DNA of 48,811 nucleotides, from NCBI GenBank assembly GCA_023701125.1, contig JAMPXO010000025.1, positions 1 to 48,811 on the forward strand. Reading direction: 5' to 3'. Positions within the stretch are counted from its first letter, which is position 1. Each line of letters starts with the position of its first letter. The translations under genes and the position numbers were made by a program. The notes under the pieces were generated by a model, which had not been told where the DNA came from, searched no databases, and was given only the letters and a program-made list of their open reading frames with translations. This document shows positions 1 through 48,811 of the stretch, in pieces. The stretch is from Vicinamibacteria bacterium. GTDB taxonomy: Bacteria; Acidobacteriota; Vicinamibacteria; Fen-336.

Positions 1-1240
1 GCTCGGGGCCGCCGTCCTCGTCCTTCATGTAGGTGCGATCGGCGGCGAAGGCCAGTTCGAGCAGGCTGCCGGCGAAGCAGGAACCGGGCTCGACCACGGC
101 CAGCAGGCTGCGCGCGCTCACGTCGAGCCGCTTGAGCACCCGCTTCATGTAGTGCAGCACCTCGGAGGCGAACCAGTCGTCCCGCGCCGCCGCGACCAGC
201 GCCGCGTCCACGGCGAGCACCCGCTCGATTTCGCCCTCGGTGCGCAGCACGACCACGCCGATCTCGGGCTCGTTGAAGCGCAGGTGCAGCAGGCAGTCGT
301 CCAGCTCGCGGAAGGCACGCAGCGACCAGAGGTCGGCACCGCGGCCGCGCATGCCGGCCGCTTCGCCGGGTTCGCCCGCCTCGGGCCCGCGCACCGTCAG
401 ACGCGCCACGCGGCCGGCGCGGTCGAGGGCGAGCGAGACGTACTTGTGCTCGATGGCGTCGGCCGAGCGCCGGCCCTCGAGGTCGGGCAGCGGCACGCCG
501 GGGCCGGTGCGGGGCGTGGACTGCGCGGCCAGCGCGTTCGCCCGCTCGGGCACGCGGGTCGCGAACTTCGACAGCGGCACCACCTCGTCGACCAGCCGCC
601 ACGCCACCGCGCGCTTGCCCTTGATGCCCTCGCCCAGCGACGAGAACACGTCGGCCAGGTCGCGGCGGACCTTGCGCTTGTCGGTGACCCGGGTCAGGCC
701 GCCGGTGCCCGGCAACACGCCGAGCAGGCTGACCTCGGGCAGGCTGACCGTGGACGACGAGTCGTCGACCAGCAGGATCTCGTCGCAGGCGAGCGCCAGC
801 TCGTAGCCGCCGCCGGCGCAGGCGCCGTTGACGGCCGCCAGCGACCTGAGGCCGGAGTGCGCCGAGGCGTCTTCGATCGCCAGCCGCGTCTCGTTGGTGA
901 ACTTGCAGAAGTTCACCTTGAAGGCGTGGGTCGAGCTGCCCAGCATGTAGATGTTGGCGCCCGAGCAGAAGATGCGGTCCTTGCCCGAGGAGATCACCAC
1001 CACCCGCACCTCGGGGTGCTCGAAGCGCAGGCGCTGGACCGCATCCGCCAGCTCGATGTCGACGCCGAGGTCGTAGCTGTTGGTCTTGAGGGTGTAGCCC
1101 TCGCGCAGCGGCCGCTCCTCGACGACGTCCATCACCAGGCGGGCGACGGGTGCTTCGACGTGCAGCTTCCAGTGCACGTAGCGCGAGGGGTGGGTGTCGA
1201 AGCGGACGGGTGCCGCGGGTTCCGAGGCGGGGTGATCCAT
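1..1240 (-). CDS. boxC: 2,3-epoxybenzoyl-CoA dihydrolase / benzoyl-CoA-dihydrodiol lyase (BoxC), C-terminus cut by window edge
   Basis: The reading frame starts at an ATG at 1240 (MDHPASEPAAPVRFDTHPS) and stays open to base 1, giving about 413 of the roughly 550 residues usual for BoxC. It is a crotonase-fold protein. The first half carries the oxyanion-hole segments SGANIYMLG and NGACAGGGYELALACDE, followed by the PEVSLLGVLPGTGGLTRVTDKRKV stretch. The large size and the second crotonase-like half match BoxC rather than ordinary enoyl-CoA hydratases. In the aerobic box pathway BoxC opens the ring of 2,3-epoxybenzoyl-CoA (formed by BoxAB) in the cytoplasm. The divergent boxR next door supports the call. 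BoxA and BoxB are not in the window and may lie beyond base 1. Confidence 0.9.
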   Translation of the reverse strand, partial: MDHPASEPAAPVRFDTHPSRYVHWKLHVEAPVARLVMDVVEERPLREGYTLKTNSYDLGVDIELADAVQRLRFEHPEVRVVVISSGKDRIFCSGANIYMLGSSTHAFKVNFCKFTNETRLAIEDASAHSGLRSLAAVNGACAGGGYELALACDEILLVDDSSSTVSLPEVSLLGVLPGTGGLTRVTDKRKVRRDLADVFSSLGEGIKGKRAVAWRLVDEVVPLSKFATRVPERANALAAQSTPRTGPGVPLPDLEGRRSADAIEHKYVSLALDRAGRVARLTVRGPEAGEPGEAAGMRGRGADLWSLRAFRELDDCLLHLRFNEPEIGVVVLRTEGEIERVLAVDAALVAAARDDWFASEVLHYMKRVLKRLDVSARSLLAVVEPGSCFAGSLLELAFAADRTYMKDEDGGPE

Positions 1241-1275
1241 GCGCCTTCGAGGCTAGCCGCGGGCCCACGGGCTGT

Positions 1276-1293
1276 CAAGCAATATAGTGCTTG
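1276..1293. promoter_or_regulatory. Candidate BoxR operator 1 (perfect inverted repeat)
   Basis: The arms CAAGCA (1276-1281) and TGCTTG (1288-1293) are a perfect inverted repeat around the 6-base spacer ATATAG. It lies between the divergent boxC and boxR starts. Its core GCA-N6-TGC recurs in operator 2. BzdR/BoxR regulators are reported to bind TGCA-containing palindromes, so assignment to BoxR is inference from family knowledge and position. Confidence 0.65.
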
Positions 1294-1308
1294 GCGCGGA
1301 TCGTAAGC

Positions 1309-1322
1309 GGCAGTATAGTGCC
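1309..1322. promoter_or_regulatory. Candidate BoxR operator 2
   Basis: GGCA (1309-1312) and TGCC (1319-1322) form an inverted repeat around GTATAG. This matches the ATATAG spacer of operator 1 in 5 of 6 bases and has the same GCA-N6-TGC core. The two centres are 31 bp apart, close to three helical turns, so bound dimers would lie on one face of the DNA. The site ends 6 bases before the boxR start codon, which suggests autorepression. Confidence 0.6.
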
Positions 1323-1328
1323 CTCACG

Positions 1329-2084
1329 ATGAAGCGGGTGGCGCTGCTGACGGCGCTGGGCCAGCGGGTGCGCGAGGCTCGCACCGAGCGCGGGCAGACG
1401 CTGCGCGACCTGGCGTCGCGGGCCGGCCTGTCGCTGCGCTTCGTGGCCGAGGTCGAGGCTGGACGCGGCAACCCATCGGTCGCCAGCCTGGCGGGGATGG
1501 CCGAGGCGCTCGGCACCTCGGCGTCCGCGCTGCTCGCCGAACCGGCTGCAGGGCTTGCCTCGGGACCGCGCCTGCTCGCGCTGCTGGGGCTGCGTGGCGC
1601 GGGCAAGAGCACGCTCGGGCGGCGGGTCGCCCGCCAGTTGCACCTGCCCTTCGTCGAGCTGGACCGCCGCATCGAAGAAGCCTGCGGGCTCACCCTCGAC
1701 GAGGTGTTCGCGCTCCACGGCGAGCCGTACTACCGGCGCCTCGAGCGCGAGGCGCTGGAGGCAGTGCTGCGCGAGGACCGGCCGCTGGTGCTGGCCACCG
1801 GTGGCGGCCTGGTGGCGGCCGGCGACACGCTCGCGCGGCTGCGCGAGCGGGCGGTGACCGTCTGGTTGCGGGCGCGGCCCGAGGACCACTGGAACCGGGT
1901 CGTGCAGCAGGGCGACCGCCGGCCGATGGCAGACCACCCGGAGGCGATGGCGGAGCTGCGCCGGCTGCTGGCCGCCCGCGAGCCGCTGTACTCCGCGTCG
2001 GACCATGTGGTCGACACCTCCCGGCTCGGGATCGAGGCGGCGACGCGCGCGGTGATCCTGGCCTATTCGAAGACGCGTGGCTGA
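1329..2084 (+). CDS. boxR: BoxR-type regulator: XRE helix-turn-helix fused to a shikimate-kinase-like domain
   Basis: This 251-residue protein has an N-terminal XRE helix-turn-helix (about residues 10-65, LRDLASRAGLSLRFVAEVEAGRGNPS). A shikimate-kinase-like P-loop domain follows, with Walker A G-L-R-G-A-G-K-S-T around residues 87-95 and the shikimate kinase signature ATGGGLV near 156-162. That two-domain layout and length are those of BoxR/BzdR repressors, in which the kinase-like domain senses benzoyl-CoA rather than phosphorylating shikimate. I chose the ATG at 1329; an upstream in-frame GTG or TTG start would run through operator 1. The gene is divergent from boxC, so it probably controls the box genes and itself through the two inverted repeats between them. 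Confidence 0.92.
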   Translation: MKRVALLTALGQRVREARTERGQTLRDLASRAGLSLRFVAEVEAGRGNPSVASLAGMAEALGTSASALLAEPAAGLASGPRLLALLGLRGAGKSTLGRRVARQLHLPFVELDRRIEEACGLTLDEVFALHGEPYYRRLEREALEAVLREDRPLVLATGGGLVAAGDTLARLRERAVTVWLRARPEDHWNRVVQQGDRRPMADHPEAMAELRRLLAAREPLYSASDHVVDTSRLGIEAATRAVILAYSKTRG

Positions 2085-2117
2085 GATCGGCCCGAAGGTG
2101 TCTAGAATCGGCGGATC

Positions 2118-3611
2118 TTGAGCAACATCGTCAAGGAGCTGAAGGCGGACCTCACCCTGCGTTCGCTTCAGGACATCCTGAAGCCGGCCGAGATCGCTTC
2201 CCTGCGCCGAGGCCCGGCGCCGAGCCCCGCCGAGCAGAAGGCGCGACAGAAGCTCGAGGTCGTGCTCAAGGTCAGTCAGATGCTGTCCGACCCGAAAGCC
2301 GCGGACTCGCTGCCGGAGCAGATCGTCGCGATCCTGCCCCAGATCGTCCCCGTCGAACGCACCGTGCTGGTGCTGGTCGACGAAACGGGGGAGCTGTCCG
2401 CGCGCAAGGCCTGGGTGGCGCCCGGAATCGATGCCGAGGCCGGCGTGTTCAGCCGCCAGATCGTGCGCCACGCGATGGACAACGGCGTGGCCGTGCTGTC
2501 GATGGACGCCGCGGACGACTCCCGGTTCGACGCGGCAGGATCGATCCAGGCCCAGCACATCCGCGCCTCGATGTGCGCTCCGCTCCGCGGCCGCCAGGGC
2601 ATGCTGGGTGCACTGGTCGCGGACAACGTGAGCCGCACCGAGATGTTCGGCGAGGACGACCTGCGGCTGCTGGCGGGCTTCGCCAACCAGGCCGCGATCG
2701 CGCTCGAGAACGCGGCCCTCGCCCGCTCCATCGCGCAACAGGCAAAGCAGCGTGAAGCAGAGCTGACGCGGCTGGTCGACGAGCGCACCGCCAGCCTGCG
2801 CGACGAGAAGGAGCGCGCCGAGGCCGCCCGCGCCGAGGCCGACAACCTGCGGCTGGTGGCCGAGGCGGCGACCCGCGAGGCGGAAGAGGCCAGCCGCTCC
2901 AAGAGTCGCTTCCTGGCCAACATGAGCCACGAGTTGCGGACGCCGATGAACGCGATCATCGGCTACACCGACCTGCTGCTCGAAGAAGCCGCGGACGAAG
3001 GCAACGACAGCCAGGTTCGCGACCTGCGCAAGATCGGGGGGGCGGCGAAGCACCTGCTGGCGCTGATCAACGACATCCTGGACATCTCGAAGATCGAGGC
3101 CGGCAAGATGACGCTGACGGTCGACGACTTCGACCTCGCGATCCAGATCGGCCAGATCCAGGACACCCTGCGACCGCTGGTCGCGCAGAAGGACAACCGG
3201 CTCGAGGTGTCCGCACCGGACTCGCTGCCGATGCGCGCCGACGAGACGCGGGTGCGGCAGGTGCTCTACAACCTGCTCTCCAACGCCTGCAAGTTCACCG
3301 AGAAGGGCCTGATCCGGCTCGCCGTGCGACACGAGCCGGAGCCCGGCGGCGCGGGCACCGTCGTCGTCGACGTCGCCGACTCGGGGATCGGGATGACGCC
3401 CGAGCAGTTGGGGCGGTTATTCCAGGCCTTCGTTCAGGCCGACGACTCCACCTCGCGCCGCTTCGGGGGCACCGGACTCGGCCTCGCGATCAGCCGGCAT
3501 TTTTGTCGCATGATGGGTGGCGACGTCACGGCCACGAGCGACCCCGGGCGCGGCTCCGTGTTCACCGTCCGACTGCCGGCCGTCGTCACCCTTCCGGCCT
3601 CCACGACCTAA
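2118..3611 (+). CDS. Cytoplasmic GAF-domain sensor histidine kinase
   Basis: This 497-residue protein starts at a TTG codon. A GAF-type sensor domain spans about residues 45-200, a coiled coil about 200-262, and a HisKA domain has its phospho-acceptor His near residue 270 ([16 protein letters not shown]). The HATPase domain has an N-box near 385 (NLLSNACKF) and G-boxes SGIGMTPEQ and [10 protein letters not shown]. No membrane segment or receiver domain is seen, so it should be a soluble kinase that needs a separate response regulator, and none is nearby. The catalytic half closely resembles that of the kinase at 12348-13856, indicating paralogues with different sensors. It lies 33 bases after boxR on the same strand. 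The signal is unknown. Confidence 0.93.
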
Positions 3612-3715
3612 CCACCTCCACCAGAAGCGGTTCCGTCTGCTCCGGCGGGGCGCGCACCAATTGCGCAGTCCACTGCGGCATGGGCCTTGCTCCCGAAGCC
3701 GCTCGAGGTCGGGCC

Positions 3716-3744
3716 TTGACACGGACGACTTCAGCGCCTACCTT
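3716..3744 (+). promoter_or_regulatory. Candidate sigma-70-type promoter of the FecA-like receptor
   Basis: A perfect -35 hexamer TTGACA (3716-3721) is followed, after a 17-base spacer, by TACCTT (3739-3744), a weak -10 matching three consensus positions. The predicted transcription start falls just before the 21-bp palindrome at 3758-3778, which would then block elongation or promoter escape. Confidence 0.45.
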
Positions 3745-3757
3745 CTCGATCGCAAGA

Positions 3758-3778
3758 TGAAACTGAATTTCACTTTCA
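3758..3778. promoter_or_regulatory. 21-bp near-perfect palindrome, candidate Fur-like operator
   Basis: The left arm TGAAACTGAA, a central T and the right arm TTCACTTTCA are complementary at 9 of 10 arm positions. Each arm repeats TGAAA/CTGAA-like pentamers, resembling the interleaved layout of a Fur box (arms around a single central base). It lies between the predicted promoter and the ATG of a FecA-like iron receptor, which fits iron repression. The binding protein is inferred, not shown; another metalloregulator or LysR-type factor is possible. Confidence 0.5.
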
Positions 3779-3803
3779 GATTCAAACCGCAACGGAGACC
3801 TCA

Positions 3804-6197
3804 ATGACTCGATTCGTCGGCACCCTGGCAGCCACCCTCCTCCTGGCCTTGTTCCCGGCGCCGGACGTCGCCGCCAACCCCCTCGGCTCGCTGGCTGGCA
3901 AGGTGGTCGACGAGACCGGCGCCGTCCTGCCGAACGCCCGCGTCACGGTTCGTCGCGAGGCCGTGGGCTTCGAGCAGGCCGCGGTCACCGACGGCACCGG
4001 CCAGTTCCACGTCGAACTCCCGGCCGGCCCCTACGAGGTCACGGCGGAGAGCGACGGCTTCTCCCTCTCGCGCAAGCGGATCGAGGTCGGCGCGCGCCCC
4101 GCCGAGGTGCGCTTCACGCTGCATCCCGGTGGCTTCGACGAGGAGATGACGGTGGTCGGCGCCACCATCCTGGGCGGCCCGGAGGCCGTGCGCCGGATCC
4201 CGGGCTCGATGGAGGTGCTCTCGCCCGACCTGCTCGAGAGCTCGCGGGTGCGCGACGTGTCCGAAGCGCTTCGCAAGGCCTCGGGCGTGACGGTCCGCGA
4301 CGAAGAAGGCCTCTCGCTGCGACCCAACATCGGCATCCGCGGCCTGAACCCGACCCGCTCCAGCAAGACGCTGCTGCTCGAGGACGGCGTGCCGCTCTCC
4401 TACGCCCCGTACGGCGACAACGCCAGCTACTACCACCCGCCGATCGAGCGCTTCGAGAGCGTCGAAATCCTGAAAGGCGCGGGCCAGATCAGCTACGGCC
4501 CGGTCACCGTGGGTGGCGTCGTCAACTATCTGACACCCGACCCGCCGCAGGACCTGCACGCCACCGCCCGCCTGAGCGGCGGCAGCCGCGACTACCTGAA
4601 TGCGCACGCGACGGCGGGGGGCACGTTTGGCCGCACCGGCCTGCTGCTCGACGTGATGCGCAAGGGCGGCGACGGCTCGCGCGACGCGGTCCACTCCGAC
4701 CTGACCGACGCCACGCTCAAGGCGGTCGTCTCGCTGTCGTCGCGTCACACGCTGACGCTCAAGGGCAACTTCTACGGCGAGGACTCGCAGGTCACCTACT
4801 CGGGGCTGCGGCTGGCGGAGTGGCAGGCCGACCCGCGCCAGAACGCGTTCGGGAACGACGAGTTCACCGGTCGGCGCGTCGGCTTCGCTGCCCGCCACAA
4901 CGCGCTGCTGGGCAGCGGCCTGCTGCTCTCGACCCAGGCCTACTGGTCGCGATTCAGCCGCGACTGGTGGCGCCAGTCGTCGAACTCCGGCCAGCGCCCG
5001 AACGACGTCGCCGATCCCTCGTGCGGCGGCATGGCGAACCTGTCGACGACCTGCGGCAACGAGGGCCGCCTGCGCGACTACGACACCTGGGGCGTCGAGC
5101 CGCGGCTGCGCTTCGGCCACGGCCTGTTCGGTGCCCGCGGCGAGACCGAGGTCGGCGTGCGCGCCCACTTCGAGGTCCAGGAGCGCATTCAGAAGAACGG
5201 CGACACGCCGCTGGCGCGCGACGGCCGCGTCGTCGAGGCCAACAATCGCGAGAACACGGCGTGGTCCGGCTTCGTCCAGGAGCGGCTGCTGCTCGGCCGC
5301 TTCACGGTCACGCCCGGCCTGCGCTTCGAGGCGATCGACTACGAGCGCACCAACCGCCTCGCCAACTCCGGCGCCGGCGTCACCGGCCAGAGCTCGGTCA
5401 CGCAGTGGGTGCCGGGCCTCGGCGTTGCCTGGAACGCAGATGACCGTTTCGCGTTGTTCGGCGGCCTGCACCGCGGCTTCGCTCCGCCCCGCACCGAGGA
5501 CGTGATCAGCAACGCCGGCGGCTCCGTCGAGCTCGACCCCGAGCTGTCGTGGAACCTGGAGTTGGGCCTGCGCGGCGCGCCGCGTCCCGGCCTGCGCTTC
5601 GACGCCACCTGGTTCCGGATGGACTACGAGAACCAGGTCGTCGCGGCCAGCCTGGCGGGCGGCGTCGGTGCCGCGCTGACCAACGGCGGCGAGACCCTGC
5701 ACCAGGGCTTCGAGATCGGCGCCCGGGTCGACACCGGGACCCTGCTCCAGAGCCGCCACAACCTGTTCGCCCGCGTCTCCTTCACGGCCGTGCCCACCGC
5801 CCGCTTCGAGGGCCTTCGCTACAGCAACGTGTCGGGCTTCTCGCGCACCAGCGTCAGCGGCAACCGGCTGCCCTACTCGCCCGAGCAGGCGCTCAACGCG
5901 ATGGTCGGCTACCGCCACCCGAGTGGCGTGCTGGCCCAGGTCGAGGCCGTCTCCACGAGCGACCAGTTCGCGGACGACCTCAACAGCGTCGAGTCGTCGG
6001 CGGACGGCCAGCGCGGCCTGGTGCCCGGCTACACGACCTGGAACGCGACCGTGTCGTACGACCTGCGCGCGCTGGACGGCAGCGTGTTCGTCGCCGTCAA
6101 GAACCTGACCGACGAGCTCTACATCGCGGACCGCAGCCGCGGCCTGCTGCCGGGCCTGCCGCGTCTCGTCCAGGTGGGCGTCGTCGCCCGCTTCTAG
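3804..6197 (+). CDS. TonB-dependent outer-membrane receptor, FecA-like
   Basis: This 797-residue protein has a signal peptide ending near residue 24 (DVAA). A carboxypeptidase-regulatory-like beta-sandwich follows (about 28-105, GSLAGKVVDETGAVLPNARVTV), then a plug domain (about 110-260) and a 22-strand-type barrel ending in the C-terminal Phe typical of outer-membrane proteins (VVARF). The plug segments IGIRGLNPTRSSKTLLLEDGVP and APYGDNASYYHPP resemble the ferric-dicitrate receptor FecA group, so an iron-citrate or similar siderophore substrate is likely but unproven. A good ribosome-binding site (GGAGA) precedes the ATG. The upstream promoter and palindrome suggest metal control. TonB/ExbBD and an inner-membrane importer are not in the window. 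Confidence 0.9.
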   Translation: MTRFVGTLAATLLLALFPAPDVAANPLGSLAGKVVDETGAVLPNARVTVRREAVGFEQAAVTDGTGQFHVELPAGPYEVTAESDGFSLSRKRIEVGARPAEVRFTLHPGGFDEEMTVVGATILGGPEAVRRIPGSMEVLSPDLLESSRVRDVSEALRKASGVTVRDEEGLSLRPNIGIRGLNPTRSSKTLLLEDGVPLSYAPYGDNASYYHPPIERFESVEILKGAGQISYGPVTVGGVVNYLTPDPPQDLHATARLSGGSRDYLNAHATAGGTFGRTGLLLDVMRKGGDGSRDAVHSDLTDATLKAVVSLSSRHTLTLKGNFYGEDSQVTYSGLRLAEWQADPRQNAFGNDEFTGRRVGFAARHNALLGSGLLLSTQAYWSRFSRDWWRQSSNSGQRPNDVADPSCGGMANLSTTCGNEGRLRDYDTWGVEPRLRFGHGLFGARGETEVGVRAHFEVQERIQKNGDTPLARDGRVVEANNRENTAWSGFVQERLLLGRFTVTPGLRFEAIDYERTNRLANSGAGVTGQSSVTQWVPGLGVAWNADDRFALFGGLHRGFAPPRTEDVISNAGGSVELDPELSWNLELGLRGAPRPGLRFDATWFRMDYENQVVAASLAGGVGAALTNGGETLHQGFEIGARVDTGTLLQSRHNLFARVSFTAVPTARFEGLRYSNVSGFSRTSVSGNRLPYSPEQALNAMVGYRHPSGVLAQVEAVSTSDQFADDLNSVESSADGQRGLVPGYTTWNATVSYDLRALDGSVFVAVKNLTDELYIADRSRGLLPGLPRLVQVGVVARF

Positions 6198-6219
6198 CGC
6201 TGGCCGCCGGCAGGACGGA

Positions 6220-6238
6220 ACCGGCGCCCCGCGCCGGT
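6220..6238 (+). terminator. GC hairpin after the receptor gene, possible attenuator or terminator
   Basis: ACCGGCGC (6220-6227) and GCGCCGGT (6231-6238) form a perfect 8-bp stem with a CCC loop, 23 bases after the receptor stop codon. No U-run follows, so it is not a classic intrinsic terminator. It could stabilise the 3' end of the receptor mRNA or reduce read-through into the small gene at 6264. Confidence 0.35.
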
Positions 6239-6263
6239 GTCTCACCTCCTGAACGGAGGCGAC

Positions 6264-6407
6264 ATGGACTTCGGCATGCTGGGCGAGGCGATCCGGTTGG
6301 AAGACGCGGTGGCGGCGGCGCTGGTGGCGCTGCCCACGGTGCTGCTGATGGCGTGGCTGCGTCGACGCAGCCTGCGTCGCCAGCCGGTGGCGCTGCGGCT
6401 CGACTAG
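6264..6407 (+). CDS. 47-residue single-span membrane protein
   Basis: This short gene begins MDFGMLGEAIRLEDAV and has one hydrophobic segment (about residues 15-32) followed by an arginine cluster (LRRRSLRRQ), so the C-terminus should face the cytoplasm. A strong ribosome-binding site, GGAGG at 6255-6259, stands four bases before the ATG, which is the main evidence that it is translated. Its TAG stop (6405-6407) overlaps the stop of the convergent phosphatase gene. I recognise no family. It follows the TonB receptor on the same strand and might act with it; that is only inference from position. Confidence 0.6.
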   Translation: MDFGMLGEAIRLEDAVAAALVALPTVLLMAWLRRRSLRRQPVALRLD

Positions 6408-7651
6408 CTGCTGCGGCGCAGCAGCATCAGCGTGCGGTCGTCGGGCTCGGGGCCGCCGGCGGAGTGGGCGGCGACAGCCGCCAGCATCGCATCGGCGGCG
6501 GCCTCGAGGCCCAGCGCGGCCTGCTCGACGAGCAGTCGCTCGACGCCGTCGATCTCCAGCTCGACCCCGGACGGCCCCGCGGCCTCGTTGAGGCCGTCGC
6601 TGTAGAGCAGCAGCGTGGACCCGGGCGGCAGGTCGAACGTCGTCTCCTCGAAGCTCGAGCCCGGCAGCATGCCGAGCGGCGGGCCCGTGGAGTCCAGTCG
6701 CTTGAGGCTGCCGTCGGCCAGCCGCAGCAGCACCGGCGGGTGGCCGGCGTTGACGAGCCGCGCGCTCGACGCGTCCTGGTCCATCAGCAGGAACACGACG
6801 GTGGCGTAGCGGCTGCCGGTGAGGCGGTCGTAGAGCACGTTGTTCAGGTGCGTGACCCAGGCCGGCAGGTCCAGCCCCAGGGCGGTCGTCGCCAGCAGCG
6901 CGGCCTGCAGGTTGGACATCACGAGCGCGGCGGCGACCCCCTTGCCCGAGACGTCGGCGACCACGAACAGGTGGCGCCCGTCGGGCATCGGGATCACGTC
7001 GTAGTAGTCGCCGCCCACCTCGCGCGAGGTGACCATGCGGGCCGCGGCCTGGACGCCCGGGACCTTCGGCAGCCGGGCCGGCAACAGCAGGGTCTGGATG
7101 CGGCGGGCCAGCTCCAGCTCGCGGGCCATCTTCTGGCTGGCCAGCAACAACTGCTGGGTGCGCGCGTTCTCGATCGCCTGCGCGACCTGGTCGCCCATCA
7201 GGGTCAGGAACTCGACGTCGTCCGCCGTGAACCCGCCCTCCTTGTTGAGCAACTGGATCACGGACGCCACGCTGCCCTGGCGGTCGCGGATCGGCACGCA
7301 CAGCGCGTTCACCGTCCGGAAACCGGTGCGGCGGTCGACCTCGGGGTCGAACAGCGGCGACTGGCGCACGTCGTCGACCTTCAGCACCTCGCCCTTCTCG
7401 GCGGTGAACCCGGCCAGGCCCTTGCCGTAGGGCAGGCGGATCTCCAGCCGCTCCGGGCCGGCGGTCACGCGCGACCACAGCTCGCGCTTGTCGTCGTCGC
7501 AGACGTAGACCGTTCCGCGCGCCGCGCCGACCGTCGAGGTCGCGGCCGCCAGGATGTTGTCGAGCAGGCGGTCGACGTCGAGGCTCTGGTGGACCAGGCG
7601 CCCGGCTTCGACCAGCGCCCGCAGGCGAAGCACCTCGGTACCGAGGCTCAT
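6404..7651 (-). CDS. GAF-domain PP2C/SpoIIE-type protein phosphatase (RsbU-like)
   Basis: This 415-residue protein begins MSLGTEVLRLRALVEAG. A GAF domain covers about residues 15-165, a short helical linker follows, and a SpoIIE/PP2C catalytic domain runs from about 200 to the end. Metal-binding motifs are visible: GGDYYDV, VADVSGKG, YSDGLNEA and the terminal PDDRT. Such proteins dephosphorylate Ser/Thr on partner-switch anti-anti-sigma factors in response to a GAF-sensed signal. No anti-sigma or STAS gene is adjacent. The start codon overlaps the stop of the amidohydrolase gene in an ATGA arrangement, implying translational coupling. The alternative longer upstream frame is only the shadow of the amidohydrolase. 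Confidence 0.93.
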   Translation of the reverse strand: MSLGTEVLRLRALVEAGRLVHQSLDVDRLLDNILAAATSTVGAARGTVYVCDDDKRELWSRVTAGPERLEIRLPYGKGLAGFTAEKGEVLKVDDVRQSPLFDPEVDRRTGFRTVNALCVPIRDRQGSVASVIQLLNKEGGFTADDVEFLTLMGDQVAQAIENARTQQLLLASQKMARELELARRIQTLLLPARLPKVPGVQAAARMVTSREVGGDYYDVIPMPDGRHLFVVADVSGKGVAAALVMSNLQAALLATTALGLDLPAWVTHLNNVLYDRLTGSRYATVVFLLMDQDASSARLVNAGHPPVLLRLADGSLKRLDSTGPPLGMLPGSSFEETTFDLPPGSTLLLYSDGLNEAAGPSGVELEIDGVERLLVEQAALGLEAAADAMLAAVAAHSAGGPEPDDRTLMLLRRSS

Positions 7652-9258
7652 CGTGCGACTCCGGGCTGGAGGAGGGTGAAGCCCTCCTTCTGTTTCGCGT
7701 CCCGCACCATCTTGCGCACGTCCTCGAGCAGACGCGCCGCGTCGTAGATGATGCCGTCCTTGATCGTGTAGCGCACGCCGCCGACGCGGACCGGCTCGTT
7801 CCTGGCGTCGACCTCGATCGCGCCCGTGCCGTACAGCGAGCCGATGTGGGCCAGCGGGTTCTTCGACAAGACCACGAGGTCCGCTTTCTTGCCGACCTCG
7901 ATCGAACCCCCGTCCTGCGCCCGGCCGAGCGCCTCGGCGCCCTTCAGGGTGGCGGCGCGCAGCACCTCGAGCGGATGGAAGCCGGCCTCGCGCAGCAACT
8001 CCAGCTCGCGCACGTAGTCGAAACCGTAGAGCTTGTAGATGAAGCCCGAGTCGGAGCCGGTGGTGACGCTGCCACCGCGGTTCTTGTACTCGTTCACGAA
8101 GGCCATCCACAGCCGGAAGTTCTCGCGCCAGGCGACCTCGTCCTCGGTGGTCCAGTAGAACCAGTACGATCCGTGGGCCTTGCGCGAGGGCGCGTAGAAG
8201 CGCCACAACGAGGGCAGCGTGTGCTCCTCGTGCCACTCGGCGCGGCGGGCCCGCATCAGGTCGCGGCTGGCCTCGTAGATGGTGAAGGTGGGGTCGAGGT
8301 TGAAGCCGAGCGAGATCAGCTCGTCCATCACCGCGTTCCACTTCGGGCTGCCGGGCGCGGCGGCCTGCTTCCACAGCCGGCCGGCCTGGCCGAAGCGGTG
8401 CTGCTCGTCGTTGTAGTTGTAGTCGGCCGGGAAGTCCTGCACCGTGCGACCGTCGAACAGCGCCTCGGGCAGGCCGTACCAGTGCTCCATCCCGTGCAGG
8501 CCCATCCGCGCGGCGTCGAGCACGTTGACCCGCGCGACGCCCGTCTGTGCCAGGTGGGCCGTCGTGCGCAGGCCGCGCTTGCGCGCCTCGTCGATCGTCG
8601 CCGCCATGATCGCGGGCGGCAGCGACGTCAGCTTGAGCCCGTCCGCGCCCTTCTTCGCGACCTCGGCCACCCAGGCCCGCGCGGCCTCCGGCGTCGTCGC
8701 CGGCTCCTTCAGGCCCTGGCTCCACCAGGTGTAGGCCTCGATCCGCGGAGCAGTGATCTCGTTGCGCGCGCTCTGGCCCTTGGCCTCCACCACCCAGTCG
8801 AGGCCGTTGCCCGTGCCGGGATCGCGGATCGTGGTCACCCCGTGGGCCAGCCACAGCTTGAACACGTACTCGGCCGGCGTGCCCTGTTCGACACCGCCGA
8901 TGTGGGCGTGGGCGTCGACGAAGCCCGGGACCACGTAGTGGCCGTCGAGCTCGCGCACCTCGTCGCCCGGTTGTGCCTTCACGCGCTTGGCGGGATCGAT
9001 CGGCACGCCGGGGAAGCCGACGGACTGCACCTTCGTGATGCGGTCCTTCTCGATCACGATGTCGACCGGCCCGACGGGTGGCGCGCCAGTGCCGTCGACC
9101 AGCGTCACGCCGCGCAGGAGCAGGCGCGCAAACGGCCCCTGGCCTTCGGCCCGTGGCGGCGCCTTCGGGATCGCGCGCGGCGTCTCGTCGTCGGCGCGCA
9201 GCGGCGCGGGGCCGACGACGAGTGCCACGGTCAAGCCCAGCCCCAGCCAGCGCTTCAT
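7648..9258 (-). CDS. Secreted metal-dependent amidohydrolase (imidazolonepropionase-like)
   Basis: This 536-residue protein has an N-terminal signal peptide (cleavage near ...PLRAD, residue 22). The amidohydrolase TIM barrel shows the metal ligands VDAHAH, AHLAQTG, GMEHW and the late Asp in TTGSDSG, followed by the family C-terminus GSIEVGKKADLVVLSKNPL. A strong ribosome-binding site (GGAGGTC) precedes the ATG. Family members hydrolyse cyclic amides, dipeptides or related C-N bonds; the substrate here cannot be told. The signal peptide places it in the periplasm. It is 26 bases downstream of the TonB receptor gene on the same strand and could be part of that operon, with the coupled phosphatase after it. 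Confidence 0.9.
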   Translation of the reverse strand: MKRWLGLGLTVALVVGPAPLRADDETPRAIPKAPPRAEGQGPFARLLLRGVTLVDGTGAPPVGPVDIVIEKDRITKVQSVGFPGVPIDPAKRVKAQPGDEVRELDGHYVVPGFVDAHAHIGGVEQGTPAEYVFKLWLAHGVTTIRDPGTGNGLDWVVEAKGQSARNEITAPRIEAYTWWSQGLKEPATTPEAARAWVAEVAKKGADGLKLTSLPPAIMAATIDEARKRGLRTTAHLAQTGVARVNVLDAARMGLHGMEHWYGLPEALFDGRTVQDFPADYNYNDEQHRFGQAGRLWKQAAAPGSPKWNAVMDELISLGFNLDPTFTIYEASRDLMRARRAEWHEEHTLPSLWRFYAPSRKAHGSYWFYWTTEDEVAWRENFRLWMAFVNEYKNRGGSVTTGSDSGFIYKLYGFDYVRELELLREAGFHPLEVLRAATLKGAEALGRAQDGGSIEVGKKADLVVLSKNPLAHIGSLYGTGAIEVDARNEPVRVGGVRYTIKDGIIYDAARLLEDVRKMVRDAKQKEGFTLLQPGVAR

Positions 9259-9284
9259 CGAAAGACCTCCGGGATCGACGCGCC

Positions 9285-11420
9285 TCAGAAACGCAGTTCG
9301 GCGGAGAGCTCCACGCGACGTCCGTCGACCGGGAGCCGCTGCGGGACGTACACGTAGCTGGCCGCCTGCAGTCCCTCCTCGTCGAGCAGGTTGCGCAGGT
9401 CGAGGTGGAACGTGACGGGGTAGACGAGCCGGGTCTTGTAGGAGACCCGCGCGGCCACCGTCAGGAAACTGCCGGCGTCGCCCGTGCCGCGGGCCGGGTC
9501 GACCGGGTGGGGCCCGACGAAGCGCACGGCGTAGGAACCCGTCCAGTCCCCGAAGCGCTGCGAGAAGCCGACCGAGGCGAGCACCGCCGAGCTGGCCGGC
9601 AGGTTCTCCTCCGGTCCGTCGTCAACGCTCTGCCGCGCACGCGACCAGGCGAAGTTGAGGTAGACGGAGCTGCCCTTGTCGCGGAAGCGGGCGGAGACGC
9701 CGGCTCCCGACGAGCGCACGATGCCGCGCGACTGGTACTGCAGCAGGCCGACCAGGTCGTCCGCCGAGCCCGAGGGACCGACGATGCCGCCCTGGACCTC
9801 GTCGGCGGCCCCGATCTCGACGCCCTGGATCAGGCCCTCGAGCCGCGAGCGGAACGCATAGCCCTGCAGCGCCAGGCGCGAGGTCGCGCTCCAGATCGTC
9901 GACAGCTCCCACGACTCGATCTCCTCGGACTCGAGCGTCGGGTTGGGGACCTGGGTCTCGAAGCCGTCCTCGTAGGAGGCCTCGAAGATCGTCGGCGGCC
10001 GGAAGCCGCGGCCGTACAGCGCCTTGACCGAGAGCTTCGGGTCGGGCTTGAGGATCGCGGCCACCCGCGGCTGGGCCTTGGAGCCGCCGGGGTTGGTGTC
10101 CGCCCAGTTGCCGCCCAGGACCAGGGTGAAGGTCTCGGTCGGCCGCCACTCTTCCTGCGCGTAGAGCACCGAGAAGCGGCCCGTCGTGTCCTGCTCGGTG
10201 ACCGGGCCGACGCCCTCGCCGGTCAGCGGCTGCAGCCGGAAGTCGCGGCCCAGGCTGCGGTGCCGGACCTCGCCGCCGAAGGTCAGGAAGTGGTTGCCGA
10301 GCCGGCGCGAGAAGCGCAGTTCGCCGCCCGTGTCGCGCGAGTCGGTGTTGAGCGCGAACACGTAGCCCGGGGCGGGCGGGAAGACCGAGGAATCGGCGTA
10401 GGGGTCGCGCTCGCGGTAGGTGTAGATGTCGTGGAAGGCGCGGGCCGCCACGTCCCAGCCGTTGCCGAGCCGCTTGTCCCACTTCGCCTCGAGCAGCGTG
10501 CGGTGGTCGCGCTGGGTCTGCTCGGCGTCGGCGTAGACGGTGCCGTAGGGAGCGTACGCGCCCTCCTTCTCGCGCAGGCCGGTGCGGGCCATGAACGACC
10601 AGTCGCCGCGCGTCGCCAGCGCGAACGCGAACGGCGCCCGCTGGGCGTCGACGCCCTCCGCCAGGCCACCCCAGGTCGTGGACCCGTCGAAGCGCACCGG
10701 GAAGCCGGCGTCCTCCTGCGCCAGGTCGAGCTTCTCGCCCGCGGAGCCGTAGTAGCCCGCGGCGACCAGCACGTTCCACTCGCGCGGGTCGTCGCCGCCC
10801 GTGGTGCCCGAGCCGCCCCACGAGGCCACGCCCTCGCCCGTGCCCTGGTTCCCGCCGGTCAGCCGCACCCGCCAGCCGGCCAGCGCCTCGGACGCGCCGT
10901 TGCCGGTGACCACGTTGACGATCCCGTACAGGCTGTAGCCGCCGTAGAGCAACGAGGACGGCCCGTAGACGATCTCGATCCGCTCCACCAGGTCGAGTGG
11001 CACCAGCATCTCGCGGCCGACGCCACCGAAGCTGGACCACGGCTCGTTGACCGGGTGGCCGTTGAGCATGACCAGGACGCGGGTGTTGAAGTCCTCGAAG
11101 AAGAACAGCCCGCGCGAGCCGACCAGGTCGTAGCGCTTGTCGGCCAGCGTGAAGTTGCCGAGCGAGGCGTAGTTGAGCGCCTCGGACAGGGTGCGGAAGC
11201 CCCAGCGCTCGATGTCCTCGCGGGACAGGATGGTGACGGTCGCCGGCGTCTCCTTGGGGTCCTCGGCGTGCTTGGAGACGCCCTCGATCCGCTCGTTGTT
11301 GAAGTACTGGGCCGCCTGCTCGAAGAAGTCCTCCTGGGCGGAGGCCAGGCCTGGCCACAGCAGGGCGCAGGCCGCGGCGGCCAGGGCGCGGGCGCCGAGC
11401 CGGCGGCTAGCGCTGCGCAC
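9285..11420 (-). CDS. TonB-dependent receptor (colicin I/vitamin B12-receptor-like plug and barrel)
   Basis: This 711-residue protein starts with GTG. A signal peptide ends at ASA near residue 28, then comes a plug domain of about 30-190 (TPATVTILSREDIERWGFRTLSEALNYA, TRVLVMLNGHPVNEP, LVERIEIVYGPSSLLYGG) and a beta barrel ending in ELRF. There is no carboxypeptidase-like leader domain, unlike the receptor at 3804. The gene overlaps the end of the ABC-type binding-protein gene by 14 bases, so the two are cotranscribed. The neighbouring binding protein and the divergent periplasmic-sensor kinase suggest import of a small ligand that the kinase monitors. The substrate is unknown. Confidence 0.9.
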   Translation of the reverse strand: MRSASRRLGARALAAAACALLWPGLASAQEDFFEQAAQYFNNERIEGVSKHAEDPKETPATVTILSREDIERWGFRTLSEALNYASLGNFTLADKRYDLVGSRGLFFFEDFNTRVLVMLNGHPVNEPWSSFGGVGREMLVPLDLVERIEIVYGPSSLLYGGYSLYGIVNVVTGNGASEALAGWRVRLTGGNQGTGEGVASWGGSGTTGGDDPREWNVLVAAGYYGSAGEKLDLAQEDAGFPVRFDGSTTWGGLAEGVDAQRAPFAFALATRGDWSFMARTGLREKEGAYAPYGTVYADAEQTQRDHRTLLEAKWDKRLGNGWDVAARAFHDIYTYRERDPYADSSVFPPAPGYVFALNTDSRDTGGELRFSRRLGNHFLTFGGEVRHRSLGRDFRLQPLTGEGVGPVTEQDTTGRFSVLYAQEEWRPTETFTLVLGGNWADTNPGGSKAQPRVAAILKPDPKLSVKALYGRGFRPPTIFEASYEDGFETQVPNPTLESEEIESWELSTIWSATSRLALQGYAFRSRLEGLIQGVEIGAADEVQGGIVGPSGSADDLVGLLQYQSRGIVRSSGAGVSARFRDKGSSVYLNFAWSRARQSVDDGPEENLPASSAVLASVGFSQRFGDWTGSYAVRFVGPHPVDPARGTGDAGSFLTVAARVSYKTRLVYPVTFHLDLRNLLDEEGLQAASYVYVPQRLPVDGRRVELSAELRF

Positions 11421-12249
11421 CGAGCGCCTCCGGGCTCGACCCGATCGCCTCTGCGGCCTTTCGGGACACCACGACTTGCATCTGATCCACCTCGATGCGC
11501 TTCTTGCCCACTGCCGGTGGCAGTTCTGCCGCTTCGGCCGCCGCCTTCGCCATCGCCGCCGGCGGCACCACCAGCGCCAGCGTCACGCCCTCGCGGGTCA
11601 GCCCCTCGAGGAAGCCGACGGTCGGCTTCTTCGCGGCCTCGGCCTGCTCGACGATGTACTCGACCGACTCGCGGCTGGTCGTCACCGGGTCGCCGATCGC
11701 CAGCAGCAGGGCGTCGACCTTGCCGAGCGCGGGCTTGATCGAGCGGTAGAGGTCGCCCGTCGAGCCGATCGTGACCGGCACCACCGCCACCCCGGCCGCT
11801 TCGCCCGCCTTGACGAAGGCGAGCGCGATCTCGCGGTTGCGGGCCGGCGTGAACACGAAGCCGACGGACTTCGCCTTCAGCGTGCCGCGCAGGTACTCGA
11901 AGACCTTGTCGAGCCGCGGATAGAAAGAGATGTAGGTGCCCGGGGTGCGGACCTGGGCGGGGTTGGCGACGCCGACGGAGACGACGCTCGTGCCGCGCGC
12001 TTCGCCCGCCACCTCCGCCGACTTGGGCCCGATCGCGAACAGCACCTTCTGGCCCTTGGCCTCGCGGACCAGGCGCGATCCGTCGGCCAGGTCGTCGCCC
12101 GTCAGCTCGACCAGCCGCGTTTCCCCCGCCAACGCCCGGACCAGGGCTTCGGTCAGGCCGAAGCTCTCCCCGCGCGGCTTGACCACCACCGAACCGGCGG
12201 CGGGCGCAGCTAGGGCGGTGATGAGCAGGGCTCGGACTGCAAGCTTCAC
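11407..12249 (-). CDS. ABC-type substrate-binding protein (ABC_sub_bind, PF04392-like)
   Basis: This 280-residue protein starts with GTG and has a signal peptide of about 19 residues (MKLAVRALLITALAAPAAG). The type-I periplasmic-binding-protein fold of the ABC_sub_bind family shows the segments KVLFAIGPKSAEVAGEA, VSVGVANPAQ, SVGFVFTPARNREIALAFVKAGEAAGV and VDALLLAIGDPVTTSRESVEYIVEQA. No permease or ATPase gene is nearby. In many bacteria this family sits with a TonB receptor and a sensor kinase rather than with a transporter, so a sensing role is plausible. That role is inference from the gene neighbourhood, which here matches that pattern. Confidence 0.85.
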   Translation of the reverse strand: MKLAVRALLITALAAPAAGSVVVKPRGESFGLTEALVRALAGETRLVELTGDDLADGSRLVREAKGQKVLFAIGPKSAEVAGEARGTSVVSVGVANPAQVRTPGTYISFYPRLDKVFEYLRGTLKAKSVGFVFTPARNREIALAFVKAGEAAGVAVVPVTIGSTGDLYRSIKPALGKVDALLLAIGDPVTTSRESVEYIVEQAEAAKKPTVGFLEGLTREGVTLALVVPPAAMAKAAAEAAELPPAVGKKRIEVDQMQVVVSRKAAEAIGSSPEALGAQR

Positions 12250-12347
12250 GTTGGCAGGAGAATAGCCGATTTCCAGCCGGGCCTGCCCCGACGTCGACTT
12301 GGGGCCGGCGGTGCTGCTAGAGTCTCGCCCGTCTCCCGCGAAGAAGC

Positions 12348-13856
<1,509 letters not shown>

Positions 13857-13860
13857 CTGG

Positions 13861-13948
13861 GTTCCAGCGCCGGGAAACCCGGCGCTGGTCCCGCAGGGGC
13901 TACGTCGCCAACGGCGGCTCCTCCGCCCCCGCACCCCCAGGCGGGTTC
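13861..13948 (-). repeat. Double-hairpin dispersed repeat, copy R1
   Basis: Read on the minus strand this intergenic copy contains the GGGGGTGCGGGGGCGGAGGAG module, a first hairpin (GCGGGGGC at 13932-13925 with GCCCCTGC at 13900-13893, one mismatch) and a second perfect 11-bp hairpin (CCAGCGCCGGG / CCCGGCGCTGG, 13864-13888, AAA loop). It is almost identical to copy R2. It fills the gap between the convergent kinase and transporter-like genes, where it might also act as a bidirectional terminator. Confidence 0.8.
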
Positions 13949-13953
13949 GCCCC

Positions 13954-16900
13954 TCAGCTCGTGATCGTGCGCAGGCGCTCGCAGAGCACGCGGATCACGC
14001 CGCGGACCACCTCGATGCGATCGGCCATCAGCTCGTAGAGCGCCTCCTGCTCGAGCCGGAACAGGTGGGTCGGCCCGAGGGCGGCCACCGAGGCCGAGCG
14101 CGGCTCGGGGTCCAGCGCCGCCATCTCGCCGAAGATCTCGCGTGGCCCGAGGTCGCGCAGCACGCGGCCCTCGTTGCTGACCCGCACCGCGCCCTCGACG
14201 ACGATGTACAGGGCCGAGCCCATGTCGCCCTTCTCGAACACGGTGCCGCCGGCCGCGACGTCGACTTCCTCCAGGCGCGAGGCGACCTCGGCGAGGATCT
14301 CGTCGGGGGTCTCGCGGAAGATCGAGACGCTCTTCAGGATGATCACCTTCTCGACGGTCGACAGCATCGACTTCCCTCCCGCCAGCTCCGTCTCGTAGCG
14401 CTCGATCAGGCGCTCCGCCTCCGTCATCGCCGCGCCCGTGCCCGCTCGCGGCAGCCGGGCGATCGCCTCCTGGACCAGCGGATCGTCGGCCGGCACCCGC
14501 TCGGCCAGCCCGGCCAGCTCCGGCAGCCGGGCCACCGTCGCCGCGTGCAGGGCGCAGGCCCGCACCCACGGCGCCGTCGCCGGCGCGGTGGCCAGCTCCA
14601 GCAGCCGCGGCGCGAAGCCGAGCCGCGCGTGGGGGAACTCGGCACCCAGCCGCCGCAGGCGCTCGGCGTGCGCCACGTCCTCCAGCAGCGGCACGATCAC
14701 CCGCGCGAGGTCGGGCGACACCAGGCTGTCGACGAGCTCGACCGCCTGGGCCCGCTTCTCGTGGCGCCGGCTGGACAGGTTGACCCGCGCGCGGAGCACG
14801 GGGTCGGGCGGATAGATGAAGCCGAGCAGGCAGAAGATCCGCTCCCGGGCCTGGACCACGGCGTGCTCCAGGGTGTGCGCCAGCAGCGAGTCGGGAGCCG
14901 CCTCACGCACGTCCTCGACGGCGGCCAGCGCGGCCACGGCGTCGGCCACCTCGCGGAAGATCCGGGCCCGCACCTGGGGCAGGGCGCCCGCCGGGGCCTC
15001 GAAGCCGGCCGTCGCCAGCGACGACAGCAGGGACATCCGCACCTCGGGGTCTTCGTGCTCCGCGCACAACCACAGGAACTCGCCGGCGCGGCTGCCTCCG
15101 ATCTGTCCGATCAGGCGCGCCAGCCGCCGCTGGCCCGCCCGTTGCCGGGCCTCGTCGGCGGCGTGGAACGCCTGCTCCAGCTCCGGCAGGACGACGGGGC
15201 CCGACGCCACCAGGGCGGCCATCGCCGCCGAGCGGTGGGCCGGCAGCTCGAGCCCGGCCAGCAGCAGCGGCAGCAGGCGCGGGTTGCGCAACTGGCCGGC
15301 GGCCCACAACGCTGCCCGGCGCACGGCCGGCACCGGGTCCTGGAGCAACGCCAGCAGCGGCCGGTAGAAGCTGGCCTGGCCGACCTCGCCGATCACCCGC
15401 GCGGCCTCCTCGCGGGCGAACGGGTCGTGGCTGCGAGCCAGGCCGACCAGCCGTTCGCCGGCCGCCAGCACGCCCTCGATGCCGCCGTGGCGCAACAGCG
15501 CGACCAGCGCCCCACGGCGCGCCTCGGCCTCGGGCGCATCGAGGGACAGCATCACGCGCTCGACGTCCTCGGGCTCGCCGATCGCCGCCAGCGCGCGCAG
15601 CGCCGCTCCCCGCGCGGCGGCGTGCTCTTCGGCGACCGACGCGAGGCGGATCGCGCCCAGCGCCGCGCGCTGCCCCAGCCGCTCGACGCGCAGCGCCGCG
15701 TCGCGCCGCACGGCCGGGTCGGAGTGGCCGAGCAGGGCGACCAGCGCGGTCTCGAGCGAGGGGTGGGCGAGGTCCTCCAGCACCCCGAGGCAGTACGCGA
15801 CCTCCTCCGGCCGCGGCGAGAGCAGGCCCTTCTGGAGCACCGCGAAGCTGGAGGCGTCGAGCTCCAGGGAGATCCCGGTCAGGTGGCGGCTCTCCAGCGC
15901 GCGGCGCAGCTTCTCGGTGTACGCGCCGCGCAGCGCCGCCGCCACCGCCGACCAGCCGAGCACCAGCAGCAGCAGCAACGCGCAGAGTTCGACGGCACCG
16001 AAGCCGAGGCCGCCCACCAGCGCCAGCAGGGAGAGGCCCGCGGCCCCGCCTGCGAGCGGACCCGCGATGCCCTCGACCGCGGTCTGGGCCCGGACCCGCG
16101 CCGCGCCCGGCAGCGGCTGGTACAGCAGCAGCACGGCACTGCGATCGACCGAGTCGCGCAGCGCCTGGTCGAGCAGCTTGGTCAGCGCCAGCAGCGCGAA
16201 CAGGGCCAGTGCCGGGGCCGCCATCGCGCCGGCGCCGACGACGCCGAGGCAGCCGAAGCCGATCGCGATCGGCATGAACTGCAGGGCGCCGAGGCCGAAG
16301 CGGGCGAGCGCCCGGCCGGACAGCGCCCGGGCCAGCAGGGTGATCGCCGCGACCCCGCCATTGAAGACGCCGATGAACGCGGTCAGGTCGCGCTCCGCCG
16401 GGTAGCGCGCAGCCGCCAGCGCGTAGAACGCGTTGTCGAGGAAGTAGTAGCCGACGTAGGAGAGCGCGACCAGCGCGAACAGCAGCTTGAGGTACGCGCT
16501 GCGCAACAGCCCGCCCGGGCGCTCGGACTGCGAGCGATCCTCGGCGGAGCCCGACTCCACCAGCGGGAAGCGCCGCACGACGGCGCGCAACAGCAGCAGG
16601 CAGCCGACGACGGCAGCGGCCGAGACGTAGAGCAGGTCGGCGGTGCCGAAGCGGGCGACGAAGGCGGGCACCAGCAGCCCGGTGACGGCGCCCGCGGCCA
16701 GCTCGCCTGCGCCGATCGGCCCGAACAGGCGCTTGCCCTGACGCACGTTGAGCAGCGAGCCCGACAGGCCCCAGAACTCGAGCGTCAGCAGCACGCCCTC
16801 GACCTCGGCCCACACGGGCAGCACCAGCGCGACCGGGACCACGAAGCCGAGTCCCAGCGCGCCGCGCAGCGCGACCAGCGTCACCAGCACCACCGCGAGG

Positions 16901-17166
16901 TCGACCGCCAGCAGCGTGCGCAGCCCGATCCGCGCCGACAGCCGCAGGCGCAGGAAGCCGGTGACCGGAATCGCGATCGCCGCGGCGATGTAGACCCACG
17001 GCAGGTGGCGGGCGTCGCTGTGGGAGAGGAACAGCGCCATGCCCGCCGTACTGGTCAGGTTGCGCGGTACTCCGACGCAGAAGGAGTGCAGCACGAGCAG
17101 CCAGACGAGGCGCTCCTCCTCCGGGCGGACGTCGAGCATGGCGGCGAGCGCCTTGCGGAGCGCCAT
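13954..17166 (-). CDS. Polytopic membrane protein (ATP/ADP-translocase or MFS-like) fused to HEAT repeats and a cNMP-binding domain
   Basis: This 1070-residue protein starts at ATG 17166; the frame is open further upstream but there overlaps the SET-domain gene. Residues 1 to about 415 hold about 12 hydrophobic segments in a transporter-like pattern that recalls Npt1/MFS proteins. About residues 430-860 consist of alpha-helical HEAT-type repeats (for example LVALLGHSDPAVRRDAALRVERLG and PLLALLQDPVPAVRRAALWAAGQL). About 935-1060 form a cyclic-nucleotide-binding domain (SIFRETPDEILAEVASRLEEVDVAAGGTVFEKGDMGSALYIVVEG, with the phosphate-cassette-like FGEMAALDPEPRSASVAA). The pieces suggest a nucleotide-gated or nucleotide-scaffolded membrane protein. 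Transport activity is not shown by any motif I can name. Confidence 0.85.
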   Translation of the reverse strand: MALRKALAAMLDVRPEEERLVWLLVLHSFCVGVPRNLTSTAGMALFLSHSDARHLPWVYIAAAIAIPVTGFLRLRLSARIGLRTLLAVDLAVVLVTLVALRGALGLGFVVPVALVLPVWAEVEGVLLTLEFWGLSGSLLNVRQGKRLFGPIGAGELAAGAVTGLLVPAFVARFGTADLLYVSAAAVVGCLLLLRAVVRRFPLVESGSAEDRSQSERPGGLLRSAYLKLLFALVALSYVGYYFLDNAFYALAAARYPAERDLTAFIGVFNGGVAAITLLARALSGRALARFGLGALQFMPIAIGFGCLGVVGAGAMAAPALALFALLALTKLLDQALRDSVDRSAVLLLYQPLPGAARVRAQTAVEGIAGPLAGGAAGLSLLALVGGLGFGAVELCALLLLLVLGWSAVAAALRGAYTEKLRRALESRHLTGISLELDASSFAVLQKGLLSPRPEEVAYCLGVLEDLAHPSLETALVALLGHSDPAVRRDAALRVERLGQRAALGAIRLASVAEEHAAARGAALRALAAIGEPEDVERVMLSLDAPEAEARRGALVALLRHGGIEGVLAAGERLVGLARSHDPFAREEAARVIGEVGQASFYRPLLALLQDPVPAVRRAALWAAGQLRNPRLLPLLLAGLELPAHRSAAMAALVASGPVVLPELEQAFHAADEARQRAGQRRLARLIGQIGGSRAGEFLWLCAEHEDPEVRMSLLSSLATAGFEAPAGALPQVRARIFREVADAVAALAAVEDVREAAPDSLLAHTLEHAVVQARERIFCLLGFIYPPDPVLRARVNLSSRRHEKRAQAVELVDSLVSPDLARVIVPLLEDVAHAERLRRLGAEFPHARLGFAPRLLELATAPATAPWVRACALHAATVARLPELAGLAERVPADDPLVQEAIARLPRAGTGAAMTEAERLIERYETELAGGKSMLSTVEKVIILKSVSIFRETPDEILAEVASRLEEVDVAAGGTVFEKGDMGSALYIVVEGAVRVSNEGRVLRDLGPREIFGEMAALDPEPRSASVAALGPTHLFRLEQEALYELMADRIEVVRGVIRVLCERLRTITS

Positions 17167-17219
17167 TGATGCTGCGAACGATAACCCGGAGTGGCCCCCG
17201 AGATCCGCGGACCGGCCTT

Positions 17220-17681
17220 CTAACGAGCCCGATACCTGTCGATCAAGCCTCGGCAACCCGCGCTGCCGCAGCGGCAGGTGAAGGTCCAGCGCGGGTCCCA
17301 GAAGTAGTGCTGCGGGAAGCGGGCGCAGAGGGCGGCGTCGGCCCACTCGTAGTCGATCGTCAGCTCGCTGCCCGCGGCGACGGCGCGCAGGGTGGCCAGT
17401 GCGCGGTCGGGCCGGATCTCCGCGTTGGGCTCGCACGCGTGGTTGACGAAGCGCGCCAGGGTCAGCGGCACGGTCCACTCGAACGGCGCGAACGAGTTGA
17501 CGTACACGACCTCGGCTTCGGGCACGTCGGCCCAGGCCAGGTCGGGACCGAGGAAGCGGGTGAAGACCGTGCCCGCAGCCAGGTCGACGCGGGCGAAGAC
17601 GCCGGTCTGCCCGTTGGCCACCGACCGCGCCTCGATCAGGCCCGCCTCCAGCAGGCGGGTGGCCGCCAGCCGATCGTTCAC
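17220..17681 (-). CDS. SET-domain protein, putative lysine N-methyltransferase
   Basis: This 153-residue protein starts at GTG 17681, which overlaps the stop of the upstream PLP-enzyme gene (GTGA). It is essentially one SET domain: NGQTGVFARVDLAAGTVF (N-terminal strand), RFVNHACEPNAEI (the N-H-x2-P-N S-adenosylmethionine pocket motif), AGSELTIDYEW (catalytic Tyr region) and a post-SET-like CRCGSAGCRGLI with three cysteines that could bind zinc. The overlap implies co-translation with the PLP enzyme, so the two may act on the same substrate or protein. The methylated target is unknown. Confidence 0.88.
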   Translation of the reverse strand: MNDRLAATRLLEAGLIEARSVANGQTGVFARVDLAAGTVFTRFLGPDLAWADVPEAEVVYVNSFAPFEWTVPLTLARFVNHACEPNAEIRPDRALATLRAVAAGSELTIDYEWADAALCARFPQHYFWDPRWTFTCRCGSAGCRGLIDRYRAR

Positions 17682-18871
17682 AGCGCCACCTCGCGCACCG
17701 GCCCGCGCAGGCAGTGGTCCGAGGCCATCGACGAGCCGTACGCGCCGGCGGGCAGGAACGCCAGCAGGTCGCCCTCCGCGACCACGGGCAGCGGCAGGTC
17801 GCGGGCGAAGATGTCGTTCGACTCGTTGATGTTGCCCGCCACCGAGGCCGGCCCGGCGATCGCCGCCAGCGGCCGGTCGACGTGGGCGATCTCGATCGGC
17901 AGGCCGTAGTGGGCCGCGTAGAGGTTGACGTTGTGGCCGGCGTCCACGCCGATCCACACGGTGCCGGACTTCTCCTCCACCGTGTTGACCTCCACCAGCA
18001 GCACGCCGGCCGCGTCGACCAGCAGCGTGCCCGGCTCGCAGGCGATGGTCAGCCCCAGCGGGCCCAGGTGACGCGCGGCCGCGTCGGCCCATTCTTCGGG
18101 CATGACGGGATCGTCGCCCGCGCGGCGCCGGGCGCCGAGGCCACCGCCGAGGTTGACGGTGCTCACGCTCGGCAGTCGCCGCGCGAACGCGGCCATCTTC
18201 TCCATCACCCACTCGAGCTTGTGCAGGGCGCCGCGCTGGATGCCCCAGCCGCAGTGCACGTGCAGCGTCTCGACGACCAGGCCCGCGGCCGCGGCCGCCT
18301 CGACGGCGGCCTCGAAGGCGTCGTGGGCGAAGCCGAACTTGGTGTTGCCGTAGGCCAGCTTGGGGTGGCTGCCGTAGCCGATGTCGACGGCGCAGTCGAG
18401 GCGCAGGCCGATCGCCGTGCCGCGCGGCACCCGCTCGCCGAAGCGCCGGATCGCCGACAACGAGTCGAGGTTGAGCGACGCGCCGGCGCTCGCGAAGAAG
18501 TCGAGGTCGCGGTTGCTCAGCATCGAGGCGGTGACCGAGATCTCGCCCGGCCCGAAGCCGAGCTCGCGGGCCAGCTCCAGCTCGCGCGGCGAGCAGGCGT
18601 CGATGCCGACGTCACCGCAGTCGCGGATGGTCTGCAACACCGGGCGGAAGCGGTTGGCCTTCATCGCGTAGTAGAGGCGGAACGGCACGCCGCGCGACGC
18701 GAAGGCGGCCCGCAGCTCGTCGACCCGGCGGCGCACCTTGGCCAGGCTGTAGACGTAGAGCGGGGTGCCGTGCTCGGTCGCCAGCGCCCGCAGCGAACGG
18801 CCGTCGAAGTGGAGACCCGAGGGCTCGGCGCGAAGGCCGTTGCCGGCCCACCAGGCGGGAATCGTGCTCAC
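17678..18871 (-). CDS. Fold-type III PLP enzyme of the DAP/ornithine decarboxylase family, lacking the catalytic Cys
   Basis: This 397-residue protein has the alanine-racemase-type barrel with the PLP Lys in YYAMKANRF, LHVHCGWG, NLGGGLG for PLP phosphate binding, CEPGT, and a C-terminal beta domain (GVDAGHNVNLYAAHYG, AYGSSMASDHC). In diaminopimelate and ornithine decarboxylases the C-terminal domain supplies a catalytic Cys in a CES(G)D motif. Here the aligned stretch reads GNINESNDIF, with Asn in place of that Cys. The protein therefore probably does not catalyse standard L-amino-acid decarboxylation, or uses another acid. It overlaps the SET gene by four bases. It is too divergent to name as LysA. 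Confidence 0.85.
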   Translation of the reverse strand: MSTIPAWWAGNGLRAEPSGLHFDGRSLRALATEHGTPLYVYSLAKVRRRVDELRAAFASRGVPFRLYYAMKANRFRPVLQTIRDCGDVGIDACSPRELELARELGFGPGEISVTASMLSNRDLDFFASAGASLNLDSLSAIRRFGERVPRGTAIGLRLDCAVDIGYGSHPKLAYGNTKFGFAHDAFEAAVEAAAAAGLVVETLHVHCGWGIQRGALHKLEWVMEKMAAFARRLPSVSTVNLGGGLGARRRAGDDPVMPEEWADAAARHLGPLGLTIACEPGTLLVDAAGVLLVEVNTVEEKSGTVWIGVDAGHNVNLYAAHYGLPIEIAHVDRPLAAIAGPASVAGNINESNDIFARDLPLPVVAEGDLLAFLPAGAYGSSMASDHCLRGPVREVAL

Positions 18872-18909
18872 TGTGCGGGCTCGGGACGGAGTATAGCCAC
18901 GGGCGAGGC

Positions 18910-19004
18910 GAACCCGACGGGGGTGCGGGGGCGGAGGAGCGCCGTTCGCGACGTAGCCCCCGCGGGACCGGCGCCGGGTTCACCCCGGCGTCGGAACCCG
19001 ACGG
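18910..19004 (+). repeat. Double-hairpin dispersed repeat, copy R2
   Basis: This intergenic copy contains the GGGGGTGCGGGGGCGGAGGAG module, a first perfect 8-bp hairpin GCGGGGGC (18925-18932) / GCCCCCGC (18956-18963) and a second hairpin of the CGGCGCCGGG / CCCCGGCGTCG type. It ends GGAACCCGACGGTG, as copy R3 nearly does. Identity to R1 is very high across the whole element. Confidence 0.8.
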
Positions 19005-19017
19005 TGAGCCGGCTCAC
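19004..19017. other. 14-bp perfect palindrome spanning a stop codon
   Basis: GTGAGCC and GGCTCAC are perfectly complementary with no spacer and abut repeat R2. The palindrome contains the TGA stop codon of the 1205-residue fusion gene on the minus strand. It may belong to the repeat boundary or take part in 3'-end formation. Confidence 0.4.
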
Positions 19018-22000
19018 ACCGCGTTACGGGTGGCGGCGAACAGCGCCGCGGGGTCGGCGGGCACCGGCAATCCGGGTGCGGCCATCGCGTCCTTCACCCA
19101 CGCGGGCTGGCGCATCCCCACCAGCACGCAGGACACGCCGGGCGCCGCGAGCAGCGCGGCCAGGGCGAGCTGCGACGTGGGCGCCGACGACGCGGCGGCC
19201 GGCGCGTGGCGCAGCAACGCCGCGCGCACCGGCGCCAGCGTCTCCCGGCTGCGGGCCATGGCCCGCGCGCGCACGGCGTCGAGCAGCCGCCGCAGGGTGG
19301 GCAGGTAGCGCTGCCGCCAGTCCTGCCACTCGCGTCCCGCCGGGCCGGCCAGCGCACCGTCGAGGGCGCGCAGCAGCGCCTGCAGCCGCGGCATCACGCG
19401 GTGCCCCTCGATCTGCTCCCAGTGCGGCAGGCCCGAGACGACCTGCGCGGCCTGCGGCAGCTCGCTGCCGAAGCGGAAGAACTCCGCGGGCGGCAGCGGC
19501 CCGTCGGCCTGGAGCTGGACGGCCAGTCCCTGACGCCACTCCTCCTCGAGCGCCTCGACCGCGGCGGCGGCGGCGTCCACGTCGCCCGCGTCGCCCACGA
19601 CTTCGTGGTCGGCGAGGCGCAGCAGGCCCCCGGCGTACATCGCGTTCAGCGGCCGGTTGACGAGCACGGCGAGCCCCGCCTCGCGCGCGACGTCCAGCGT
19701 GGAACGGCCGGCGTGCTTCTTCTCGAGCAGCGGGTCGGCCTCCAGCAGGTTCATCGGCAACTGCAGCACCTGGAAGTGGTGGCGCTCGCCACCGGCCTCG
19801 CGTGCGCAGGCCAGGAAGCGCTCGAGCGAAGTCGACTCGGCGTCGACGTCGGGCGCGCCGATCGTGTTCGACGAGACGCCGTAGGCGCGGATGCGCCCCG
19901 CGGCGACGAAGCCCTCCAGCGCGCGGAAGGCGGCCGTGACCCGCTCGTCGAACTCGGCGCGGCGCGACTCGATCGTGCCGCGACTGCGCTCGTGGGCATC
20001 CTTCAGGAAGTACTCGGGGTTGTGCAGCAGCAGGACGTCGAGCGTGCGCAACTGCAGCCGGTCCAGGCTGCGCGCGAGCTGGTCGGCCAGGAACTCGGGG
20101 TGCAGGCAGTGCCAGAGGTCCTCGTCGTACTGGACGACCTCGGGGAACGGCTTCCCCTCCTCTTCACGGGCCTTCGCGAGTTCGAAGTTCTCGCCCTGCA
20201 GGTAGCCGATCTTGGAGACGACGACGACCTCGTCGCGGGCGAGCTGGTGCTCGGCGCAGAGCTCTGCGAGCACCTCGCCGTACAGCCGCTCGCTGCCGCC
20301 GTCCATGTAGTTCGTCGAGGTGTCGAGCAGGTTGACGCCGGAGGCGAGCGCCTCCACCAGCGCCTGGTGATGGGCCGCGGTCTCGTCCTCGACGCGGTAG
20401 CCGCCGAAGCCGAGCCGGCCGACCGTCAGCCCGCAGGCACCCAGCGGGCCGAACGCCGCGGCCAGCCGACCCGCCGCGCGCTGCCGGGCCGCGTAGCGGG
20501 CGGTGCCCTCCGCGGTAGCGAAGCCCTCGAGGCGCCCGGCCTCGATGCCGCCCGCGGCGCGCGACGGTGGCGGCGGGTCCGCCAGCGCGGCGGCCACCTC
20601 TGCCGGCTCCGTGACAGGACGACGGCAGGTGTAGTCGCGGCATACGTAGAGCGCGGGCCGGCCTTCGACCAAGCCGCGGCCGACGAGCAGCGGCAGCGTC
20701 GAGGCGCCTTCGCCCGCCGCATGGGCCACGACTCGTGCGGCCACGAAGTGGCGCGCCAGCTCGGCTTCCAGTGCCTCGCGGGCCTCGTCGCCCGGCGCAC
20801 CGACGAGGGCCAGCTCGAGCGGCCCGTCCTGCAGGAAGTCGGCGACGATCAGCGAGCGAGAGAACGCCCGCGGCTGGCGCGCGACGGCGCGGCCCCAGGC
20901 CCGCAGCGCCCGTGCCGCCTCGTCCCGCCACGCCGGCCGGTCGAGGTGGAACGACAGCCGTGCCAGCAGCGATGCCGCGCACGCATTCGCGGCAGGGGTG
21001 GCGCCGTCGTGGCCCTCGCGGTGGCGCACGATCAGCTCTTCCGCGTCACGCGCGGTCTGCCAGAAGCCGCCGTCTTCGCCGCCGAAGTCCACGAGCATGC
21101 GCTGCGCCAGCCGCTCGGCCTCGCGCAGGTGCGCCTCCGCGCCGCCGGCCTCGTAGAGGTCGACGAGGCCCTCGCCGAGGTATGCGTAGTCCTCGAGGTA
21201 GCCGGGGATGTGGCCGACGCCGGCGCGCCACGAGCGCAGCAGGCGGCCGTCCGCCGTGGTCAGCGCGTCGCGCACGAACGTGGCAGCCGCCTCCGCCGCG
21301 GCGAGATAGCGCGGCTCGCGCAGCACGCGATGGCCCTCGGCGAAGGCGGAGATCGCGAGGCCGTTCCACGCCGTCAGCACCTTGTCGTCGAGCCCGGGCT
21401 GCACCCGGCGATTGCGCGCCGCGAGCACCTGCGGCCGCGCCTGCTCGACCGAGGCTTCGAGCTCGGCGAGCGGGACGCCCAGCCGCTTCGCCGACACCTC
21501 CGGCTCCTGCAGCAGGTTGGGGATCGAGTGGCCTTCCCAGTTGCCCGAGCGGGTGACGTCGTAGTACTCGCAGAAGCGCCGCGCCAGCTCCGCGTCGCCG
21601 AGAGCTGCCTCGACCTGCTCCGGGGTCCAGACGAAGAAGCGGCCCTCCTCGCCCTCGGAGTCGGCGTCGGTCGCGGAGAAGAAGCCGCCGCCCGGCCCCG
21701 TCATCTCGCGCAGCAGGTAGTCGAGCGTCTCGCGGGCGACCCGAGCGTGGCGGGCCTCGCCCGTGACCTGGAAGGCCTCGAGGTAGGCCCGGGCCAGGAG
21801 CGCGTTGTCGTAGAGCATCTTCTCGAAGTGCGGCACCAGCCACTTCTGGTCCGTCGCGTAGCGGCAGAAGCCGCCCGCGACGTGGTCGTAGAGGCCACCG
21901 CGCGCCATCGCGTCGAGGGTGCCCGTCGCCATCTCCAGCGCTTTCGCGTCGCCCGTGCGGCGATGGGCGCGCAGCAGCAGCCGGATCGTCTCCGCGGGCG

Positions 22001-22631
22001 GGAACTTGGGAGCGCCGCCGAAGCCGCCCCAGCGCGCGTCGTACGCGCGGCCGAGCTGGGTCGCCGCCGCCTTCAGCGTGTCCTCGCCCACGCCGGCGCC
22101 CGGCGCCGGCCGCGCGTTCTCGCGCAGGTGCTCCACCAGTCGCCCGCCCTGCTCCACGAGCGCGTCGCGGTCCTGCTCCCACGCCTGCGCGATCTGTCGC
22201 AGCAGGGTCGGGAACCCGGGCCGGCCGTGGCGGTCCTCCGGCGGGAAGTAGGTACCGGCGAAGAAGGGCTGCTGGTCGGGGGTCAGGAACACGGTCATCG
22301 GCCAGCCGCCCTGGCCGTGGTTCATCGCCAGCGTCGCCGCCATGTAGATGTCGTCGAGGTCGGGCCGCTCCTCGCGGTCGACCTTGATGTTGACGAAGTG
22401 GCGGTTCATCAGCGTCGCCGTGGCCTCGTCCTCGAAGCTCTCGTGGGCCATCACGTGGCACCAGTGGCAGGCCGAGTAGCCGATCGAGAGCAGGATCGGC
22501 TTGTGCTCGGCGCGCGCCCGCGCCAGCGCTTCTTCCCCCCACGGGTACCAGTCGACGGGGTTCGAGGCGTGCTGCAACAGGTAGGGGCTGGTGGCGTCGG
22601 CGAGGCGGTTGCGGCGGGACGAGGAACTCAT
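19014..22631 (-). CDS. YyaL/SSP411-type thioredoxin-like protein fused to an aldo-keto reductase
   Basis: This is one uninterrupted 1205-residue frame. Residues 1 to about 165 form a DUF255 thioredoxin-like domain ([22 protein letters not shown]) with Cys55-His-Trp-Cys58. About 170-670 is the alpha/alpha-barrel part of the YyaL/SSP411 family, which normally ends the protein at the motif seen here near residue 663 ([12 protein letters not shown]). About 730-1190 is an aldo-keto reductase with the catalytic tetrad visible: Asp in LLDTSTN, Tyr in NYMDG, Lys in VVSKIGY and His in LLLHNPEY. YyaL function is unknown; the reductase half should use NAD(P)H. The fusion suggests a redox partnership or one shared substrate. 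A sequencing frameshift joining two genes is unlikely because both halves are complete. Confidence 0.88.
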
Positions 22632-22646
22632 CCCGGTCAGCTTAGT

Positions 22647-24278
22647 TCACTCTCCGCGCGGGTGGCGCACCTCGTACAGGCGGTCGCCGTCCTCCGCGAC
22701 GAACAGCTCGACGAAGGTCCGCGAGCGGCTCATCGCCGCGGCCAGCTGATCGAGCGCCGGGAACGCACCCGCGCGCACGACGACGTAGCGGGTGTCCGGG
22801 AACTTCTCGCGCAGCAGCTGGGTGGGTCGCGACGAATCGATCGGCGCCGGCGCACCGCTGCGCCAGTGGTTCTTGATCTGGCGCTGAAGGGCCAGGTTGT
22901 AGGGCGGGCCCCACGCCGCCAGCCCCGACACGAACGGGTAGCCTGTGCGCGCGGCCCACAGCAGCAGGTCGGGGTTCATCGGCGCGACCTCGAGCACGGG
23001 CGCCCGCGGCCGCCGCACGAGCTCGGCGTAGACCGGGGCCAGGCCCCGGGGTACGTCCCGCACCTTGGGCGGCGGCGCCCAGGCCTCGACGGCCGCCAGC
23101 GAGAGCAAGCCTCCTCCGAGTACCGTCGCGCGCCGCCCGCCGCCTCGGCGCAAGGCGGCCGCGCCGAGCCCGGCGAGCGTCGCCAGCAGCATCAGCGCCA
23201 CGGCCCCGAAACTGCACGGGTGCCGCATCGCGTCGAAGCCGGGGAGAAAGGCGAGCAGCAGGTAGGGGCCGGGCAGATCGACGCCCGGCAGCGACACCCG
23301 GGGGCCCAGCGAGAGCGCCAGCAGGGTCGCGGTGAGCCCGGCCCACAAGCGGGCGTCCGCGGCGCGACGACTCAGCGCGAAGACCGCCAGGATCGGCGGC
23401 AGCAGCCCCGGGAAGGCGGCCTCGCCGCCCGAGCCGAGCAGGCTGCCCCACAGGTGGCCGGTGCTGGTCAGGTCGCGCAGCGGGTGGAACGAGTACTCGA
23501 CGGCTTCCGCCGTTGTCCGGCGCATGCCGATCTGGCCAGCCAGTGCCGAGAACGCCCGCAGGTACGGCCCCGTCAGCACCACCGCCAGGCCGGCGGCCGC
23601 GGTGGCGTGCGCCACGAAACGCCGGTCCCCGAAACGACGCCACCGGGCGGCACCGAAGAGCACGGCCACGATCGCCAGGATCACGGCGTAGTAGCCGGAC
23701 GACTGCGCGGTCAGCGAGAAGGACACGGCGGCCAGCACCGCGTCGCGTGCCCGCGGTCGCTCGGCCAGGCGCGTGATCGCGAGCAGGAACAGCGCGATCC
23801 AGCCCGTCGAGATCAGGTTCAGGTGCGGCAGGTGCAGCGTCTGGTGGGAGTCGAAGGTCGCGATCAGGCCAGCCAGCGCGCCGGCCAGCCGATCGCCGGT
23901 GCGCTCGTGGACCAGCTTGTGGAAGGCCCAGCCCGAGAACGCCAGCGCGAACAGCGTCGCCAGGTTGAACAGCGGTACCGGGTCGTCGAAGACCAGCCGC
24001 AGCGGCCACACCAGGATGCCGGAGCCGAGCGCCAGGTCGGCGTAGAGGATCGAGTAGGGCGAGGGGTGGAAGACGTTGGCGTGGAAGAAGGAGTCGCGAA
24101 ACAGGTGCTTCGTGGTCCAGTCGACGGCGAACATCTCCATCGCCGGGTCGGTGCCCGCCAGCGTCGTGCCGTGCAAGTCGCGCGCGAGCGGCCAGGTAGC
24201 GACGGCGGCCAGCAGCAGGAAGGCGAGCGCGACCCCCAGCTCGGCGACGGCGATCGTCGCCCACTTCCGTTCCGACAC
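22647..24278 (-). CDS. Polytopic membrane protein, possible membrane glycosyltransferase-like
   Basis: This 543-residue protein starts with GTG (VSERKWATIAVAELG); a longer start at 24386 would run into the divergent FKBP leader. It has roughly ten hydrophobic helices over residues 10-410 and a soluble C-terminal portion (about 420-543, EVAPMNPDLLLWAARTGYPFVSGL, KFPDTRYVVVRAGAF). The layout resembles bacterial polytopic GT-C-type glycosyltransferases and related proteins, with an acidic residue in the first periplasmic loop (AGTDPAMEMFAVDW). I cannot name a family with confidence. It lies 15 bases downstream of the YyaL-AKR start codon in the opposite transcription order, so it is upstream of that gene and may be cotranscribed with it. 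Confidence 0.7.
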   Translation of the reverse strand: MSERKWATIAVAELGVALAFLLLAAVATWPLARDLHGTTLAGTDPAMEMFAVDWTTKHLFRDSFFHANVFHPSPYSILYADLALGSGILVWPLRLVFDDPVPLFNLATLFALAFSGWAFHKLVHERTGDRLAGALAGLIATFDSHQTLHLPHLNLISTGWIALFLLAITRLAERPRARDAVLAAVSFSLTAQSSGYYAVILAIVAVLFGAARWRRFGDRRFVAHATAAAGLAVVLTGPYLRAFSALAGQIGMRRTTAEAVEYSFHPLRDLTSTGHLWGSLLGSGGEAAFPGLLPPILAVFALSRRAADARLWAGLTATLLALSLGPRVSLPGVDLPGPYLLLAFLPGFDAMRHPCSFGAVALMLLATLAGLGAAALRRGGGRRATVLGGGLLSLAAVEAWAPPPKVRDVPRGLAPVYAELVRRPRAPVLEVAPMNPDLLLWAARTGYPFVSGLAAWGPPYNLALQRQIKNHWRSGAPAPIDSSRPTQLLREKFPDTRYVVVRAGAFPALDQLAAAMSRSRTFVELFVAEDGDRLYEVRHPRGE

Positions 24279-24387
24279 CGTGCCCCCGAAAAGAGCCGAG
24301 ATACTAACCGCAGGCCCACGCAACGTCGCGACCGGGGCCCGGCTACAATCCGCGCTCCTGCGCGGCGTGACGATCGGGAGGATCAAG

Positions 24388-24810
24388 GTGGACTACGGGC
24401 GACGGGCGTTGGTGGTGATCGGGGCCGGGCTTCTCGCGGCCTGCTCGGGCAGTTCGGGCGACTCGCCCACGAGCCCCTCCTCCGGGCAACTGGTGATCGA
24501 GGACCTGACGGTGGGCACCGGGGCGACGGCCGCGGTCGGCGACACCGTGACCGTGCACTACGTCGGCACCCTCCTCAACGGCACCCAGTTCGACAGCTCG
24601 TACACCTCGAACCGGCCGTTCACCTTCCGCATCGGCGCGGGCCAGGTGATCGCCGGCTGGGAGCAGGGCGTGCCCGGCATGAAGGTGGGCGGCAAGCGGC
24701 GGCTGACCATCCCGCCGAGCCTCGGCTACGGCAGCCAGGCGAACGGCCCGATCCCGGGCAACTCGACGCTGCGCTTCGAGATCGAGCTGCTGTCGATCGC
24801 GGGCAAGTAG
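24388..24810 (+). CDS. FKBP-type peptidyl-prolyl isomerase lipoprotein
   Basis: This 140-residue protein starts at GTG 24388, six bases after a strong ribosome-binding site GGGAGG (24376-24381). A lipoprotein signal ends in the lipobox LLAAC with Cys19. A Ser/Pro-rich linker follows, then one FKBP domain (about 34-138): VTVHYVGTLLNGTQFDSSY, FRIGAGQVIAGWEQGVPGMKVGGKRRLTIPPSLGYG, LRFEIELLSI. Active-site residues of the family (Tyr and Asp in HYVG and FDSS, Val-Ile-Trp in QVIAGW) are present. It should assist protein folding in the periplasm while anchored to a membrane. The longer upstream frame is not used. Confidence 0.93.
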   Translation: MDYGRRALVVIGAGLLAACSGSSGDSPTSPSSGQLVIEDLTVGTGATAAVGDTVTVHYVGTLLNGTQFDSSYTSNRPFTFRIGAGQVIAGWEQGVPGMKVGGKRRLTIPPSLGYGSQANGPIPGNSTLRFEIELLSIAGK

Positions 24811-24904
24811 TCCCCGCGTCGCCTCGGCACTCCCTGACGCGACGCGACAAGGCAGCCGTGCCCCGCGGAGGCGCCGTTTCGCCTATCCTTCCGCCTCCCC
24901 TCGA

Positions 24905-26764
24905 ATGGACGAAACGGCCCACGGTTCCCGACACCAGACGGAGTTGCTGCTCCACGGCCTGCGCGCGCTGTTCGGCGAGGTCGACGAGGAGTTCCTCACC
25001 GAGTTGCTGCCGCGCCTGGAGTGGGTGGAGCTCGCGGGCGGCGACCAGCTGTTCGGCGAAGGCGAGCGCGGCGACGACATCTACTTCGTGATCAGCGGGC
25101 GCCTGCGCGCCCACGTCGCCGACGAGGACGGCCAGCGCGTGCTGGGCGAGATCATGCGCGGCGAGACGATCGGCGAGATGGCGATCTTCACGGGCGAGCC
25201 GCGCTCCGCGTCGATCACCGCCGTGCGCGACAGCGTGCTGGTCAAGCTCTCGCGGGCGGGCTTCGAGACGCTGCTCGGCAGCCACCCGCTGCTGTCGATC
25301 AACGTCACCCGGCTGATCATCGACCGCCTCAAGCGCTCCAGCCACCCGCGCCACGCGTCGCGGCGGCCGGTCAACCTGTGCCTGCTGCCGATCACCGACG
25401 GCGTCGAGGCAACGCAACTCGGCCAGCGCCTGGTCGACCGCCTGGGGCGCCACGGGCGCGCCGTGCTGCTGACCAGCGCCGGCGTCAACGAAACCCACGG
25501 CGCCGACGTCGCCGGGGCGGACAAGTCGCGGCCCGAGGACTACCGGCGGCTGACCCGCTGGCTCGACGAGGTCGAGGCACAGCACGATTTCCTGGTCTTC
25601 GTGGCCGACGCCGAGGCGAGCGAGTGGTCGCGGCGCTCGATCCGCCACTCGGACGAGGTGCTGCTGCTGTGCGACGCGAACCGCGAGCCGGCCGTGCACG
25701 ACATGGAGCGGCGCTTCCTCGAGGGGCCGAGCCGGGTCGGCGGCGCGACCCAGACCCTGGTCCTGCTCCACCCCGAGGGCACCACCTTCCCGCGCGGCAC
25801 CCGGGCCTGGCTCGAGCGGCGGCCGGTGGCCCGCCACTTCCACGTCCGGCCCCACCTCGACCGCGACGTCGCGCGGCTGGTCCGCATCCTCTCCGGCCAC
25901 GCGATCGGCCTCGTGTTCAGCGGCGGCGGGGCGCGCGGCTTCGCCCACCTCGGCGTGATGCGCGCGCTGGAGGAGCACGGCGTCCAGGTCGACTACGTGG
26001 GCGGCACCAGCATCGGCGGCGTGATGGCCGCGTTGTGCGGCTTCGACCAGCCGGCGACCCAGGCGATCCACAACGCCCGCCGCGCGTTCAAGGCCGACCC
26101 CACCAGCGACTACAACCTGGTGCCGATGATCTCGTTCATCCGCGGCCGCAAGCTGAAGCGGATCATCGAGGGCGCGATCGACGAGGCGGTCGGCTGGCAG
26201 CCGGACATGGAGGACTGCTGGAAGACGGTGTTCTGCATCGCCACCAACTTCTCGCGCTCGACGGAGATGGTGCTGACCCGCGGTGACCTGGCCCGCCAGA
26301 TCCGCGCCTCGGTCTCGATCCCGGCCGCGCTGCCGCCCGTGATCCAGGACGGCGACCTGCTGGTCGACGGCGGCTGCTTCAACAACTTCCCGACCGACGT
26401 CATGGGCCGGCTCGGCGTCGGCAAGGTGATCGGCGTCGACCTGATCAAGGACGTGCGGCGGCGGCAGGAGATCGACGAGGTCCCGGGCAACTGGGAGCTG
26501 CTGCGCGACAAGTTGCGCGGGGGCAAGAAGCGCTACCGGCTGCCGTCGCTGACCGCGGTGCTGCTGATGTCGACGATCCTGTACTCCAACTCGCGACGCA
26601 AGCAGACCAAGCAGTACACCGATCTCTACTTCAACCCCGAGATGGGCCGGGTCGGGCTGCTGGAGTGGAGTCGCTTCGAGTCGATCGTCGAGCTCGGCTA
26701 CCTGCACGCGAAGGAACTGCTGGGCCGGATGAGCGAGGCCGAGCTGGCCCCCTACCGGGACTGA
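24905..26764 (+). CDS. cNMP-binding domain plus patatin-like phospholipase (NTE family)
   Basis: This 619-residue protein has a cyclic-nucleotide-binding domain at about 20-150 (GERGDDIYFVISGRLRAHV, GETIGEMAIFTGEPRSASITAVRDS), a Rossmann-like middle region at about 155-325 as in bacterial NTE proteins, and a patatin domain at about 330-500. The lipase parts are the oxyanion loop SGGGARGFAHLG, the nucleophile elbow GGTSIGG and the catalytic Asp in LLVDGGCFNNFP. It should hydrolyse phospholipids or lysophospholipids at the inner face of the membrane under nucleotide or ligand control. It follows the FKBP gene by 94 bases. The organisation is that of neuropathy-target-esterase homologues, and the catalytic dyad is intact. 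Confidence 0.94.
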   Translation: MDETAHGSRHQTELLLHGLRALFGEVDEEFLTELLPRLEWVELAGGDQLFGEGERGDDIYFVISGRLRAHVADEDGQRVLGEIMRGETIGEMAIFTGEPRSASITAVRDSVLVKLSRAGFETLLGSHPLLSINVTRLIIDRLKRSSHPRHASRRPVNLCLLPITDGVEATQLGQRLVDRLGRHGRAVLLTSAGVNETHGADVAGADKSRPEDYRRLTRWLDEVEAQHDFLVFVADAEASEWSRRSIRHSDEVLLLCDANREPAVHDMERRFLEGPSRVGGATQTLVLLHPEGTTFPRGTRAWLERRPVARHFHVRPHLDRDVARLVRILSGHAIGLVFSGGGARGFAHLGVMRALEEHGVQVDYVGGTSIGGVMAALCGFDQPATQAIHNARRAFKADPTSDYNLVPMISFIRGRKLKRIIEGAIDEAVGWQPDMEDCWKTVFCIATNFSRSTEMVLTRGDLARQIRASVSIPAALPPVIQDGDLLVDGGCFNNFPTDVMGRLGVGKVIGVDLIKDVRRRQEIDEVPGNWELLRDKLRGGKKRYRLPSLTAVLLMSTILYSNSRRKQTKQYTDLYFNPEMGRVGLLEWSRFESIVELGYLHAKELLGRMSEAELAPYRD

Positions 26765-26801
26765 CGGACCGCCCGTCGCGGGAACGCGTTCCCGCCCGGC
26801 C

Positions 26802-27338
26802 TCACAGGTCGTCGCGCAGGAACGCCTCGCGGGCCGCGACCTTGGTCTCGACCAGGTCCGCGGTCGACAGCCCGATCGCCTGCGCGACCTTGCGCACGAA
26901 GTACTCCTCGTGGCCCTGCAGCTCGGCGTCCGCGTAGGCGAGGCGCCACAGGTTGAGGACGATCTCGCGGCGCTGCGTCATGTCCGCGTTGGCGCGCAGC
27001 GCGTTGAGCAGCTCCGGCAACGGGGTCCTCCCGACCCGCTCTTCGGCGACCCGGACCAGCATCACCGCCGCGTCGCCGCGCAGCCCCAGCGCCCGTTCCA
27101 GCGCAGCCATCAGCGCGAGGTGCTCGTCGGCCTTCAGCTCGTGGTCGGCGCGGGCGACCTGGAGGAACAGGACGGCGGTCGCGAGCTGGAGGGCCTCGTC
27201 GGACAGGTCGACGGGCGGCGGTGACGCGAGCGACTTCGCGAACGCGGAGCGGGCCGCGGCGCGGCGGCCCTCGAACACGTCCGCGATCGCACCGAGCAGG
27301 GCGCCCTGCAACTCGTCCTCGAGCAGGTGGTCGAGCAT
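26802..27338 (-). CDS. TerB-like (tellurite-resistance-family) helical protein
   Basis: This 178-residue protein starts at ATG 27338 (MLDHLLEDELQGALLG). About residues 40-175 form an all-helical domain with paired acidic motifs, ARADHELKADEHLALMAAL and AYADAELQGHEEYFVRKVAQAIGLS, typical of TerB-like domains that may bind divalent metal. It convergently faces the patatin gene with a 37-base gap. The longer upstream open frame contains no recognised sequence and probably is not translated. Its cellular role is unknown. Confidence 0.8.
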   Translation of the reverse strand: MLDHLLEDELQGALLGAIADVFEGRRAAARSAFAKSLASPPPVDLSDEALQLATAVLFLQVARADHELKADEHLALMAALERALGLRGDAAVMLVRVAEERVGRTPLPELLNALRANADMTQRREIVLNLWRLAYADAELQGHEEYFVRKVAQAIGLSTADLVETKVAAREAFLRDDL

Positions 27339-27397
27339 GGCCGCCTCCCGCGCCGAACCATCGGGGATCGGCCGCGCGAAGTCAAGGACGCGACGGG

Positions 27398-27766
27398 TCA
27401 GATCCGCTCGGGCTCGGTGACGGTGCGGGGCTCGACGACCTCGCCGGTGTTGACGACGCCGCGGCGCTCGAAGAGCAGGACGTGGACCTCCTCGTCCGCC
27501 ACCGGCTTGTGTTCGACCCCGCGCGGCACGACGACGAGCTGGCCGGGGCCGAACTCGACCGCGCCGTCGCGGAACTCGATCCGCAGCCGGCCGGCGAGCA
27601 CGAGGAACAGCTCGTCTTCGTGCTCGTGGCGGTGCCAGACGAACTCGCCGTGCAGCTTCGCCACCTTGACTTCGTGGTCGTCGACGCTGGCCACCACCTT
27701 CGGCGTCCACGTCTGGGCGAACGACGCGAGCCTGGCGCCGAGGTCGACGACCGGCGGCGCGGGCAT
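27398..27766 (-). CDS. Cupin-domain protein
   Basis: This 122-residue single cupin barrel shows the metal motif WHRHEHEDELFLVLAG (His-His-Glu) and the second motif GQLVVVPRGVEHKPV with its His. It begins at ATG 27766, sharing one base with the stop of the DinB-family gene (TGATG), so it is probably translated by reinitiation. Small cupins of this type are isomerases, dioxygenases or binding proteins; the substrate is unknown. Confidence 0.9.
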   Translation of the reverse strand: MPAPPVVDLGARLASFAQTWTPKVVASVDDHEVKVAKLHGEFVWHRHEHEDELFLVLAGRLRIEFRDGAVEFGPGQLVVVPRGVEHKPVADEEVHVLLFERRGVVNTGEVVEPRTVTEPERI

Positions 27767-28266
27767 CAGCCGCGCCCGCCGGCCGCCTTCCAGGCCTCCA
27801 CGTTGCGCTCGATCTGCCGCGCGTGGTTCTCGACGTGGAGCGAGTAGCTGCGCAGCCAGTCGCAGGCGGAGTAGGCGCCGGACTCCGTGTGGCGCCCCAC
27901 CCTGGCCCACGCCGCCTCGGGCAGGCGGCGGGCGAGCGCCGCCGTGTGGGCGCGCACCGCGTCGACGACGGCCAGCGCGAGTTCGACCGGGTGCGCGTGG
28001 TAGTCGTGCTCGCGGGCCCACGCTTCCTGGTCGTAGGCCACGATCAGCGGTTCCTTCTCCGTGACCACGTAACGCAGCCGCAGCGCCGCGTTGGCCTCCG
28101 AGTCGGCGCAGTGGACGACCACCTCGTGGGCGGACCACTTGCCCGGCCCCGGCCGCCACTGGCGCGCCTCGGTCGGCACCGCATCCCAGGCCGCGCGCAG
28201 CCGCCGCGAGCCCTCTTCGTACTGGCGCAGCAGCGGCTCGCGCTCGGTCGCGGACAGGATCGACAT
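27766..28266 (-). CDS. DinB-family protein (four-helix metal-binding)
   Basis: This 166-residue protein has the DinB/YfiT-like four-helix bundle with three spaced His residues that usually bind a divalent metal: KWSAHEVVVHCADSE, the HDYHAHPVELA region, and SLHVENHARQIERN near the C-terminus. Family members include thiol-dependent S-transferases and proteins of unknown function. It lies between homoserine dehydrogenase (44-base gap) and the cupin (one-base overlap), so the three probably form one operon. Confidence 0.85.
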   Translation of the reverse strand: MSILSATEREPLLRQYEEGSRRLRAAWDAVPTEARQWRPGPGKWSAHEVVVHCADSEANAALRLRYVVTEKEPLIVAYDQEAWAREHDYHAHPVELALAVVDAVRAHTAALARRLPEAAWARVGRHTESGAYSACDWLRSYSLHVENHARQIERNVEAWKAAGGRG

Positions 28267-28310
28267 GTTCTTTTCTCCCGAGCCCCCGGGAAAGTGCGGA
28301 CGTCCGGCGG

Positions 28311-29354
28311 CTAGCGCTTCTTCGGCGCCTCGACGATGCGCAGCAGGTCGGACAGCAGCGCGTACGCGGTCTGGTCGACGCCGCCGCGGCCCTCGACGAT
28401 GGCCACCTCGCGCATCAGGTCGGTCTCCAGCACCAGCACGCCGTCGACGTCGTCGAGCGCCAGCGGATCGCCCGCGGCGACGGCCTCGGGGCCCACGGAG
28501 ATGCGGATGCGGCCCGCCTCGCGGCGCGCGCGAGCGACCAGCCGCAGCCGCTCGCCGCGGGCGCGGGCCTCGCGGGCCTCGCGCTCGACCCCGGGCCCGA
28601 TCCCGGCGCGGACCACGTCCGCCGGCTTGACGTCCGCGTCGAGCAGGGCGTTGGCGAGGGCGCAGGCCTTGACCGCGGCATCCCAGCCGTCGACGTCGAG
28701 CGAGGGGTCGGCCTCGGCGACGCCCAGCTTCTGCGCGTCCGCCAGCGCCTCCTCGTAGCTGAGGCCGCGCGAGGCGTCGGACAGGATGCGGGTCGTGGTC
28801 GAGTTGAGCAGCCCGCGGAAGCCGTTGATCTTCGCGCCGCGCAGACAGCGCTCGGCCAGGTTGAAGATCGGCGTGCCGTCCATCACCACGCCCTCGTGCA
28901 GGAACTCGACCTTCTTCGCCCGGGCCAGCGCCATCAGCTTCTTGCGCGCGAAGGCCACCGGCCCCTTGTTGGCGGTGATCACGTGCAGGCCGCGGCCGAG
29001 CGCCGCCTTGATGTGGGCGGTCGCGGGCTCTCCGGCGCGCACGTCGAGGGTCGAGATCTCGATCACCACGTCCGCCGGCACGGCCTTGACGAACTCGAGG
29101 GCCGAGGCGGGCGCCTTGCGACCGCGGTGCAGCGGGTCGAGCGGGCGGCCGGCTTTCACGAGGTGGAGGGCCTTGCCGAGCGGCAGGCCCTTGGGGTCGA
29201 TCGCCATGCCGTGACGGCGAGTGGCGATGCCCGTGACCTGCACGGCCGCTCCCGCAGCGCGCAGCTCCTTGCCGTAGCGACCGGCGAGCTGCTCCACGAA
29301 GTAACGACCGACGTTGCCGAACCCGACCAGGGCGAGACGGAGGGGACGTGCCAT
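28311..29354 (-). CDS. Homoserine dehydrogenase (no ACT domain)
   Basis: This 347-residue protein has an N-terminal Rossmann fold (LALVGFGNVGRYFVEQL), the dehydrogenase segments VVIEIST and HVITANKGPVA, and the catalytic family signature around residues 190-240: LNSTTTRILSDASRGLSYEEALADAQKLGVAEADPSLDVDGWDAAVK. It reduces aspartate semialdehyde to homoserine, the branch point to threonine and methionine. It is shorter than the common 430-residue enzymes because the C-terminal ACT regulatory domain is absent, so feedback inhibition by threonine through that domain is not expected. No threonine-pathway neighbours are present. Confidence 0.92.
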   Translation of the reverse strand: MARPLRLALVGFGNVGRYFVEQLAGRYGKELRAAGAAVQVTGIATRRHGMAIDPKGLPLGKALHLVKAGRPLDPLHRGRKAPASALEFVKAVPADVVIEISTLDVRAGEPATAHIKAALGRGLHVITANKGPVAFARKKLMALARAKKVEFLHEGVVMDGTPIFNLAERCLRGAKINGFRGLLNSTTTRILSDASRGLSYEEALADAQKLGVAEADPSLDVDGWDAAVKACALANALLDADVKPADVVRAGIGPGVEREAREARARGERLRLVARARREAGRIRISVGPEAVAAGDPLALDDVDGVLVLETDLMREVAIVEGRGGVDQTAYALLSDLLRIVEAPKKR

Positions 29355-29622
29355 AACGAGGCGAGATTGTAACCAAATCGCCGCGTTCGGCGCGGCACGA
29401 GTCGGCATTGGGCGAAGCCAGGGCGAAAACGACCCCGGCTCACGGCTCGCCCGGGCCCCGGGCCGCGTGTGCCTTTTTACAGGCGGGATGTGGCTTTGCG
29501 GTTGCCCGGCCCGGGACCGGTCATGTAGTTTGAGGGGGTCCGTGCTTTCGCGGGCCCTGTAAGGGGATGTCCTCGTCCGCGCCCGGTCCGTCCGGGGGCC
29601 GGGGAATGCCCCAGGAGTGTGC
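29355..29622. other. Divergent intergenic region with GC palindrome and leader
   Basis: This 268-base gap separates homoserine dehydrogenase (minus) from the lipoprotein gene (plus). It holds a perfect 7-1-7 palindrome GCCCGGG-C-CCCGGGC (29449-29463) with a TTTTT run starting ten bases later (29473-29477), and a GC-rich leader before the lipoprotein. No convincing -35/-10 pair, riboswitch or small gene was recognised. Confidence 0.4.
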
Positions 29623-30516
29623 ATGACGTATTCGTCGTTCCGGCGCCCGAGCGCCGCGCTCGTCCTCCTGCTGCTGACGGCCTGCGGCGGAGGCGGTTCT
29701 TCTTCTCCCTCAGCGCCCAGCAACCCCATCACCAACACCACTCCGACCCCGACCCCGGCGCCCACCGCGACCGCGACGCCGACCCCCGTCCCCGGCGGCG
29801 GCGCCACCGCCAGTTGCGCGCTCGGCTACGGCGTGTGGGACGCGCCGTGCTCGCGCAACGCTGGGCAGTTCCTGACCGACGTGATGGCGGCGATCGACCA
29901 GCTCCAGAAGGAGAAGCCGACGCTGTTCGACACCACCCAGGTGGCCGGCGGCAACGCCGAGCAGTGGCGCGTGACCGACGCCGCGGGCTACTACGAGGGC
30001 GTGCTCGGCATCCTGCGCCGCAACGGCTTCTGCGCCAGCCTCTCGGGCACGATGATCCAGGTCAAGAACAGCAACTCCTTCTCGGAGGACTTCGACATCC
30101 TGCTGAGTTCGGGTCACGTGCGGCGCGGCGACGCCGCCTACCGCAACACCTGCCAGCCGGCCTCGTTCCCGATCGACCCCACGGAGATGATCGCCCGCGT
30201 CCGCGTCGGCTTCTTCGAGATCCGCTGCCTCGATGGCCGCACCCCGCCGCGCAACGGCGAGAACACGCTGCCGATCGGCTGCCTGGGCACGGTTACGGCC
30301 AGCCCCAAGGACAAGGACGAGCACGACGTGCCCGCCTCCGTTCACGGCCCCGACATCGAGTGGGAGCTGGTCCAGGACGGCTTCATCGCGGACATCGAGA
30401 ACGACCCGGTCAGCACCTTCAACAAGTTCGTGTCGGCCCACAACCCGGGCACGTTCGAGCTGTGCGCCACCGTGCAGACGATCCGCGGCTGCATGAGGGC
30501 CACGGTCACCCAGTAG
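29623..30516 (+). CDS. Cysteine-rich lipoprotein of unknown function
   Basis: This 297-residue protein starts at ATG 29623, five bases after the ribosome-binding site CCAGGAG; an in-frame GTG at 29617 is less well placed. A lipoprotein signal ends in LLTAC with Cys21, followed by Gly/Ser and then a Pro-Thr-rich low-complexity linker (about residues 25-60, NTTPTPTPAPTATATPTPVP). The mature globular part has eight cysteines, consistent with four disulfides in an oxidising compartment. I recognise no family. It is ten bases upstream of the TPR-cNMP gene on the same strand, so the two are likely cotranscribed. Confidence 0.8.
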   Translation: MTYSSFRRPSAALVLLLLTACGGGGSSSPSAPSNPITNTTPTPTPAPTATATPTPVPGGGATASCALGYGVWDAPCSRNAGQFLTDVMAAIDQLQKEKPTLFDTTQVAGGNAEQWRVTDAAGYYEGVLGILRRNGFCASLSGTMIQVKNSNSFSEDFDILLSSGHVRRGDAAYRNTCQPASFPIDPTEMIARVRVGFFEIRCLDGRTPPRNGENTLPIGCLGTVTASPKDKDEHDVPASVHGPDIEWELVQDGFIADIENDPVSTFNKFVSAHNPGTFELCATVQTIRGCMRATVTQ

Positions 30517-30526
30517 GAGTCCAGCA

Positions 30527-31630
30527 ATGGTCCTCGGCCTGTTCGGTGGATCGGACGTCGGGGACCTGATCGCGAAGAAGAAGTACGCGCGGGCCATCGA
30601 GGTCCTCGGCGAGCAGTTGCGCCGCGGCTCCTCCGACCCGCGCGTGCGCAACCAGCTCGCGGACGTGCTGATCATGGCCGGCCGCGAGAAGGAAGCCGTG
30701 CCGGTCCTGATCGCGCTGGCCGACGATTACGCGCGGGACAACCAGGCCCCGCGCGCGATCGCGCTGCTGAAGAAGATCGAGCGCATCGACCCCGGCCGCC
30801 GCGACGTCGACCAGAAGCTGGCGTCGCTGATCCGGGACAAGAAGCCGAAGCCGAAGCCCGGCGCCGCGGGTGGCGGCTGGCAACCGTACGAGGAGGGCGG
30901 CCTGTCCACGGGCGGCGCTGTCTTCGACCCCTCCCACTTCGAGCCCTCTCCGTACACGGGCCAGGAGTCGGTGGCCGCCGCCAGGCAGGCGTCGTGGCAG
31001 GCGGACGTCGGCACCAAGTCGGAGGCGCCGGCCGCGGCGCCCGACTTCCCCGCCATCCAGCTCCCGCCGGAGCCCGACGAACCACCCGTGTTCTCGAGCG
31101 AGATGTTCCGCGGCCAGGTCCTCGACGTGATCCAGGAAGTGCTCAAGGCGCCGCAGCCCGGCCCCCCGGCCGCGCCTGCGCCACCGCCGCCGGCCGCGGG
31201 TGAAGAGCCGCTGATCGAGGTCGAGCCCGAGCCCGAGCTGGTCTCGAGCCCGCTGTTCGGCGACATGTCCGAGGACGAGCTGATCGCCTTCATGCGCGGC
31301 CTGCGGCTGCTCAGCTTCGAGCCGGGCGACGTGATCCTGACCGAGGGACACCCCGGCGACTCGCTGTTCGTGGTCTCGAGCGGCCTGGTCAAGGCCTTCG
31401 TCAACGACGCCAACCCCACCGGCCAGCGCCTCGCCCGCACGATGAAGGATGGCGACTTCTTCGGCGAGATCTCGATCCTGTCGGGCAAGCCGCGGACGGC
31501 CACCGTGACCGCCGCGACCCGCGTCGAGCTGCTCGAGATGGACCGCCCCACGCTCGACGAGATGCTGAAGTCCCAGCCGCGCATCATGCAGGTGCTGCAG
31601 GACTTCTACATCGCCCGCGCGACGGCCTGA
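30527..31630 (+). CDS. TPR-like repeat protein with C-terminal cNMP-binding domain
   Basis: This 367-residue protein has helical TPR-like repeats at about 1-110 (AKKKYARAIEVLGEQLRRGSSDPRVRNQLADVLIMAG, PRAIALLKKIERIDPGRRDV), a Pro/Ala-rich linker, and a cyclic-nucleotide-binding domain at about 235-360 (SPLFGDMSEDELIAFMRGLRLLSFEPGDVILTEGHPGDSLFVVSSG, FFGEISILSGKPRTATVTAAT). The R-T-A segment corresponds to the phosphate-binding cassette. No DNA-binding or catalytic domain is seen, so it is probably a ligand-responsive scaffold. The 963-residue protein at 32194-35085 repeats this architecture, indicating duplication. Confidence 0.88.
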   Translation: MVLGLFGGSDVGDLIAKKKYARAIEVLGEQLRRGSSDPRVRNQLADVLIMAGREKEAVPVLIALADDYARDNQAPRAIALLKKIERIDPGRRDVDQKLASLIRDKKPKPKPGAAGGGWQPYEEGGLSTGGAVFDPSHFEPSPYTGQESVAAARQASWQADVGTKSEAPAAAPDFPAIQLPPEPDEPPVFSSEMFRGQVLDVIQEVLKAPQPGPPAAPAPPPPAAGEEPLIEVEPEPELVSSPLFGDMSEDELIAFMRGLRLLSFEPGDVILTEGHPGDSLFVVSSGLVKAFVNDANPTGQRLARTMKDGDFFGEISILSGKPRTATVTAATRVELLEMDRPTLDEMLKSQPRIMQVLQDFYIARATA

Positions 31631-31645
31631 ACGTTCGGCCCGCGC

Positions 31646-32197
31646 TCAGCGCGCGGGTGGTGACGGCGGCGGCGGACACGCGGACACTCCGCGCTGCGCG
31701 CGCCGCGCCTCCAGCGCCTGCCCGATCCGCGCGAGCTGCTCCGCGCTCAGGTTCCGCTGCAACGTCTCGTAGAAGGCGCGCTCCTCGTAGCGGACGTGGT
31801 CGTCGAGCAGCGGGCCGAGTTCGCCACACACGAGCCGCACGTCCTCGTCGCGCTCGAGCGCCATCGCGAGCGACGCGGCCAGGGCCTCCATCTCGCGGTG
31901 CTCGTCCGCGATCCGCTGCACGCCTTCGGGGTCGAACCCGCGCGCCGCGGGCAGCAGCTCCTGCTCTTCGTCGGCGAAGTGAAAGCACATCTCCGCCTCC
32001 CAGGTCGCGAGGAACGCGCGGGCCGCGGCGACGACGGCCGGGTCGCCCGCGACCCGCTGCGCGGCGCGCTTGAGGTCGAGGGCGCGGACCAGCACTCCGT
32101 GGTGCTCGCGGGAGAGGGCGACGAGGGCGGGGTCGCGGCGCAGGCCGCGGGTGCCGGGGGCCAGCGCGGGCACGACTCGCGCCGGGCGCTCGCTCAC
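31646..32197 (-). CDS. Hemerythrin-like HHE-domain protein
   Basis: This 183-residue protein starts at GTG 32197, overlapping the stop of the upstream cNMP protein (GTGA). Two HHE motifs are visible: LSREHHGVLVRAL with CFHFADEEQELLP, and ADEHREMEALAAS with LLDDHVRYEERAFYETL. These provide the His and Glu ligands of a di-iron centre. Such proteins sense or bind oxygen, nitric oxide or iron. Overlap with the double-cNMP gene suggests that both work in one signalling or stress unit. The C-terminus is a short Pro-rich tail. Confidence 0.88.
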   Translation of the reverse strand: MSERPARVVPALAPGTRGLRRDPALVALSREHHGVLVRALDLKRAAQRVAGDPAVVAAARAFLATWEAEMCFHFADEEQELLPAARGFDPEGVQRIADEHREMEALAASLAMALERDEDVRLVCGELGPLLDDHVRYEERAFYETLQRNLSAEQLARIGQALEARRAQRGVSACPPPPSPPAR

Positions 32198-35085
32198 GCC
32201 GGGCGGTGGCCGCGCAGTTGCGCGGCCTCGGCGCTCTGCGCGCGCTCGCGCGAGATCGCCTCCAGCACCTCGCGCATCCGCGGGTGGCGCGCGGTGCAGG
32301 CCGCCAGCGCCTCGTGGGTCAGCTCCAGGAGCTCGCCGCGGGTCGCCGCGATCACGGTGGCGCGGCGGGGCTGGCCCGAGATCGCCGCCATCTCGCCGAA
32401 GAAGGCGCCGTCGCGCAGCACCGCCAGCCGGGCGGTGTCGCCGCGCGGCGTGCGCACGAACACCTTGACGACCCCCGTCGCCAGGATGAACACGCTGGCG
32501 CCGGGCTCGCCCTCGCTGATCAGGATCTCGCCCGCCTCGACCGGCACCAGCCGCAACTGCTGGACCAGCGCCAGCAACTCGTCCTCGGCGAGGCCCTCGA
32601 ACAGCGGGCTCGCGCGCAGGCCGCGGCCGTAGGAGCGGGTGGCCGCGGGTGCGACCTCCGGCGCCAGCGGCGGCGCCTTCTTGACCTGTTCGCGGACCAC
32701 GTCGACCAGCCAGTCGCCGAAGCTGGCCGCGGTGCGCGGGCCACGCCGCGGGGCGGCGGGCGCGGGCGCCGCCGCCACGGCGGGCGCAGCGGCCGCGGGC
32801 ACGGGTGGCACCGACGGGGGTTTGGGGGCGGAGGAGGCCGGAGTCGTCCGACGGAGCCCCCATGGGACCGGCGACGGGGTCTCCCCGGCGCCGGAACCCG
32901 ACGGTGGCTCCCGGCGCGGCCGCTTGAGCGGGGCCAGGTTCACCTCTTCGATGTAGCGCTTCTGCAGCCCCTCGATCTTCTTGAGGATCGCGACGGCTTT
33001 CTCGGGGAAGCCCTGGCGCACCAGCTCGTCGGCGAGGCCGACCAGCACGGCGACCGCGTCTTCCTCCTTGCCCGCGCGCAGCAGCGCGTCGGCCAGCCGC
33101 AACTGCATCTTCGGGTCCCAGTGGCTCTCGCCGAAGTGGGCCAGCAGCACCTCGTTGGCGCGCTTGCGGGTGTTCTCCGCGTCGAGCACCACCGCCCGCA
33201 CGGCCGCGTTCTCCGGTGCGCTGGCGCGGGCGATGTACGCCGCCTCCAGGCGGTCGCGCACGCGCGGGTGAGTGGCGGCCATCGCGTCGAGGGTCGGCTG
33301 CGACAGCTCCAGGCACTCCACCCAGTCGGCGGCGACGACGGTGGCCGAGCGCGGCTGGCCGGTGAGCGCGGAGACCTCGCCGAACCACTCGCCTTCGCCG
33401 AGCCGCGCCACCTCGACGTTGCGGCCGATCGGGTTGCGCACGTAGACCCGCGCGTCGCCGGTGGTCAGCACGAACAGGCTGTTGCCCGGAGCGCCTTCGC
33501 TGACCAGCACGTCTCCGGGGTCGAAGGTCCGCAGCGTCAACCCCTCGACGACCGCCATCAGCTCGTCCTGCGCCAGCTCGCCGAACAGCGGCGTGGCCAG
33601 CAGCCGCCGGCTCATGTCGAGGTAGTGGCGGGCGTCGACCCGCACCGGCCGTTCCTCTTCATCCAGCGCGTCGATCAGCGGCTCGGCGTCGGCCGCCGAC
33701 GCTTCCGCGGGGCGCTGCAGCACGTCCTGCACGAGGTCGAGCAACTGCTCCTGGAAGGCCGACTCGTCGAGGCCCTCACCTGCCGCGGCGGGCAGGGCTT
33801 CGAGCAGCGACTCGGGCGCGGCGGGCGCGGGTTCGGCGGGCGGCGGCGGGGCCGGCTCGGACGCGGCAAGCAGCGGCTCGTCGTCCTCGGCCTGGACCTC
33901 GACCTCGCCGGCCTCCGGCTCGATTTCGGGCTCGACATCGGGCTCGGGTTCGACACGCGGCTCTTCGGCGTCCGGGCCCGCCATCGGCGCCGGTTCGGCA
34001 GGCGTCTCGGGCGCCGCAGTCGCGGGAGGCGCTTCGCGCTGTTCCGCTTCGTCGTCGTCGCGGGCGAGGAACCAGCGCAACGCGCCCTTGAAGCGGTCGA
34101 TGCCGGATTCTTCGGCCGCGCTCGGCGGCGGGATCTCGGCGGTCGCGGGCGCTGCTTCCGGGGCGGCGGGCGCGGACTCCACCGGTTCACCCACGGGCGC
34201 GGGCTCCACGCTCTCGACGGGCGGGGCTTCGGGCGCTGCGGGCTCCGCGGACGCGCTCGGCGCAACGGGGGCGGCCTCGACCGGGAACTCGGTCGCGTCG
34301 GACGGGACGGGGGCTTCAGCCGGCTTCGGCTCGTCGTCCACCAGTGAAGAAAGGAAGCGGCGGAACACGTTGCGCAGGCGACCGCCGGCCGGCTTCGCGG
34401 GCTCGAGTGGCGACGGGGGCTCGGAGTCCGACGTCGCGGGAGGGGCGAGGTCCAGCTCGGGTTCGGGCGGGGGAGGTTCGAATGTCGGGGTCGGTTCGGC
34501 GGGCGGGGTCGGCTCGGCGGACGGGGCCTCGTCCACGGTCGGGGTGGGTTCGGCGGGCGGGGTCTGCTCGGCGGGCGGGGGGACCGCCGGCATCGGCGCG
34601 TCGAAAGAGAGGCCCGGAGGCGGGACCGACAGGTCGATCGCCGCCATCTGCGCCAGCGTGTCGTCGCCCGGCGCCTCGCCGATCTCCTCGATGCCGAACA
34701 GCGGCACCGGCATCGGGCGCGGGGTCGCCGCTCCCCCGGAGCCACCTATCTGCCGCTGCTGTTCCTGGACCAGCGCCGCGATTCGCTGTGCCACGTCGGC
34801 TCGTCCGGGCTCGACCTTGTCCACCCGCTTCAGGATCGCGATCGCCTTGGCCACGAAGCCGTCGCGCTGCAGCTCGTCGGCGAGCGCCACCAGGATCGGG
34901 CACGCCTCGGCGGGTCGGCCGGCCTGGATCAGCAGGTCGGCGAGCTGGAGCCGGACCTTCTCGGAAGGCGCGCGGCCCTCGAGCTGCTGGCGCAGTTCCT
35001 CGATCGCCTTCGCCCGCCGCTTGCGGGCGAGGATCTCCGACACATTCGACTCGATCGGCGAGTTGAGCCAGTCGATCGGCGGCAT
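32194..35085 (-). CDS. Large TPR protein with two cNMP-binding domains and long acidic Pro-rich linker
   Basis: This 963-residue protein begins [18 protein letters not shown]. Residues about 15-110 are TPR-like ([35 protein letters not shown]). About 115-480 is a low-complexity Pro/Glu/Ala linker, the first cNMP domain is about 500-615 ([41 protein letters not shown]), a second TPR-like unit is about 640-710 and a second cNMP domain is about 825-945 ([41 protein letters not shown]). It thus contains two tandem copies of the 30527 gene architecture. The linker near residues 724-757 is encoded by repeat element R3. It is divergent from sufB and overlaps the hemerythrin gene. Confidence 0.87.
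32813..32915 (+). repeat. Double-hairpin dispersed repeat, copy R3 (inside a gene)
   Basis: This copy carries GGGGGTTTGGGGGCGGAGGAG, a 7-bp hairpin TGGGGGC (32823-32829) / GCCCCCA (32856-32862), a 12-bp stem with one mismatch (CCGGCGACGGGG 32868-32879 / CCCCGGCGCCGG 32883-32894, TCT loop) and the tail GGAACCCGACGGTGGCTC shared with R2. It lies antisense within the 963-residue protein gene and encodes an in-frame Pro/Ser-rich linker between the second TPR-like and second cNMP units. Confidence 0.72.
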
Positions 35086-35113
35086 CGCAGGAATCCCGAA
35101 GAAGAAGTGGGAA

Positions 35114-35136
35114 GGCGAGGCTATGCGCGCCTCGCC
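35114..35136. other. Intergenic hairpin between the cNMP gene and sufB
   Basis: GGCGAGG (35114-35120) and CCTCGCC (35130-35136) form a perfect 7-bp stem with a 9-base loop. It lies in the divergent promoter region, nearer the cNMP gene, and could be an operator or a leader structure for either direction. No factor can be assigned. Confidence 0.35.
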
Positions 35137-35156
35137 CGAGGGTCAACCTCGCAAAC

Positions 35157-35185
35157 TTGACTTTTTCGTGCAGATTGACGATTCT
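35157..35185 (+). promoter_or_regulatory. Candidate promoter of the suf operon
   Basis: TTGACT (35157-35162), a 17-base spacer and GATTCT (35180-35185) give a plausible sigma-70-type promoter about 50 bases before the sufB start. The stretch is AT-richer than its surroundings. I see no confident IscR-type operator, though the region holds two TTGAC words (35157 and 35175-35179) that a regulator could read. Confidence 0.35.
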
Positions 35186-35236
35186 CCGATCTGCGCCCGG
35201 CCCCGGGCGCCGCCTTTGAAGGACTCCCCGCCCGCC

Positions 35237-36676
<1,440 letters not shown>

Positions 36677-36698
36677 CGGCAACAGGAATCGAAGAGAG

Positions 36699-37465
<767 letters not shown>

Positions 37466-37469
<4 letters not shown>

Positions 37470-38938
37470 GCGCAGTGGAATCCCCCACGCCGGTCCCGGA
37501 ATCCGCTGCCCCCGGGTCTGGGCGGAGGAGCGAGAGCGACGAAGCCCAGCGGCCCGAGGGCCGGGATTCACTCCCGGCCCGAGCCGCCGATGACAAGGAA
37601 GCTCTTCGCGAGGCCACGCGTCGCGACGAGGTCGCGCCGTGGCTGGCCGCGCTGGAGGCCGGGCGTCGCCGCGGCGAGCCCGAGTGGCTGGCGTCGCTGC
37701 GCGACGAGGCCTCGGCCCGCTTCGCCCGCCTCGGCTTCCCCTCGACCCGCGACGAGGCCTGGCGGCAGACGAGCGTCGCGCCGCTCAGCCGCACCCGCTT
37801 CGACCACGCGACCCGCGGCGCGATCGACGACGCGCTGGACGCGCTGCCCGGCTTCCGCTTCGGCGGCGCCTTCGCCGGGCGCGAGGCGGTGTTCGTCAAC
37901 GGCCGCTTCATGCCCGAGCTGTCGAGCCTCGGCAAGCTGGCGCGGGTCCGCGTGCGCTCGCTGCGTCACACGCTGCAGGAGGACCCGGACGTGCTGGCCG
38001 GACTGATCGGCGCCGCGGCCGACGACGAGAAGCACCCGTTCCTGGCCCTGAACGCCGCCGCCTTCCAGGACGGCGCGCTGGTCGAGGTGCCCGAGCGCTA
38101 CGCCGTGCGGGCCCCGATCCACCTGCTGTTCATCAGCACCGGCGCCGTCGCCAGCCACCCGCGCACGCTGATCGGCATGAACCGCGGCGCGCAGGCGACG
38201 ATCGTCGAGAGCTACGTCAGCCCGAGCGGCGCCCACAGCTTCTGCAACGCCGTCAGCGAGGTGCTGATGGGCGACGGCGCGGTGCTCGACCACGTGCGCG
38301 TGCAGTCGGAGTCGGGCAAGGCGTTCCACGTCGCGACCACCGCGGCTCGCCTCAGCCGCAACGCGTCGTACACGAACCACTCGTTGTGCCTGGGCGCGGC
38401 GATCGCCCGCCACGACCTCGTCGTCCGGCTCGAGGGAGAAGGCGCGTCGACCGAGCTCAACGGCCTGTTCGCCTCGGACGACGCCCAGCTCCACGACACC
38501 CACTCGAAGATCGACCACGTGGCGCCCCACGGCACCTCCCGCGAGCTGTACAAGGGCGTGCTCGGCGGTCGCTCGCGCGGCGTCAAGAACGGGCTGATCG
38601 TGGTCCGCCCCGGCGCCCAGAAGACGGACGCCCAGCAGGCCAGCAAGAACCTGCTGCTGTCGCGCGAGGCGCTCGTCCACTCGACGCCGCAACTGCTGAT
38701 CCACGCCGACGACGTCAAGTGCAAGCACGGCGCGACCACCGGCCAGCTCGACGACGTGGCGCTGTTCTACCTGCGCTCGCGCGGCCTCGACGAGGCCGCT
38801 GCTCGCGCGCTGCTGGTGTGGGCCTTCGCCTCGGACGTGGTGTCGAAGCTCAAGGTCGCCGCGGTCCGCGAATCGGTCGAGCGCTTCCTGCGCGAGCGGC
38901 TGGGCGCGACGGGCGCCGTGCCGGGAACGCCGGCGTGA
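37466..38938 (+). CDS. sufD: Fe-S cluster assembly protein SufD with a repeat-derived N-terminal extension
   Basis: This 490-residue protein starts at GTG 37466, overlapping the sufC stop (GTGA). The family region runs from about residue 50 to the end, with PSTRDEAWRQTSVAPL, HPFLALNAAAFQDGALVEVP, NHSLCLGAAIARHDLVVRLEGEGASTELNGLF and the conserved DDVKCKHGATTGQLD. The first 45 or so residues (SAVESPTPVPESAAPGSGRRSE onward) are low-complexity; most of them are encoded by repeat element R4 and are not part of usual SufD. No internal start with a clear ribosome-binding site is seen that would skip the repeat, but an internal initiation is possible. Confidence 0.93.
37509..37585 (+). repeat. Double-hairpin dispersed repeat, copy R4 (inside sufD)
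   Basis: This more divergent copy carries GGGCGGAGGAGCG and GCGACGAAGCCC, a first hairpin CTGGGC (37518-37523) / GCCCAG (37544-37549) and a second perfect 9-bp hairpin GGGCCGGGA / TCCCGGCCC (37558-37580, loop TTCAC). The layout equals R1-R3: a G-run plus GGCGGAGGAG module, then two adjacent stems. It lies in the 5' part of sufD in the sense direction. Confidence 0.65.
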
Positions 38939-40197
38939 GCGCGCCGGTCCCCGCGCCGTCCGTGGCGCCGGCCGGCCTGGCGCTGGACGTCGCGGCGCTG
39001 CGCGCCGAGTTCCCCGTGCTGCGCCAGCGCGTCCACGGCAAGCCGCTGGTGTTCCTCGACAGCGCCGCCTCGGCCCAGAAGCCGCAGGTCGTGATCGACG
39101 CGGAGCGCCGCTGCTACGAGGAGTACTACGCCAACATCCACCGCGGCGTGCACAAGCTCTCGCAGCTCTCGACCGAGGCCTACGAGGGCGCCCGCGAGGA
39201 CGTGCGGCGCTTCATCGGTGCGGCGTCGACGAAAGAAGTGATCTTCACCCGCGGCACCACCGAGAGCATCAACCTGGTGGCGCAGGCGTGGGGCCGCAAG
39301 AACGTCGGCCCCGGCGACGAGGTGCTGATCACCGCCCTCGAGCACCACTCGAACATCGTGCCGTGGCAGATGCTGTGCGAGGAGCGCCACGCGAAGCTGA
39401 AGGTGGCACCGATCGACGACCGCGGCGTCGTCATCCTCGAGGAGTTCGAGAAGCAGCTGTCGGTGCGGACAAAGATGTGCGCGTTCTCGCACGTCTCGAA
39501 CGCGCTCGGCACCGTCAACCCGGTCAAGCAGATGACCGCGATGGCGAAGAAGCGCGGCGCGGTGGTGCTCGTCGACGGCGCCCAGGCGATGCCGCGCATC
39601 CCGCTCGACGTGCAGGACGTGGGCTGCGACTTCTACGCCTTCTCCGGCCACAAGGCCTACGGGCCGTCCGGCATCGGGGTGCTGTGGGGCCGACGCGAGC
39701 TGCTGCAGGCGATGCCGCCGTGGCAGGGCGGCGGCGACATGATCCTGTCGGTCAGTTTCGGCAAGACGCTCTACAACGAGCTGCCGTACAAGTTCGAGGC
39801 CGGCACGCCCAACATCGCGGGCGGCATCGCGCTCGGCGCCGCCATCCGCTGGCTGGAATCGAAGGGCATGGAGCGCATCCTGGCCCACGAAGATGCGGTG
39901 CTGCGCTACGGCACCCAGCAACTGCTGAAGGTGCCCGGGCTGACCCTCGTCGGCACGTCGCCCGAGAAGGCCGGCGTGCTGTCGTTCGTGCTGGCGGGCA
40001 TCCACCCCCACGACATCGGCCAGGTGCTCGACGCCGAGGGTGTCGCCATCCGCACCGGCCACCACTGCGCCCAGCCCGTGATGGACCGCTTCGGCATCCC
40101 GGCCACCGCCCGCGCGTCGCTCGGCGTGTACAACACCAACGAGGACCTCGACGCGCTCGTGCGCGCCCTGGGCAAGGTCCGGGAGATGTTCGGCTGA
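38935..40197 (+). CDS. sufS: Cysteine desulfurase SufS
   Basis: This 420-residue PLP enzyme starts at GTG 38935, overlapping the sufD stop. Class-V aminotransferase motifs are visible: FLDSAASAQKP, NIHRGVHKLSQLSTEAYEGAR, TRGTTESINLVAQAWG, LEHHSNIVPWQ, the PLP Lys in FSGHKAYGPSGIG, and the catalytic Cys in RTGHHCAQPV. The short RxGHHCAQP loop is that of group II desulfurases (SufS). It removes sulfur from cysteine and passes it to SufU, encoded immediately downstream with a one-base stop-start overlap. Confidence 0.98.
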   Translation: MSAPVPAPSVAPAGLALDVAALRAEFPVLRQRVHGKPLVFLDSAASAQKPQVVIDAERRCYEEYYANIHRGVHKLSQLSTEAYEGAREDVRRFIGAASTKEVIFTRGTTESINLVAQAWGRKNVGPGDEVLITALEHHSNIVPWQMLCEERHAKLKVAPIDDRGVVILEEFEKQLSVRTKMCAFSHVSNALGTVNPVKQMTAMAKKRGAVVLVDGAQAMPRIPLDVQDVGCDFYAFSGHKAYGPSGIGVLWGRRELLQAMPPWQGGGDMILSVSFGKTLYNELPYKFEAGTPNIAGGIALGAAIRWLESKGMERILAHEDAVLRYGTQQLLKVPGLTLVGTSPEKAGVLSFVLAGIHPHDIGQVLDAEGVAIRTGHHCAQPVMDRFGIPATARASLGVYNTNEDLDALVRALGKVREMFG

Positions 40198-40652
40198 TGT
40201 CCGACCTGCGCGAGCTGTACCAGGAGGTCATCCTCGACCACACCAAGAAGCCGCGGAACAAGCGGGTGATCGCGGACGCGACCGGCCAGAGCCACGGCGT
40301 CAACCCGCTGTGCGGCGACAAGGCGACGGTCTACGTCAAGGTCGAGGACGGCCGCGTCGTCGACGTCTCGTTCGACGGCCAGGGCTGCTCGATCTCGACC
40401 GCCTCGGCCTCGATGATGACGGAGGCCGTGCGCGGCAAGACGGCGGCCGAGGTGGAGACGCTGTTCGAGCGCTTCCATGCCCTCGTCACCGCGCCGTCCG
40501 ACCAGGCCGGCCAGAACGCCGCCCCCGAGCTCGGCAAGCTGGCCGTGTTCTCGGGCGTGTGCGAGTTCCCCGTGCGCGTCAAGTGCGCGTCGCTGCCGTG
40601 GCACACCTTGAAGGCCGCGCTGACGGGCGACGACGCCGTCAGCACCGAGTAG
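40197..40652 (+). CDS. sufU: SufU-type sulfur acceptor
   Basis: This 151-residue protein begins MSDLRELYQEVILDHTKKPRN and has the SufU zinc-site residues: Cys and Asp in NPLCGDKAT, Cys in GQGCSISTASASMM and Cys in RVKCASLPWHTL. The SufU-specific insertion distinguishes it from IscU. It accepts persulfide sulfur from SufS for delivery to SufBCD. The ATG overlaps the sufS stop (TGATG), so it is translationally coupled. Confidence 0.96.
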   Translation: MSDLRELYQEVILDHTKKPRNKRVIADATGQSHGVNPLCGDKATVYVKVEDGRVVDVSFDGQGCSISTASASMMTEAVRGKTAAEVETLFERFHALVTAPSDQAGQNAAPELGKLAVFSGVCEFPVRVKCASLPWHTLKAALTGDDAVSTE

Positions 40653-40666
40653 GAGCAGCACCGATC

Positions 40667-41209
40667 ATGATGCGACAGGCCAAGACCCTCTCCCGCGACA
40701 TCGAGGCGACCGCGATCCCGTACGGCGACAAGATCCCGCTCAAGCTGGGCGCCACGATCTACATCACCCAGGCCCTGGGCGGCACCTGGACGGCGATGAC
40801 GGACCACGGTTACATGGTCCGCATCGAGGCCGGCGACGCCGACGCCATCGGCGAGACGACCGACGGCGGGCCGTCGGCCGAGGACGTCGCCAGCAAGCCG
40901 CTCGACCAGCTCTGCTGGGACCAGTTGAAGACCTGCTTCGACCCCGAGATCCCGGTCAACATCGTCGACCTCGGCCTGGTCTACGAGTGCGTGATCGCCG
41001 AGCGGCCCGAGGGCGGCCACAAGGTCACGATCCGCTTCACGCTGACGGCCCCCGGCTGCGGCATGGGCGACTACCTGAAGGCCGACATCGAGCGCAAGAT
41101 CGCCAGCATCCCCGGCGTCCACGAGTACGAGGTGCAGCTCGCCTTCGACCCGCAGTGGAACCAGGCCATGATGAGCGACGCGGCCCGGCTGCAGCTCGGC
41201 CTGATGTGA
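40667..41209 (+). CDS. sufT: SufT, DUF59/MIP18-family Fe-S maturation factor
   Basis: This 180-residue protein has a short N-terminal domain (IPYGDKIPLKLGATIYITQALGGTWTAMTDHGYMVRI) and a DUF59 domain from about 85 (LKTCFDPEIPVNIVDLGLVYEC, FTLTAPGCGMGDYLKADIERKIASIPGV). The Cys in APGCGMG is conserved. SufT proteins help to load Fe-S clusters onto target proteins. The start is 14 bases after sufU, with two adjacent ATG codons; GGAG lies near 40651. Confidence 0.92.
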   Translation: MMRQAKTLSRDIEATAIPYGDKIPLKLGATIYITQALGGTWTAMTDHGYMVRIEAGDADAIGETTDGGPSAEDVASKPLDQLCWDQLKTCFDPEIPVNIVDLGLVYECVIAERPEGGHKVTIRFTLTAPGCGMGDYLKADIERKIASIPGVHEYEVQLAFDPQWNQAMMSDAARLQLGLM

Positions 41210-41219
41210 AGGGCGCCGC

Positions 41220-41672
41220 GTGAAGCTCTCGTCCCAGGAGGAGTACGGCCTGCGCTGCCTGCTCCAGCTCGCCCGCTCGGGCGAGGCCGCCAGCCTGACG
41301 ATCGCAGAGCTGAGCCGGCGCGAGGGCATCTCCGCCCCGAACGTCGCCAAGATGCTGCGCCTGCTGCGCAAGGCGGGCTTCGTCAAGGCCACCCGCGGCC
41401 AGCAGGGCGGCTACGCGCTGGCCCGCCCCGCGGCCTCGATCAGCGTCGGCGAGACGCTGGCCGCCCTCGGCGGCCGCATCTTCGACGACGACTTCTGCGA
41501 CCGCCACGCGGGCAGCGAGGCGGCCTGCGCCCACCTCGAAGGCTGCTCGATCAAGCCGGTCCTGCAACGCCTGCAGGAAGTGGTCGACTCGGTCCTCGGC
41601 CAGATGACCCTGGTCGAGTTGCTCAACCCCCAGGCCCCGCTGATCCGACTCCAGTCGCGAAGGCTGGCGTGA
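41220..41672 (+). CDS. Rrf2-family regulator, IscR/SufR-like
   Basis: This 150-residue protein starts at GTG. The winged helix-turn-helix (about 1-70, EEYGLRCLLQLAR, TIAELSRREGISAPNVAKMLRLLRKAGFV) is followed by a cluster-binding loop with three cysteines at 93, 103 and 109 (FCDRH, AACAH, EGCSIKPV). The spacing is looser than in E. coli IscR, where three Cys and a His bind a [2Fe-2S] cluster. As the last gene of the suf operon it probably feeds back on suf expression according to cluster supply. No certain operator was found before sufB. Confidence 0.9.
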   Translation: MKLSSQEEYGLRCLLQLARSGEAASLTIAELSRREGISAPNVAKMLRLLRKAGFVKATRGQQGGYALARPAASISVGETLAALGGRIFDDDFCDRHAGSEAACAHLEGCSIKPVLQRLQEVVDSVLGQMTLVELLNPQAPLIRLQSRRLA

Positions 41673-41864
41673 TCGCCGGTAGGCCTCAGACCCGCTTGGG
41701 CCCCGGAAGGCGGCTACATCGCTCGCGCGGTCAGCGAATCCATCTTCACCGAGGCCGACAGCCTGGAACAGCTCAGCGAAGCGGTGCGCCAGGCTGTCCG
41801 TTACCACTTCGATGAAGCCGATCGCCCTCGTGTGGTCCGCCTTCACTCTTCAGGGATGAGTTGA
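41673..41864 (+). pseudogene. HicB-like antitoxin remnant (5' truncated)
   Basis: The frame immediately after the iscR stop codon reads WAPEGGYIARAVSESIFTEAD and SLEQLSEAVRQAVRYHFDEAD, then RPRVVRLHSSGMS and stop. This matches the short HicB-like antitoxin family (often ending RPxxIRLHF...) from about its tenth residue. No start codon precedes it in frame, so the N-terminus is lost. The base composition is less GC-rich than the flanking genes. A 9-bp direct repeat, TGATCGCCG, occurs at both ends (41670-41678 and 41862-41870). Confidence 0.7.
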
Positions 41865-41871
41865 TCGCCGT

Positions 41872-42042
41872 ATGAGGCTGCCTCGCGACGTGTCCGGGCG
41901 CGATCTCGCCCGGGCTCTCGCGGGGCTCGGTTATTCGGTGGTCCGCCAGTCTGGCAGTCACATCCGGCTCAGCCGGTCTGCGCAGCCAATCTCTTCGGCG
42001 GCTGACGGCACCTCATCCCAGTCGACAACCGGAGCCTGCTGA
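41872..42042 (+). pseudogene. HicA-like toxin remnant (frameshifted)
   Basis: ATG 41872, seven bases after the HicB remnant, opens MRLPRDVSGRDLARALAGLG and YSVVRQSGSHIRL, an excellent match to HicA toxins including the catalytic His in GSHIRL. After that the frame becomes unrelated and stops at 42042 (56 residues instead of about 75-80). A different frame near 42009-42041 reads HLIPVDNRSLL, resembling the missing HHxTIPxHxxL segment, which supports a frameshifted, dead toxin gene. Confidence 0.7.
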
Positions 42043-42267
42043 GCCGACAGCCTGCTGGATGACTTGCGGCCCTCTTGCGCGGTAGCGTCGCCGCCCCGGT
42101 GCCTTCGTCGACGACCCCAGACGTGCCCAATTCCGCAAGCTCCGCGATGCCGCGAACCAGGTCGCGCTCGGACGCGCGGGACGACCCCGTTCGGAGCGCA
42201 GGCTGGCTCCGGCCCTCGCCCACTCGGCTGCTGGCGCGGCGCCCCGGACCGCGGCCCGGAGCACCGC
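42043..42267. other. Non-coding gap after the hicBA remnant
   Basis: This 225-base stretch separates the toxin remnant from the convergent hybrid kinase. The first part may be residual hicA (LAALLR-like words after 42062). The rest is GC-rich with an imperfect palindrome around CCGGACCGCGGCCCGG (42245-42260). Open frames on both strands lack recognisable sequence. Confidence 0.4.
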
Positions 42268-44556
42268 TCAGCTCGCTTCGAGCGCCCGGCGAACCGCCTG
42301 CATCAGGGTGCTCGAGGCGAACGGCTTCTCCAGCCGCAGCACGCCTCGGGCAGAGAGCCCACGCGCCTCGATCGAGCCGTTCGTGTATCCCGACATGTGG
42401 AGCACGCGCAGCCCCGGGCGCTCGGCGAGCAGACGCTCGGTCAGCTCGCGGCCGCTCATCCCGGGCATCACCACGTCAGTGAGGAGCAGGTGCAGCGGCC
42501 CGGCGTGGCGCCGCGCCACCTCGAGCGCCTCGGCGCCGTTGGCGGCCGCCAGCAAGGTGTAGCCGTGCTCGACGAGAACCTCCAGGATCATCTCGCGCAA
42601 CGCGTCCTGGTCCTCGACCAGCAGGATCGTCTCGTGCCCGCGCGGCGTGGCGGCGTCGACGACCGGGCTCGGCGGCTCGGCAGGCTGGTCGACCCGGGGC
42701 AGGTAGATCTTGAACGTCGCTCCGTGTTGCGGCTCGCTGTAGACCCAGATGAAGCCGCCGCTCTGCTTGACGATGCCGTACACGGTGGCCAGGCCCAGAC
42801 CCGTGCCCACGCCCTCGGGCTTGGTCGTGAAGAACGGCTCGAAGACGTGGGACTGGGTCTCGCGGTCCATGCCGATGCCCGTGTCGGTGACCGCCAGCAT
42901 CACGTACGGGCCTGGGCGGCCCACGGCGTGGCCGTGGACGTACTCCTCGTCGAGCTCCACGTTGGCGGTCTCGAAGGTGAGGGTTCCGCCATCGGGCATC
43001 GCGTCGCGGGCGTTCACCGACAGGTTCATCAGCACCTGGGCGATCTGGGTCGGGTCCGCCATCACGGTGCCCAGCTCGGGCGCCAGCCGCGCGATGAGCA
43101 CGACGTCCTCCCCCACCATCTGCGACAGCATTCGGCGCGTGCTCTCGACCACCTGGTTCAGGTCCAGCCGCCGCGGGTGCAGCACCTGCTTGCGGCTGAA
43201 GGCCAGCATCTGGCGCGTCAGCTCGGCGGCGCCCGCCGCCGCCTTGCCGATCTGCTCGAGCCGGGCCTGGGCCGGGTGGTCGCGCGGGAGCTGCCGCGTG
43301 GCCAACTCGCCGAAGCCGGTGATCACCCCCAGCAGGTTGTTGAGGTCGTGGGCGACGCCGCCGGCCAGACGGCCGATCGCCTCCAGCTTCTGCGACTGGC
43401 GCAGCATCTCGTCGGACTGCGCCTGGCGCTGTTCGGCTCGCCGGCGTTCGCTGATGTCGCGCAGGATCGAGCACTGGAACTCGGTGACGCCGAGTCGCAC
43501 GTGGGTCACCACCACGTCGGCCGGGAACGTCGATCCGTCGGCGCGGCGCACCTCGTCCTCGAACCGCCGCGAGCCGCCGAAACGGAGCGCCGTCCACTCG
43601 GCTGGCCAGCCTTCCTTCTCGATTCGCGTCGACAGGTCCCACACCGACAGCGCCAGTACCTGCTCGCGCCGGAGGTAGCCACAGTGGCGGACCGCGCTCT
43701 GGTTGGCGTACGCCAGGCTGCCCGCCTCGGTGACGAAGAGCACCATGTCGTCGCTGTTGTCGATCGCGAACTGGGTCATCTCCAGCGACCGCCGCAGTCG
43801 CTTCTCCTCGGTCAGGTCGTGAACGACTGCGGCGAAGGTCGGCGCTCCGCCGAGCCGGAACTCCGTCAGCGAGAGCTGGAGCGGGAACTCGCGGCCATCC
43901 CGGGTGCGGCCGGTGACCTCGCGCCCGCTCCAGGCGACCGAGCGGCGGCCGGAGGCGAGGTACTCCCGGACGTGGTCGTCGTGGACGGCCCCCGCGCCAG
44001 GAGGCATCAGCGCCGAGACACTGCGCCCCACCACTTCGGTCGCGGCGTAGCCGAAGAGCCGCTCGGCAGCGGGGTTGAAGGTCTCGATCAGCCCGGCCTG
44101 GTCGATCGTGATGACGCCGTCGAGCGCGGTGTCCACGATCGCGCGCAGCCGTGCCTCTGCCAGCCGGTGCTGGTGGGCCTGCCGGGCCTCCTGGAGGACG
44201 CGGACCACCGCGGGGCCCAGCCGCGCCCGGCGGTCCTTCAACACGTAGTCCCAGGCGCCGCCCTTCATGGTCTCGACGGCGGTGTCCTCGTCGAGCGACC
44301 CGGTGACCACCACGACGGGCAGCTCCGGGGCGCGAGCGCGAAGCACGCGCAGGGCCCTGGATCCGGCGAAGCCTGGCATGGTGTGGTCGCACAACACCAC
44401 CTCGGGGCGGAATCGCTCCAGGGCCGCGACGAAGTCGGGCTCGTTGTCGACCCGAAGCCAGTCCACCTCGAAGCCGGCGCGCCGCAGCTCGTGGGCGTTC
44501 AGCTCGGCGTCGCTGGCGACGTCCTCGGCCATCAGCACGCGCAGCGGGGTCGCCAT
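42268..44556 (-). CDS. Hybrid sensor kinase REC-PAS-PAS-HisKA-HATPase-REC
   Basis: This 762-residue soluble protein starts at ATG 44556. Its order is an N-terminal receiver (about 5-125, phospho-Asp in VVLCDHTMPG), a PAS domain (about 140-255, TALDGVITIDQAGLIETFNPAAERLFGY), a second PAS (about 265-380, DNSDDMVLFVTEAGSLAYAN), HisKA with GGVAHDLNNLLGVI (His near 405), HATPase ([32 protein letters not shown]) and a C-terminal receiver (phospho-Asp in LLLTDVVMPGMSG). The front receiver suggests that it is itself the target of another kinase. The upstream kinase gene ends two bases before it, so the two probably form a phosphorelay. Confidence 0.93.
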   Translation of the reverse strand: MATPLRVLMAEDVASDAELNAHELRRAGFEVDWLRVDNEPDFVAALERFRPEVVLCDHTMPGFAGSRALRVLRARAPELPVVVVTGSLDEDTAVETMKGGAWDYVLKDRRARLGPAVVRVLQEARQAHQHRLAEARLRAIVDTALDGVITIDQAGLIETFNPAAERLFGYAATEVVGRSVSALMPPGAGAVHDDHVREYLASGRRSVAWSGREVTGRTRDGREFPLQLSLTEFRLGGAPTFAAVVHDLTEEKRLRRSLEMTQFAIDNSDDMVLFVTEAGSLAYANQSAVRHCGYLRREQVLALSVWDLSTRIEKEGWPAEWTALRFGGSRRFEDEVRRADGSTFPADVVVTHVRLGVTEFQCSILRDISERRRAEQRQAQSDEMLRQSQKLEAIGRLAGGVAHDLNNLLGVITGFGELATRQLPRDHPAQARLEQIGKAAAGAAELTRQMLAFSRKQVLHPRRLDLNQVVESTRRMLSQMVGEDVVLIARLAPELGTVMADPTQIAQVLMNLSVNARDAMPDGGTLTFETANVELDEEYVHGHAVGRPGPYVMLAVTDTGIGMDRETQSHVFEPFFTTKPEGVGTGLGLATVYGIVKQSGGFIWVYSEPQHGATFKIYLPRVDQPAEPPSPVVDAATPRGHETILLVEDQDALREMILEVLVEHGYTLLAAANGAEALEVARRHAGPLHLLLTDVVMPGMSGRELTERLLAERPGLRVLHMSGYTNGSIEARGLSARGVLRLEKPFASSTLMQAVRRALEAS

Positions 44557-44558
44557 CG

Positions 44559-47024
44559 CTACCCCCGCGCGCCGGACGCCAGCGGCAGCCAGAAGCCGAA
44601 CGTCGCCCCCTCGCCCTCGCGGCCTTCCGCCCACACGTCGCCGCCGTGCCGGCCCACGATTCGTTTGACGAGCGCCAGGCCGACGCCCGTGCCGTCGAAG
44701 TCGCGCGCGGAGTGCAGGCGCTGGAACACCCCGAACAGGCGCCCCGCGGCCTCGCCGTCGAAGCCCACGCCGTTGTCGCAGACGCTGAAGACGAGGCGGT
44801 CCGCGTCCCGGGCCCCGGTGACCTCGACCACCGGGGTGGCGCGGCCGCGGCTGTACTTGATCGCGTTGGACAACAAGTTGGCCCACACCTGCCGCAGCAG
44901 GGCCGGGTCCCCCTGCACCTTCGGCAGGTCGCCGAGACGCAGCTCGATCCGGCCGGCGCCTCCGTCGCCGAGCTGTTCCCGGAAGGCGGCGCGGGCCAGG
45001 GCGGCCATGTCGACGGTCGTCTGCATCAGCTCGCCCCGCGCCGCCCGCGAGAATGCCAGCAGGTCGTCGATCAACTGCCCCATGTTCCGCGCGTTGTCGA
45101 TCACCAGCCCGAGCAGGCGCCGGCCCTCCGCTTCCAGGCCGGTCGCGTGCTCCTCGAGCAGAATCCGCGAGAAGCCGTCGATCGCGCGCAAGGGCGCCCG
45201 CAAGTCGTGGGACACGGAGTAGCTGAAGGCGTCCAGCTCGTCGTTGGCGCGCTCCAGCTCCTGCGTCCACGCCCGGCGCGCGCGAGAAAGCTCCACGTGG
45301 GTCCGCACCCGTGCCAGCAACTCGCGAGCTGCGAAAGGCTTCACCAGGTAGTCGTCCGCGCCGGTCCCCAGCCCTGCGACGGCCGCCTCCTCGCCGGCGC
45401 GCGCCGACAGCAGGATCACCGGCAGCGACGCGGTGGCCGGGTCCGCCCTCAGCGCTCGCACCAGGCCGAAGCCGTCGAGGCGCGGCATCATCACGTCGCT
45501 GACGACGATCTCGGGTCGGTGCGAGCGCACGGCCTCCAGCGCCTCCTGCCCGTCGGCGGCGGCTGTCACGTCGTAGATCGGGGCCAGCAGCCCGCAGAGG
45601 TAGTGGCGAAGGTCGGCGTTGTCGTCGACCACCAGGACGCGGGCTCGCGGACCCGCCGACCCTTCACCGGCGCCGACGGCAGCGGGCATCGTCGGGCCAC
45701 CGCTCCAGCGAGCGGCCTCCGCAACGTGAGCGGCGACGGCGCCGCTGACGCCCAGCGCCACCGGCTCGGAGGAGACGGCCTCACTGGGCAGGTGGGCATG
45801 GCCGCGAGGGATCTCGACCCGGATCGTGGTACCCCTGCCGACCGCGCTCTGCGCGCTGACCCGCCCTCCGTGGAGCGAAACCAGCTCGCGCACCAGCGCC
45901 AGGCCGATCCCGGTGCCCTCGTGAGCCCGCCCCACGGCACCGGAAACCCGGTGGAAGCGATCGAAGATCCGCGGCAGCTCGGCCTCGGGAATCCCCACCC
46001 CGGTGTCGGCCACCTCCAGGGCGACCTGCCCGCCCTCGTCGCGCACGCGCACGGTGATCGCACCGGCGTGCGTGAACTTGAGGGCGTTCGAGACCAGGTT
46101 GGGGACGATCCGTTCCCACATGTCGCGGTCGACCCAGACCGGGTCGCCGAGAGGCGGGCAAGCGACCACCAGGCTTAGCCCGGCCCGCTCGGCCGCCGAC
46201 TGGAACATCCCGGCCAGTTCCGCCGTGAGCGCTGCGATGTCGAGCGGCGCGTAGCAGGCGCGGAGCCGGCCCGCCTCGAGGCGGGCGAAGTCGAGCAGCG
46301 CGTTGACCAGCTTGAGCAGCCGCAGCGCGTTGTCGTGGGCCAGCAGCGCCCGCTCGCGCTGGCGCGGACCGAGCGGCTCGTCCGCGTCGGCGAGGCCGTC
46401 CTCCAGCGGGCCCAGCATCAGCGTCAGCGGAGTGCGGAACTCGTGGCTGACGTTGTTGAAGAACGCGGTCTTGGCGGCGTCGAGTTGCCCCAGCCGGGCG
46501 TTCGCGTCGCGCAAGTGGAGGTTCGCCTCGGCCAGTTCCCGGCCGCGCCGGATCACCTCGCGTTCCATCTCGAGCGTACGGCCGCGCAGTTCCTCGCCTC
46601 GCTCGGTGGCCGCGACCAGCTCGGTCACGTCCTCGACCCGATGCAGGATGTAGACGATCTCACCTGCGGCCGAAAGCACGGGGCTGTTGACCGGGCTCCA
46701 GTAGCGGACGACGAAGGCGCCGTCCGGCCCGCGGATGTCGTACTTCTGCACGGCCATCGTGTCGGGTGCGTGCGTCGCAACCACCCGCTCCAGGGACTCG
46801 CGCAGCTTGCGCGCGCCGTCCGCCGTGGGGTCGTCGGGGTTGTCGGGAAAGACCTCGAAGAGCCCACGGCCGACCTGTTCCGGACCGGAGTGGGTGGCCG
46901 TCATGCGAGCCCGGGTCAAGCCCACGATCGTGAACCGCGGCGCGTCGGGGCGAAGCACCAGCAGCACGTCCGCAGACGCCTCGAACAGGAGGCGGTAGTC
47001 GATCCCGGTCTCGTCAGGCGGCAT
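44559..47024 (-). CDS. Hybrid sensor kinase with two kinase modules flanking a receiver (PAS-HK-REC-HK)
   Basis: This 821-residue protein starts at ATG 47024 after the ribosome-binding site GGAGGAAG; a GTG at 47048 is less likely. A PAS-like domain (about 5-140, LLFEASADVLLVLRPDAPRF) leads into a coiled coil. The first HisKA/HATPase module follows (about 185-415, NNVSHEFRTPLTLMLGPL, NLVSNALKF, GTGIGLALVREL), then a receiver (about 465-585, VVSDVMMPRLDG) and a second HisKA/HATPase module (about 600-815, FSYSVSHDLRAPLRAIDGFS, NLLSNAIKYS, GTGVGLALVKRI). Both phospho-acceptor His residues are present. With the next gene it offers a multistep relay. No output DNA-binding regulator is nearby. Confidence 0.92.
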   Translation of the reverse strand: MPPDETGIDYRLLFEASADVLLVLRPDAPRFTIVGLTRARMTATHSGPEQVGRGLFEVFPDNPDDPTADGARKLRESLERVVATHAPDTMAVQKYDIRGPDGAFVVRYWSPVNSPVLSAAGEIVYILHRVEDVTELVAATERGEELRGRTLEMEREVIRRGRELAEANLHLRDANARLGQLDAAKTAFFNNVSHEFRTPLTLMLGPLEDGLADADEPLGPRQRERALLAHDNALRLLKLVNALLDFARLEAGRLRACYAPLDIAALTAELAGMFQSAAERAGLSLVVACPPLGDPVWVDRDMWERIVPNLVSNALKFTHAGAITVRVRDEGGQVALEVADTGVGIPEAELPRIFDRFHRVSGAVGRAHEGTGIGLALVRELVSLHGGRVSAQSAVGRGTTIRVEIPRGHAHLPSEAVSSEPVALGVSGAVAAHVAEAARWSGGPTMPAAVGAGEGSAGPRARVLVVDDNADLRHYLCGLLAPIYDVTAAADGQEALEAVRSHRPEIVVSDVMMPRLDGFGLVRALRADPATASLPVILLSARAGEEAAVAGLGTGADDYLVKPFAARELLARVRTHVELSRARRAWTQELERANDELDAFSYSVSHDLRAPLRAIDGFSRILLEEHATGLEAEGRRLLGLVIDNARNMGQLIDDLLAFSRAARGELMQTTVDMAALARAAFREQLGDGGAGRIELRLGDLPKVQGDPALLRQVWANLLSNAIKYSRGRATPVVEVTGARDADRLVFSVCDNGVGFDGEAAGRLFGVFQRLHSARDFDGTGVGLALVKRIVGRHGGDVWAEGREGEGATFGFWLPLASGARG

Positions 47025-47065
47025 GCCCTTCCTCCGCTCGAGGCCCACTGCGCCAGGCCGGAGTC

Positions 47066-47071
47066 AGTATA
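47066..47071 (-). promoter_or_regulatory. Candidate -10 element for the hybrid-kinase operon
   Basis: On the minus strand TATACT (5 of 6 consensus positions) lies about 42 bases before the ATG at 47024, in a locally AT-rich stretch of an otherwise GC-rich region. The hexamer 17 bases upstream (GTAAAG) is a poor -35, so activation by another factor is possible. Confidence 0.35.
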
Positions 47072-47090
47072 CGGGCATTAGGGGTACGCT

Positions 47091-47216
47091 TTACGAACCA
47101 CCGCTGACCCGGACGAGCTGCTCCGCATCGAGCCGTACTGATCCGGGATCTCCGCCCAGCGCCATCGGCCTCTTGCTACCGCAGCCGACGCCAGTGCCGG
47201 CGAGCACTGCCGCCAA
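47091..47216 (-). CDS. Possible 41-residue secreted or lipoprotein-like small ORF (weak)
   Basis: Just downstream of the protease a frame from TTG 47216 reads AAVLAGTGVGCGSKRPMALG and continues DPGSVRLDAEQLVRVSGGS to a TAA stop. The hydrophobic start followed by GVGC resembles a short lipoprotein signal, but there is no positively charged N-region, the residue three before the Cys is Gly, and no ribosome-binding site is visible. It could be a decayed gene start or chance. The rest of the 47025-47239 gap shows only the candidate promoter. Confidence 0.2.
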   Translation of the reverse strand: MAAVLAGTGVGCGSKRPMALGGDPGSVRLDAEQLVRVSGGS

Positions 47217-47239
47217 CAGCGGGACGACTCAGCGGCGGC

Positions 47240-48142
47240 TCACCTGCGCTCGCAGGTGAGCGAAGACGCCACGCAGGCCCTGATCCAGTCGGCGTACTTC
47301 GCCACCCGCGTGTAGACCCCGTACTTCAGGGGCTGACCACACCCTTCGCCCCAACTGACGATCCCGGCGAGCCGCTCGCCTTGCTCGGTGTGCACGGTCA
47401 GCGGGCCACCGCTGTCGCCCTGGCAGGAGTCCACGCCGCCCTGCGCGAAACCTGCGCAGACCATGTCGGGCTTGATCGCGCCATCGTAGGAGAGGGGCCT
47501 GTTGCACTGGAGGAGAGGCACGTGCGGCAGGTTCTCGAGGAACTGGAGCTGTCGGACCGGGCGCCCACCCTGAGACGTCGCACCCCAACCGGTCACGGTG
47601 AACCGGGTCGCGTCCTCGAACCCCTCCGCCTCGACCAGCGGAATGGCCTGGATCTGCGGGCCCAAGGGCAGCTTCTCGAAGAGCCTGAGCAGGGCGATGT
47701 CCTTGCCCTTCCTGGCCCCGACGTAGCCCTTGATGACCACGATCTCCTTCACGTTCCGGCGGACCCCCGCCGTCGTCAGGTCGGTCGTGCCGGCGGTGAC
47801 GACGATGTCCTGCGGCCTGGTGCCGACGACGCAATGGGCGGCGGTCACGATCCACTCATCGGCGTAGATGGAGCCGCCGCAGAAGTGCGCTCGGTAGAGA
47901 TCCGAGATCCACGACACGTCGAGCGAGACCTGCCACGGGAACTGGCCCGCTGTCGCCGGCTTGCCGCCGATGACCTTCGGCTCCAGGCCGCGGAGCCAAG
48001 CCTCGACGGCGCGTTGGTAGTCCTCCGAGCCATTCATTGCCGCCTTCTCGTCGATCGACTGCGCCGTCGCACCGCAACTCAGCGCGGCTGCCACGAGCAA
48101 CGACCAGCCGGCCCGCCTCCAGGAACGCTGACCTCGGCTCAC
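47240..48142 (-). CDS. Secreted trypsin-like serine protease (S1 family)
   Basis: This 300-residue protein has a signal peptide (about 1-27, ending GATA) and a propeptide-like stretch to about residue 56, where the sequence VIGGKPATAGQFPWQVSL marks the mature N-terminus of chymotrypsin-fold proteases. The triad is complete: His in VTAAHC, Asp in KDIALLRL and Ser in CQGDSGGPL. Asp at the base of the S1 pocket (VDSCQGDSGG) predicts trypsin-like cleavage after Arg or Lys. Several Cys pairs suit the periplasm or outside. It lies 16 bases after the gene ending at 48159 and is probably cotranscribed. S1 proteases of this kind are uncommon in most bacteria but occur in predatory or soil lineages. 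Confidence 0.93.
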   Translation of the reverse strand: MSRGQRSWRRAGWSLLVAAALSCGATAQSIDEKAAMNGSEDYQRAVEAWLRGLEPKVIGGKPATAGQFPWQVSLDVSWISDLYRAHFCGGSIYADEWIVTAAHCVVGTRPQDIVVTAGTTDLTTAGVRRNVKEIVVIKGYVGARKGKDIALLRLFEKLPLGPQIQAIPLVEAEGFEDATRFTVTGWGATSQGGRPVRQLQFLENLPHVPLLQCNRPLSYDGAIKPDMVCAGFAQGGVDSCQGDSGGPLTVHTEQGERLAGIVSWGEGCGQPLKYGVYTRVAKYADWIRACVASSLTCERR

Positions 48143-48158
48143 GCTCGACCTCCCCCGG

Positions 48159-48811
48159 TTATCGATGTCCGAACAGCCGCACCCTGACGGCAGGGTCGTT
48201 CTCGGTCCCGATGCGTTCTGTCACCGTGATGCGCTGGCCGTCCACGCCCCACTGCTTGAGCAGGTACGTCGCATGCAGCACCCTGTCAGCTCGGCGCTCT
48301 CGTTCGGTCTCGTCTGGAGTGGCTGCCGAGGACACGGAGATCCACGTGATCGTGTAGCCCTCAGCCCTGGTCTCCGCCAGGCGCGCCTCGAGAACCTGGG
48401 CGTCCACGAGCGCACTCAGGCCCTCCGTGGGCGGCGGTACCAGGAATTCCCTGATCGGCGTGCCCAGTTCCAGGGGCGGCGCCGCTCGTCCCGACCTGAC
48501 CTCGACGAACGCCGTCGGCGCGCCGCCCTTCGAGTCGGCCGGTTGGACCGCGAGCCACGTCCGCAGCCCGTCGTCGCTGACCACCGTGTCGGTGACACGA
48601 AGCTGCGACAGCGGCTCGAAGACCTGCGCCACGGGCGCCTCGCGCGATGGGCGAGAACGCGCCACCTGCTCTCCGATCACGACCACGAAGCCATGGTCCT
48701 GGAGGGTTTGGGCCTCGAACGACGGGACGGCTCCTGGGGGCATCTGCCCACCGGACGGTAGCAACCCGATAGCCGGGGCGTCGGCGGCGTCGAGCTGCTC
48801 CGTCAGCTCGA
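48159..48811 (-). CDS. C-terminal part of an unknown, possibly envelope, protein (OmpA-like tail suspected)
   Basis: The frame is open from the window edge to a stop at 48159, giving 216 residues plus a partial codon; the real start is outside. The last 75 residues (LVDAQVLEARLAETRAEGYTITWISVSSAATP, RERRADRVLHATYLLKQWGVDGQRITV) loosely recall the order of OmpA-like peptidoglycan-binding domains (strand, helix with R-A, GV..RI.V strand), but the diagnostic NxxLSxxRA motif is not clear. The preceding part has alternating beta-like segments. The family is uncertain. The protease gene follows after 16 bases. Confidence 0.6.
   Translation of the reverse strand, partial: ELTEQLDAADAPAIGLLPSGGQMPPGAVPSFEAQTLQDHGFVVVIGEQVARSRPSREAPVAQVFEPLSQLRVTDTVVSDDGLRTWLAVQPADSKGGAPTAFVEVRSGRAAPPLELGTPIREFLVPPPTEGLSALVDAQVLEARLAETRAEGYTITWISVSSAATPDETERERRADRVLHATYLLKQWGVDGQRITVTERIGTENDPAVRVRLFGHR

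Follow-up and report, generated by a model that had tools for sequence, protein, structure and literature searches.

Here, we describe a pair of overlapping genes from a Vicinamibacteria bacterium, which appears from its sequence to be a divergent variant of the BurB/BurI pair of Burkholderia and which probably encodes a sulfonium amino-acid pathway of the same type. The genes are located in the window, the whole stretch of 48,811 nucleotides that was analysed (assembly GCA_023701125.1, contig JAMPXO010000025.1, positions 1-48,811, forward strand). One of them encodes a PLP-dependent enzyme, the other a SET-domain protein, and a gene for a transporter-like protein is linked to them:

17678..18871, minus strand: fold-type III PLP enzyme of the BurI/SMM-decarboxylase-like ("Asn-type") clade, 397 aa, GTG start
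17220..17681, minus strand: SET-domain methyltransferase (PF00856), candidate methionine S-methyltransferase of a divergent lineage, 153 aa, GTG start
17678..17681, minus strand: 4-nt start/stop overlap (GTGA) of the PLP and SET genes, junction GCGCTGTGAACGAT on the coding strand
13954..17166, minus strand: transporter-like protein, 1070 aa, with a TLC/MFS-like membrane part, HEAT repeats and a cyclic-nucleotide-binding domain (Pfam TLC, HEAT_2, cNMP_binding)

The GTG start codon of the SET gene overlaps the TGA stop codon of the PLP gene, in line with the start inside the stop codon that the preliminary description of this DNA had reported. The PLP enzyme is a fold-type III decarboxylase of the ornithine/diaminopimelate (DAP) type with an intact PLP site. 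It matches both Pfam families PF02784 (Orn_Arg_deC_N) and PF00278 (Orn_DAP_Arg_deC), and its AlphaFold model (pLDDT 94) finds its best PDB matches among DAP decarboxylases and D-ornithine/D-lysine decarboxylases. The PLP lysine (K71), the glycine loop (GGGLG) and EPGT are all found in the protein, as previously noted. However, EPGT does not stand as a motif of these decarboxylases, since it is itself altered: all 45 lysA-type enzymes read EPGR or EPGK. With LysA, the window enzyme shares the fold, the PLP Lys, His206, GGGLG, EPG and GAYG, but it lacks the Cys, EPGR/K and the Arg of RPALY, has His-Cys in place of Tyr-Asn, and scores below the NCBIfam lysA cut-off (222 versus 298 bits). The D-ornithine/D-lysine decarboxylase DokD has the same fold and depends on its Cys387 (PMC13294871), whereas the window enzyme has Asn at position 349 and scores only 68 bits against an NCBIfam DokD cut-off of 700 bits. 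The genome of the window also encodes a second, Cys-type lysA-like relative (L002), and the window enzyme can therefore be regarded as a paralogue of a lysA-like gene.

The preliminary description had also read NESND in place of CESGD as the loss of the catalytic Cys, and this is borne out by alignment with solved DAP decarboxylases, in which the CES position corresponds to N349-E350-S351 of the window enzyme. Homologues agree at this true aligned position. It is Asn in 67 of 67 clade members, that is, in all scan loci covering the site together with plasmid and relative sequences, and Cys in 45 of 45 lysA-type relatives. Glu350 is retained throughout, and the PLP Lys, His206, Glu279 and Tyr378 show little or no variation among members from several phyla. 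Four sites at which the window enzyme differs from the lysA-type enzymes are encoded as follows:

17825..17827, minus strand: Asn349, site of the catalytic Cys (GNINESND for GxxCESxD, by alignment)
17711..17716, minus strand: His386-Cys387 (SDHCLRG; Tyr-Asn in lysA-type enzymes), candidate replacement proton donor
18026..18028, minus strand: Thr282 of EPGT (Arg or Lys in 45/45 lysA-type enzymes, Asp in most of the Bur subclade)
17918..17920, minus strand: Tyr318 (Arg in 45/45 lysA-type enzymes, Glu in 48/49 of the Bur subclade)

His386 is present in 66 of 66 clade members and Cys387 in 65 of 66, while Tyr386-Asn387 occupies the same place in lysA-type enzymes. A hand alignment, with the conserved GAY tyrosine as the starting point of the count, places position 386 opposite Phe397 of ornithine decarboxylase (ODC), which contacts and binds the departing CO2 (carboxylate) (PMC5518511). 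The joint alteration of the Cys site and of the 386/387 site makes it plausible that the proton donor has shifted away from the site of residue 349. The C-alpha proton would most likely come from the clade-specific His386/Cys387, or from water.

The substrate end of the active site has changed as well. The Arg (or Lys) 282 and Arg318 of lysA-type enzymes bind the distal carboxylate of diaminopimelate in established DAP decarboxylase structures. The loss of both arginines fits a substrate that has a cationic end and no distal carboxylate, and would be accounted for by the fixed positive charge of the substrate proposed below. Residue 282 is Asp in 46 of 50 members of the Bur subclade and Thr in 14 of 14 members of the window subclade, in which residue 318 is mostly Tyr, Leu or Asn. 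Residue 209 is Trp in the window subclade and Cys in the Bur subclade. The acidic pair D282/E318 of the bur-cluster members, a pattern noticed in this analysis and not a published criterion, is absent from the window enzyme, which has T282/Y318 instead.

In a phylogenetic tree, the Asn-type sequences form a single clade (SH-aLRT 99), which holds the window enzyme together with the bur-cluster enzymes. A reference-genome scan, seeded with the KANR/HGTPLYVY patterns, yielded at least 63 loci of the window's kind (L046-L108) among the best 80 loci listed, and the counts given here describe that sample. Among the matches listed, a SET gene adjoins the PLP gene in 40 of the 63 loci; in 2 others, the cluster contains one at a distance of about 18 kb; an MmtN-like gene adjoins it in 3, and 18 have neither gene within the stretch read. 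A SET neighbour is absent from every lysA-type locus. The two genes had been expected to be conserved together, and in this sample they are, with start and stop codons only a few bases apart in most adjacent pairs. Within the window PLP subclade, the majority of members have no adjacent SET gene. Two relatives in the family of the window's genome carry the pair, with identities of 89/78% and 60/62% (PLP/SET). In one family, the system occurs in only 1 of 60 genomes. Given this rarity, the linkage to SET genes is not a by-product of ubiquity. Neither Asn349 nor the overlap with the SET gene is due to chance.

The preliminary description did not recognise the pair as a described system, a view that has to be given up, since the homologous pair BurB/BurI has been described (PMC7496086, PMC12542666). 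BurB is a methionine S-methyltransferase with a SET fold, which acts on free methionine (PMC12542666). It makes S-methylmethionine (SMM), which builds up in a burI mutant and is undetected without burB (PMC7496086). BurI is the decarboxylase of the next step, acting on SMM (PMC7496086, PMC12542666), and is genetically required for SMM use (PMC7496086); the SMM decarboxylase (SMMDC) of Streptomyces mobaraensis is a homologue of BurI (PMC12542666). The aminotransferase and aldehyde dehydrogenase of the cluster are dispensable in B. thailandensis, where burD and burE mutants retain the product and housekeeping enzymes are held responsible (PMC7496086). We found a clade member and a SET gene together in the bur-type clusters of B. 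multivorans, B. ubonensis and Eleftheria terrae; these orthologous clusters, and not the B. thailandensis BurI sequence itself, are the basis of the bur comparison. In B. multivorans and Eleftheria, the pair is accompanied by TauD, class III aminotransferase and PKS genes. The Eleftheria cluster also has an annotated aldehyde dehydrogenase and FkbH, and a KARI-like gene was identified in that of B. multivorans. The B. multivorans SET protein matches BurB (PDB 9L4T, E 5.8e-93). The window PLP enzyme is 42% identical to the Burkholderia bur-type cluster enzyme over its length.

A second type of partner is found in the same PLP clade. In five SET-less members (L085, L096, L100, L128 and L129), a class I methyltransferase adjoins the PLP gene. 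The PDB comparison covered two of these five methyltransferases, those of L129 and L085, and both match only 7VVV (3.9e-105 and 1.5e-43, respectively). This entry was deposited as MmtN, which is the other methionine S-methyltransferase of bacteria (PMC9135737). A class III aminotransferase and/or an aldehyde dehydrogenase, enzymes of the two steps that follow on the way to DMSP, lies beside the PLP gene in L064, L069, L085, L096, L100 and L128. The MmtN-type DMSP clusters have the PLP clade of the window enzyme beside a methionine S-methyltransferase, and several of these loci add the aminotransferase and/or aldehyde dehydrogenase. They differ in their methyltransferase, since MmtN belongs to class I and has no relationship to SET, and no MmtN homologue was found in the window's genome or in the window-subclade genomes searched. 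The pairing of one PLP clade with two unrelated SMM-making enzymes is the strongest evidence on its substrate and suggests that this substrate is SMM.

The window SET protein, which is linked to an Asn-type PLP decarboxylase, has H81 and Y111, matching His93 and Tyr124 of BurB, and also the conserved set of Cys residues. The HTLQ motif of BurB, in which His72 is a SAM contact (PMC12542666), and the TED...RQF segment are both absent. Unlike BurB, it has retained NHxC (here NHAC), a motif of protein lysine methyltransferases, and it has an insertion, HYFWDPRWTF, ahead of the post-SET cysteines. In the SET tree, it groups with L003, L004, L054 and L142, outside the BurB-type clade; when all partner SET proteins were constrained to one clade, the AU test gave p = 0.107, so that a single clade with BurB is neither supported nor rejected. 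A fold search ranked lysine methyltransferases first, and BurB was not preferred over them. The window-type protein may have been recruited from a second SET lineage. Other SET genes were seen apart from this arrangement. An unlinked window-type SET gene is present in the genome of L047 (L142, or L149:2749-3189), and an aminotransferase-like ORF, recognised by eye, lies about 1.1 kb from it on the same strand. A short contig of a Spirochaetaceae genome (L139, or L150; G081:C173) carries a SET gene with the BurB-type motifs LHTLQ and LHSCDPN, and the PLP gene of the same genome (L073) has no adjacent SET gene. Tandem SET genes occur in a Chloroflexi genome (L140, G080) and in the window's own genome (L044, G000:C253).

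Several differences separate the window pair from the BurB/BurI pair of the B. thailandensis bur cluster. What is common to both, judged from the orthologous clusters of B. multivorans, B. ubonensis and Eleftheria, is a PLP clade with N349, H386 and C387 and a SET partner in the cluster. The window genes overlap directly, with the PLP gene first. The SET protein belongs to a separate lineage without HTLQ, and the PLP enzyme has T282/Y318, not D282/E318. The window pair has no adjoining PKS, aminotransferase or aldehyde dehydrogenase gene, and is linked to a HEAT/cNMP transporter. Judged by these traits, the pair should be filed as BurB/BurI-like rather than as BurB/BurI.

In the pathway that we consider probable, the SET protein would first methylate free methionine at its sulfur atom, with SAM as the methyl donor, giving SMM. 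The PLP enzyme would then decarboxylate SMM to 3-dimethylsulfoniopropylamine (DMSP-amine) without the usual Cys. DMSP-amine may be converted to DMSP by a housekeeping or unlinked aminotransferase and aldehyde dehydrogenase. No gene for either enzyme adjoins the pair in the window, and the top homologues encoded at other places in the genome share just 34-37% identity. This evidence agrees well with the earlier proposal that the pair may form a small pathway modifying an unusual amino acid, for which SMM is the best candidate. A more specific version is tentative, and we hold it to be possible but doubtful: a second SET lineage, recruited apart from BurB, would supply a methylated free amino acid to the same family of Cys-less PLP decarboxylases and, in Acidobacteriota and Gemmatimonadota, would form with cyclic-nucleotide-linked transporters an unrecognised sulfonium-metabolite system, in which the proton donor of the decarboxylase has left the Cys360 site and is now a His-Cys pair at the Phe397 site.

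The pair could also act on a different charged amino-acid derivative, in which case the window SET protein would methylate a free amine or a different free thioether and its product would be decarboxylated by the PLP enzyme. The substrate may indeed differ, because the window subclade has consistent changes at the substrate end, with W209, T282 and a neutral residue 318 (Tyr, Leu or Asn) against C209, D282 and E318, and its SET partner forms a separate lineage with the HYFWDPRWTF insertion. On the other hand, N349, H386, C387 and the loss of both arginines are common to the window and Bur subclades, and a related HEAT transporter goes with both, so that we judge this reading rather unlikely. 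It is more improbable still that the PLP enzyme, having lost the Cys that protonates C-alpha, carries out a decarboxylation-dependent transamination or an oxidative deamination and releases an aldehyde directly, in which case the substrate could still be SMM. This mode is nevertheless a genuine rival, because the C387A variant of DokD retains about 1% activity (PMC13294871) and the structure of a C387S D-ornithine/D-lysine decarboxylase (9cpz) holds PMP and 4-guanidinobutanal. The product retained by the burD and burE mutants would agree with it too, but that result has been ascribed to housekeeping enzymes (PMC7496086). Furthermore, at loci within this clade the PLP gene adjoins a separate aminotransferase gene, which would be needless on a direct aldehyde route, and H386-C387 offers a substitute proton donor.

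Alternatively, the SET protein might methylate a protein lysine, for example in the PLP enzyme or the transporter, and so regulate it, while the PLP enzyme would be an ordinary amino-acid decarboxylase. This option, raised in the preliminary description, keeps some ground for the window's own divergent SET protein, given its NHxC motif and the lysine methyltransferases at the top of its fold search. It is weakened by the replacement of SET by MmtN-like small-molecule methyltransferases within the same PLP clade, and also by BurB, whose substrate in the sister subclade is free Met (PMC12542666); we consider it very improbable. Almost no weight is given to the PLP enzyme being a degenerate, inactive DAP-decarboxylase paralogue. 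The loss of the catalytic Cys and the retention of the Cys-type L002 in the genome would suit such a paralogue, whereas the near invariance of the PLP Lys, His206, Glu279 and Tyr378 across several phyla, the fixation of the residue changes clade-wide and the genetic need for the bur-cluster BurI in SMM use (PMC7496086) all speak against it. A route in which the SET protein makes trimethyllysine and the PLP enzyme decarboxylates it (trimethyllysine/valerobetaine) was considered because of aminotransferase and aldehyde dehydrogenase neighbours, and was set aside because the BurB/BurI and MmtN evidence fits better. A literature search on this route found nothing, and one for links between SET-domain proteins and diaminopimelate decarboxylase found nothing useful.

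In the proposed SMM pathway, the linked transporter may carry the substrate or the product. In L046 the pair is likewise followed by a homologue, and so is the pair in L004, where the homologue was read through its N-terminal part only. Most sphingomonad and Caulobacteraceae loci have a similar protein close to the pair, and the Opitutaceae locus L072 has one close to its PLP gene. In Gemmatimonadota, an ABC transporter that carries a cNMP-binding domain at its C-terminus (L054:9176-11392) starts at the end of the PLP gene of a SET-PLP pair. These neighbours suggest that transport of the substrate or product may be under cyclic-nucleotide control. The 48.8-kb window has four proteins with cNMP-binding domains, at 13954-17166, 24905-26764, 30527-31630 and 32194-35085, which are the HEAT transporter, a patatin and two TPR proteins, and local cNMP signalling is possible. 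An unusual fusion, a 1205-aa ORF with an N-terminal thioredoxin-like DUF255/DsbH part and an aldo/keto reductase further on, lies at 19014-22631. On a plasmid of Sphingomonas paeninsulae (L126:2170-10218), the SET-PLP pair closes a gene run that comprises a HEAT-MFS transporter, a HAMP protein, a cNMP protein, an unknown protein, STAS (on the opposite strand) and an RsbW-like kinase, and that suggests regulated expression or signalling. The sphingomonad neighbours glutaminase, outer-membrane protein, RsbW/STAS and HAMP were set aside as lineage-specific.

BurB has been stated to be confined to closely related Burkholderia (PMC10989797) and has been placed in some Burkholderia only (PMC9135737). 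Here, pairs of BurB-type SET and BurI-type genes were found in sphingomonads, Caulobacteraceae, Desulfobulbaceae/Desulfolunaceae and Gammaproteobacteria, and the divergent form of the SET/PLP pair in Acidobacteriota and Gemmatimonadota. This suggests a known kind of system, here in a new variant, with a far wider spread in bacteria than reported. In the loci whose annotation was inspected, such genes are named "protein-lysine N-methyltransferase" and "diaminopimelate decarboxylase", which keeps the pathway hidden. The enzyme family also provides a natural test of the role of the catalytic Cys in ODC and DAP decarboxylases. The BurB/BurI pair performs the first steps towards DMSP, a climate-relevant sulfur compound; the sulfur cycle is shaped by DMSP and related compounds, and burB serves as an indicator gene for DMSP synthesis.
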